This document shows positions 1 through 64,000 of a DNA stretch of 64,000 nucleotides, in pieces. Under the pieces are notes generated by a model that saw only the letters and a list, made by a program, of their open reading frames with translations, was not told the DNA's origin and did no database searches. Within the stretch, counting starts at the first letter, position 1. Each line of letters begins with the position of its first letter. Origin of the DNA: Nymphaea colorata (taxonomy: Eukaryota; Streptophyta; Magnoliopsida; Nymphaeales; Nymphaeaceae); assembly GCF_008831285.2 (NCBI RefSeq), contig NC_045141.1:1118001-1182000 (forward strand). Reading direction: 5' to 3'. A program made the position numbers and the translations under genes.

Positions 1-1201
1 ATTGACCTTGTGCAAAATATTGTCCATGAATTTTTAGTGCAGGAGCAAAATGCTAGGATTGGCCATCCTGTGGTGCCTGATGGGCAACTGCCTGATGAGA
101 GTAGGACGTTGGCTTCTGTTTCTTCTGTTTCTTATGCTTCTCAGCTTGCAGTGGCAAATGTTATGGATGGATATCTTTTGGAGATTGCCCATGATCCCAA
201 TCTTCCTGTAGCCAAGTTTATTGATCTGGCTGAGATGCTACCAGATACTGCACGCCCTGTTCATGATGGGCTTTTATCAAGCAATCGACAGGTATCTTAA
301 GGTATGCTACTCTTTGTTAAACCTTCCTTCTTATTGAACATGAGGCTAAACAATTACAGTAAGTCGTTTGAACAAGAAGTTATGCAATGTTGCATAAATT
401 CAAGTTTTCAACTTGAATAACATTTAAAGATGGAGACCCTAAAAATATATTCGGAAATCACACTCTCTCTCATTTCTGTATTCAGTATTTGCCATCCAAG
501 AAAACAATTTTTAAACTTCAGAACAGTTTGAATTTGGAATAATTGTGAATAACAAATTATTGAAGAAAGAAGAAATCTTCTCACTGCACATAGTGGTTGA
601 GATGCGTTCTCTGATTCTTTGAGTGTATTTGTATCTGTAGGAGCATTCTGGTATAAGCAAGGGTGATAAGAAGAGGCTGTGCAGTCTGATGGACTGTAAG
701 AAACTGTCAGCTGCAGCATGTAGCCATGCCGTCCAGAACGATAGACTTCCCCTACGTGTGGTGGTCCAAGTGTTGTTCTTTGAACAGGCAAGGGGAGGAG
801 CTGCTGGTGGAATTGGGGTGACAGGTATGCCTAGTACACTGAGGACCTTCCTACCTGAGAATGGTGGATCCCATGGGATTTCGAGGACAGCCACAATCAA
901 CAAAGAGGATGACTGGGATGGAACACTTATAACATCAGCTGAGCTAAGGACCATTAAAGGGGACTTGACATCCGTGAGGGTTGGAGTGGACAAGACTGAC
1001 ATTACAGATGCAAAACATGCTGAGAGAGTGAGAAGCAAGGTGAGAGGGATTCTCAAGTCCAAGAAGATCTTTATTAAGCTCTGGTCAAGCAAAGAGGAGG
1101 GTAAAAATAGCATCTCTGATACATCAAAAAGCCCAGTTTCTACTCATCCAGAAGAGGTCAAATCTACTTCGTCTAGGAATGGCAGGTATTCCATATCATA
1201 G
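1..1201 (+). CDS. NPY/NPH3-family protein, 3' two exons (5' end outside window)
   Basis: This is the C-terminal part of an NPH3-domain protein, most like the NPY (NAKED PINS IN YUC) subgroup. Family members are plant BTB-NPH3 proteins that work with AGC kinases in auxin transport and organ formation at the plasma membrane. Exon 1 (1-301) encodes the NPH3 stretch ANVMDGYLLEIAHDPNLPVA followed by KFIDLAEMLPD and ARPVHDGL. The intron (302-640) starts GTATGC and ends CTGTAG. Exon 2 (641-1201) encodes KKRLCSLMDCKKLS and RLPLRVVVQVLFFEQ, both family signatures, then a low-complexity tail with WSSKEEGK that resembles NPY C-termini. Stop is TAG at 1199-1201. Between DGL and the donor, the open frame of exon 1 shifts by one base in the T run 272-275. 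The shifted frame reads YQAIDRYLK and joins exon 2 in phase. The family assignment is firm; whether the gene is functional is not. Confidence 0.88.
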
Positions 1202-2539
1202 GGGAAGTGCAAGAAAATGGTTGTGGGCAGAAGAAGGCTCTAGTGTTCTCATCGGTTTTGGGTTGAGACGGGAGTTAAAATTCTATGAGATCTAATCTCC
1301 AGTTGTTTCTCAGCAGCCCAAGAATTAGAAGATCATATCCACGAAGGTGAGAGGTTTTGACGTAGATTCCTTTGTTTTTTTAACCTCACGTGAAAATGTT
1401 GTTGGCTATTTACAAGGTATGGCCTAATTTTAATGTACTAGCAGTTAATTTCGTTGATGGCAAATCTCCTTGTGCACTAAATGAGCGTCGTTCTTTCTGA
1501 AAGTGAGGAAAATGACTATTTTCTCCATGAACATTTTCTACCTGCCAACTCAAGACATCAATGGCTATCGTGCCTTATTGAAGGTCCTCCCTTGCCCACT
1601 TAGAAAGTCCATCTACTGCTTCAATCTTGCATGTATCGGATTAACGTGCAAACATCTTTGATGTTACAGTTAGTCGGAAACTCGAGCTGCATAGGGTTCT
1701 TGCTATTCAAGTGAGTACCTAGAAATTTTGTTCCAGTGCACTTAAGTCAAAACAGCTTCTGCCGAGGGGTTACCCCACTTTATTAACAAAAAATTTATGT
1801 ACAGGAACAAGATGGAGGCCAGCGCCTTGATACACAGAAATTATAAAAATAAGGACACTGTCCTCAAAGGCCTCACCACTTCTTATACGAGGCAGACACA
1901 GGTGTGAGGCTGTGAGCATTAGCACTCGAGCAGCTGCAGATGAAGGCAAGGACTAATGTGAAAGTTTGGACGCAGTTAACTGACTAATGCCTAACTGCTG
2001 AAATCGCAGACCTTTGTCCAGAAGTCTAAACCAATCTGGAGACTCCTTTACTGCGGTACTGGACCAAAATCTTCCGCTTCCTTATCTTTAAGCATATTAT
2101 CGAACACCGATTAAGACACCAGGCCACCTCTTGATACCACTCTCCGAAGTAACCATCAGCAAGCTGAGTCCATTTAGAGACACCCTACACTCTTCTCCAT
2201 GTAGCATCTGTAACAAGAGCGGCAACAGCAGCCGACATGGATCTCGCGCAGGTAACAATCGGAAGGTTAAGGTCCATGCCTTCCTTCAACTAAACATTTT
2301 GCAAAGGAGAACTGTTTGCACATAAGATTTGACTGCTCCACGTGTCTATTATTCAATAGTTGACTTATTTCCATTTGAATTGCATGGAATTTTCAGAGAG
2401 ATGAGACTTTACTTGTTGAGGTTTCACTGTCCATGACGCATTTACTAAGAGGGTAATCAAATCAAGGACTAAGCTTTATCTTTTTATTTGTCAAATTATT
2501 TAAAAGTCATCTTAATCCTAATGCAAGAACAAAGCAATT
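1202..2539. other. 3' flank of the NPY-like gene, no gene recognised
   Basis: The first few hundred bases are likely 3' UTR of the NPY-like gene. About 1740-2330 has more balanced composition, and its minus strand gives short readable stretches (for example WTQLADGYFGEWYQEV at about 2125-2175) broken by stops. That looks like an old coding relic I could not name. The rest is AT-rich with nothing supported. Confidence 0.4.
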
Positions 2540-3043
2540 GTGCCCTAAATCTGAAAGTAATGTTTTATTGAAAATTTAATTTGACCCTAGGACTTAGACT
2601 TCATAATTATATCTCATTATATTATTCTCATTTGTCATCACAGATCATTCAACAACTTACCTATGTCACATGATGCATGCATATCAAATCTTTGAGGCCT
2701 TTAGAAATGTGCCCTAAATCTTGACAGAAATGTTTATGAAAATTTAATTTGACCTCAGAACTTAGACTTCATAATTATATCTCACTATATTATTCTCATT
2801 TGTCATCACAGATCACACAACAACTCACCTATGTCGCATGATGCGTGCATATCAAATCTTTGAGGCCTTTAGAAATGTGCCTTAAATCTTGAAAATAATG
2901 TTTAATGAATTTAATTTGACCTCAGAACTTAGACTTCATAATTATATCTCATTATATTATTCTCAATTGTTATCACAGATCATGCAACAACTTACCTATG
3001 TCACATGATGCAAGCATATCAAATCTTTGAGGCCTTTAGAAAT
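2540..3043. repeat. Tandem satellite-like repeat, 3 copies of ~168 bp
   Basis: Three head-to-tail copies start at 2540, 2709 and 2877, giving spacings of 169 and 168 bp. Each begins GTGCC(C/T)TAAATCT, passes through CTTAGACTTCATAATTATAT and CACAGATCA, and ends TTTGAGGCCTTTAGAAAT. Copies differ by scattered substitutions and 1-3 bp indels. Nothing similar was seen elsewhere in the window. The period is in the range of plant satellite monomers, but three copies do not make an array. Confidence 0.9.
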
Positions 3044-3639
3044 TTATTTTGAAATACTTGTGCATTTTGAAATTCCTTTTTAAAGCATGAATACAAATTT
3101 AAAAAATGATGTGCCTAATTAGAATTTAATCAAGTTTGGATTACTCTTTATAACCTAAGTTATTACTTGGAGTACGGTACTAAACTTAACTTGTTTAGAT
3201 TATTATTAGAGGTGAATTGTGTCTTCTAGTGATATAAATGTGTTTAAATTGAAATCAATGCATACCTGATTTAGTTTACCTTATTTGAGGATTTCAAGGA
3301 TAATTATTTACTCCCACATCAAAATTAAGGGATTAATTATCCTTGAGTCTTAATAAAGTTTAATGCATAAAGATACGTCTTAACAATGCAATGATGAAAA
3401 TAAACTAGACTGCATGCGTAAATCAAATATCACAAGTAAACTAAATGAAATGCATCAATTAACAGTAAACTAAGTGAAATGCACACACATCGATTAAATA
3501 TTAATAAATTAAATAAAATGCATGGATAAGTTAAAATAAGCATAGGCCAAAGCTAAGTGCACGAATAAAAGATTAAATATTAGCTAAATGAAAGGCATAG
3601 ATCTAATCACAGGCCAAATGAAATAAAACGATTGATATC
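3044..3639. other. AT-rich intergenic DNA
   Basis: AT-rich sequence with recurring AAATGCA/TAAACTAAATGAAATGCA-like words between about 3390 and 3610. I see no gene or mobile-element terminus. Confidence 0.4.
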
Positions 3640-3919
3640 TTAGAGAGAGAAATGAAGAGTGAGAAAAAGACATAGAAAGAGGAAGAGATGGATAGATAGA
3701 GATAGAGAAAAATGAAGGAAATAAAGGAAGATGGAAATGGAGAAAGAAAAGGGGAGTTGAGAGAGAGAGGAAGAGAGAGAAATCGAGGGAGAAAAAAGAG
3801 AAATGAAGAGAGAGAGAGGGAGAAAGAGAAAGAGGAACATAGAATGAGAGAAAAAGAGAAAATTATATAAAAAAATAGAGAAATAGGGAGAGAAGAAGAG
3901 GGAAAATAGAGAGAGATAA

Positions 3920-3950
<31 letters not shown>

Positions 3951-4007
3951 GAGAAAGAGAGATAAAGAGGAGAAGAGAAATAAAGAGAGACAAAAATGGA
4001 GGGAAAT

Positions 4008-4045
<38 letters not shown>
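3640..4045. repeat. Polypurine (GA-rich) low-complexity tract
   Basis: About 400 bases are almost entirely A and G on the plus strand, ending in an uninterrupted (GA)n run at about 4011-4042. Any minus-strand open frame here is only Ser/Leu low complexity (SLSLSL) and is not a gene. The tract abuts the point where the minus-strand gypsy integrase sequence stops. Confidence 0.9.
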
Positions 4046-4775
4046 TGAATAGAGGTATGCTGCTAGAGTATAAATTGATGGTGCGTGTAATTGATATTTA
4101 ATGCACTTTTTAATGAATTGATGACAATCTTTTTGCATAATGGGTCAATAGTATATTTTCCTCACTATTTGTTTGATGAAGGTTTGATATCCTATATATC
4201 GTCCACAAATTCCTTTTTGAGCTTCTTGAATAACTTCTAATGCCTCTTGCTTGTCGAGACATCTTGCATATTCTGCACTAAACCTTCTTTCATATAGGAA
4301 GGAGGTTGGCAACTCGATTGATGGGGTCCACCACATCAAAGGCATGAATAGTTGGGGCATGCATTTGACATTTCAAACATTTCTCAACAATGTCAATGCT
4401 TGGATGGCTAATAATATCTTGCTCGAATGATCTGTTTTGTGATCATCTGATAACCCACATGGACTCCACATATACCTTCATGAGCCTTCTTGATAAATTC
4501 TATGGCTTCTTCTTTGTCTAAGCATCATGCTAACTATGAAATCAAGTCTCCTTTGAAAAGTACTCCTGCCAAGATGAAATATTGGAAGAAAATTTTTGAA
4601 TGACACATCTTTTACTTTTAGGTAAATATGAAGGAAATTCTCATGTTTCACTGTAGTCCTTGATGTTCCAATACCATGAGGCTTCTTTGTCTATGACTTG
4701 ATTTATTTTCTTTAAAGGCTGATATGCAGGTTGTCTAACTCTGTGGACTTCAAAATCCCAACAAGGTTAAATTCT
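4046..4775 (-). pseudogene. Ty3/gypsy pol relic: pre-integrase linker and integrase zinc-binding region
   Basis: Read on the minus strand, 4360-4145 encodes LDKQEALEVIQEAQKGICG, and 4138-4050 encodes MQKDCHQFIKKCIKYQLHAP. Together these are the HHCC zinc-binding entry of a gypsy integrase (KxEAxxVIxEAHxGxCG ... MxKDCxxFVKxCxxCQ). Upstream, 4775-4547 encodes the linker ending FILAGVLFKR-like, typical of the RNase H-integrase junction. Frameshifts and stops are present. The coding sequence ends abruptly in the GA tract at about 4045, so the catalytic core of integrase is missing. This piece continues at 7949 after an insertion. Confidence 0.8.
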
Positions 4776-7700
4776 TGTTCGCATCCCCAAAATTCATTTT
4801 TGTTTTTGGAGTGCTCCAAAAAAAATGATGTTTTGTTTTGAAATGAGAAATAAAGGAACTCAGTTGTCGGTGCGAGAATCGACCATTTCGTGCGCCTTTG
4901 CTGTGGGTAATCAATCAAAGTATGTTTTATCTTTGATGCATTTCGTTTTGGTCTAAACATCTTCTTCATTTTAAATGCGGTGTTGTGTTTGAGAAAATGT
5001 TGAAGATTTGATGTTTTAAACTTTTTGAAAAAATTCTTGAAGAATCACTTGAGAGTGTAAAATATTTTGATTTGAGAAAATCTTGAATTGAGAAAATCTT
5101 GAACTGAGAAATCTTTACAAGTACCATTTGGAAAACTTGGGAAATCATTTTTGAAGTGGATTTAATGTTCTTTTAAGACTTTAAGTAGGTTTATGTTTTA
5201 CTCTGATTTGATTACTACATAGTTAGAGTTTCATCTCATTTTGCTTAAGTTCTTTTGTAGAGGTGTCTGTGATCATAAGTGATGTTAAGTGAGTGTGAAT
5301 GCATGAATGCATTGGTCATACATGATTAAAAGAGAATAATTCATTCATACCATAACATTCATTTAAAAGCATTCCTACCATCACATGCATCTAAGTTTCT
5401 CATTTTTATTTATAAGAATGTCATAAATATTGTTATAAGAAAACAAAAGTTTTGAAAATAAAAGGGAGTTGTAGACCATCAAGCATGATTTCAATATTGG
5501 GTCATTATTTGATTTTTTGTCTTAGTGAAGTCGTTAAATAGGAAGTTAAAACCTTAGATCTTTGGAGAAAAATATCCAAAAAAATGAAATACTCCCATAG
5601 AAAGAAAGAGAGAGAGAAAGAGATTTTATAAATCACTAAATGAAAGATTTTAAAAGAGAGAGATACATATCTTTATATGTATTTTATATGTATATACGTA
5701 CATGTATATATGTATATGTATATATATATGTTCACATATATATGTGAAAATTTATGAAAATGAAGTATTAACTTAAAAAAGGAGGAAAAAAAGATCTTAA
5801 AAGAGAGAGAGAGAGAGAGAGAGAGATGCACATGTACATGTACATGCTATCATAGACAGGCGTATATGAAAGTTTATACAAAAAATGTATTGACTCGACA
5901 CAAAGAGATTTTAGAGGAAAAAAGATAGAAATGTATATATATATATATATATATAAAATTTGTAGCAAAAGATATTTAACTTAAAAAATAGAAAGATTCT
6001 AGAGAAGAAAAATGGAACACACACATATGCATTCATGTGTAATGAAAATTCATAAATCAATACGTAGAACCATGGAGAGAGAAGGATAAAGAACATCATC
6101 ATGTGCACATATACGTATTTAACATGTATATATGCATATATCTTCATGAGATTAGAAATCAAGAATGACTTGAAAATATCCGACTTTGATTTTTATATAG
6201 GCCGAAGAGGAACTTGGCTCATGCAAAAGCCTAAGCTAAGTCTCCAAAGTCTCATTAAAGAGTGTCATTGATTTCGAAAATCTTTTGAAAAGCACGATTT
6301 CAAATATTTTAGATATTAACATAAAACATTATTATTTTGTTTTTTATAAGGGAATATATTTCTTCCACCATTGGGTACGAAAGAAAATCGAGCAATAAGA
6401 CACTCAATAGGGTTCCTAATCAGACAATTAAGAAGGAAAGTGAACATAAGAATGACATTTATATGTTCGTGGATGGCTTTCCCAGGTTGGATAAACTCCA
6501 ACCTCAAAATCAACACAATAATAGAGAAGAACCTCAACCCAAACACTCATTCTTACCGTTCATTCATATATAAATGGAAAAATCAATCAACTATACATGA
6601 ATAATATCTCAAAACAAAGCAAGATTCAAGAAAAAAGAGAACATGTTTCCATCATAAAATAAAATATCATTTCACTTTCTCATGCTCTCAGTGCACTCAA
6701 GAACAACTCTTAACTCCGAAGTGAAGATTTGAGAGCTATCTCATATAGTCATGGAGAGATGAAGAAGAGAAAAAATAAGAAAAAAAAAAGGATTGAAATG
6801 TTGATTACATACCTCTAAGAAGAATGATTTTAGGGAAATGAATATCCTTTCTTTGAATGATCCAAGATTCGCCTTGAGTCAAAGCTCCAAAATGATGAAG
6901 ATCCAAGTGATCTCCTTGTGCTCCCTTGAAGAACTGGAATTTGGAGAAGCTTGCTCCCAAGGTTGGAGAAGAAGAAGAGAAGAAGAAAATAATGAAGAAA
7001 GAGAGCCAAGTGAAAGCTCCAAGTCTTCAAGTGAATGCATTAGAGGTTCCCCAAGGGTTAGCTCATGCCAAAGAAGGAAGATTATGGAGGCATTTATAGG
7101 GAGTTTTGGAGCCAAAACTCAAAAATTGATTTTTTTTTTTAATTTGACAAGATTTTCATGCAAATTTCAAATATTTTTGAATTTATTTTCAAATTAAAAA
7201 AAAAAAGGTTTTGACTAAGTGAGATTAGCCATTAGCCCTGCAAATACTCCTTTAGGGTGTGGGTAGGGCTAATGCCCACCCAAAAAGCTCAAAACCGCAT
7301 CCCAAGGGTCGTTTTTTGCAAGAAAATGGGGCCTGCACAGTGGGCAGCCCCAGTTCGAGCGACGTTGCACGCCAGGCGCAATATCGCCCGACGCTTCGGA
7401 AATCCAAGCGCGGCAGCATGCGACGCACTACCGGGTGCTGCAGCAATCGCGCATGCGCGCGTTGCGCTATGCGTGATATTATGTAATTTAATTTTTTTAA
7501 AATCAAATAAAGTGAAACAAAAAACAGAGCTATTCATACATAAAAAAAGAACATTAAACCATTTTTTATTTAAAATATGTATCAAATTGGTTTTTGTTAC
7601 AAATGGGTGGTTGACCCCATTTTAAGTGACTTTGGACTCGTTTTAAATTTGAATTGGGTTCAATTGGTCGTCAACTCGTTCTAGCGCGCGACTTAGGCTT

Positions 7701-7948
7701 AAAAACACGTTTTAGCATGAGAACGAAGCATAAAACTGTGCACGAGCGCGCAATGCTCATCAATTCGAATTTTGTTGTCTTGATTTCAGTTTTGGGTTTT
7801 GAGTTTGAAATAATGAATTCAGGTCTAGACTTGGATTTTGTATCTTATTTGAATTCGAGAGTTGGACTTTGGATTTAAATCTCGCGTGTAAAGTCGAGTT
7901 TTTGAATTTGTGTTTGGATAAAAAATGCAGTTTTTTGGGGTGACAACG
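4776..7948. mobile_element. Solo-LTR-like insertion (3.17 kb) with 5 bp target duplication ATTCT
   Basis: The insertion interrupts gypsy pol. It starts TGTTCGCATCCCCAAAA and ends TTTTGGGGTGACAACG. The reverse complement of the end, CGTTGTCACCCCAAAA, nearly mirrors the start, so the termini are a short imperfect inverted repeat; a CA end has probably mutated to CG. ATTCT flanks both sides (4771-4775 and 7949-7953). A duplicate of the host sequence at about 8399-8420 preserves the uninterrupted site. I see no internal coding domain, so a solo LTR of a large gypsy element fits best. The interior is AT-rich with GA and TA/TG microsatellites (5580-6130) and a GC-rich island at about 7300-7480. Orientation is unknown. 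Confidence 0.72.
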
Positions 7949-8775
7949 ATTCTCTTAAATGCCATGACTGATCTCAAGCTCGCTAGCCCATTGGCAAACT
8001 GATTATGTTATCTCTTGTAGTAAAACAACTGGAATTCTTCAAATTTTTTAATAAGAAAATGGGTGGCCTCTTGGAAGGTTGTAAGGTTTGAATCTTTGGA
8101 TCTCAGCTCCTCATTCAGTTGGTTATGACTAACAGAGAATCACTAAATGCATGAGCTTTATTTACTTTAAAATCTAGCAGTCTCTTTTGAAAAGCACTCC
8201 TGCCAAGATGAAGTATTTGGAAGAAAATTTTTGAATGACACATCTTTTACTTTTTGGTAAATATGAAGAAAATTCTCATGTCTCAATGTAGTCCTTGATG
8301 TTCCAATACCATGAGGCTTCTTTGTCTATGACTTGATTTATTCTCTTTAAAGGCTGATATGCAGGCTATCCAACTCTGCGGACTTTAAAATCCCAACAAG
8401 GTTAAGTTCTCTTAAATGGCATGACTGATTATGCTACCTCTTGTATAAAACAAATGGAATTCTTCAAATTTTTTAATAAGAAAATGGGTGGCCTCTTGGT
8501 AGGTTGTATGATTTGAATCTTTGGCTCTTTGCTCCTCATTCAGTTGGTTATGACTAACAGAGAATTGCCAAATGCATGAGCTTCATTTACTTTAAAATCT
8601 AGCAATGTCTTCATTTCATAGATTAGTGCATTGTATTCTGTCATGTGACTCATGTTATGTGTGCAAAAGAAGTCAAGCTTGACGGAGTATAGTAGCATTT
8701 CTTTTTTTTGGAGTAAATGATGAGGACCACAATTCCTGCTTCTGCCATGTTCTTGGAGCAATCAAGACAGTTGTT
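7949..8775 (-). repeat. Tandem duplication of ~455-460 bp inside gypsy pol (RNase H plus linker)
   Basis: The segment 7949-8178 (starts ATTCTCTTAAATGCCATGAC) matches 8409-8607. The adjoining linker 8179-8407 matches 4547-4770 on the other side of the solo-LTR-like insertion. With the insertion removed, these are two head-to-tail copies of one ~455-460 bp unit. The minus-strand pol order therefore reads RNase H, linker, RNase H copy, linker copy, integrase. Confidence 0.82.
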
Positions 8776-10857
8776 TGGTTTATTTGAAAATTTTGTTCAT
8801 CTAGAAAGTCACTATTTATCTTGTGGAAAATCTACCAATTGATTTGCTAATGTTTAACCCTTTATAGATTTTTGTGACACATATTCCAAGTTGTACTACA
8901 TGAGAATGACTTGCCGCTTTGCTATTCTTTCATTGGAAAATGGTTGTTCTAAAATATACTTTAGTGGATTAAGCTTTGAGATGACCTTGACTTAGCAATG
9001 AGGTAATGTCTCAATTTTTGGCACATCCATACTAAGGCTAAACAAGTTTTTTCTATTATTGAGTATCATTTTTTTTACATTGAACAAAAGTATTTTTGAC
9101 ATAATATATAACATTTTTTATTTTACACCCCCTTTATATTTTGCCAAAAATCGTCTGCAACTGTAGTCATCCATAGAGATATACAATAGCAATGGTTGGT
9201 CCTGTACTAGAGGCTTTGAAACAAGAGGGTGAAGGAGATATCTTTTGATTTTCTCAAAAGATTGCTCACATTCTATCCCCATTCAAATTTTGCTCTTTTT
9301 CTCAATTACTGATTAAATTGCTTACATCTCATGACTAAGTTTGAAATAAACCTTCAGATGACCTGAATGTGCCCCTGCAGACTGCATAGTTCATCTTCAA
9401 GGCCAAATGGTATTCAGCAAGTTTTGAGGCTAAGATGGGCATGTCTTAATAAGTCCAAGCCAAGAGCCCTTGATGTTATTTTAAGTGGAAGAAGTTTGTC
9501 CTCTTCTTTTAGACTTATATTAGCTCAAATATGAAGGATCTTAGGATCTTCAACTATGCTAATATTTATTTTCTTTGTTAAAGACTTATGATCTCAAAAA
9601 AAGACTGACAAAGGAGGGATTCAAATCCATCCCTTATTGCAAAAGACCTAACACGTCCACCTAGGCTACATGGTGGTCTCGACAAAAACTATTGACTTGG
9701 TTGTTTGTCCCTTGTATCCTAATCAAGTACTCCCTGTTTGGCTAGGCAGGATCAAGGGCTCCATTCGTCCATCTTCCATCCATCCCAAAGCTTTATATGG
9801 CTCATAGCAATGTTTGAGGAGAAAGTGAAATCCCTACTTTATCTTCGAAAAGTTCTCATATGGAGGGTGATTCTTGATTCCTTACTCATTAATCCTGCCT
9901 CCGAATTTAAAATAAGCCGGTCCATGCCACTATACAACTAAGTTGACTTGTTGTTCATGATATGCCAATTTCAGCCATTCTAGGCTCTTGCTCAAGTCCA
10001 CTGATCTTTCTAGTAGATACTAGGAAATTGGATTGTATAGGCTGGCCCGGGTGTCATAGGGTGAGGTAGACGATCTTCTAGGTTTTTGACTAAAATAGTA
10101 GTGATCATTTCTCCTTTACTCGACTTAAGACACTGGTGTGGCGGAGGGAATAACATTGGCGTCATTGATCCATGGTCTACCAAGCATCAGGTTGTATAAT
10201 GATGGTACATTGACAATGTAAAAAATATATAATGCACAATATAATTGATTGAGAAGTCCAAGTAGATTATTCCTTTCATGGATGACTATGATTGTTGAAT
10301 CCATAAATGTTCAGATTATTTGGTGCGTACTCTTTTGCATGGACTCCTAAAGCTTTGGCTATCATTTTAGGACATATGTTGAGGCTGCTGCCCCATCAAT
10401 CAAGACATGGGAAACCGTCATTCCCCTAGTAAGCACAACACACAAGACATTTCTATGAAATTGGTGCAGCTTGGCAGGACATCATTTGAAAACATAATTG
10501 GTGCACTGGTCATTACAAAATTAACTGTCTCTACCATAGCTCCAAGGAAAGTATTGGGTTTGACTGTCACTTTGGTAAGCATGCTTTTCAATGCTTCGTT
10601 ATGCCAGAGATATGCCTTGATCGAATGCAAAATAAAGACTTTAGATATGACAATGAATGGCCTAGGAAGTCCTCTATCTTAAGTTGCCTTGGATGATCTA
10701 GGTTTGTCTTCATTCTCCTTCTTCTTCCTGCAAGCTAATCTAAAGATTGGTTTCTCATTATTTGGCTTGATTTTGATAGTTGATGTTTGCTTGGCCAGAG
10801 TTGAGACAAAGCAAGCTGGTGCTGACTCCTGAGGGTGGTGTTATCGTCACCATATAT
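7949..10857 (-). pseudogene. Ty3/gypsy (Tat-like) pol relic: protease, RT/RH junction, RNase H regions
   Basis: On the minus strand, in pol order, the pieces are as follows. At about 10640-10250 there is a degenerate protease region followed by the LGRPWI-like motif (LMLGRPWINDANVIPSA at about 10210-10150). At 9840-9720 a linker reads CYEPYKALGWMEDGRMEPL. At about 9420-9150 the RT-RNase H connection reads RFISNLVMRCKQF, then FEKIKRYLLHP and QPLLLYISMDD. At about 8760-8410 an RNase H region reads MTEYNALIYEMKTLLDFKVN, then FGNSLLVITNQLNEE. The catalytic RT palm with YxDD was not found between 9420 and 9720 and seems deleted. Many frameshifts show this is a relic. A second RNase H domain fits the Tat/Ogre group, but that assignment is inference. 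Confidence 0.75.
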
Positions 10858-10960
10858 CACTACAACAAAAAGCTATTTTAGGAATGAGTTCATAAGACCG
10901 GTTCTAGAACCGGTCCCTAATTCCAGTTTTTCCTATGTAAACAGATCCATTAACTCATGA
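10858..10960 (+). mobile_element. CACTA-type transposon terminus with subterminal palindrome
   Basis: The sequence CACTACAACAAAAAGC begins at 10858 and resembles the conserved ends of plant CACTA (En/Spm) elements. A perfect 20 bp palindrome, GACCGGTTCTAGAACCGGTC, follows at 10896-10915. CACTA subterminal regions usually carry such repeats. It begins exactly where the gypsy protease region ends, so it may mark an insertion boundary. I did not find the matching inverted end (TTTTTGTTGTAGTG) in the window, so the element is one-ended here or truncated. Confidence 0.5.
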
Positions 10961-13295
10961 AGATGGCTCGGTCACAAAAGTGAGAACACCTGTAGGCTTC
11001 AGCAGATGTAGAACTTTCACCTTTCTACATATTTGAAAGTTCCTTTTCTACGTTGTCTCTTTCCATCACCCATTTTTGCACCCTAAACTCACCGTCTCAT
11101 CGCCCATTGCTCTCTCTCTCTCTCTCGATTTCAATCAATCAATTTGGTATCACGCTTTACAACCGAAAGGTTCATCACTTTTGATTAATTTTGCTTTTGG
11201 AGTTTGGATCAATTGCACTGAACTTTTTATGTCTTTCCAGTTTATGAGGGCCAATGGTGCTTTGATCTACACAATTGATCGGTAGCTCGTTCACATACAT
11301 GGTTGTCAAGCAAGGATTGTTTTTGCATTCAATTTCAACTGAGATCAGAAGATCCAGTTTAGGGTCCTCCAAGATTGCATAATGGCCACTCGATTAGAGA
11401 TAAAAAAAAAAAAATCATCCGCATGATCGAAGTGGTGGAAAGGGAGAGGGTGAGAGTTCCTATAGTTGACGATGTGGATAGAGATATCATTTTCTCTCAC
11501 CAGCAACCTCTTCGATAGTCATTTTCTATTTGCGAGCACTGCATTGACCATGCAGTCCATGGCTGATGCAATAGAAATGGGTGGAAGAACCCCTTCTCTG
11601 AATCAGTCTTTTTTTTACCTTTTCTCATAGATCGGCATGTGGAATAGGCGCTGCACTCTTTAGCAGCCATACATTGAGTTGAATCTATTAGCCTCTTTAG
11701 AATAGCTATCCAGTCATTTTAATTTGCCACTGGTATTCATATGTCTTTTTTTTTTTCTTCTTCTTCTTCTTCTTCTTTTTTGGCTGCATGTTTTCTTCTT
11801 TTTCTTCTTTTTTTATCTTAGTATAAAGTGTTTGATACAAAGTGCTTTTTTTTTTTTTTTAATTTGCAATGTTGATCTAATGTGGAGCTTAATTCTTGTA
11901 TATCATGTTCTTCTGCTGGTGGGACTTGAGGATAAACCGAATTCAAGAATAAAAAATAAGAAGAGGAGGCAAAAGAGGAAATGGCAGGCACAAGAGGAAT
12001 CGAAGGAAAGGAGCTAACCTTCCTAGGGATGTCGTAGGCCAGGACAGCCAGTCCTAATCGGCCAAGGCCAGCCATGCACAGTCTTGTCCAGCTGTAGTCC
12101 GCATGCACCCACATGGGCCATGCCTGTAGCAACATGTGTCCATGGACGGCCAGCATGCCGCCACATTGGTCAGCACGTGGCCATCATGTGCCCAGCAAGG
12201 TTGTGCCTGGGTCGCACAGCCCTACCGGCATTGGAGCACGCCCGCCCGAATCTTGGGGAATTTGCATCCTTTTGCTGTGTCACAGGATGCGCCATATCTG
12301 GCCTCGCACCCGCGTGGACGAGATACGGGTGCGCACTGATCAAATGAGAGTTGGGTGCAGTCAGCCGCACTCGTTCCACGCCCACCGGACTCGCGTTTGA
12401 CGGGAGCCATTGTATGGGTTTTTTTGTTTTTTTATTTTTTGACAAGTAGGGCACAATCGACCGACGCTTCTCACTCTCACCACTCTCCCACTTTCCGCTG
12501 TGACGTTTCTCTTTCTCTCTGCACTTCGTCCAGCGACCCCCCGATGAAAGAAGCGAACGGCGATCAAAGAACTCCGTCCGACGACTGGCGATATCTCTCA
12601 CCCCGTCCAGCGACCGGCGGCCTCCACTGCACTTTCAAACTCGGTTTCTACCTCCATCCTCTCTATCTTTAAAATGTTTCCACTTATTTTTTCACTCACT
12701 CACGATCTCAGCTGGATTTTATGAAGGTAAACTCTCTCTCTCACTCTTTGCAACATATTTTTCTTTTTTATTTTTTATTCTGATATCACGCTTTTTGCAG
12801 CATATTTTTCTGTTTCTTTTTATTATGTGATTTTGATATTCTCGTCTCGTCGTCCAATGCTGCCGTGTGTATTTTTCTCTGTTTTGGTGTGGTGTTGTTT
12901 GTGCTGTTTACGTTTCAGGAATAGTGATGCAACGTGATGGTTTGTTTTCTTATATCTGTTAGTGTGCTGATTACGTTTCTATTTTAAATGTCTTAAATTC
13001 TTAAATCTTAATGCATGCTTTCTACGACTTACATTTTCTTTTTGCAGATCATAGCTAAAGGCAACATTGCTACGTTTTCTTAGCTTGTTTTATCTTTATT
13101 ATCCTGCTCACTGCATCCTGTTCACTGTTAGTTGTGATTCTCGTTGAATGTTGAATTGATGAATGATAATGTTCATGATTAGTAAATTTAAATTGTAATT
13201 TTGATTTTATTATTTAATAATTTTATGGTTTATAAACAATTTTTTGTTAATATATATTATTATTATAATATATTAATAATAATAATAATAAATAC
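10961..13295. other. Unassigned insertion DNA with GC-rich island
   Basis: No gene could be supported. The stretch holds a TTC/poly-T run (11745-11860) and a GC-rich patch at about 12020-12400 with recurring GGCCA/GCCAGC words. A CT-rich, UTR-like stretch follows (12460-12740), then AT-rich DNA ending in (TAA)n at about 13255-13290. The open frames across the GC patch overlap in several frames and match no family I recognise. Confidence 0.35.
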
Positions 13296-13370
13296 TCTCA
13301 CCACACCACCGCACCTAAATTTTTTGAGATGTACCGTGCCGGCACCCGCACCCGCACCCCACCCCGGACC
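13296..13370. repeat. Degenerate hAT-like terminus (GCACCCGCACCC type)
   Basis: The sequence runs CACCGCACCTAAATTTTTTG to GGCACCCGCACCCGCACCCC. A diverged relative of the same pattern lies at about 31900-31975. GTGCGGGTGCGGG-rich ends like this are common in plant hAT transposons. No target duplication or partner end was found, so this is a similarity call only. Confidence 0.35.
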
Positions 13371-13679
13371 TTGATGACATAGTCCTTTTGAGCTAGTGAG
13401 TTAGAATAGGTCCACCTCTATTGCAAGCTGGAATAAAAATTGATTTAAATTTTAAAAAAATACGTTGAGATGGCTGCCACTTCATCCAGCCCCTAATTTG
13501 ACCAATGGATTAGACAAACTTTATTTCTCATTGGCTTAATCCATGATACATGGGCCTTTAATCCTCGTAAATGGCTCCAACCAAGCACACCTAGCCCACA
13601 CACACACGAGCCCCACACACACACACGAGCTAGGAGTGTTCGGCTAAGTGTGATCAACCATGGTCCGGACCTAGTCAAG

Positions 13680-16336
13680 TTTAAATTGGGTCAATGTTTA
13701 GGTTGTTAAACACGTAGTTCGACTGAAAATCTTGACAAAAATACTCTTGGATCAGGTTTTATTTTTCAAATTGAGCTTGCTAGGTTGCAACCTATTGACT
13801 AAGCTTTAAATGTTATTGAATTTTATGTTATTATTTGACAATTCAATTTAATTTGAAAAGACTTTTGAAAATCTTGTCAAATTTGGTTTGAAAAAGGACA
13901 TTTTGTTCTCAATTCAATTTAAAAATGGATTTATTTGAATCAAGTTTCAATTTGAAATATTGATTTTCAATTTGGTATTTGATTTGTGCATTTTTCAAAT
14001 TCAAATGTGCATTTGATTTATATTGAAAACCAAATTTGGGTTTTATGAATTTAATTTGATCATAAGAGGACAAAATTGTTTAAATTTGGTCAAATTTGAC
14101 CTCGAAGTTCATTTTGTGGGCTGATGTTGAGTTGACTAGAGTAAATTGAATGAATTTGAGCTTGAAAGGCACTTGGGTATGCTTTGACAGAGCTCAATTT
14201 TGAATTTTTACTTTAACTAGGTAAAGTCAAAGTAAACTTGATCTAGTGAAGGTCTATCTAGCTGGATTGTGGAGTAGACCGAGACTTTTGGCTAGTTTTG
14301 ACTAGACTAAGCTCAAGTTGGCTGAGATTGGTAAGGTTTGCACCGCATCTAGGTGCAACCAGGTGAGCCTACTTGCCTTAAGTAGGTTGGTTTGAAGTAA
14401 TTATTGCTTCTTTGGAAGTAAGGTCGCTCATTAATCAAAGAGTTCCTTTTTAACTAATGGAGGGAGAGATGATTAATTTTCTCTCTTTTCCTATCAAATC
14501 TAATGATGATCTTATTTACTTTTATTAAAAATGGTAGATTTTTAGTGAGAGAAAATCCTTTGAAAAAGATGAGGTGTGTGGCCTATTGGGTGGGCCCTTG
14601 GACACGTGAGCTAGGTGGAGCCCACACGTGGGTCCCACTTGGTAAATTAGGGCGTGAATTAGATCTAGTTTTTCGATTTGAATTCAGATCTAGATTCCAA
14701 ATGACAATTGCAATCAGATTTGGGTTTCAAAACGTAATTTGGGTCCAGTTTTGAGTACTGGATTAGGATTTGGACTCCTAATCCCACCTAAAAAAATCAA
14801 GAAAATAAAAACAAAATGAAAAGAGCAAAAAATGGCCAAATTCAAGAAAAAATTCAAAACAAGCGAAATGTCTACCTAAAATTTAAAGGTCACTCAAGTC
14901 AAGAATTCTCTAATCAGGATAGTGACAAATCATGCACTGAGAAATCCTAAGATATGGAGAGTAATTTTTCTTCGCTTATCATTTAAAAATGAAAGAATGA
15001 TTGTTTTGGATGAATTTCATGGCATTAGCTAAAAAGTTTGCCTACGATATGATGTAAGTCCTTGCAAGAAATAAGATACACAAGCAAAGGAGTTTTATCA
15101 AAAACCTACAAGCATTTCACAAGCACTCACAGTTTGATGTGATATTTTTGTGCTTTGATGCACACGAGCATTTTCAAGCATTTCATAAGCCCTCACATTT
15201 TAACATGAAATTTTAGTCTTTCAGTGCACACATGCATTCTATTACATGAATTTCACAAGCAAGCATACAAGCTGTCGTACTATGGTACAAGAACTTCAAG
15301 TATTTTCACAAGCACTTTCAATTTCATATGAGATTTCCCTGCTTTGGTGCACACAAGCACTTCTACAAGTAGTTCACAAACATTCATATTTTATGTGAGA
15401 TTTTCACGCTTCAGCACGCACAAGCATGCAAACATATGTATTTCATTGCATAAAATTTACAAGCATTGTAAAATTCCACAAGTATTTTCACAACCACTCA
15501 TATTTTTATGTGAGATTTCTGGACTTCAGCATACACAAACACACAAGTACATGCACCTAAATGCATAAAACTCAAACAAGCACTTCCATACATCTTCACA
15601 AGTATTGTATCAGTGGTCTACCAATGGCATTTTGATTTTTTTTTTTTTGGGGGCACTAAAAATCTGACCACGGGATTCATGATTTGAACATATTGAAAAT
15701 ACTTTTCAAAGCTATGTGCTTTTTCCTCGTAACTAAGGCATTTTTATTTTTGAATTATGTTTTGACCTGTATTTTTGGAACAATGTTAAACCACAATGTG
15801 GACTGAGGCACCTTTTATGTCAAAAGAAGCTTTCAAACAAACATTTTAGAACAAGCACATGTCATGATGTCGTATGAGTGCACACATTGAGGCATCATTT
15901 GAACAAGGCTATTAACAAGCACCATTTTCGTCAAGCATCATGAGCTTTTAGCATTCACAAGCACATCATAACAAACATCTTTCAAACCATGTCTTGGAAC
16001 CAAACATGTATCTCTTACAATGGCACACCAGTATTCACAGTGAGCATCTTTTATTGTTGACAATGCTTTCAAGTCTTTTAGAACTAACATTTTCAAGATG
16101 TCACACCTACTTTTAAACCTAGAACATTTTTTGAATAATGTTTTAAACAAGCATCGAGCACTTCCATAAGATCGTACCCATTCCTCAAACTAGGGCTTTC
16201 GCTATATTTATTTCAAATTAGATTTTTCCTTTCGAAAATCCACATTTCAATATTTGATCATCAATAGATGATTTGGGTGTTCTGCCGTTGCCACTAAGCA
16301 CAGTTTTTCAGCTCACCCCAAAGAGGGGGGCACCTA
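13680..16336 (+). mobile_element. Gypsy-type retroelement 3' region (plus orientation)
   Basis: Non-coding retroelement DNA that has an inverted, diverged relative at 21083-21720. Shared words include GGCCAAATTCAAGAA and AGTGACAAATCATGCACT, followed by the CACAAGCA-type tandem repeats. It ends in a purine run (AAGAGGGGGG, 16321-16330) and then TGAACACTCAAAATTTTTG, which looks like a polypurine tract followed by the start of a 3' LTR. Upstream, 13680-14800 is AT-rich with repeated CAAATTTGAC/TTTGAATT words. No coding domain was recognised. Confidence 0.5.
15080..15600 (+). repeat. Degenerate tandem repeats (CACAAGCA ... GTGAGATTT units)
   Basis: At least five or six diverged units of roughly 70-110 bp. 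Each combines a CACAAGCA(C/T)T word, a stretch like ATATTTTATGTGAGATTT, and GCTT(C/T)(A/G)G(T/C)GCACACA. Short tandem arrays just upstream of the polypurine tract are known in Tat/Ogre-type gypsy elements. Confidence 0.7.
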
Positions 16337-16338
16337 TG
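16321..16338 (+). other. Candidate polypurine tract and 3' LTR start
   Basis: AAGAGGGGGG at 16321-16330 is followed after a few bases by TGAACACTC. This is the expected arrangement of a plus-strand primer and LTR start in a plus-oriented retroelement. The matching 5' LTR was not found, so the call rests on position and composition. Confidence 0.4.
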
Positions 16339-18600
16339 AACACTCAAAATTTTTGTTTTGGCTAAAGTACCATTTTACCCCTCATTAGGTTAATTGCAAG
16401 GAATTTCAAGGAAATTTAGAGATTACTTACAAAAAATTTTTTAAAATCTCCAGGTTGCAAGAAAGTGAATGTGTGATGATACGAAAATAAATTTTAATAC
16501 ATTTTTTAAGTTATTGTCAAAGATTTTGGAATTAAATTTGAATCAATTTTTGAAATGATTTCAGATCGAATTTTAAGAGTTTTTCAAGCTCAAAAGTTTA
16601 AAATCACATTCAATGAAATTTAAAAGAACTTTCACGGTTTTGAGAGGGGCGAATTCAGTAAGTTTCGATTTGATCTTAAAGGGGTTCGTTGATTTTAAAG
16701 AAATTTAAAGTGATGAGTTGGAAAGTTTTAAAGTTCCTATTTTCCTCATTTTGTTTTCTTCGTTTTCCTTTTCTTTTTCCTGTCTCTCCCACCATTTTTT
16801 CTTCAATCTCTCCCCGTGTGTGTTTTCTTGTTCCTTTCTTTCTCTTCTCCTGTTTATCTGTTCTTCGCTTTTTCTCCGCCTTGGTTTTTCCCCGCTCCTC
16901 ATTTTCCTTTTCGACTAGCCTCCGTTCATTACCTGATCACGCTGGCGCTCCGTGGTGGCACCGCCCTCCTCCTTCTCCTATTCTTGCTTCGCCCCGCTCC
17001 CGCCACCTCTCTCTGCTGCTCACCACCGGCTGCCAGAAGAAGCCACCAGGGACCATGAACCCACAGCTGCTCCCCTTTGACACTGGTGCCTGAATCCACT
17101 GGCCTCTTTATTTCCTTCATTTGCCGGATCTCTCTCAGCATCCTCCTCCAGTCGCCGGTCTGCTGACCGGAGCTCCAGCATATGCTCACCGCTGCATCCT
17201 CTGCTCGCCGTTTCCTTCTGCATCTCACTGTTCATTTTCTCTTGCCGTCTTCCACTCAGTTCTTCCGTAGTTTCCCCTCTCTCCCTGGTTGCTGCTTCTC
17301 ACCGGCTTCGTTCTACCTCCGATTGTTTCAATCACTACCGACGCACATCCACCGTCCACAGTCGCCTCAGCAGCTACAGGTTCCTCCTCTTCTATTATCT
17401 TCCTTCTTCCCCTATTTTCCCTCTCTGATCCAGCCTCAGCCTGTCGCTCCCTGTCTCCCCTTTCGTCGTCTCCTGCTCCCAGTTTCTCTCTTACTCCCCA
17501 TCTTCCCTTGCATTGTCCTCCACATCCCTCTTCTTTTCTCCTCGCCGCCATCTGGCTCACCACCATCCACTCCATCTCCGTGAACCTATTGCCGGCTGCC
17601 ATAATCCCTGCGTCGCCCGTCTTCTCCAGTCCACTGCCGGAATCCCTCTGCGTCTGTCGTGAATTAATCGACCACCAGCACACCGCCATCTTCACCGTTT
17701 CTGCATGCCGTTATCTTCAATCTCCAGCAAAACCACCAGCATACCACTGTCGGAGTGGCTGCATGCATCGGCATACACTCAAGTCGTGAGGGAGACGCTG
17801 GTTCTTCGTTCGCTTGAAGCAGATGGTGTTGGGACTCGATCAATGGCCAACAGGGACCCTGCAACTCCTTCTAGAGTTCCGGCGATCCGGAATGTGCCTA
17901 TCGTTTGCCGGAGTGAGTTGAATTGTAGAAAATCCACCGGCGGTCGGCTCTCTTTGTCGTTCAATAGCATACCCAAGATGGGCGGTCTTCATCAAACAAT
18001 GTGAACCTCCGATTCCTTTTCTGTCATATACTTGTATTGTTTATTTCCCAATTCTCACAGGCAGTAAGTCGTTCAGGTAATCTCCAACCTTGAGCCTTAC
18101 TTAATTTTACAAGGCCTGTTGCAGGTAGTTGTGGCTGAAGTGGGCTCGCTTGTTTCCCATGTAGAGCACATGCTTAATTATGGTTAACATCCCATCATAA
18201 AATTCATGCTTTTGTGGCGATGATTAGATTACATTTGATGCACGAGGCTTTCATTCTCAATTTTGAATGGTTTATGCATACTTGGCCCCAATGGCTCTTC
18301 GCGTGAAGTTGATTGAGAGCAAATGATTTAATAAAAGAAGAGAACAATGAACCGCAAACACGAACTTTCAGTGTTTCAATTCAAATCACGTGCATGGTTT
18401 GTACTCGGGATGCGTATATGTATGTGTGCTTGAGTGATACTTAGGGGCAATTTAGGAAGTTTATATTTTGGTTTTTGTGTCGGGGGGGTCTTGTCTGAAT
18501 GGGCATCATATCATGGTTTTGTAATGTTTCAGTAGTCATTTATTTTCCAATTGATTGTTGGTGGTGAAATTTCTAATTCCGTTTGATGTACCACCTAAAG
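16339..18600. other. Presumed LTR or 5' leader with CT/GC-rich block
   Basis: An AT-rich start (16339-16730) leads into a block at about 16730-18010 that is strongly C/T-rich and much richer in GC than its surroundings. The block has many CCTCC, CTCTCC and CGCC words. Several overlapping open frames exist in all directions, but they are compositional (Ser/Pro/Leu-rich) and resemble no protein family. Such pyrimidine-rich blocks occur in retroelement leaders and in gene 5' UTRs. Confidence 0.35.
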
Positions 18601-20019
18601 CCAACATAGGTGTGCATTGAGCATCGACCTGTATGTCCTTAGGTGGAGAGAACTCTTGGGTTGGCATCGCGAGGATCGAATTAAATAAGTGGCTAAGTTC
18701 TCTTCTCACAATACCTCTTTAATTCAAGGCTCACTCTTTCCATAGATTCGAACCGAACTCCAAGCCACATTAACAACGTTTTCAAATGGATTTCGAATCT
18801 CAAAATATCCATTTTAAAATCCAAATCTAGTTTTCAAAGTCATATCCAATTTCAAATCTATTTCACAAGTCTATTTTTTTTAGTCTATATTAAAAAGGAC
18901 TCGTTTTAAATAAATTTCATATCTCAATAATGTGGTTTTCGACATAAATAAACTTAGATTTTATATGTGAGTATAAACTTAATCAAGCCATATCTGGATC
19001 CAAATAAACCAGCTTTTAGATCTGTATCCAAGTTCTATTCAAAATATGGTATTAAATCCAAAGTTCAAAACTCATTTGCAACTAAATATATTTTCAAATC
19101 CGCATCCAAATAATTTTGATCCAGATATAAATCCAATAGAAGTCTATTCCCATGTCCAGAACCATTTTCAACAAAATTATATTTCAAACTTGAATACAAA
19201 ATGGTTAAATCCAAAAACATATGATTTTCAAATGAATTTTCAAAAAAAAAAAAAAAGAAAAAAGACACCATTGGTTTTGTGTGAGGTTCTTGCTCACGAC
19301 TTAAATGTCATCTAGTCTGCCTCAAGTAACCTGCATGCTTTTTCTATTTTTAACATGTCTTCCTTGTTTTCATATTAGAGTTCAATTGTGGAGAGAAATT
19401 AGTATTTGTAAATTTTTGTTATGGTATGTTTAGCTCTCTTTTCTCGGTTTCCATTTCAGTTTCACGTTCTCATTGTTCGCTATTGCATTATGCATAATAG
19501 GTACATTTCTTACATGTTCCTATTAGTCACGCATTGCGCATGTATTTTAACATGCATCGGATCACTCAAAACACACGCTGCACCCCTTGTTCGAAACTAG
19601 ACCAAGTCAGTTTAGTAGCATACCTTGAAGCATTAGCCCAGGTATGTGAAGACCTGAATCCAGAGTTTGGTCTTCACGTAAGAACTATTTCTAAATCATA
19701 GTTTTCTAAAATGTTTTCAAAATCAATTTCTATAAAACGATTTCAAAAACTAGGTCATGTAGGCATAGACTCCAATCTTAGTTTAATACTCTAAAACCTA
19801 GCCCCAGATCGGTTTTAGAGCCCACCCTTTGTGAACCCAATGCCATAGCCTAGACCTAGCGAACTTTCCTATAATAAAGATCATATCAAGAATCGTGCAG
19901 TCTGAATAAAACCCAAATCATATGTTCCAATGAAGATGTCCCCATGTGGGTTCAAACCCAACTTAGGTAAGACCGAACCTAGTCCTTTTTACTGTTCTAG
20001 CCTTAGTTATTTAGATCTT
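18601..20019. other. AT-rich repeat-derived DNA
   Basis: No gene. The part 18780-19240 is built from recurring AAATCCA/TTTCAAAT words, a degenerate low-complexity repeat ending in an A-run at 19243-19256. The remainder looks like retroelement non-coding DNA. Confidence 0.35.
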
Positions 20020-20560
20020 GAATTTTAATCAGTATTGATTTGATCTTAAATAATGAGTTTAGATTTAGATCTCAAGAATCACAATGATCCATTTTGGATT
20101 TCAGATTTTTGATCTCTGATTATGGATCTCATATCTTAGATATCAAGTATTAGATTTCAGATCTTGGACTATAAACATGGGTCATGGGTTTTGGATCACA
20201 AATCTCAAATTATCAATTTCATTTCTAGATCTCGGATTTTAGACTTTCAATTAGATTTTAGATCCTGGACTTTGGATTTTGGAGCAGATTTCATGTAATG
20301 AGTCTTGAACCATAAATGTTAGATTATGGATTTTGGATATCAGATTTTGGATTTCATACTTAGATTTTGGATCCTGGATCCTAGGTATTGGATATCAGAT
20401 CTTGGATTATAGATTTAGATTTTGGATTGTAGATTTTGGATATCATATTTTGGATATGAAGCATTAGATTACGGATTTTGTATCTCCGATTTCGGATATT
20501 GAATTTTGATCTCAAATCTTGGACTTTGGATAGTGAATTTTCATAAGTATAGGACATCTT
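20020..20560. repeat. Degenerate simple repeat (GGATTTTGGATATCAGATTTT-like)
   Basis: About 540 bases consist mostly of shuffled words GATTTTGGAT, ATCAGAT, TTGGATT and GATCTCA with an irregular spacing of roughly 8-25 bases. There is no long unit and no coding frame. It looks like an old, slipped simple-repeat expansion. Confidence 0.7.
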
Positions 20561-21082
20561 GCATCTTTATGAGAGCTCTGTTTCAAATTTAAAACAAGAA
20601 TATCTCAGATCTTGATCTTAGTTTTTGCATTCAGATTTAAATTTTTTTTGTTACGTCCATGTTCTACAAGACTCCAGGTCTATGTAACCTAGTTTGTGCA
20701 TGTATCATATTAGATTTATGACATCAATTTGCATTGATCTATGATGATCTGGACTTTAACATACTTCAAATTAATTTCTTTTTGTTCATAAGTTTATTTC
20801 TGAGATCTATTTAGGTTTTAAACTATGCATGATTTCAAAATTATGGTACATTTGCTTTCTTAGATTTTAGGCGACATTTAAACTTCAGAATTAGAACATT
20901 TGGGCTAGTCCTTTCTCTGATTACCCTAGTAACGGAGCTAGGATTGCTCAGACCTCATACCAATAGGTCGGCTCCCATTTTTTGGAATCCCACACAAGGA
21001 ATAAAGGCAAGTATAAGAATTTTATTTTGTTCGTACGATCTGGATGTAAGATTTGATAAAAATTTTATAGGTAAACATGACA

Positions 21083-21720
21083 CTATAGTGGTGCGATGCT
21101 TATGAAATGCTTGAAAATTTTTATAAAATCCCTATATTGAAATACTTGTTCACTAAAACACAAAAATTTTACATAAAATATGAGTGCTTGTATGCTTGTG
21201 TTTGCGCCAAAGCATAAAAATCCTATATAAAGGTAAGTGCTTGTGAAATGATTATGTGTGCCGAAGTGTAATATAAAGGTAAGTGCTTGTGAAATGATTA
21301 TGTGTGCCGAAGTGTAGAAATCTCTCATAAATGTGAGTGTTTTTGAACTTGTAAAATGCATGATACAATCCACTTGCTTGTATCTCTTGTATCTTATAAG
21401 GACTTGTATGATTTCATTTACTGCAAGAACAAATTCTTTTAGCTAATGTTATGATATTCATTTGAGACAATTTTTCTTCTATTTCCACATGATGAGCCAG
21501 GAAGAGTCATTGTCTATGTCATAGGGTTTCTTAGTGCATGATTTGTCACTGTCCCGACCCTTTTTGTAATTTAAAAAGACTAAAGTGTTTATCAACATAT
21601 AATTTTGGAACTTGGTCACCTTGTTTTTCCAGCAGACATTTTTCTCATTTGTTCTTGAATTTGGCCATTTTTATTCTTGCTTTCTTGATATTTCAAGTCC
21701 AACTTTGCTTATAGAAGAAA
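21083..21720 (-). mobile_element. Inverted relative of the 14.8-15.6 kb gypsy 3' region
   Basis: The reverse complement of this stretch matches 14820-15600. It has the AATGGCCAAATTCAAGAA word, AGTGACAAATCATGCACT, the (C/A)ATTAGCTAAAA word, and then diverged CACAAGCACT-type tandem units. It therefore belongs to a second, minus-oriented copy of the same element family, the same orientation as the gag and pol relics nearby. No clear polypurine tract or LTR boundary was seen on its lower side. Confidence 0.6.
21231..21315. repeat. Recent 46 bp tandem duplication
   Basis: AGGTAAGTGCTTGTGAAATG occurs at 21231 and again at 21277. The rest of the unit, through GTGTGCCGAAGTGTA, is also identical. The exact identity shows much younger slippage than the surrounding diverged units. 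Confidence 0.9.
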
Positions 21721-21780
21721 TATTTCACCTATTCTTGTTGATCGAGCATTCTACTGAACTCTTGTAATGAGTTTTGGGTC

Positions 21781-21838
21781 AGTAGCTCCTAGACCAATTG
21801 ACTTTAGGCAGTAGCTCCTAGACCAATTGACTTTAGGT
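21781..21838. repeat. 29 bp tandem duplication
   Basis: AGTAGCTCCTAGACCAATTG followed by ACTTTAGG is repeated head to tail at 21781-21809 and 21810-21838, identical except for the last base. Confidence 0.95.
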
Positions 21839-22559
21839 TACCAAGTGCAGAATACCCGGGCTTACTTGCTCAAGCTCAAAAGGCTCTAGAAAACATAACT
21901 GGACAAATGTTCATTATATAATTTCACAGAATATACACAAATCGAAGACATAATTAAACAAATGTTCATAGTTTATACAATTTTGAGTATTGATCTAGTG
22001 GAAGACATTTTCCTTGAGTGCTTCTCTCAAAGCTCAGTTTTCACATTGTGCCTAATTTGCTTGGATCAACTAAGTCTCTTGTTTTTCAATTGATTTTGAT
22101 AAGCTCTTGTTTTAGTAGAGGATTAAAGCTAGTGACATTTCCTAGACTTTTGATTCCCTCTATTTCTTTGAGCTTTCTTCTTGGCTTATTACATGGTCTT
22201 GTCAAAACTTTAATCTTTTGACGATTATCAAATTATTGGCTGAAATTTTATTGTTCTCTTCAGAGAAATGGAAACCATTCAGTGAAATTTTCTTACTTTT
22301 GAAATTTTGAAATTTCAGATTTTTGAAAATTTCCTTATTGAAAAGTCTTCTGTGGCCATTTTCTTACTTTTGTTATAAAAGAAAGATGTCTCAGTATAAT
22401 GGGCAGTGAAGAGAATGCATGAGGATGAAGCCTAACCACCAAGGAATAAATTGCATACAAAAATACAAATATGCTTGTATATGAAAGAAGAATAAACTTT
22501 TATTGCTCAAAACATTGTAGAGGAGATCCCACCATCCCTACAATGCATGGTCAAATAGA

Positions 22560-23875
22560 AAACAAGACACTAACAAGTTTAACTTAGGCCTCGACATCCT
22601 CCTTGAGCATTGGTTCCTCCACCATAAGCCCCTTGTCAATGCAATCTTGTATGAGGTGCTTGAGAGGAATACAATCATCGGTATTGTGATCAAGACTTGT
22701 GAAACTTGCAAAATTAATGTTTGTTTTTCTCATTTATCTATGGAGCGTCAACTACCTTGGGTAGCTTGCAAAGCACTTCTACAACAAAATATTTCAAAAT
22801 TTCCTCCGTCTTTTGCTCAAGTGGGGTGAATTTTTTGTTGTTTGGCCAACTTGGATATTTCTTGTTGTTGTCTTTCAATAAAGATACTTTAGATTGTTTG
22901 CTTTTGTCCTTGTCCGATAGTGGCTGGCTCAGCACTGACTTGTGGGTTCTTAATTGCAAAGAAGAGGTGTGCTTGCGATTTGTCTGACTTCTTACTGTTT
23001 TGCATAATTTCTTATTTGAGATATCCATTTCTGATGGTTGTCTTGATCATCTATGCATAGCCATTTCTAATGGTTGTCTCGATCCTCTCTGCCTTCTTTG
23101 TTAAATCATAAAAATTCTTGTACTCATATTGTATAAGATATTGAAGAAGATGTACCTGAAATCCCTAGAGAACCATAGTAAGTTCATGGACTTCAAGCAT
23201 CGGGGTTCTGAATTTGATGCACGCAGCCTGCCGTTTCTGGATATATTCTCTTGCTGATTTTCAGGCTCTTGGCAAAGGTTGATGAAAATGTCAATGGTAG
23301 TCACTACAAAAATCTTAGACTTGTACTTCTCAATGAATGCATTAATTATTCAGTCAAAGTCCCTTATTTGTATCACAACAATGGTTTCTAGGTACCACTA
23401 AGCTGCTTCTCCTTCAAGACTTCATGAAAAACCAATGAATAAGTCTTGTTATTTCTGAATTTTTTATACTCGGCAAAGAAATGGACAGGTGGGTATGAGG
23501 GTTTTCTATATCTTTGAATTTATTGAACATGTGTGGCAATCCATCAAGATCTTTATCATATAACCCTTCACAAAAATCTCTTCAAGAATAGACCTTTTTG
23601 CTCATGCTCTGACTTTTCCTAACGGTCTTTTCCATTACCTCAATCATGGACTACATGAAGTGCATAACACGCCCTGTAAAGGTTTTTGTCTCCTTAGCCC
23701 TAGTTGAGCCATCTGAATTCTTGTTGCTTGGTATAGCTGCTGTTCCATCTTTCATCATCTGCTGAATTATCTTCTGAATTGACAGCATGAGAGTGGGATC
23801 GACTTGAGGACGATTGTCCATTTCTTCATGACCTTTTGGTTACCTTTCCTTGTGAGCTTCTACACGAGGCCATGA
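22560..23875 (-). pseudogene. Ty3/gypsy gag relic
   Basis: On the minus strand the region encodes a decayed retrotransposon Gag. About 23560-23400 reads DKDLDGLPHMFNKFKD and LSISLPSI, the gag core. About 23030-22740 reads KKFTPLEQKTEEILKYFVVE and LPKVVDAP. About 22710-22620 reads FCKFH, then NTDDCIPLKHLIQDCID. This last part corresponds to the YCxFHxxxGHxTxDCxxLKxxI motif found after gag in plant gypsy elements. Frames are broken in several places. The orientation matches the pol relic at 4046-10857, so both could be parts of one element split by later insertions. Confidence 0.75.
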
Positions 23876-23879
23876 TGAC

Positions 23880-25879
23880 TGTGTGTGATGTTTGAAATAA
23901 ATGATAGGTGAGTCCCAAGAAGAAGGATGGAATGAAATGTAGAGAGATAAACATATAATCAAACAAGATACACATAGAATACCTCAAACAACACCTGCTA
24001 ATGATACAATTTTTATCATGAAAATCATTAAAATAAGCTTGGTCACCTAGGATTGGATGTCTTAGAATTTCAAATCCTATATACCATATATGCCAATATG
24101 CATGGACAAGAAATACATAGTATGTGGCATAGACTCCTCCAAATGAGGTTTTAAAGAATAAGTGCTTTTGTTCTTTTTGCAATATACCAGGCTAATGCCT
24201 CAGTACGGGTAAGAAGAGAGCAAATACTCGCTTCTAGCAAGTTGGCCCAGCCGTTGAACCAACCTAAGCTAATGCATACAGAATGTATTCTGTGATATAA
24301 TGACAGGCACATGTAGGTGAGGGAAAGATTTGAAATATGCAAGCAAATGTGCTTGCAAAATTGACTCTAATGCAATGGGCCCTAATATGAGGGTTAAAAT
24401 CAAAATGAGAATCAAACATTATTTTCAAACAACTCTTAAATTGAGAGGGGTAATATATGATCTTATATTTGAGTGAACATAAAAATTCCCTCTCAATCTA
24501 AGTCCTAACACACATCGAAAATATACACATTCATCAAATGAGAATATCTAAGTGGCTCTAAGGGTGAGACAACATTTAAAACTTACAAAAGTGGATCATT
24601 TTTGTCTAGTCAGACAATCATAGGTCCGATCATAGTCATCACTTTTGTTTACATGCAATTTGTTTTTTTTAGATCTTACATGTAGACCATAATACATAAG
24701 ATATCATTACCAATACTTGCATCTATTTCTTTGTGTAGGATTCTGAAAGACATGATTCAACTTGTTTGTATGAGGTTTCACCATTCCTAGCACCTTTACC
24801 AGCGCTAGTAAGACCAACAATAGGTATTGCATTTGTACCACAAACAAAGGTGATGATTTGCATCTGACCATATGATAGACACCACAAAAAGTACTCCTTT
24901 ATCACCATTTTTTACTATAATTTGAGGGTGCTTCCAATTCATTACTTTTGTAAAGACTTCACTCTCAAATGTCTCTATGGTTGGTTATAACAAAAAAGCC
25001 AACCAAATATTAATTTTGTGGGTGATAGTTTATGCCAATAAATTAGGCAAATGGCTACTAATGAGTATTAGTCTTTATATTCATTTTGAAAACAGTGACA
25101 TCATTGAAGTATTCATAGTCTACTTGACCATGAGTCTACCCATAACACATTCATAGAGTATCCATTTTCATCATTATGCATCACACCATAGAAGCTTAGT
25201 CCTTGCTCGACTTTTTCAGCAAGCACTCAACTAGGTCACATATTCCCATTTTTTCATGGCCTATGCTCTCTTTCTTCCCAAGTGCTTTCTAAATACATAG
25301 GCATGGATGACACACTTTAACAACCACCATCTAACTTTGAAAAGTAATTCCAAGTATTCTTTAGCACAATGTCAGCGCCATTAGCTAATTTACCTATTCT
25401 AGCATGGCAAGGTGTCATTTTATAATGCGACCTTAACAAATGAGACATAGTTGGAGGTGCCAAAACATAGTTATGATCATATATGAAGAGATGCACACCA
25501 TATTTTCATTTGAAGTCTTCCTATCACCATTCTCACTTGACAACCACATTTCGTTTCTTGTTTACACAATTTAGATTTCCATTTGGTTTCTTCCAATCCT
25601 CTTTGGAACAAACATGCCTTTCTAATGACAACACCAAAGAGATTTTTACCTTAGATAGACTTTGTAACACTAATACCATGTATAGCACATACTCATTGTA
25701 TATTTGATAGGTGTAGCATCACTATTGACTTGCATCCCTACTATTGGTCCCAACAACATTTATAAACCCTTTACATGTATCACATTCACGTGGGTCATTT
25801 CCATCGTTCCACAAAATACTTGCATACGTAGAACTACTTTCAGGTGCATCATTTATGTTGCACATGTTCTTCTCATTAT
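23880..25879. other. Unidentified decayed DNA, possible minus-strand coding relics
   Basis: No gene is supported. Minus-strand fragments such as SSSTYASILWNDGNDPRECD (about 25845-25780) and VCGTNAIPIVGLTSAGKGA (about 24845-24785) read like protein but are short and separated by stops. I do not recognise a family. The 23880-24600 part may be leader DNA of the gypsy gag relic. Confidence 0.3.
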
Positions 25880-27020
25880 TAAAACCTTCAATTGATAAAG
25901 GTCCGGCTTTCTTGTTGCTGCCAAATTCATAAGGGCTATAATATGATATTAAGTATAACTATAAAACAACCAACCATTATGTGCAGCACTTTGAGTGCAT
26001 TATAAAAAATGAAACAATTTGAAGTTTGCTTAACAATGCTAGATATGTAAAATATATGAAGAAACTGAACAACAATGTTAACATTGCAAAACCAAATGAA
26101 GAGCTGATACAATGACTTGAAGCAATAAGATAAAGCATGTGACCATTGTGGCAATAATGGCAGTTGGTAAAATTACTAGAGCCTAAGCTTAGGTAAGACA
26201 ACTACTCAAGGAAATAAAAAAAAACATCATATTTAAGCATGACACAAATCAGCTTAGAGAAATGAGACATAATATAGAGGTGGATTTTCGAGTCTCTTCA
26301 ACTCAAAGTAATCATCAAGAAGTCCTACATCTTATGTATGAAGCGCCTTCAGAATCTGCAATATATATGTCAACATTGTAAAACCACACACAATTTCTAA
26401 TGATATTACTTGGACATGGATAGGTAGTCAATAGTGGAACCTTCAACAGCTAAAGAAACAGCTTCCTTGTCACTATCAAATTCTTCGGTGGTAGAATATG
26501 GTCTGAGTATAATTGTAAACGAGCAACCATTATATGAAATGGTCTAAGTTCGTGCACAAAAACTGAAGCGATTTTAACTTTGGCTAACAACATTCACGTG
26601 AAACAACCGAAAAATAGCATTGACGTTGTAAAACAGAAGAAGAGTTGATGTAGGGACTTCAAGCAATAAGATAAAGCAGATGACCAATGTGGCAATAATG
26701 GTGGCTAGTAAAATTACTAGAGCCTATTACTGAGATACAACAATTACTCAAGAAAATCAAGAGACATATTTAAGCATGACGGCGGTAACTGCAGAGAAAG
26801 GAGACAAATAATGTAGAGGTGGATTACCCATTGCTGCGTTCCATTAATTGATGCCTTCTTTTTGAGTCTCCTCAACCAAGAGAAAATTGTCAAGAGGCCC
26901 AACATTTTTTGTGGCAAAGCCAAGCAAATCACCTTCTAAATCTACAATAACAATATAATGTTGTACGCTGCACAGAATTTTGAACAAAACCAATAGGACA
27001 TGGACAAGTTCAAGTACTCA
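25880..27020 (-). repeat. Diverged tandem duplication of ~540-590 bp
   Basis: About 25880-26430 resembles 26431-27020. Shared landmarks are GCAATAAGATAAAGCA (26122 and 26663), GTGGCAATAATGG, AAAATTACTAGAGCCTA and AGAGGTGGATT. In the second copy the minus strand has an exon-like reading VDLEGDLLGFATKNVGPL, then FLLVEETQKEGINGTQQW, followed by GTAATC. The equivalent frame in the first copy is broken. The product is not recognised. This may be an exon duplicated in a dying host gene, or part of an unknown repeat. Confidence 0.6.
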
Positions 27021-28255
27021 CAACGTAGTAAGGGCTCCTGTTTCTCTGTTTCTTACTTCAACGTGGCTTGTTGCAATACTAGTTTCTTTACACTTCACGG
27101 CTACTTGTCATTCTGCCTGGTAGACCGGCCCTGTCTTCTTGAAACACTTCTCTGCCTCACCGTTAAGGAAACACTCTCCAATGCGATTGATCGATTTATC
27201 TGCTGGGAGGAACTTATTGGTTGTTCACGAGACCAAAAATGTGCCTTATATGAATTATATCGTGTTTTTTACCATGCAAAATGATTCTTCAATGCAATCG
27301 ATTGATTTCTCCGCCAATGACAAAACTCTCGACCATTTCTGACAAAGGGAATGTTATGGTGGATAGTGTCCTATAGTTGGTGCCGAAGGCATATTTAGGT
27401 AAAAGCAAGATAAATGCCTTATAATGCATTCAAGGGCATATAGGCAAAAGTATAAAATTGTGATGTGAGGTGGTGAAGGTGAAGGACAATTGGGCAAACT
27501 TACTGCAAAATTGCCAAATTGTACCATGGGCTTTTTGGTAAAAACACAATACTAACTTTCATATTCATCAATTGATTGTTCAAGGCAATTGAGAAAACCT
27601 ACTACAGAATTGTAATATTGTATTCCTGAGCATTTAAATAAAAGTATGGGATTTAAGGATGTTAAATTTGACCAACCATTTTATTCATGGGCATTTATGG
27701 GAACATATTTTCATAACACACCACGTATAATGTACATAACACCCAAAGCGCCATCGGGTCTTTTCTCTTGTGGGGAGGAAAACACAGTCCGCATGAGGTG
27801 TGATTTGGTAATCTCATTTTAAAATTAACGTTTTCCATTTGCATCTGTAGATAAGAGAGCTCATTGAGAATTTTGGCGAAAAGTTGCGGGCTTCATGTTA
27901 CTTTGAAGCTGTCAATGGTCGATTTGTTATTTGCCTAATAGGTAAGCGGCATTTTGTAATTTTTCCGTTGCGAACGAAATTTGCTTTTCATGGATCTCTG
28001 TTCGGGTTGGAACAGATCCGAACTTCACACTATCCGTTTGCACCTTAATAAAGGGACCATCCAATAAAAAAAAAAAAAAAAAAAAAGGGAAAAAGAAAGC
28101 CCGAGAGAGTAATGGTAGTGAAGATTAAATCCTCTTCCTCCAAGCAGCTAGATCCTAAACCTGCAGATCAACTTGGAGACAGTCGATCTTTTCTCCGGAA
28201 AACCGAATTCGCAACCTCATAAGTGCGGTACATTGCTGGAGAAAGAGACGGCGAG
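27021..28255. other. Upstream region of the zinc-ribbon gene
   Basis: No gene. It includes a pair of similar stretches containing the words GGGCAT and AAAAGTA (27380-27720). A poly-A run lies at about 28068-28086, and a short 5' leader precedes the ATG at 28256. No convincing TATA element was picked out. Confidence 0.4.
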
Positions 28256-31200
28256 ATGGCGACGGATTACCAGGCCGCCCTGATCCGGCGGATCAAGTCT
28301 CGTCTCCGGCAGGAGGCCGGTGTTCCATCGTTCGATCCCTCCGACCCGTGCCTACAGCCGCTGCCGACGCTCGAGGAGGTAGTCGTTGGATTTAATCCGT
28401 CGCCGCTGCAGCTTCGGTGCCGGAAATGTCGTGGCCGACTCCTCGCCGGCATCCGATCGCACGTCTGCATCTACTGCGGAGCTCAACAGCGGAACGACGT
28501 ATGCCCACCCAGCATGTCCTTCACCTCCACGTTTGCCTACCGCGGGCTTCTTAGGTCGCTGCAGCTTGATGGATCCGTGAGCCATTCCACGCCTTTCTGA
28601 GCTCAATTTTAGGTTTTCATGTATTTTTTTTATTGCTCTTTCCAGACAAGTATCCCTTTCTATGGTTATTTGTTTCTTGGGCACAGTTCTTCTGCACGCT
28701 TGGATATAGGATATGATGAATTGTTCTGATTTTGTCGTAATAGGATGTAAAAAAAATAAGCGGGTTCCAGCTAAATTGTGATTTAGTTTAGACAGGATTA
28801 CGCCATAAAAGTTGATTACTTAAACTTGGGGTTTGCATATTTAACCTGTTCAGCGAACGCACACTGGCAGTTAATCGAGGTGGTATTTTTGCAATTAGTT
28901 TCTCTTGTAGAATATTATAGGATGCCCACTTTCAGGAACTTGTGGTGCCACATTGACTTCTAGATTGATGTCTGCAGTCGATGCTTTTATTGAACTCTGT
29001 TAATTTCATGTGTCTGGCACGATTAATATCCAGGTATCAAGAGATGACATCTAGAATTGGGTTCTTTTTTGATATTATGAATTGGTTGGATAGATCTCTC
29101 GAAGGAATTTGATCGTATTTCTAAAGGAATGTCAAGTCAGATAATGATAGTTACCTCTAAATGATTTCCCAAATCCAATTTGATTCTTGCGGGCTTGGAG
29201 GGAAAACTGATAGCCACAAACAGAAAACCAGTGAAATTCACAACTCAAATGCGTTAACACAATATCTTGTTTGATTTCAAAATGTTAGAATCTCTTTATG
29301 ACAATCCCTTGTGTTATCACCTTGTGTTTGTTGGATTATACTTGATACTCGTCCATTTTCATTGGTTATGTTTTTCTGAAAAGAAAAACTAAGCATAACC
29401 ACTTGCACCCATTGTGCATGATGGATGTAATCATTCCTCCTCAACGGAAACCAACTTGGGTTCAGCTCATCATGCGCAGACTTGGATTCAACATTCTCCT
29501 GTTCGCTCCATGAAAGACTGCTCTTTATTGCGTCCACATGATGTAATATTCCTCTATGGTGTCATAGTGCAAAATGCGATGTGAATTCATGCAAGCATGT
29601 AAGGATATAGCATACCAATTAAGATAGTATAATATCTTGTACCAACAATAAGATAACATTTAACTGTCCACCTCTGGTACCCAACATTGCTGATTGTGCC
29701 TTAGATCGGTTTCATCTCACTAGTCCTTATATAATTAAACCTTCAACATAAAATAAATGATCATTACAGCATCACGTCTCATATTTATCATTGTGTTAAA
29801 TTTTCTCATGGAAAGACATGATTTGCGGGCAAAACATGAGCGTCTATGAGATAAATGATCTTCCTTCTCTATAAATGTTTCTGATATCAAAGTTAGTTGC
29901 TTTCCTAGTTGTGTCTTCTCTGACTGAATTATTTGTGGTCATAAGTTTCACACTAAAGTAGCAACACTAACTTAATTTCCTCAAGATAATCAGAAGTCCA
30001 TGATGGCATTATAACATAATAAATATTTATTATACTATGTTTTTAGAAGGAGTCACACAATAAATGAGCAGAGTTTATCTTTCATTTCCTAATATTGAGT
30101 TGACTTATTGTAATTAGTTCAAGATAAGTGGAATGTTTCACATACTACAACTGAATAACTCATATACAATTGATGTATGCAAGCACTAAGATTAAATTTG
30201 TTCGGTTGTATAGATCACCAAGAGTCCAGTGTTTCTTAGAGAGTTGATTTGATTACTTGAAGATGTCAACTTCCTCATTATGCAAAATTTATCTCTTTGA
30301 TATGGTTTATTTATGACTTGGGATAGATCATGTCAATCTCTAAGGTTAATCCAAAATAAGGTCTCATCCTAAACATGTTAGACAATGTGTAACATTTGTA
30401 TGAAGATGTTCTAACTCAATATTCATCTTTGTTTGAGTTCTTAATTGTTTGGAACTGCTGTCTCATTTTTCATCAAGTGGCTTTAGGTTTTCTACATCTC
30501 ATCTCAGCTCATTATCTTCTCGCATATGAGAGCAATCAGTTCATGTCTGTCAAGAACTATAACTTGGTCACCTACTCATATAGATTTGTAATATGTCATT
30601 TTTTATATAGAAATGAAACTCATTAACAATACTATATCTTATATCACCCCATAGGTCTTATATACTTCCAATGCAAGTCCTTGGTGTTAGTTTTTTGTAG
30701 ATGGATCAGCCAGTAACTCATGGACGGATGTAAATTCTAGCATAACTTTTCTTTTTGTGGATGGATCCCACTATCTCATGGACTGCTGTAAATTCTAGCA
30801 GAACTTTTCTTTTGATAGTACAAATTTGGATCTCGTACTTGTGTGTTTGCTTTACCACTATGGATTTTGGATTATTTTCACATGCAATATGGTAATCACC
30901 TTACTACCATGTATCTATGTGCAGAGGAAAACAGAGAAATAGGAGAAAAGGAACTCACATACTCTTGTCTTAGGGTTAAGCCCAACTCTAATCTATTCTC
31001 GCATGCATGTTAAACATCATTTTACATTCTTCCTATATGGTGCGGCTGAGAACCATGGGTCTATATTAAGTTTATTAACATTATACCCATCCCACTTATA
31101 AGTGCTTTTCACTTCTCTGTTTATTATTTACCCCTTGAAACTTTTCCAGCTATCAATTACCTCTCCCCTTTAACCAACACCTTGTCCTCATGGCTTAAAA

Positions 31201-34200
31201 TCAGGGGATTGCAGTTGCAGTTCATAAGTCTTTCCAGGTTGGTTCTAGTGTTTCAGGCCATTGCCGTTTGGCTAACCGTTATGAGCTTGAGGTCCCAGAT
31301 TGCCTAATAGAAACTTCTCTGCAAGACTCAAAATTGAGTCAGTGCATATGGTGAATTTTGTGGCAAGGAAATGTCTGTAACAGGTTGTGAAGGGCTTGGG
31401 TAGTAAGGCATCAGGTGCAATATATGGAACATTGTGTAATCCATTAATATATATAATTTGTCATGATAGATAATCTATAAAGTGGCTGATCTGTAAATGG
31501 TTCACAAACTCCAAATCCCTTCATTTTTAAATAGCAAATGAAGACATATAAATTCATGTAAACAAAAACATGCACATCCATATTTTCGCTATAAAATGAA
31601 ATATCATGAACAAATAAATTAAAAATGCTTTAACACATGCAAGGAGAATCATTCTAATGAATGAATAAAGAAATCACAAATATGAGATCAAAGTCCTTCA
31701 CTATGTCACATGGGTGCTCCTAAACAACTGTCACATCCATGTCAATGCTGGTGCTGGTGCTTTTCCGGCACACACATCCAATGTGGTCAATTGAGTCGGA
31801 GCCAAAACTGACCATTTTAAATGTGCACCTGTTTAAACTAGCTCTAATACAAAAAGTTAATATATAAATATGGATAAATAAGGCTCTAAACAGTTTTATA
31901 TATACATCCTCATCATACCTGCACCTAAATTCTTTTGAAAAGTGCTGCATCTGCACCTGCATCCGCACTCGCATGAACGCCCACATCGTACACCCATGTG
32001 ACATAGGTTCCTTCATATACGACAACAATGTCAGGCTTTTGAGATCTATAGTCCAACGCGTGTTGACTCTTCAATACCCTTTAATCTTCAACATCAGTGA
32101 GCACAACCCTGATGTGTCCACCTATTCCAAGAAGGGATTGTTCTCTCTTACCAGTGCTGTTTTGGGGATCGACCAGTTGATCTCCATCTCAATCTCTATG
32201 ACGACTCTTATGAAAGTGCAACTAAGCCTTTGCTTTACATCAAGCCCCACTATGCATTAGGAAGGGATTCTAACCTATTCTCTTTTTTAATAGAAACCTA
32301 AGCTGCCTATACTCCACTATGCATTTTGATTATTGGGCTTTTTAATAATGTGATATTCATTTAATAAATTTCGATATTGATGCATATCATCATCAACCCA
32401 TACAACTAAATCTCTAGTGTCATCATGGATGTCATCATTACCCACGATGTCTTCATGCTGATGTTCAGAAGAATCATCCATGCTTTACAAAATGAACCAA
32501 AACATGTATAGAGGTAAGTGTATAATCATATTCATGAATAGATCTAAATGTATTTTCACCTGAAAAAATAGATGTAGGTTCAATTTTCAAGTAGAAACAA
32601 AACTAGACCTGGATTGGGTCTGAACAAAATTGAGTATAATCAAGAATGCATTTAAAATACAAAATCTGGAACTTGCGTTTAATCAGGTTTATAAACATAA
32701 TTTGATATACACAATGAATTTGGATCAAAATTGTAAAATCATACAAGATTTGAATAATAATATACATTTTTTATATTAATATGTATTCAAAATCATAGCT
32801 ACAAATTTAATAATATTGCATCAACTAACTTGGCGCCGCTTCTTTTCTTTTAAAGCAAAAAATGTTTCTGGCAAACCACAATCGAACCAACAACCTCACA
32901 GTCTGATACCTTTGACAGAATTTGAAATATTCCCAAAGAAATTTTAAATAAAAAATGATCTCTTTCCACTACACAATTTCTCAAAATCAATTCAATTCTT
33001 GAGGTCTGGACTGGGATAACCGGTCATTGCAAATGGAAAAAGCTAGAGAAGTTCACAACTTAAAGGCGCTGCGACAATGTCTCGTTCAATCTCAAAATGT
33101 GGGTCTTTCTCTTTGATAAGCCCTCTGATATGAAGTTGTTTTATTTTGATAAAGCTTGATAATAATAAATTTTTCATTCTCTAGTGTTTTTGTGAGAAGG
33201 AAAACTGGAAAGAACCACTTATATCTGTCGTGCACTATGCTTGTAAACATCCCTTTTCTAAACATCCCTTTTCACTGTTCCAGCCCATCATGGATGGACC
33301 TAGGTCCAACACTTCTTATAGTTTTGAGGCCCTTTCACACCTTTGTTCATGGTTTTATTGTCTTGTAACTCCCAACTGGTTTTGTACTGTCTTAATTTAT
33401 GGACCTTCAAAATTCTAGCTGGGTTTCCTTCAAACGGCCCTCGTTGCTTTTAAGAATGTTTAGTGCAGCCCACTGAAATGACAGTAGTTTAAGGAAATAG
33501 CAACATGTCCGTGGAGACAACCTTTATTTGCATTAGGCAAATGTCTTTCCTTTTGTTGCTGGTATGAATAGGGTGGGTGGTAATGTGGTTGAGAATGTCA
33601 CTGTCTTCACCTGTATCGGTCGAGTTGAAAGTAAGATATATAGTGTTAAACGATGTAAACAATCACAAATATAATTTTGATATTAAGAAATTACAAAAAA
33701 GAAAAAGAAGAAAAAGAAAAATTCAGGAAACAATTACGAAAAATACCCTCGATGGAAGAACATGGTTGCACAACAGTGACAGGGTTAACAAGTATATTCT
33801 TCATCCATCATGCTTTTATATAACTCTTATTGTGTATGATGGTATGAGTTACTCCTCGGAGTTTAAAAACAGCTTAGTGGTCATTAAACTTGTTATTCTT
33901 ATTTTGAGGATAGATATCGGCTTTGATAGAAAACCAGAAAACCCTAGTTTTGTTGCATAAAATCAGCTATATATATATATATATATATAAAATTTAAATT
34001 TTTAATAATATCTTTCATGGCAAACTTACTATTCAGCCCTAAGGAATTTATGTAGCTTTAAGTTTGAAAGGAAAAAGGAAAATTTTCAGTCTTTTGTATT
34101 TTGAAGGTGTAATATAAGGCGCACCGAAGATTGTACCATAACATAAGATATACATGCATATTGTAAATCATATCTGATACACTATAGCTAGACCCCTAAA

Positions 34201-37200
34201 AGTAGTTTCAAGGTGCAAAGTATTAGTTTCGCCCATAGTTAAAATACATATTATAACATATTGTATGATATGCTATATTATGCTATATGACACTAAAGAA
34301 AGTATGCATAAGCAGTTTATGGGAAGTTGGGCAACATGTCATCTGTACTTTATTCACGGCTACAGATATTTTCTCTTTCTTTTCCTTTTTTCATGTGTAG
34401 TTATGTTTTGTCAATATAAGGCCATTGCAGACGGTGTTTCTTCTAGGAATGAAAACTGGTTTATCCTTCTATTTTGGACTGCAGTATTGCAGCAGTTCTT
34501 GGAAGTCCAACATTGTCATCTAGGAAGCATCATCATATGTGTGTAGAATTATGAATTTGTTGCTTTCCCCAATATCATTTATATCTTCCCTGTCTTGCAA
34601 CTGGATAATTTTCTTTTTATTTCAGCTTTATCCGTAACATGTGAGTTACACACCGTCTGTTGGCTGCATGAAATAGAAAATGAAAGGTTGGAATTTGATT
34701 TTGTAGGAGATCATATCATTGGACATTAATACAGAGCATTCTATTGGTCAACATGCGACAGCAAAGAAGGAGACTCTGTTATCAGAACTGTTGGATTTTG
34801 AACTGAAGTGGCCTCAAGTCACTGAGGACACAGATGACAACCATGAAAGCAAGGTTCCAGTGCCAAATACCAATTATGCTAACTTAGCTAGTCTCAATCT
34901 GGACAATTTCTTCTGTACCACCTCCAAACCAGAGATAGTTGTTGACACAACAAATGGCCAGTCAACATCAGATCTTAGCAAAGAAATGGTTGACATCTCA
35001 TCTAAAGAGTTCACCTTTGAGGTATTTGAGGAAATAGGTGAGAAGGCTACGGTGGATACTAATGGAGCAAATGAATCTTATTGGAAGGCTGACTTTCAGA
35101 AAGCTGCATCTGAAAGTCAGACAGCCGATGCCCATGTAACTGGCTTCCTTTCACCGACAGTTACTAAGTTTTTGAGCACTAGCAAGCCAATTGAAGGAGG
35201 GGATCTCAGTAATGAGATACAGTTTACATGGGAGAACAAAAACAAAGCTCAAGAACCCAATGAATTAAGGCATTTGCCATTCTCCACAGAACAAAGGCCT
35301 CGCAATGTCATTTCTGTCAGTGCTACAGCAGAGAATAAGAGTGTCAATCAGTCAAAAGAAAGTGATGATTCACTAGATGATTGGCAAGGCTTTTCTGGCT
35401 CTTCTCACTTATTTTCTTATACAAAAGGTCGTGCAGATGAAACTTTTGAAAATGATGCAAAAGAGACCAATTGCATTAAGCAAACAGAAGAAGGTGATAA
35501 TTCGCTAGATGATGATTGGCAGGACTTTACCGGTTGTGCAGATACTCCATCCCTAGCTTCAAGTTTATGGGCTCTTAGTGGTGGAGCATTTTCCCATGAA
35601 TCTGCTGCAAAAGTTAATTCCATTGATGTAAACCATGAGAATGTTTGGAGAACTATTGGTGCAGACTCCAATAATGTGGTACATACAGCTGTTGATTCTG
35701 TCAACAACTCTGAAGGATGTAATCAATTGAAAGAGAGAACTTTTTCTAATCCTGAGTCTGATGCTTTTATGGGGGAAAAGCCACAAGAAAATAACTCTAA
35801 TAGCCTAATAACACAAACGGATAACTCGCTGGATGACTGGCAAGAATTTACTGGTTCTGGAGAAATGTCCATGCTATCTTCAGATGCATGGCCTCTAGCT
35901 GGCTCAGCAAGTTCACAGAAACCCACGGAATGGATTGGATCGTACAAGTTAGTTCATGAGACTGAGACTACTAGCAAGAGCAATATCAGTCTTCAGATTA
36001 TTACTGATGCAGGATCCTGTGAAATAGAACAAAGTACTGCTGATTTGAAAGATAATATTGAAGCTCATCACTTGAAACCGGTACACCTGTCCACTTCTGA
36101 AATTGGCAATCTTTTTGGAGAAGATGAGCTGGTACAGACTACTGCTGGTTCCACAGGAGGGATTGTGAAACCAAATCAGTTGCAGTCACCCTTTCCAAAT
36201 TCAAAGTTCGGTACTCTCTTTGAAGGAAGTTCTGGGAATCACAATACCAACCATGAAGGTGACAACTCTTATGATGTTTGGCATGATTTTACTAGTCCTG
36301 GAGAACCACTTGGGGCCACTTCAAGTACATGGCCTTTAGCTGGCTCAGCAGTTGAACAAGAGTCTGCCAGAAAAGGTGAATCAACAAACATAATAAATGA
36401 CATGGAGTCTATTGATAGCAAGTGTGTCATTACTCAGAGAACTGTAGATTTAGAATCCAGAACTGTAGCACAGATTGATGCTGAATCTACAAGCGTTAGA
36501 GAGCACAATCAATCAAACCAGTTATCCTTTTCCAGTGATCAGATTGATGCTTTCTTTGGGGGATATTCACAAAAGGATAGCAGCAGCCAGCCAGCAAAAG
36601 AAATTGACGACCCACTGGATGACTGGCAGGACTTTGCTGGTTCTGGAGATGCGCAGGAGCCCTCTCCAAGTGTGGGCCCCAATGCTGATTTTTCAGGTTC
36701 CCAAGAATCTATGAAGGGGACTGAATCAGCACATATGTTGAGAGATATAGAGTTCACAAAATATATACAGTCTGAACCTTTATCAACAGAATTGCACCTT
36801 CAGAAAAGTTCTGTCAACTTAAATCATATGTCACCAGTGCCTTCCTTTTCTAACAGGTAACACTTGCTCTAAGCCTCTAAGCTGCTTGCCTTTTTAGGTC
36901 TCAACCTTCTGGTTAGGTATATAGATATGGGAGTTGTTTTATATGAGGATGCCATTATGACGCTTCAGTAGACACTGTTATTGGCCTTGAAGCTGTCTAA
37001 TTACAGTTTAAAAAGTGTAAAAATGACAAACATCACTGCCGTGGTTTCCTGCTTTCATTTTACTAACATCAGTCTATGGTGGTCATACTAGTGGTAATTT
37101 TAATCCACTGGCATTTTAATCTTTGTTTGCAAGGAGAGAGTGTGAAATCCCATGCTGGATATTTTACTTCTTCATATATTTTTTTTTTGGAAATATTTTT

Positions 37201-37243
37201 TTCTCTTCAATTTTTTGCTTTTCTGGGGCCAATATTTTATTTC

Positions 37244-37278
<35 letters not shown>

Positions 37279-37878
37279 TAAACACTGTATTAAGTACCAA
37301 TTGGTACATTTTCAGGCCCTACTGGTTCAAGTTGATGAGATTCTGGTCTCATTTTAGACAGTGGGAGGTGGTGGCCTAGCGATATAATTTACTAGTGCTG
37401 GACAGTGGGCAACAGGCTTTAGTTGTTGAATTGAATTTGGTCAAAGCTTGGTTTAATCTCACTAGTTGACAAACAAACTGATCTTGTGCTAAAAAGGTAT
37501 TAATTAGGTGGATGAGTGTAGCAGCAGTCTAGTGTAAGTATATTAGGGGCAAACCACCCTCCTTGACTGATCATGGTCACACAAGTTTACATTCTCATCT
37601 GCCTCATCTCTATGTTCTTGGCAATAGAATGAGTACTTGTTATTGTTTCTACCAGGATTGGAGATGCAGGAGAGATGCTTGATGTGAGTTCCAGTGGTGA
37701 AGCTGTGTTTAACCATGCGGATGACACCTCAGGTGTATTCATGTTTCATTCGGCTGCTGCTTCCACTGCTGCTAATACCACAGAAAAGATCAATATGTTG
37801 ACTTCTGAGATGCATGATCTTTCATTCATGCTTAAGAGTGGATTGTCACTTCCAGAAAAGCATAAGAATTCTGGTTAA
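28256..37878 (+). CDS. Zinc-ribbon protein with five acidic WxxF repeats (plant-specific, DUF7815-like)
   Basis: Three exons (28256-28576, 34707-36856, 37656-37878) join in phase to about 897 codons. Donors are GTGAGC and GTAACA; acceptors are TTGTAG and TACCAG. The start ATGGCGACG gives MATDYQAALIRRIKSRLRQE. Residues C55, C58, C71 and C74 form a CxxC-CxxC zinc ribbon. Exon 2 is acidic and Ser-rich and repeats a (D)SLDDWQ(D/E)F(T)GSG-like motif with tryptophans at about 333, 378, 485, 632 and 747. The C-terminus reads MHDLSFMLKSGLSLP. I recognise it as a plant family of unassigned function, probably carrying DUF7815; the domain name is from memory. WxxF motifs in acidic context bind clathrin adaptor ear domains in other proteins, so a trafficking role is an inference. 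Intron 1 is 6.1 kb and repeat-bearing. Confidence 0.85.
30691..30812. repeat. ~60 bp imperfect tandem duplication in intron 1
   Basis: (T/C)TTTTTGT(A/G)GATGGATC, then CTCATGGAC and TGTAAATTCTAGCA, occur twice at 58-60 bp spacing. This is intronic and of no known function. Confidence 0.8.
31715..32000. repeat. Degenerate hAT-like terminal sequence in intron 1
   Basis: The stretch 31915-31975 (CTGCACCTAAATTCTTTTGA, then GCATCTGCACCTGCATCCGC) is a diverged counterpart of 13296-13370. The stretch 31740-31790 (GCTGGTGCTGGTGC) is similar in flavour. It is probably an old transposon remnant within intron 1, with no target duplication identified. Confidence 0.35.
37243..37280. repeat. (TTTA)n microsatellite in intron 2
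   Basis: About nine consecutive TTTA/ATTT tetranucleotides lie in the second intron of the zinc-ribbon gene. Confidence 0.9.
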
Positions 37879-38787
37879 TTGTCCTTATCGGAGCTCTCCA
37901 TTTCTTGCTTAATGTTTTCATCCTTGAAAATTTTCTTGTCGTTTCATTTAATTTTATATGCCTATGCCTCATTCGCTCCTGTTTTGTTGTGTAATAGGAA
38001 GCTTATCTGGCGCTTTGTGAGGTTTGTGCCACATATAATCGCTACGCCACATTGTCCGAGTAGAAACGTTGTTGCATTCACGTCTCAACCCAACTCCTCA
38101 TTCCTCCTCTTTTCCTCCAGTCTTCCCGCTCCCTCTCCCCCTTATGTTCCTTTGTTAACTAACACGAGGCATTGAAACCATAATCGATGTTCTAATTTAG
38201 GAAGCAGCCACTCTTTGTCTTCTTGCGTTACTTTGTTTTGAGGTAAAAGACAACACCTCTAGTAAACCAAGAAGAAGAAACATCTTGGTAAATGCCAATA
38301 CCATGCATGTTGTGGTGAAAGCAGAATGCCTCATCTAATTCTACTTTTTCTCATGGAAAAAGGAAAATAGAGAGCCAGGGAAGGATTTGGGACATGGTGG
38401 CCCATGTGATGGTGATGTTGGTAAATAGAAAGGGGCAATAGTTGTCCCTTTGTAGATCTAGTGAGAACCCAAGGAAAACAAGTAAGAAATTTCTCAAAAA
38501 CGATGTCAAGAATTATTGAAGCAACTAGAGGTTGTCAAAAAAAAATCAACACTTTTTTTGCTTTCTATATATGGGCTAGGACGTGGGAAAATTTCCAATC
38601 CCCGACATAAATAAATAAATTCTTCTAATCTTAGCAAATTAAGACTTTCATTAATCAAGTCCTTTAATGAAGTTTCATGCGTTGGTATATCAAAGCTGAC
38701 TTCTAAGTAGCTAGCTTATTAGGTTTTATTAGAGCTTGCTAGCTCAAAATCTGGACAACCAATAAATGAATATTATCATATCTCTAC
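37879..38787. other. 3' UTR/downstream of the zinc-ribbon gene
   Basis: No additional gene. The first few hundred bases are plausible 3' UTR. The remainder is AT-rich up to the copia LTR. Confidence 0.4.
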
Positions 38788-39137
38788 TGTTAGAGATAAG
38801 GCTGCTGATCCTATTCATCCATTATTCTTGCCAACATTGCAACTTAAATCAAATTGCTTGGATCAAGTCAACTATGGAAGACATGTGATTGACAGTCAAA
38901 AGAAGAAAGCAACAATTGCTCCAATGTTCGAAGATATAAAAATCTGTTCCAAAGGGAAAGAAATTCAACCTTGTAATCAAGATCCAAAAATATCGGATCT
39001 TGACAGACCAGCTTGAAAATTCCTATTTAGCTTTCTTTCCTCTTCTAAAATTTTTGTCATTGTGAAGAGAGAATTGTAAAGGAGAGAAACTATCGTGGAC
39101 GTAGGTTGATTTTGACCGAACCACATAACTTTTGTGT

Positions 39138-39185
<48 letters not shown>

Positions 39186-39200
39186 CTCTATACTTTTACG
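38788..39200 (+). repeat. Probable 5' LTR of the copia element
   Basis: It begins TGTTAGAGATAAGGCTGC and ends just before the primer-binding site. A (CT)n run of about 44 bases (39139-39182) lies near its 3' end. The left edge is chosen from the typical copia LTR start TGTTAGAGAT. There is no 3' LTR to compare, so the edge could be off. Confidence 0.55.
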
Positions 39201-39212
39201 TGGTATCAGAGT
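39201..39212 (+). other. Copia primer-binding site (initiator tRNA-Met)
   Basis: TGGTATCAGAGT matches the complement of the 3' end of plant initiator tRNA-Met (TGGTATCAGAGC) at 11 of 12 bases. It lies directly after the presumed 5' LTR and 24 bases before the gag ATG. Confidence 0.85.
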
Positions 39213-42200
39213 CATCATTGCTTCATCAATCTACCATGACGACCATCAGTCCTCAATGGAATGCTATTGCAAGCCTCGTATCTGTCAAGCTAAACGAAAA
39301 CAACTATCTTCTTTGGAAATCGCAACTCCAAAGTGCCATATATAGCTAAGATTTATTAAGGTATGTTGATGGCTCTTTCACTCCTTCACCTGAAAAATTG
39401 AATGATAACTCAACTGAAATAAATTTGGAGTACATCAAATGGAAGCGCTCTGACCAGCTTGCGTTAAGCTGGATATTGTCAACCGTTATTGAACCTATAC
39501 TCACTCAAATTATCTCCTATGATACAAACTCTTGATGCGTGGGTGGCTATGGCTAAGGCTCATGCATCTCATTCAAATATTCATATTTTTCAGTTACAAA
39601 GGAATTTACAAAATGCCAAAAAGAATAAAAAAAGTATGTTAGAATATATCAACCATGTGAGGTTTTTGGTTGATTCTCTTAGAGTTGTGAATGAGATAGT
39701 ATCTGATTCAGATCTAGTCTTGCCTACTCTCAACGGCTTGTCAAGTGAGTACAAGAGTTTTATTACAACAGTCACCATGTCTAAAATCCTACCCACCACC
39801 TTTTCTGAGTTACATGATCTCTTGCTCAATCAAGAGCGTTGACTTCAATTATTTGCTTCTAAAAGCCCTGCACAAGTTGAATCTTCAGCAACTGGCTTTT
39901 TTACTTAATGAGGAGGCTATGGTGGTCATGCAAACTATAGTGGCCATGGGGCAAATAGTGGCCGTAGCCGCAGAAGGAATTCTTGCCTTGCTGGACAAGG
40001 CTCTCAAGGGCAAAAGAATTCTAAAACTTAGCAGGTTATATGTCAATTTTGTGGGCATAAAAGTCATATTGTGTGGATGTGCTATGACATACCTAAGGCC
40101 TTTATGGCCATGGCTCTAAATGGAGGTCGCAACAATGCTTGGTACCCTGATAGTGGTGCGACCCACCATATGACTCATAGTGATGATGACTCCATGGAAG
40201 ACAAAGTTGATTACGAAGGTGGAGAAGGAGTTCTTGTAGGAAATGGTGCTAAGGCTCCAATCTCTCATATCGATAACATATTTCTCAACTCAATCTCTCG
40301 TTGCTTTCAGTTAATGAATGCAATGCATGTGTCAACGATCAGCCAAAATCATATATATGTCTCTTGTTTTACAAAAGACAACAATTGCTTGGTGGAATTT
40401 GATGCTAATGGATTTGTTGTTAGAAATTTGTAGATCAGGACAGCACTTCACAAGAGGAAAACTAAGGGTGGTCTATACATATGGATTGATGAAGCCAGCA
40501 ATGGATCTAAGCGTGCTCTTATTGCGCAGCATTCTAAAAGTCTTCCATTCAATCTTTGGCACCAACGATTGGGTCATTCTCACTTGAAGACATTGAATTT
40601 ACTTAAGAAAAATAATTATGTTCATGTGGATGATAGTGAACTTGATTTCTGTTCTAGTTGTGTATTGGTTAAGATGCACTGATTGTCATTTGACTTTAGT
40701 TTAAGTACTAGCATTCATCCTCTTCATTTACTTCATGCCGACCTTTGGGGGTCTGCCCCAACATGCTCTAGAGAAGGCTACAAATATTATCTATTGATTG
40801 TGGATGACTTTTCATGCTTTAGTTGGATTTTCCCCTTGTTAGAAAATTAGACACGCTGCCATGCTTTCAAAATTTTAAGATGTTTGTGGAAAAACAATTG
40901 GGATATGAGATAAAAATTTTCTATAGTGATTCTGGTGGCAAGTTTCTAAGCAATGATTTCTCAAATTTTCTCAGCTCAAATGGGATAAAGAGATGGCTTT
41001 CTTGCCCCCACAAGCTTCAAAAAATGGCGTTGTGGAGAGAAAACATCGCCATGTTGTTGAGACAGACTTAAGTATGATGGTTCATGCATCTCTTCCTCAG
41101 CGTTTTTTGGTTGATTCTTTTAGAACAGCAGTCCTCATCATTAATCGATTGCCTAGTCCAGAACTGAGAAATAAATCTCCATTTTTTGAAATTGTTTTCA
41201 AAGCTACTCCTCAATATGATTATTTTCGAGTTTTTGGATGTACATGCTATCCCTTTCTTGTACCATAAAGAGAGCTCAAACTCTCTCCAAAATCCAAAGC
41301 ATATATTTTTCTTGGCTATGGGATGTGTCATAAGGGATACATATGTTTGGATCTTATTACTAACATGGTTTTTATTAGCAGACATGTGGTTTTCGACAAG
41401 ACAAATTTCTTATTTTATAGATGTGGTTTTCCAACCACTAAAAGGGACGTTGGAAAATAGATTTCCAATCACCTAGACACGCCTCCAATTGAGACTCAAA
41501 AAGAAAACAACTCCAAGAAAGTTGGATATGATCCAAATGGATCCAAATATATATTCTAAATATATATTCTTACCTGGTCCAAATTCATGGGAAGAAGATC
41601 AGATTCAAAACAACCATTCGATCAATTCAATTGATGAAAATCATACTTATAATAATGGGATTCAAGAAAATGCTATTGATCAATCTCCTCCAAATCTCAC
41701 CATTGACATCTCAAGTAGGACTCACCTCATGATTACAAGGTCCCAAGATGGAACTAGGCGACCCAAGATTTACATGGCTGCTACGTCTATAGAAGAAAGA
41801 GAACCAGAAAGCATTGAGGAGGCTTTAAAAGACCCACGATGGATCAAAGCCATGCAAAGTGAAATGGATGCCCTTTACAAAAATCAAACTTGGAACCTTG
41901 TTGCACCAGCTAAGGGAGTTAATCTAGTCGGATGTAAGTGGGTTTTTAAAATCAAGAGATGTTTAGATAGGACAATTGCTCACTACAAGGCCAGACTTAT
42001 GGCCAAAGGTTATAGCCAGAGGAAAGGAATTGATTATTCTCACACATATAGTCCAGTGATAAAACCTACTACTATACGGGTCGTCATCTCTATTGTTGTG
42101 TCCAAAAGTAGGACTATCTATCAATTGGATGTTAACAATGCATTTCTTCATGTAAAGGAATAAGTTTTTATGACTCAACCACCAGCATTTGAGAATACAA

Positions 42201-43400
42201 CTAAGTCTTAGCAAGTGTGTCACCTTAAAAAGACACTTAATGGCTTAAAACAAGGACCCCGGGTTTGGTTTGAAAGACTCAAAAGATATCTTTTTGAAAA
42301 TGGGTTCAGGGAGTCATTAGTTGATACTTTTCTTTTTGTTAGAAAAATCCAAGATAAAATCATCTTTCTACTTATATACGTACATGATATAATTATTACA
42401 GGAAATAATCATCCGGAAATTCAAAGGATTATACATAGTTTTGGACAAGCCTTCTCTATAAAAGATATTGGCAAAATACATTTCTTCTTAAAAGTGGATC
42501 CTCATCATGTTGAGCTTTCATGTAGGTAGCGTAATCCTTGAATTTCTTTCTTGTTTTCTTTGCGCTCCCTTGAGAAATTCTAAAAGAAGCATCGCCATAG
42601 TCCTCTCCCAGTTGCTAAACTATCCATTTATTTATTGCAGACAAACTTTGTGATAAACTAGTGAAGAGTACCTGAAGAGAATAACTGGTTTTGAGAATGA
42701 GCAACTTATAGATTCAGAAGACTATGAAACTTCCCAGCAAAATTTCATTTCTCTTCTACTGCAGTAGCTAAGTTCTTCAATAAGTACAATAGTGCTTCAC
42801 TGAATGCAATATCATCAAAGAATTCTATAGAATATTAAACAATGGATGAGTTGAAAAACGAAAGGAATTTCATATTCCAAACAGGTAGTGAAGGTCAACA
42901 TCAGAGGCAACTCATACAAAGTGCAACCAGTACACATCTATAGATGGTATACTGCCACAAAAATGTTGGGACAAATATAGGCCATTAACATAATTTGTCT
43001 GACAGGATGACGATGCAATTAAATTAAATGAACCAAAGGTCAAACAAACATGCTGGTAACTGACCAAACCTAGTTTAGAAGATAGTGTGCCTAAACCCAG
43101 TTGAACAAAAGGGAGAAAGCTTGGACTCAATCCCATCAATGTCTTGCCTTTCATGGAGGTCGTCTTGATTTTTCATTATCAGCTTTCCGAGGATGGCCTA
43201 AAATTCATATTGTTACGGGAGAAGAGAGGTTTTGTATGTTATGCATGCTTGTTTGCCACATGAAAAGCATGCCAATGCTTAAGGAGGAAGTGAACTATCA
43301 AAGTAAGTTCAACAAGCACGAAGACCAGATAGTTCCAGAGGTCAATGTTCAGTTTCATGTGCTAAAGAATTTGAAATATATAGCTTATCTAAGGGGAATA

Positions 43401-46213
43401 CTAGGCCGACATTGTGGTTAAAACCGAATGATCACGACTTGTCCTTACCAGTTTTTTTCCATCATATTCAACCCAAAATACTTCCAACTTGAGGTTTGTC
43501 TTCCTCTCCACCTTCCCTAAGTCGATGGAGAATCCATCTAATGCAGTGAAACACCTATACCATCTTTTGTACAAAAACATGGAACTGAATCCTGTAGAAT
43601 CATCCAATAAAATATTTTAAGAAGTTACTGAAGGTAAGAAATAAGATATATAAGGGTGTTTAGGAACTGCACCGAGATGATATACATATGAATTTGAGAG
43701 ATTTAGAAATTCTGAATAAAATATCCGCTAGATTTACCATCAATGCACACTGGTAAAGGACCCATGCATCCATGCAAGAAGCCATATAGTGAAACAGAAG
43801 AACGAACTTGCTCAACTTGATAGTTTAGCAAAGAAAGAGTGGATATAAAAGACTAATCAGATGCCGCACCCACAGCATGGATTATGATTTTAGCATCTTA
43901 ACTGAAACAAAGTTTCCATAATAACATTTCAGAACATATCAAACAAATCAAGTGTGAAGACCACTGCAAAAAGAGAGGTACCGCCGTAAATGAAGAAAAC
44001 CGCAAATCCATTAGAAGGGAAGAGATATTACTGATTTCAAAAATGAAGGCGGTGTGTACGCCACCAGGCCTCTCCTTTCTCTATTCTGACAAGATCGCGT
44101 CATCTCCCAACGATTAGAGGTCGCCTCTGCACACGTTTAAATCCTATGCCATGCATGCATGTGATGCACCGGCCGGACGCCTATGGCCTGCTCACAAGAG
44201 GAGATAATTGAGTTCAAAGTTGATTTTGGGTTGGGGGTCATGGTTGAGAAAACACAAAGAGAAAATTGATTTTCCACATGTCACAATATCGCATTCAAAT
44301 ACCTTTTTCAACTGTAGCATGAAATATTAAATACATGGATTTAATTGTAACCATCCTCTACTAGTGAAATCACCAGCACATGCTACTAAACCAGAAGCAT
44401 GACTAGTTCCTTTACATCATACAACTTTTCTAAATAAAACCTACCAAAGCATCATGCTCATCCTCAGCCTACTGAAGATTGCAACCATTCTGTGCTTCTT
44501 CATGTTTCGTTTCAGTTTCAGTCAAAATATTGTTTTGCTTGAATTTCAAGACTATCCTTCAGTATAACTCAGGAGAGTCTAACAAAGCCTTAAGAACCCA
44601 TAACTTGACCAAAGAACCAATATAACTAGGAAAGGAGGGACCTTTTCCTTCTCCAACTTGATGACTTCCCATTTCAACAGCTCATATTTCATCCAAATGT
44701 CATCAATTTCCTTGGAAAACAATAGCATGATCACCTTTCTTGCAAATAAAAGTAGCTGCCATCGTTTCGTTGTATGGAGAAAGGTACCCTATCATTTCTT
44801 TGAGAAATCTCCTTTAAGTGCCTCATTGACTCTAAACTGTTTGGCTTCCAGCATCATCTCATACTGCTTTTTGGCTTCAGCAAGAGAGCACTCAACAGCA
44901 CTAAATGATGACTGCACCTGCATGAAAAAGTGACAACATGTGTGGCAAGACCAACCATGTTGATAGTCTTTTGAGCCAAAATAATATAGAATACCTGCAC
45001 AATGTTCCCAACCAACTGAACACGGAGCAGCCTTATTTGGATCACCAATGATTCCACAGGCTTGCAATTCTTCTCAATATCTTCATGTAGAGCATCAATT
45101 TCATCTTTTTTTCCCTGCAACCGAGACCATGTTTTTCTTGAGTGTCTTTTGAGTGATTCCAAACTCAAGATTTGCATATTTAACTCTTGCTGAAATTCCC
45201 ATCTCTTAGAGGTGGGCCACAATGCAGAACTTTTAACCAAGTAATATCCTGTCATACCTTTTGATCTTCAAATTTACTCATGGTTTTGGATGACTGTGAC
45301 ACTTTCTCTTCTAGCTCAGCAATTGTGGCCATCAATTCAGTCTCCTTTGGTCTGAAGCGCTCCAATTCAAGTTGAGATTTATGAATTTTCTCCCTTGCAA
45401 ATTCAAGTTCCTCCTTCATTTGCAAAGTTACAGCATCCAGGTCCCTGTGAAGCTCTATTACCTGATTTTTTAAAAATTAAAAAAGCAACTAACATTTTCA
45501 GAAAGTACGGTTGAGACTGCAGCCCGTTTTTTTTTCTTTCGAAACGTACATTTGCACAGTGAGAGCACTATCTTACCATTCGGAATATTTCTTTCTGCAC
45601 ATTTTAGCTTGATGGTTAATGAATTCAGCTTTATGTTTAAATCATCAAACGCTACTGAACTGGCAGCCAATTTATTCTTGAAGCACTTCTTGTCTCTTTC
45701 AACTTCTCAAAACGAAAGAACATTATATTTTTTTTGTTTCACGCCCTCTCATGGCTAAACCAGACAGCCTAACTCTTCAAGGAAATACTGGATTAAGTTC
45801 AGGTACAAATGCACTATACAAAGAAAATAAAGCCTGCTACCTTCTTCCACCTTCTGAGCAAGTCGCTGCAGAGCCTCTGTCAGTTGATCAAACAATGACT
45901 CTCCCAAACATCGCCTAAACATCATTTTGAATCCAAAATGCTCCATAACTTTGAATCTTCACCCTGTTTTTCTCTAAAAATTAAGAATTAAAGAGAAATC
46001 GTCATCAACATGTCTCAAATCTCATTTTTCCTGCTAGACGAAAACACAAGAAAGCAGGATTTCCAGAAACTACCGCCAGTAAATGACCAAACTTTTCCCT
46101 GATATGCCATCGGAAGACATCTGTAATGGAATCTTGAAGCTTCTTAAAGTTTCATTGAGTGATCTGAGTTGATCCAGCGGCTTCAGAGTTGAAGAACTTG
46201 TATTCTGCATCTC
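43401..46213 (-). pseudogene. Multi-exon coiled-coil protein gene, likely damaged
   Basis: Minus-strand exons can be read in order. The start at 46213 gives MQNTSSSTLKPLDQLRSLNE. At about 45890-45840 FDQLTEALQRLAQKVEEG. At about 45700-45600 AASSVAFDDLNIKLNSLTIK. At 45461-45258 HRDLDAVTLQMKEELEFARE to MSKFEDQK, exactly 68 codons with CAG/GTATG borders. At 45114-44995 KKDEIDALHEDIEKN, 40 codons. From 44917 VQSSFSAVECSLAEAKKQYE. At about 44710 IDDIWMKYELLKWEVIKLEK. The last open stretch (43607-43401) has GFSIDLGKVERKTNLKLEVF. Heptad-like E/K/L-rich stretches predict a coiled coil. The first exon changes frame after NETL (SITDVFRWHIREKFGHLL reads in another frame), and exon 2 may also be shifted. 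I could not name the family; a cytoskeletal or kinetochore-type role would be a guess. Confidence 0.5.
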
Positions 46214-48738
46214 TAGTGGATCAGGGAGGAGAATCGTTTGCATTCCGAGAAATTGACCTTGAAGGGCGATCGAAAAAGAAGGCCGCCGAAGAACGACAAT
46301 GAAGAAAAGGACGTATAGAAAAATCTAGCGGGACGGACGAATGAGTAGAGGAAAGGAGAGGGAGATGGAGAGGAAAAGGAGAAAAAAGCGAGGGAGAGAG
46401 TGACAATTGAAACGAAGAAAGAAGCGGGAAATCTTGTTTTTATAGTGGAGCGCCGTTGGGTCACACGTAAGTCACGTGTCCATGACAAAGTTAGTTCGGA
46501 AGGTGCAATTTAGTTGCTGCTAAGAAGTTTCTACGTGTGATAGATTATTAATGAAGTACTTAAGATCTGACAAACTTAATATTCCTACGCAGTTTGCGTG
46601 TAAAATGGCAGAATGTGTAGGTTTTCTTTAATTTCGAACTTTATAAAAAAAGAATAGATTTGGTTTTAAATTCTTAATTAATTAATTAATTGCATATGTT
46701 GAACACGCAGTCCATCAATTTACTAATTATAAGCTAACTAGAAAATACTGGCAACAATTTAGTTTGTGTTCTCAAAAAGAAGAGAGAGAAGCCATTTGAT
46801 AAGAAGTAGCCTGACTAATTCCCACTCTAAATAATTTGAGAAGTCATTAGTTTGTCGAGTTCAATCTATTCACTTCCCCACTTTCACTTCATATTTCCAC
46901 TTCATGTGCTGCATGATAACCATAGGGAAATTCATGCATGCACCTTTCACAAAGTTAGTGGATTCGCTTCAGAATTGGCCGAGACTTTGAGAAAATTTCA
47001 GGATAATGAAGGATTGAGATAATTATCACTATAGTTTATAATTATAATAGCATATTTGCTCGTCATGATTACATTAAAGGAGCAATGGTATCAACTAAAC
47101 TAACCAATGTTGTTTCTGATCCACTAATGGTGCGGTTTCGGTAAGACCGGCCTGTTTAGTTAATCGATTAGATATAATGATCGGTAAATTAACAAGCATA
47201 CATAATCCAAAGTCAGTGTGAACAAAGTACAAAAACACTATTAGATTAGTTAGCAAACTTTGTGAATCACAAGATCGATCTAGGACGTTCAAATCATTTG
47301 GATCCCCGCTTATTAAAACGCCCAATGAAGTTTGGAATGCGACCCATATGGAAATTAAGGTGAAATTAATATTGACCTGATAGATCTATTAATTGCGTGT
47401 TGATCCAGGAAGAAATTCATTAATAAGAGCCTCTGTTTCAAGAGTTTTTACCTTCTTTTCATTAATTCAATCGCCTCCCTTTTTTTGGCCACCCACCAAA
47501 ATTGATCCGACTTCTTCCCAAAGGGTTCTCTCTTGTGTGGATGAGAAAATGAGTTGGATACGAATGGACATTTATTTGGTATTGAATTCTCTCCTTGTTA
47601 TACACAACAGATTCAATGTTTCTTTCCTTTCTATCACACCTTCCTATTTTAAAACGAACGAACTAATTATGGGTAGCGATGTCAACAAAAATTGTTCACC
47701 AACCTCATTTACCGGATTCAGAATAATTTAAATTCAAAATAGACTCTAAGTCAAATGCAAATGGAAAAAAAGGTTTTCATATATATACGTTCATACCATA
47801 TCTGAATTCGATTCATAATTTGAACCCTATTCTAAATCTCAATCCAAATCCAAACCACATTATGATATGTTAACAACAGAGACTTTCAATATGTGTGGAC
47901 TTTGCTTACTTTATTTATTTAAATATAAATCTGATTCGGATGGTAAGCATAAATTCGGTTGCAAAGTAAAACCAATCTGATTTCCTTTTGTACCATGTTT
48001 GAACTGGAGGAAATTCCTTGCAGCAATGGGAATAAATTTTTTTCCTGCCCATCAAACGTTAGATTAAAAAAAATATATCCGTTGGTTCCATTTTTGTAAA
48101 CATATTTTAGGAAATAACGGGGGTGGGACGAAATAGAAAGCCCATTTGGGCTCGGATCTGCTAAATGCTTTGGTGGGAGACGCAGCCTCCGCTTCTTCGA
48201 CCGCCGGCGGTCGCAGGGAAGGATTGATGGAAGCATAGGTGGCTCAGAAAGAGGAAGAAGAAGAGAGGGGCAAACGACCCAAGATGGGAATGGTTGTAGA
48301 TGGACCGGTATTGATTTTAGAATTTGTCAAAAAAAAAAAATCTGTAGATGTACTGGTATTGATTTTAGAATATTTTGATATTTTGCGATACTTATTGTAT
48401 GATGATGTTTCCGTTGTGGTACTTATGATGATATTCAGTTATTTCCAAAAAAAAGATCATAATTATCTTATTTTTTATGGTGATACTAAGGCAGATTGGT
48501 AAAATTTTCTCTGGATCTTCATCTTAGCACCATCAATTTCCAACAATTATGCGGTCCTTTTAAAATTCATTGAGAAATTCATTTTGATAGATTAACTTCC
48601 TTTGGATTACTTAAAATTAATGTCGTACATCTATAGCAAGTTTGGCCATGATCATGAATCTAATTCGTGCATTTAAGTACTTGAAGAAAATGCAGCACTA
48701 AAAGTTTCTATCCGTTGGACAAAATGAAAAGACAACCC
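46214..48738. other. Intergenic region between coiled-coil gene and hAT element
   Basis: 46214-46480 is probably the leader/promoter side of the minus-strand coiled-coil gene. The rest is AT-rich. A short GC-richer patch at 48150-48290 has small open frames on both strands that resemble nothing known. Confidence 0.4.
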
Positions 48739-48746
48739 CTTTGTTG
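48739..48746. repeat. Left target-site duplication CTTTGTTG
   Basis: Eight bases identical to 51535-51542, immediately outside the TAGGGCTGCACA terminus. Eight base pairs is the hallmark length of hAT transposons. Confidence 0.92.
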
Positions 48747-51534
48747 TAGGGCTGCACATGAGCCGAGCCGAGCCCGAGCTTGGCCAGCTCGAGCTCGACT
48801 CGAGCTCGAGACGAGCTTCTTAGAACTAGCTCGAGCTCGACTCGACTACACAAAGTCGAGCTCGAGCTCGACTCGATTAACCCATTGAACTCGATTAACC
48901 CATTTAACACATTAACTTGTTTAGCATTTACTCGTTTAACTTTAACTCTTTTAGCTTGTTTAGGCACTAACTCGTCTAGCTCGTTTAGACGTTAAATCGT
49001 TTAGCTAGTTTAGCTGTTTAGGCATTTACTTGTTTAGCTCATTTAGGCATTTAAATCCTTTAACTCGTTTGGGCATCTAACTCGTATCAATTAATGGATG
49101 AGAACCACGTCTTCTTCACCATCATCTGTGATATAACAATGCACATCTTCATCATCATCTGCAGATATAAGAATGCTGTTAACATTTGAAAATTATGCAA
49201 AAGCTCAGCTCAGCTCAAGCAAAAAGCACTCATGGAGAACAAGGGGTAAAAGCAGCATAGAACGAAAACATAACAAGGTAGATAGAAGCAGAGAATAATA
49301 TAAAATTAATTAACATTTGAAAATTACAGAAAGATAAGCAGGCAAAAGTTAGGAAGATCAGGTGTACCACAGAATGTTAGAAAGAGAAGATAATGTGTGG
49401 CAAAATTAGGTGTATAAATGGAACGTAACTCAGACCATAAACAAAACTTATTTTACAGAGATATGCAACAAAGAGTCCATCAGAAGAATGCCAAATAATA
49501 TTAAAAACAGAGTCCCTCCAATTTTAGTTGGAGTAACTGTTGTAACCTTACCTAATTGATGAAAAGAAGTAGCATAACACTTGAAACATGACTACACACA
49601 CACACCATGAGAAACGAGGTTCAGTTATAGCTGCAACAAGATTCTGATTCTCCATAACACTCAAAGGTACCCATGAAATATGTGATTCTTTAAATCCACA
49701 AGATCGGAGAAATCCACCCAGCTGCATATTGATGGAATCAAATCTTTCTTTAGAATATCCTACAAAATACATCTTATTAACAACAACAACCAGCTGTTCA
49801 ACACCAAAACTTCGGATAAGTTGTGCATGCCCCTTTGTCTGCCCCCAACTCCATTTAAACCCACACCTACCTCAAAGAACCAATAGATGCATCGACAACA
49901 AGTATCACAGCATGATCAGCATCTGTTTGTGTAGCACCAGATATCACATTTGCGACAAAATCTTTAAGCCCTGGTGAATCAAGCATAACAACATGAAATT
50001 TCCTTGATTCAAAACGAGCAACTGCAACAGCCATAGTTATTCCTCTTTCCCTTTCCTCAACGCTTTCATCTAATGCCCATGCGTAGGCAAATGAGCCTTT
50101 CCCCTGCACTCAATGTAAAAATTAAATAGAAAAGCGATTAGGTTGAAGTGCAATAGCACTTATTAAGCAAATATAAACATATTAATAAATTATTACACCT
50201 GCTGTTTGGCTTCCTTCTCATACTTGTGCATATCCTTCTGAGAGATCCACCCCAAAATGTGCAGAAGTCTCTTCATGTCAACGTTGATTTGCCAGAATCA
50301 ACGTGGCCAACCTACACATGGTAATGAAAGTAAATAAATACAAACTGATCAACCTTTCAATAGTTCGAGTAAAATTTGCAAGTATCTTTTTTGCACTCAA
50401 CCAGAATTGGAGAAAACCTTACAATAGCAAGATTTAGCTGAGACAAGCCCCCACATTTTTTATCAGGAAGCATCCACGTCTCTGGTTTGTATGCATCTAA
50501 TGGAGCAAACAAATTTCTTGATTAAGAAGAAGAACACATATCGAAGCGAAACCAGATTGGTGACTAATTGACAACTACAACTTGTCGATAATCATGTAAT
50601 ATGTGAAATAATATCTAAATAACTACTATACATGCAATAGGAAATCCAGAAATTAACGAACCCAACAGGCAAGAATGTACAATGCACAACAAGAAAGCTC
50701 AGCCAAAAAACAAAAAGGAAAAACCAGAACCGGTGAGATGTTTAGTCATTTTTCTGCTGCTTGCCAAACAAACTCTCAGATAAAGAGAAAGAAACTCTGG
50801 GAAAGGGAGAGTATGCCTGGCAAATACTATTGATTAGCAAAACCTGAACAGATTAACTTGGAGAAAGGGTAGGGGAAAGGTTAGGAAGAAAAGAGAGGGT
50901 AAGCGGCAGAGGAGAGAATGTGCCTGGTTCACGAGAGGAATGGAGCTTGCTGGACTAGGAAGTTAGCCGGAGAGAAGCTGAAAGTTGAAAAGGATCAAAC
51001 GATGTCGCCGAACACCTGGCTGAAGACCACGAACCGGTTTTGGCTTCCTGGCAAAGGCAGCTTGCGTTGCAGTCTTGTCGTCTGGTTGACAGAAGAGGGA
51101 AGACGGGAAGAGAGAGCGCAAATGGGAAGAGAGAGTGCAGTTCGAAAGATGGAACGAAAGGCCGAAGGTCGTGGTCGCCGGAAGAGGGAAGACAACAAGA
51201 GAGAGAGAGCAGACGGGAAGAAAGAGAGGCTGTAGAAAACTAAGGAAAGACGGAAGAGTGAAAATGTGAAGACGCCAAAGAGGGAAAAGTTTTTACCCTA
51301 AACCGGTGAACCGGTTTCGCGAACCGGTTTATCCATAACGAGTCGAGTCGAGTTTAAACGAGTCGAGTTCTTGCAACTCGAACTCGACTCGTTTATTGTT
51401 TCGAGTTTAACTTTCAGCTCGAACTCGACTCGTTTATAAATGAGTCGAGCTCGAGCCGAGTTTTTTCGAGCGAGTTCGAGTCTCGAGCGAGTTCGAGTCG
51501 AGCCCGAGTTGTCTCAACTCGTTGTGCACCCCTA
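48747..51534. mobile_element. Non-autonomous hAT-type element carrying a captured host gene (Pack-hAT), 2788 bp
   Basis: Terminal inverted repeats are TAGGGCTGCACA at the left and, in reverse complement, TAGGGGTGCACA at the right (one mismatch). Both are followed by long subterminal arrays of CGAGCTCGAGCTCGACTCG words (48760-48885 and 51335-51525). Perfect 8 bp duplications flank the element. The left side also holds a series of CTCGTTTAG(C/A) words (48890-49085). The interior contains minus-strand fragments of an HBS1-like gene with introns (49607-50496) but no hAT transposase, so movement would need an enzyme supplied in trans. The right arm is nearly identical to that of the 563 bp element at 62891-63453, so both belong to one family. 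Confidence 0.92.
49607..50496 (-). pseudogene. Captured fragment of an HBS1-like translational GTPase gene
   Basis: HBS1 is an eRF3/EF1A-like GTPase that partners Pelota to rescue stalled ribosomes. On the minus strand, exon A (50496-50423) reads YKPETWMLPD then LSQLNLAI. Exon B (50311-50199) reads VGHVDSGKSTL, the G1 P-loop, and then after a frame slip LLHILGWISQKDMHKYEKEA. Exon C (50103 to about 49607) reads GKGSFAYAWALDESVEERER, then GITMAVAVARF and VMLDSPGLKDFV (G3-like), then SFGVEQLVVVVNKM (NKM, the G4 motif), and SKERFDSINMQLGGFLRSCG. Introns A-B and B-C have GT/AG borders, so the fragment was copied from genomic DNA and not from mRNA. Frameshifts in exon B and near 49870 and a missing C-terminal half make it non-coding for a full GTPase. 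The parental gene is not in the window. Confidence 0.88.
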
Positions 51535-51542
51535 CTTTGTTG
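51535..51542. repeat. Right target-site duplication CTTTGTTG
   Basis: Eight bases identical to 48739-48746, directly after the terminal GTGCACCCCTA of the hAT element. Confidence 0.92.
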
Positions 51543-53200
51543 GTCTCTTTAGTTTAATAGTCATGCTGTGTGGGGGTCGTCTAGCACATGACTTATGATT
51601 TTAATTTAATCGCTTTCTTTTAGTCAAAAAAACATAGGTTTTTAACATAGTTAGTATATATAGGATTCACTTGCATGTTGTTCTAGGCTCACTTGTCTAT
51701 CTTTTCTTGAATTTGCACTGGTGGGAAGCGAATACATAGGTAAGTTTTAGACAAACATGTTTTGATTTTTCCACTAAGTACTTTACATTTGTTTTTCTTG
51801 TCTTTTGTGTTATTCGTGCCCTGTGTGCTTGAGAGTTGCATGTTCATCTTGGTTGCAAACTTAATAGAGTAGAAATGTTTTGTGTTTTGATTTTCTTTCT
51901 TGTGAAAAAAAATTTTGTTTTTTGTGAACATGTTCTACTTTTGTACAAAAACTATGCTAAATTGAAAAACCCGAAATAAATACCCAATTTGTTCAAAAAA
52001 ATTTGAATTTTGGTTTCCTGATATCCTCTTTTTCTGTAGAGGTAAAAAGCACTTAGTTTTGGTATAAACTCTTTACAATATAATGTTTTTTATTAACCTG
52101 AGCATGTGAACCTATCAGAACTGGAAAAGTCTGCCCCTCATTTAGGTGGAACATTTTTTACTTCCGTATTATGAAATAAAGTCTGAATGTGGGTCTGATT
52201 TTTGGTATGATATTTCTGATGTCATCCCATAAAATTCAGGATTTTTTGAACTTTTAGTGGTTTTGACATATTTCTATATTGTTCCTTGTTTTTGTTTCTT
52301 AGGAACTATAATTCTGAAAACCAGAATTTTCTGCTCCATTCTCAGATTATCAATGCTCTGTAGAAAAGATATGTTCAATTGTACCTTTTTTTAGTGTTTT
52401 TTCAATCTTTCTAGTTCCTATTTCTGATTTTTCTTTTAACTTTTAGGCCTTTGTATATCTATCAAATAATGTAAAATTCTGAACCTGTCCACAGGTTCAA
52501 GAATTTCCACTTGGGGAGATGAAGGCTCCTTAGGACATGTATGGTGTTTTTGTTTTGATGTCTGCATACTGTTTTTGTGTATTAATGCTAAGAGGATGAT
52601 CTCTTATCAAGTTTTGTTTGTGCTATCTAGAGGTGTGGCTTGTGGTTTAGTATGCCCTTTAGTTATATTTTAGATATGAAAACCACAATTTGAGTTGTAT
52701 ATTTAGGACCCTTCAAAGTATATGCACGAGTGAAGAAATCTTTGCGTGCCTCTTGTTGCATTTGATCTTAGACCTTAGCTTGTGATTAAGATCATCTCAA
52801 ACCATTCAAGCCAATCCAACTTAGTCCTGGAAATGGTCTTTTGGCTATGTAGGAAAATGAGCTATGGAAGTAGCAGTTTCCCTCTATTAATAAATGATCC
52901 ATCGTCCAACCCTCTTCAAAGAATACCTTACAATAAGAGAATTTGTTGAAGTTTGCTTGCCACAAGGCTATATTTTTATGAGAAAGTTCGAGATGAACTT
53001 GTCCCCTGTGTTGTTATCCTTTTGTAAAATCATAATTTCACAAAGTTCTCATGTGATCGGGACACGGTACTAGTTAAATTTTGGTGGACAGTCTTACATT
53101 CAGAGTCAAACAAAGTCTAATCCCATAGTTGTCGTCAACATTTACCATTTGATTTTACAAAAGCCAACACATAGGACTGTTTGTCTTGGGCTTCGTTCGG
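51543..53200. other. AT-rich intergenic DNA
   Basis: T-rich, AT-rich sequence with no coding signal or recognisable transposon end. 52000-52500 resembles intron or retroelement non-coding DNA in composition only. Confidence 0.35.
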
Positions 53201-53204
53201 GAAA

Positions 53205-54590
53205 AGAAAAGTGTTTAACCCAAACCTTTTGCAAAACTTTCAATCAGTTGCTGACCCAACACTTATAAGAACTCGTCACCCTTAAACCAATCGTGCATTT
53301 AAAATATCCTATTTCTATGAGAGAGTTGGTGAAGTTCATTCTTCTACCCAGCCAAACCATCTTGTTTTGCATTCACTCATCTCTTTAGGGTATATAGTTT
53401 ATGTCTCCTAATGATATACCATTTGATGTCAAGAACTTTTGGATAAAAATTTTAATTTTTTGTTTACAAACATTTGTAAAATGTTTTCTCGCACAATGAT
53501 GTCTTTTCTTTACTTTTAGTATCTCACCATGTAGAGGGAGAAAATTTCAACTTTTTGTTTGTCAATCAATGGAAGAGGAAAGCTGAAAAAAACTTAGATA
53601 TGAACAGTGAGGAAAAATCCTATGAAGCTAAGAAAGTAAGACTAGAAAATGTATTGACTTTGGTGTTCAAGCATTTGCAAGAATTTAGCATGAAAATATC
53701 CTGAGAGAGAAGCCACAATGCTTTGTAAAATCTTAAGAGGTAAAAAAAATGAGAGTTGAGAGATGAGCTCGGGGCTTGTGTAGTCATTCCTCTGAGTCAG
53801 TAATCAAGAGTACAGGGTAGACATAAAGTTGATTTATGTCTATTTCGCGAAGATAAATGACTTATGAACCTTTGGATCGTCAAAAACTCGTAAGGTGAAG
53901 CGGGTTGGACATGTGACAAAGCTACGCTTAACCACCAAAGCGGTGGAGCTTTGTAGTAGCTTTTGAGGTGGTGAGGTATTCCCTCAAAGGTGAAGGTCAG
54001 CCTAAAAAGAAAAAAAAAGGAAAACAGTCGAATGTGAAAGAAAGAAAAAAAAATGCTTGCCAAGAGATGAAAGACATGAAGGCTAAACTCTCAGGAATTG
54101 AATTTGATTATCTTTCGCGGTTGTTTGGTTATGGGGTCAATATCAACTCCTTTTTTTTATTATCTAGGATGTCGAGGATGATTCCTTTATGTTAATATTT
54201 TGAAAATTGAAAGACATCCACTTTTATGATTTGGCAACATTGATGCGAAATGAAGCATGGTGCTTGTATGGTACTATGGGTAAATGAAGGTTATATTAGT
54301 TGCACAACATGAGCACACAAGCTTATGAGTTAAGTTGATCATTTTTTAACTATTTCAATATAAAAACTTGACATCTCTTGTTATGTTTTTAGGTTTCATA
54401 AGCATAGGAGGAACTAACCAATCCCCCTTTGGTCTTGAAAGGTGTTTGCCCATTTTATTACCAAAATACTAGTCTGTTAATAGAATAGATGAAACCCCTC
54501 AAACATAGTATGCTCATATTGAGTGTAAATTCCATCGTTTCCTCTGTCTCAAAATAGGACGAACCATTTGGGATAGAAGATTAAACCTGG
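53205..54590. repeat. Direct repeat copy 1 (~1.35 kb)
   Basis: Matches 57985-59395 in the same orientation. Shared stretches include ACTTTCAATCAGTTG, GTCACCCTTAAACCAA, CATTTGATGTCAAGAACTTT, AGGTGAAGCGGGTTGGACA, ACCACCAAAGCGGTGGAGCT and GGTGAGGTATTCCCTCAAAG. The pair drifts from 4778 to about 4822 bp apart through small indels. It could be two LTRs or a segmental duplication. No clear TG/CA ends or target duplication were found. Confidence 0.85.
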
Positions 54591-55299
54591 CCCGTTATCT
54601 CATCGAGTGTCTTCAACCTGCATAATCCTGACTTGGGTATTTCTTTCGAAAAGCACCAGTTGATTCTCAACGGTGGCATTTTTTAAAATTCTGTCGAAAT
54701 TGCATGGTTTTTTGTGTCCCTAATTTCACATAATTTTTATGTTGATCTTTCTGTAACAAGTGGTTTTGTTGTGCTGAATGGACAATGAGCATCTTCTTTA
54801 AATGAGTTCAATGGGTCGAGCTGAAGTTGGCATAAAATAGACTAGTTTATTGAATTGAGCTTGACTCAAGTTCAGGCTGAGCTCGAGGTCAAGGTTTCAT
54901 GAGTTGAGCACTTGAGCCTAGCTCAGCTGAGGTCAAAATACTAGAGGCATGCAGTCGGAAAACCTTCTTTTTATGCTGGGTTGTTGCTCTATGGAGGCCA
55001 TGTTCATGTCTTTGTGATGTTGATTGATTTTGTTGAGATGTCTATAGATGATTCACGATGTGGTTCTCAGCCTTTTTAATAGTGAACAACAAATTAAAAC
55101 TATAGTGTAAATTTATCCCAGCATTTTTTGCTCCACCTATCCCCTTAGAAATAGGAGTTAAGACCCGACTTCATCTTCCGCAAGTGGACGGCAAGAAAGC
55201 CAATAACCTGTCCGCTGCTTCTCTGGTTCTCTCCCTTCTTCCTTCGGGCTCCAACAGTACTCTGTAGCAGCGCCGCCCACCGTCGACCTTCCATTGGTG
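54591..55299. other. Spacer between repeats with degenerate hAT-like words
   Basis: 54810-54935 contains diverged GAGCTCGAGGTC and TTGAGCTTGACTCAAG words reminiscent of the hAT subterminal arrays at 48.7 and 62.9 kb, but without termini. No gene. Confidence 0.35.
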
Positions 55300-55775
55300 G
55301 TGAGGGGTGACTCCTCCACCCTTCCCCCGTCACGGCCAGGTATCTTTCTCTCCCTCTCTGTTGCACTCTTTCTGTCCGATCATTTTTTGGCATATTAGCA
55401 ATCTGCCTGGGGATTCCGGCAACCCCAATGGTGAGGGGTCTTAGGTGAACCCCGGTCGCTGGATATTTTAGTAGCAGTTGTTGGTTGTTACAAAAACACC
55501 CATCCTGTTTTTTGTAGAACAGAAGATTAGGATTTCGACGGTCGGTTTGTGTGTATGTGGAGAAATGGGTACCGACAGCACTACCGGCCATCCGTTGTCG
55601 ATTTCTTGTTCGCCGGTGACTTACGGCCATTCCCCATCAGGTATTTCGATCTCTCTCTCTCTCTCTCGCGCGCGCGCCCTCTTTGATCACTTTCCGACTC
55701 TTTGTGGCATACGGATTCTTGCCACCCCCAAATGGCGAGGGGTCTCCGATGACCCAATCGCTGACTCTCTCTCTC
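55300..55775. repeat. Diverged tandem duplication in GC-rich block
   Basis: About 55320-55470 resembles 55635-55770. Both have a CGGCCA(G/T)..CAGGTATTT/CAGGTATCTTTCTCTC-like entry, then GATCA(T/C)TTT, TGGCATA, a CAACCCC/CCACCCCC plus AATGG(T/C)GAGGGGTC core, and TCGCTG. CT microsatellites (for example 55650-55668 and 55764-55782) sit beside it. This is probably non-coding, UTR-like or transposon-derived. Confidence 0.55.
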
Positions 55776-56287
55776 TCTCTCTCTTCATATTACCAACCGT
55801 TTGGGACTGGGGCCTCTGGTCCGACGTCCCAAAATCGACCGTCGGGCATCAGGGAATAGGGTCTCCTGCCGGCGTCTCCAAATCTCCCCTCGTGCATCAG
55901 GACTGGTTTGTCTTGCCTAGCATCCCTAATCGTGCATCAGGAGGCTGTCTCCAACCTGGTTCCCCAAATCCGCCAACCGACTGGTAGAGAGTGGAGAGGC
56001 TTGGATGATTTTCACTCGTCCTCTAGTTTCTTTGGCTGTTCATGAGATTTTATTCCTTTCTCATGCATGCAATGCAGGTTTCATGTGGTTTATTCGATGA
56101 TTTTGAGAAGATTTGCAGAAGGAGATTAGCTGGTCATAATTAGTGCAAGGAAGAACCCTGCCGATTCTGCTACTAGGAATCATTCTCAGGTATGGTCATT
56201 ACTGAAGGACGACTGCGAGTATCTGTTATAAAAATAAGAACACCATATTGTCCTGCAGTTCTAAGGCTGAAAAAATTGCTTTGTGAA

Positions 56288-56328
<41 letters not shown>

Positions 56329-56489
56329 AGAGAGAGTATCATGTGTGTGTCCATGTGAACGTCCATGACTGCTTTTCCAAATGAAACTCACAACTGTCTG
56401 TCATTTGCAAAAATACTGAATTTGAACCTTGTTCTCCATCTTGTTTGAAAAATCAAAAGCTAAAACGAGAAATCAGTCCCCATATTTCA
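55776..56489. other. Unassigned DNA with GT/GA microsatellite
   Basis: No gene. A compound (GT)n(GA)n microsatellite lies at about 56288-56333. Confidence 0.5.
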
Positions 56490-56589
56490 NNNNNNNNNNN
56501 NNNNNNNNNNNNNNNNNNNNNNNNNNNNNNNNNNNNNNNNNNNNNNNNNNNNNNNNNNNNNNNNNNNNNNNNNNNNNNNNNNNNNNNNN
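56490..56589. other. Assembly gap (100 N)
   Basis: Exactly 100 undetermined bases, the conventional placeholder for a gap of unknown size. Distances across it, including the spacing of the 1.35 kb direct repeats, are therefore uncertain. Confidence 1.
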
Positions 56590-56883
56590 ATTTTGGCTGT
56601 TTACCTAGTACAAGATCCGATTGTCCAACTAAAGTACACACCTAAGAAGCACACACAAACAAACATATTGATTTACTTGTTCAGTTCTTGAGAACCATGG
56701 AAAGGAGATTCAACGTACTGGGAGAAGCTTAGCTTATCTAGTAATCTCATGCAACTCTCTTTTTTCCATTGATTTTATGTCTACATCTCTAGACAAAAGT
56801 TTTAACTTCGACTTAGTTTATGGTCTGGGGTGATTTAGCTGAGAGTTATGATTTGTTCAATTTAGTGATGCCACTCAATACCG

Positions 56884-57041
56884 TGTTATGAATCATTTCA
56901 ATATCAGTGGCTGAGGGAATGTTATAAAAAATTTGAGCTTTTTGTTCTTGTCTATGCATGGGTGTTATGAATCATTATTTTCTCAGTGGCTGACAGGCTG
57001 TTATAAAAAAATTGAGCTTTTTGTTGCTTGTCTACGCATGG
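56884..57041. repeat. ~79 bp tandem duplication
   Basis: TGTTATGAATCATT, then CAGTGGCTGA, TGTTATAAAAAA, TTGAGCTTTTTGTT and CTTGTCTA(T/C)GCATGG, occur at 56884 and again at 56963. The copies differ by a few bases. Confidence 0.88.
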
Positions 57042-57984
57042 AAAATTTGAATAAATGATGTCCATGCTTCTTTCTACATTATTCTTATAACTTCTCCATA
57101 AAAGTCCTCATTTTGGTAGGGACACTAAGCCCGAACGTTTTGATTATTGTGTGTTTACTTTTCAATTTATGGGACCAGTTTTCTTGTTCTTCATTTAGAC
57201 AAATTTCACATTTAACATACAATATGTCTTATTGGATTGCATTTGTTTGAATTGCTGAGGCTACAAGGAATCCTTTATGTTCAAGTGCCAACTAGTTCAA
57301 TGTCACACAGTTTTGTGGACCCGGTCCTGATGACAAGGTGGAATCTTTTGGAGGCACTTCTAACTCCACAAATGTTTGTCCAGTCCAGGCATGTCCAACC
57401 CAAAATTTCTATGAATAAAGTTGGATATCGTTTAAAAAGCCCTAGCATCTCTATGTTTCTGCCATACGTTTCATGCTTTTATTTATCTTATGTCTGACCT
57501 TGTTTTGGATCTTGATGTCATGCTGGCAGCCTGGCATCAATTGCTGCTCTAGTTGTAGTTTCTTCTCTCATTGAAGAGTGCATACTAAAGAGTACAATAA
57601 AATTAACTAAAAACATCTGTGTAAGTACCCTTGTTTTTGTTCATGCATTGGCATGTGTAAATGGTTTTCTAGTGTTCAGGACTTTAAGCTGCACATAATT
57701 AGTTTGACTTGGAGATGTTTCCTTTATCCCTTTTTCAGTGCTAAAACTTGAGTTGATTGTAGAAACATTAGCTTTGGTTATTCACATGTAAGCCGATTAG
57801 TGGGTCAAGGTCTAATTTGGTTTAAGTTCCATATGGAAATAATTGGTTATCAACAACAACATTGTGATGGTTGGGGTTATTTGGGGCATTGGATTTTGGT
57901 ATCATAAAAATGAGACCTTAGCTTACGATGCTTCCTTTTTTACTGATGTTTTATCCTTCTTTTTGTGCTTTTAGTGTTTTTTGA
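57042..57984. other. Unassigned AT-rich DNA
   Basis: No supported gene. A short plus-strand open frame at 57237-57497 resembles nothing known. Confidence 0.35.
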
Positions 57985-59395
57985 TAGAAGAACTTAACTC
58001 AAACCATTTGTGAAACTTTCAATCAGTTGAATACCCAACTTTTCTAGAACCCGTCACCCTTAAACCAACCTTTTGTATAGAAGACCCTACTTTTATGGGA
58101 GATTTGGTGAAGTTCATTCTTTTAACCAGCCAAGTTTTACATTCAACCATCTCTTTAGGGAGTATAGTTCACTTCTCCTAGTGATATGCCATTTGATGTC
58201 AAGAACTTTTGTAAAAGAGAAACTTTTCAGTTTTGATAAAAACATTTTGGAAGTGTTTTCTCACACGATGATGTGCCTTGATTTATTCTTAGTACCTTCC
58301 AAGTGGAAGATAGAAATTTCAAGTTCTTGTTGTCCATCGACAGAAGAGAAAAATTGAAAAAAATCTTGGATTTGAGCATTGAAGAAAAATCCTATGAAGT
58401 TGAGAAAGTCAAGACTAGGAAATGCTGTTGACTCTGGCGATCAAACGTCTGCAAGGATTTAGCAAAAAAATATCTTGACGGAGAAGCCAAAATGCTCTAT
58501 AAGATCTTGGCAGGTAGCAAAATGAGAGTTGAGAGATGGGCTCGGGGCTTGTGTAGTCGTTCCTCTGAGTCAATAATCGAGAGTATCGGGTAGGCATAAA
58601 GGTGATTTATGTCTATTTCGCGAAGATAATGACTTACGAACCTTTGGATCGTTGAAAACCTGTAAGGTGAAGCGGGTTGGACACGTGACAAAGCTATACA
58701 TAACCACCAAAGCGGTGGAGCTTCGTAGTAGCCTTTGGGGTGGTGAGGTATTCCCTCAAAGGTGAAGGTCGGCCCAAAAAAAAAAAAAAATCAAACACAA
58801 GAAAAAAAGATTGAAAGGCAAAAAGCCAAATGCAAAAGAAAAAAATGAAGAAAAAACAAGAAAAAAACAAAATGTGCCTGCCAAGAGATGAAATACATGA
58901 AGGCTGAACTCGCAAGAATTGAATGTGACAATCTTTCGTGGATGAACAATTTTGGGGTCAATATCTACTCCTTTTTTTGATTATCTAGGATGTCGAGGAT
59001 GATTCCTTTTTATTCATATTCTGGAAATTGAAAGACATTTCCTCTAGAGATTGGACAACATTGATGCGAAATAAAACCTAATGCTTGTATGGTACTGAAA
59101 GTACACCAAGGTTATATTATTTGCACAACACGAGCACTCAAGTGAGTTGAATTGATCATTTTTTAACTATTTCGAAATTTAAAGTAAAAACTTGACGTCT
59201 CTTGTATGTTTCTAGACTTCCTAGGCATAGTAAAAACTAACCAATCCCCCTTTGGTCTTAAAAGTTTTTGCCCATTTCATTACCAAATTTCTGGTCCTTC
59301 CGTGAAATAGATGAAACCCCTCAAACCTAGTCCAACCATGCTGAGCGTGATGAATTATCCATCATTTCCTGTTTAGTCCATCTTAACATATGGAA
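57985..59395. repeat. Direct repeat copy 2 (~1.4 kb)
   Basis: Partner of 53205-54590, in the same orientation and clearly diverged by substitutions and indels. It includes the A-rich stretch 58776-58870 that replaces a shorter one in copy 1. Reading both strands gave no protein domain. Confidence 0.85.
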
Positions 59396-62300
59396 GATTA
59401 TAGACCACAAGTGGTTTGGACAATTTCATCGCCCACTTCATGCAGCAGCCTACTACTTAAATCCTTTTATTATATATCATTATACTTTTAAAAAGGATAG
59501 AGAGGTTGAGTATGACATATTGGAGTGCATTGATGTACAGAATGAGCTACTATCCATTTTTTTGATTTAATGGGGAGAGATACCACAATCTGATGCAGGA
59601 CATCATTGCATCTAGTTATTAGAAACATTAACTCTAGCCTACTACTTCAGTTTTTTTTTGTTATTTAAATTTATTGGTGTTTTATTTACTCTTTCATAGT
59701 ATTATTTTTCATTTTGTTGTTTAGATATGTGGTGGGATAGGTTTGGGCTTGAATGCCCACATATCAAGAAATTGGCAATTAGAATCCTCACTGAAACAAG
59801 CAGTGCCACTAGATGTGAAAGAAATTGTGTATTTGAACAAATTCACACCAAGAAAAAAAATAGGCTGGGCTGAATGTCCTTGTTTTTGTCAAATATAATA
59901 TGAATATGAGAGAGAAAGGTAAATTCAATACATTTGTTATGCATTTTAAATTTTTTACCAATTGGTTAATTTTATCCTTTTAGTTAAATTTTGTGAGCAA
60001 TTATTAGATGAAACATCAACGGGATGAACTTGCCTCCACACTTATTGCAAATGACGTTTTCTAATGCTTACATCAGCCCTTATTTACACGTGCCATGTTT
60101 CTTCAAAATCATTCTAAATAGATGAAGTTTTTTTTGCTTTTTATCTCTTTCCATCTTGCACTGATATTTTACCTTTATCGACAAAATTAGTTGGACTTAT
60201 ATTATTACTAGCTACAGACTGTTGTGTTTAACATTTTGGTACATTAGCTAAGTTTAATAAACTTTCTTCACAAAGCATTAGTTGTTTTATTTTACTCATA
60301 GCATTTCTCTTCATGTTGACATTTCTAATACTTCACACAAACACAATCATAGTAAAATATAAAAGATAAATTGAAAAAATAAAAGATAAAACTTAAATTG
60401 AAAAGAATATCAAACATTTGAAATGATCAATTGTCTTTATCAAAGAAAGACAACCAAAACTAGCCCAACCTTCAATCAAAGGGTTAAAAAAGGAACCAAT
60501 TTTACCTTTGTATAAGATTACAAAAAATTGCTAAGGCTTCCTCAAGAACCATGAAAATGTTGAGCAAAGTTAGAATTTGAAACATATACTAACATCACTA
60601 AAGGCTGACACTATATTTTGAAAATTGTACGCATATAATGGAAAATAGGATACAAAACAACTATAAAGTGTCAGAGGTGTTAGCTTATACCACAACAAAT
60701 TTAGGTAACTAAATGTATACAATTCAACAAGATTTTGTATGATTTAAATATATTGATGCAATCATGGCATGTTCCCTTTGGACCAATTTATCACATCTTG
60801 TTAATGAATCATAATTTGGTTTAGACATATTTTACAAAAGAAGAAAATCATGATATCCACAGGTCTTTGACATAACATATATAAACCTATATTATCATGG
60901 TTTGCTTAAAAAACACATGCGAGAGAAATTTGTCAGTATCTTCATATTTTCTCTACTAAATCAATTAACAGATCAAGTCTATAGAATTGAATTAATTGGA
61001 TAACATGCAAATAAAAAACAAGTGTATGATGTGTTCCAAGTATACCCGTCTTTTCCTATAAAATAAGCAGGATTAAATATTTAAATAGTTTTTTTATTAT
61101 TTTTTTTAAATAACTTTTTTAGTCTAATACTCAGACTGGCAGGGATTCATGATAATTTCTCAGAAATTAGGGTCATTTCATTATTGAAACCTTTTATGCA
61201 ACTCAAATACACAAAGTTGGGGATAAATTCGGGGTTTATGACCGTGCTATGAGCCATCATGATTTCATATATATGGACATATGAACTTGTTCATAAAAGA
61301 AAAGACAATGCCATTAACCAGCTAATCACCCCTCAAGGTGGAAGAATGGAAAGGATTCATGTGGATTAACCTAATTCTATAGAGATCATAGCTAAAAAAT
61401 GAATGAAAACCTAAAGTCAATTGGGGCACCAAAGTGAATACATACATACCAAGGATATAAGAAAACATGACAAATGTATGAGAATCAAGGGGATTAAGTC
61501 AATCCTATCCTGCTCATGACCTTGAAATACTTAAAAATGCGACAGAATCACCAAGAAAACAAACAAAGCATGGTCACACAATTTTTTGAGAAGGAATTAA
61601 CATCCATCAAGGTGGCCTCAACTACTCTACTTGAATCGTGCACCACACATAAATTACAAGAATGCAAATAGACATGAAGAAAACATGAAATATGATCACG
61701 GTCTAGAGAGAACTCCATCTATAACAATGAAATCAAGCTCTCATCCTTGACCTTGATGGAAATAGGAGAAGCTTCCTCAGAGTGCTTCTAGTCATACAAT
61801 GGCAATACATAAAGAGAGATAGATAGTTAGAGAGAAAGATAGAGCCTACCTTGCTTGACCGATTCCTTCTTCCTCTCCCCCTTCTTTTTTCCACTCATTC
61901 CTCTAGAGTGCTCCCTATGCTTGATCTGGGATTGAGAGGCTCTAAGGGGTGGCAACTTCTTCTTAAATTTATCATAAACGTGCAAGGGAGATGAAGACAC
62001 CAAGGATCTAAAGAAAAATTAATGAGATCAGATCCCTAGGCCTAGGGCCAAGGTTGCTATAGCTATGCCAGAGGCTCCAAGTTTGGCAGACGTGAGGCAC
62101 CAAGCCTCAGTGAAGCTCAGCTCATCGAAGTAGGATGACCGAGACAACAGTGGCTGGTCTGGCAGTGGTAGTTCTAGCAGTGGTTTTGGTGTTGATTCTA
62201 GCTATGGTTGGGTCACTAAGATGTCTTTTATAGAAATAGGAGATGAGATAGGGATTCAAGTGAGTGTGGGTTTGTTCAGTTGGGTTATGTCAGGAAGTGG

Positions 62301-62882
62301 CCAAACCTAAAGTATGTGCAAGACCAACTGAAATATGAGTAAGGGTTCTAGCAGCTTACTCCTATGGCCAGGGACTACTTCACTGGCCATTGACATTTGG
62401 GTTATATTGCCTAGCGGAGTAGGTAGGACTTGTCTTCCTTTTCCAATTATAGCCAAGGCCTTGCCTCCTCGATAAGATTTTGTTGGTTTCGGCCAGCGGT
62501 GACCACACACTGCGAGGGTGAAGGATGGGTGCTAATGGCTGCATGGTTGATGGCCACGGGTTGCAGTTAACCTTTGGATCTGGCAGAGATGGAGGGTAGA
62601 GGCTTGCACAACCAGCAAAGGCGGTTGCGGGGCTGGTAAACTAGCTCCTGTGTCCTGAAAATCCAATGATTGTTCGGCTTCCATAGGGATCAAGATGGGG
62701 CATAGGCCATGGATAGTGATAGAGCCCCAAGGAGGGAGGCCAAATATTCACAATGGACATGGAGCAGCAGTGTGCAAGCAGAAAGAGAGTAAAAGGGAGA
62801 GAAGCATCATGGGAGCGGATAACAAAGGGGGCCTATTCGGATTGGTTCTCTGGTGGTTCCTAAGTAGGAGAGGCAGCTGAAA
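59396..62882. other. AT-rich repeat-like DNA without recognised genes
   Basis: 59400-61800 is strongly AT-rich with no frame of note. 61850-62880 is GC-richer with small open frames on both strands. Its GGC/GGTTG-rich text resembles retroelement leader DNA, but I could not assign it. Confidence 0.35.
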
Positions 62883-62890
62883 GATAAGAG
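62883..62890. repeat. Left target-site duplication GATAAGAG
   Basis: Identical to 63454-63461, directly outside the TAGGGCTGCACA terminus of the small hAT element. Confidence 0.92.
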
Positions 62891-63453
62891 TAGGGCTGCA
62901 CACGAGCGGAGTCGAGCTCGAGCTTCATAGCTTCAGCTCGAGCTCGACTTGAGTGCCTGTTTTCAAGCTCGAGCTCGGCTCGAGTGGCTCGTCGTTTATT
63001 GACAATGCCTCACGTGGGGAGGAGAGCATATTGGGAAAAGAGAAAAATGGAAGGAAATGAAGACGTGGGGAGAAGAAAAGAAGAAAAAGGGGGTGTTGGG
63101 AAAAGAGAAAAAAGGAAATGACATGGGAAGGAGGAAGGGTGTTGGGAAAAGAGAAAAGAAAAAAAATGAATGAGTGGTGAAGAAAGAGAAACGTGGGTGA
63201 AGAGAGGGAAAAAAAGGAGGGAAATTAAATAATTTAAAAACGAGTTTAACTTTCAGCTAATTAATTTAATATAATGAGTTGAGTCTAGTTTAAACGAGTC
63301 GAGTTCTTGCAACTCTAACTCGACTCGTTTATTGATTCGAGTTTAATTTTCAGCTCGAACTCGACTCATTTATAAATGAGTCGAGCTCGAGCCGAGCTTT
63401 TGCGAGCGAGTTCGAGTTGAGCCCGAGTTGGCTCAATTCGTTGTGCAGCCCTA
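62891..63453. mobile_element. Small non-autonomous hAT-type element, 563 bp
   Basis: Perfect 12 bp inverted termini TAGGGCTGCACA are flanked by 8 bp duplications. Subterminal CGAGCTCGAGCTCG arrays lie on the left (62905-62995) and CGAGTCGAG/AACTCGACTCG arrays on the right (63290-63425). The interior is a purine-rich spacer (63010-63225). The last ~190 bases closely match 51340-51534 of the gene-carrying element, so both are mobilised by the same type of transposase. There is no coding content. Confidence 0.92.
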
Positions 63454-63461
63454 GATAAGAG
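63454..63461. repeat. Right target-site duplication GATAAGAG
   Basis: Identical to 62883-62890, immediately after the terminal TGTGCAGCCCTA. Confidence 0.92.
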
Positions 63462-64000
63462 GGACCAGGTTCTAGCGACGAATAGTGGGGTGCTTTAAGG
63501 ATAGCTTGGTGCTTTAGTGCCGGAGCTGATATAGTCTTTTAGGGAGGCTGCAGGGGGCGAGTTGCAACACCCATTGAAGGACTCCTTTGACAAGGGGGGA
63601 GTTCAATGGTGGAGGCCGGGGTATTGGGCAAGGACCGCTGGGTAGGAATTAACCTTAGGATTAGGGCTCTACGTAGAACCATAAGTAAAAAAGAAAAGCA
63701 TTCCTTACTTTCATTAATGCAACACTTATAAGTTTTAATACGCTTAGAAAATGTGAAAAAGAAGTCTTACTGATTAATAATCATGATGCCTAGGGATGCA
63801 CCCTGATGATGTGGCTGATGTGTCCCCCTACTGGCAGAATTTGGTTGGCACATGAGCTGGTGCATTTTGACATGGCATCCAGACGTCTTCCCACCCAAAT
63901 TTTGCTGGACCAAAATTTGAATACCACTCAATGCATGTCCAGCTTTATATTGGACAAATTGCTGTCATAGCTGCAAAGAAACACAAAAAGGCAAGACACA
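63462..64000. other. Unassigned flank
   Basis: I see no gene or element terminus in these last bases. Confidence 0.4.

Follow-up and report, generated by a model that had tools for sequence, protein, structure and literature searches.

The locus at positions 48747–51534 of the 64-kb window (the whole stretch of DNA analysed here) raises the question of how exons and introns of an HBS1 gene came to lie between the ends of a transposon, and of what became of them there. Our reading, held with high confidence, is that this locus is a non-autonomous Pack-TYPE hAT transposon that captured HBS1 genomic DNA, was dispersed and now carries a broken cargo. A Pack-type hAT element with captured HBS1 exons and introns had already been proposed in the original prediction, and it is supported by the TIRs and duplications (TSD), by a donor gene on contig C10 and by the occurrence of the element at four loci.

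Ends and contents of the element

The element and its parts are located in the window as follows.

48747–51534, hAT element carrying the HBS1 piece, 2,788 bp, with TIRs and flanking TSD
48739–48746, no strand, left TSD CTTTGTTG
51535–51542, no strand, right TSD CTTTGTTG
48747–48758, plus strand, left TIR TAGGGCTGCACA
51523–51534, minus strand, right TIR TAGGGGTGCACA, one mismatch against the left
48747–49145, no strand, 3′ end of the element (in the sense of the transposase), with CGAGCTCGAG-type subterminal repeats and TTTAG/CTCG repeats, mostly common to family members
49146–49185, minus strand, 40-bp remnant of an RWDD1-like host gene, 39/40 bases as in a gene on contig C6
49234–50505, minus strand, captured HBS1 segment, 1.27 kb, colinear with the C10 gene, introns included
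49234–49605, minus strand, part of the next HBS1 intron, from which 43 bp present in the C10 gene are missing in all four copies
49606–50103, minus strand, HBS1 G-domain exon (ERERGIT, DSPG, NKM), with a shared 9-bp insertion and, in the window copy, two 1-bp deletions
50104–50198, minus strand, complete GT-AG HBS1 intron, GTGTAA...TGCAG
50199–50311, minus strand, HBS1 P-loop exon (GHVDSGKST), with a 2-bp insertion found in each of the four copies and, in the window copy, a stop
50312–50422, minus strand, complete GT-AG HBS1 intron, GTAAGG...TGTAG
50423–50503, minus strand, partial HBS1 exon (PLDAYKPETWMLPDKK...LNLAI), starting mid-exon at the capture junction
50506–51534, minus strand, 5′ terminal part of the element with its leader, preceding HBS1 in the same sense

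The ends are those expected of a hAT transposon, and the three terminal features named in the original prediction were all recovered. The 12-bp TIRs agree at 11 of 12 positions, a length within the range of about 10–15 bp typical of hAT elements, and the TSD, which has the 8 bp characteristic of the superfamily, is identical at 8/8 positions on either side. Of 61,192 window positions, 2 have identical 8-mers at the exact spacing of the element, its own TSD pair being one of them. Both ends are packed with CGAGCTCGAG-type repeats in direct and inverted orientation, and parts of the leader are also found in transposase-bearing relatives and in elements with other cargo.

As predicted, at least three minus-strand exons with HBS1 motifs and GT/AG introns are present between these ends; the frame across them is not open. 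The best PDB match of the 80-aa ORF 50109–49870 is HBS1L (5lzw, E 7.6e-20), and HBS1L is likewise the best match of ORF 49871–49554 (E 4.6e-16). Pfam GTP_EFTU was recognized in the former at E 2e-15 and in the latter at E 4.5e-5, with a score of 23.5 bits that lies below the cut-off of 26.5, while the two shorter HBS1 exon ORFs of the window element gave no Pfam match. The HBS1 piece stops abruptly on both sides within the element, its downstream limit lying in the intron that follows the G-domain exon, and it lacks the portions of the gene that lie past the G domain. Unlike an HBS1 gene, none of the element copies encodes the G-domain motifs together with domains II and III in a single frame. 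A search of the window against Rfam yielded no match at gathering scores.

Donor gene and dispersed copies

The genome searched comprises 407.8 Mb in 783 contigs, the window lying on contig C4. The search with the whole element gave 71 matches, with the best 40 of 2,003 candidates scored, and the counts derived from it are consequently lower bounds. Among the matches listed, C10:2157914–2159232 corresponds to the HBS1 part only (element positions 480–1758, 89%). When the genome was searched with HBS1 protein (24/24 candidates scored), the 15 rows obtained comprised nine from element copies, contig C312 included, one from C10 and five from distant GTPases with 36–45% identity. The C10 exons that match the captured region contain no stops, and the C10 ORFs, taken one by one with Pfam, encode in sequence a RanBP zinc finger, GTP_EFTU and eEF1A-C; two ORFs lying between those domains (L009:7019–7249 and 7618–7929) had no Pfam match. 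Because the match is confined to the HBS1 part, the exons are open and HBS1-type domains appear in order, the C10 gene can be considered the probable donor, or the nearest relative of the donor found. The parental gene sought in the same genome was thus found, with colinear intron positions. Since the piece includes two introns in full and a third in part, all colinear with this gene, the capture took place at the DNA level, which bears out the transduplication of a host HBS1 gene that had been postulated, and the element carries, as Pack-TYPE elements do, a host-gene fragment whose parent resides elsewhere.

Differences fixed between the four copies and the C10 gene are rarer in exons (15/673) than in introns (39/573; p 7.6e-5). 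Part of this exon deficit is constraint on the gene's own branch. Even so, the exons show few changes for a stem that was long and free of constraint, which leaves room for a donor other than the C10 gene of today, such as a slightly different HBS1 allele or a paralogue since lost.

The HBS1 element occurs at at least four loci, namely C4 (the window), C11 (94%), C2 (91%) and C6 (91%). Contig C312 was rejected as an independent copy, since its flanks equal those of the window and identity reaches 99.93% with the flanks included. Both HBS1 end points are identical at the four loci, and all four share, relative to the C10 gene, the 2-bp insertion in the P-loop exon, the 9-bp insertion in the G-domain exon and the loss of 43 bp from the intron. 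The flanks of about 1.4 kb showed no similarity between loci at E 1e-3; the sole flank match at that threshold is that of the two flanks of the C11 copy with each other. Pairwise K between copies ranges from 0.027 to 0.033 over the element, and from 0.057 to 0.060 between copies and the C10 gene over the HBS1 part. Shared junctions together with unrelated flanks at four loci argue for one capture and later transposition, and we read the sequences as a single HBS1 capture followed by movement of the cargo-bearing element, another Pack-TYPE trait, to at least four places. The TSD is 8/8 at C4 and C2, 6/8 at C6 and lacking at C11, and a perfect TSD at only two of the four HBS1 loci weighs against this explanation.

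The transposon family, an earlier cargo and the capture event

The termini of the HBS1 element are multicopy in the genome and include those of transposase-bearing and cargo-free elements. One of the latter kind of relatives lies in the window, and a transposase-bearing one on contig C8.

62891–63453, no strand, second hAT family member, without HBS1, 563 bp, with TSD GATAAGAG at 62883–62890 and 63454–63461
L049:880–7524 = C8:5785879–5792523, transposase-bearing element, 6,645 bp, TSD 8/8, identical TIRs

The TSD of the 563-bp relative is also perfect (8/8). The C8 element contains an open hAT ORF of 744 aa with RNase-H (PF14372) and dimerisation (PF05699) domains, and no zf-BED was matched in this protein at E 0.001. 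On C14, an element of 5,759 bp (TSD 7/8) carries zf-BED and hAT RNase-H (PF14372) in broken ORFs and matches the C8 protein along its length, as two pieces. The termini of the HBS1 element are therefore shared with elements encoding hAT transposases, on C8 and on C14. The original prediction had allowed that its model would fail if the termini proved unrelated to any multicopy family; they belong to a hAT family whose members show 8-bp TSDs and include transposase-encoding elements, and that objection falls. The 744-aa protein gave a best E of 2.6 against the HBS1 element in tblastn, by which measure the element is without a transposase of its own, with Pfam covering 4 of the 33 listed minus-strand ORFs. 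A weak match to the N-terminal part of the C8 transposase (46% over 46 aa, E 3e-4) was observed on the minus strand at 60096–60227 of the window.

End pairs were scanned in 17 stretches with a limit of 8 kb. Eleven pairs with a TSD of at least 6/8 were detected in 10 of the 17, and under that limit no such pair was found in L003, L013, L014, L016, L021, L022 and L023, the C11 locus being included among these. A longer limit disclosed pairs of 8,115 bp (L022, C7; TSD 6/8) and 6,954 bp (C4:2002800–2012700; TSD 8/8), as well as the 6,645-bp pair of the C8 element.

Next to the HBS1 piece, the 40-bp remnant consists of an intron end, an AG acceptor and an exon start. Its parent region is C6:6271368–6272304, and the gene there was named from two RWD half-matches, both below the Pfam cut-off, together with RWD domain-containing protein 1 as a match in PDB (E 7.3e-4). 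A sister element at C12:2275486–2278979 (L010:1487–4980; 3,494 bp, TSD 8/8) holds some 0.9 kb of this RWDD1-like C6 gene at 87%. The simplest reading of the remnant and the C12 sister element is an ancestor with an earlier cargo. HBS1 would accordingly appear to have entered a lineage that already held RWDD1-like cargo, of which a remnant of only 40 bp is left, and such a two-step cargo suggests more than one capture by one lineage. Stretches related to the C12 sister element were also seen on C15 (L058) and C12 (L013, L059). Positions 1115–1445 of the sister element match C2:13464500–13468000 (L060) at 96%, and this stretch is possibly a third captured source or another repeat.

The junctions give some indication of how HBS1 was acquired. 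At its start, a leader common to L012 and L013 is left near a TCC shared by leader and gene, and the other junction shows filler with a 17-bp repeat. This overlap and filler suggest break repair with template switching, a proposal whose basis is the junctions themselves. According to such a scheme, an ancestor with RWDD1-like cargo would have suffered a break inside the element, and DNA-level repair, in which a strand invaded or switched template at short overlaps and left filler, would have brought in about 1.3 kb of HBS1. A hAT transposase encoded elsewhere in the family would then have moved the resulting element in trans, and after dispersal its cargo would have decayed as a passenger.

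A different route, which we regard as possible if rather unlikely, is a composite capture, in which two neighbouring family members, one on either side of an HBS1 copy, were merged into a single element through loss of their inner ends. Family members can indeed be neighbours, as are the two in the 64-kb window, and a family-end-like stretch of about 290 bp occurs around C10:2166612–2166900 (L038:4613–4901), about 7.4 kb beyond the donor piece, with 75% identity to family ends over 127 bp (E 2.8e-18). In the available text of the respective sources, an aberrant-transposition model is described for Pack-CACTA (a 2026 review, PMC13317346) and maize hAT elements are reported with local insertions (PMC8903248). 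However, the HBS1 piece is bordered by the leader on one side and by filler and the RWDD1 remnant on the other, no family end lies within C10:2148000–2162400, and the C10 gene remains in place. A further proviso of the original prediction was that its model would fail if the HBS1 locus were continuous at this position in relatives lacking the TIRs; taken within this genome, to which the comparison applies, the gene is on C10 and the piece ends inside the element.

Fate of the cargo and relation to other systems

The HBS1 piece has the same sense as the transposase ORF of the family and lies behind the same (5′) end, and transcription could possibly proceed from the leader across the HBS1 exons. 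The chimeric RNA or siRNAs against the parent gene that the original prediction envisaged go further than these sequences show. An effect on the parental gene, in which small RNAs with homology to HBS1, made from the element, would dampen C10 expression, seems to us unlikely. Captured fragments are reported as siRNA sources for maize Helitrons, Pack-MULEs and Sireviruses in the available text of PMC13317346, and the inverted repeats at the element ends could conceivably pair, but the HBS1 part has diverged by 5–6% from C10, which would reduce matching. We would give little credence to a broader scenario in which the family repeatedly swaps its interior cargo while keeping the leader and 3′ end, and spliced TE-HBS1-RWDD1 RNAs affect ribosome rescue via small RNAs or decoys. 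If true, each new cargo would sit in transposase sense between the TE 5′ leader and the splice acceptor of the previous cargo.

Concerning the protein-coding capacity of the cargo, the frame of the P-loop exon is shifted in all four copies, by +2 in C4, C11 and C2 and by −1 in C6, so that in none of them can the parental splice put the P-loop exon in frame with the G-domain exon. Only the C2 copy retains a G-domain exon that is open in the frame of the gene, an observation that weighs against our explanation, and in 4/4 copies both complete introns still have their splice donors and acceptors. Single-copy changes number 12, 11 and 7 at codon positions 1, 2 and 3, a count that omits columns gapped in any copy and sets aside two columns split 2:2; four changes in columns where the gene also differs from the remaining three copies were scored as single-copy and not as fixed. 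Exons show 30 such changes in 673 positions and introns 21 in 573 (Fisher p 0.57). The even spread over codon positions and the equal rates in exons and introns indicate no coding constraint since dispersal. The HBS1 cargo is thus probably passenger DNA from which no working GTPase would be made, and the element copies should not be annotated as HBS1 genes.

For these reasons it is very improbable that the cargo is functional, whether as a TE-driven truncated HBS1 G-domain protein or as a dominant regulator of ribosome rescue. The sense position of HBS1 behind the leader, the retained splice sites and the open exon of the C2 copy could be adduced in its favour, whereas the frame shifts in 4/4 copies preclude the in-frame splice, purifying selection after dispersal was not detected by codon positions or by exon and intron rates, and everything past the G domain is missing. 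That the TIRs simply lie on either side of a second, decayed HBS1 gene, an ordinary pseudogene with elements inserted in or around it, is scarcely credible, for although the HBS1 exons and introns do lie between the TIRs, the same end points and termini recur at four loci with unrelated flanks, and outside the element the window contains no HBS1, the four exon peptides finding no other match better than E 0.12. An ordinary HBS1 pseudogene, a segmental duplication and a retrocopy were all rejected in view of the introns, the unrelated flanks and the shared termini.

The Pack-TYPE hAT element that we favour can be compared with several gene carriers. Pack-MULEs resemble it in carrying gene fragments, with those of several loci in one element, and differ in belonging to another superfamily, with long TIRs and a 9-bp TSD.

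Genic capture by hAT elements has been reported, as far as the available text of the sources goes, for grapevine Hatvine-6 (Benjak et al. 2008, PMC2528002) and for maize Ds2 and Ds-l4 (Du et al. 2011, PMC3260210), while Pack-hAT elements have been reported in maize and rice (Gisby and Catoni 2022, PMC8903248); the view that capture is less well documented for hAT elements hence understates the literature. As described in the last of these texts, Pack-hAT and other Pack-TYPE elements likewise have hAT TIRs, an 8-bp TSD, a non-autonomous nature and a host-gene fragment inside; ours differs in plant and family, and its donor, shared junctions and earlier cargo can be traced. Maize Ds2-22 and Ds-l4-354 also hold intron-bearing gene DNA in a hAT element with the donor on another chromosome (PMC3260210). 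They belong to Ac/Ds, in contrast to the family of the HBS1 element with its TAGGGCTGCACA ends, and a spread such as that of the HBS1 element over four loci is not mentioned for them in the available text. Hatvine-6 is again a hAT family, with variable interiors often matching genic introns and exons, and its members are described in the accessible part of the source with a common transposase coding sequence (PMC2528002), whereas the HBS1 element has none. In a limited literature search, no prior report of HBS1 capture by a hAT transposon was found, and Nymphaea was not mentioned among the listed matches on hAT transposon gene capture.

The HBS1 element therefore adds a clear new case to a process already on record for plants. 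What is new here is the position of HBS1 in transposase sense behind a 5′ leader and the RWDD1-like remnant pointing to an earlier cargo. The presence of donor, shared junctions, dispersal, transposase relatives and earlier cargo in one genome offers insight into gene acquisition by cut-and-paste transposons.

Apart from the hAT elements, the window contains at 34719–36860 a 713-aa ORF with a repeated DDWQ-F motif (e.g. DSLDDWQEF) and without a convincing Pfam match, and at 40071–42163 remnants of a Copia-type retrotransposon recognized by Pfam Pol_BBD and RVT_2.
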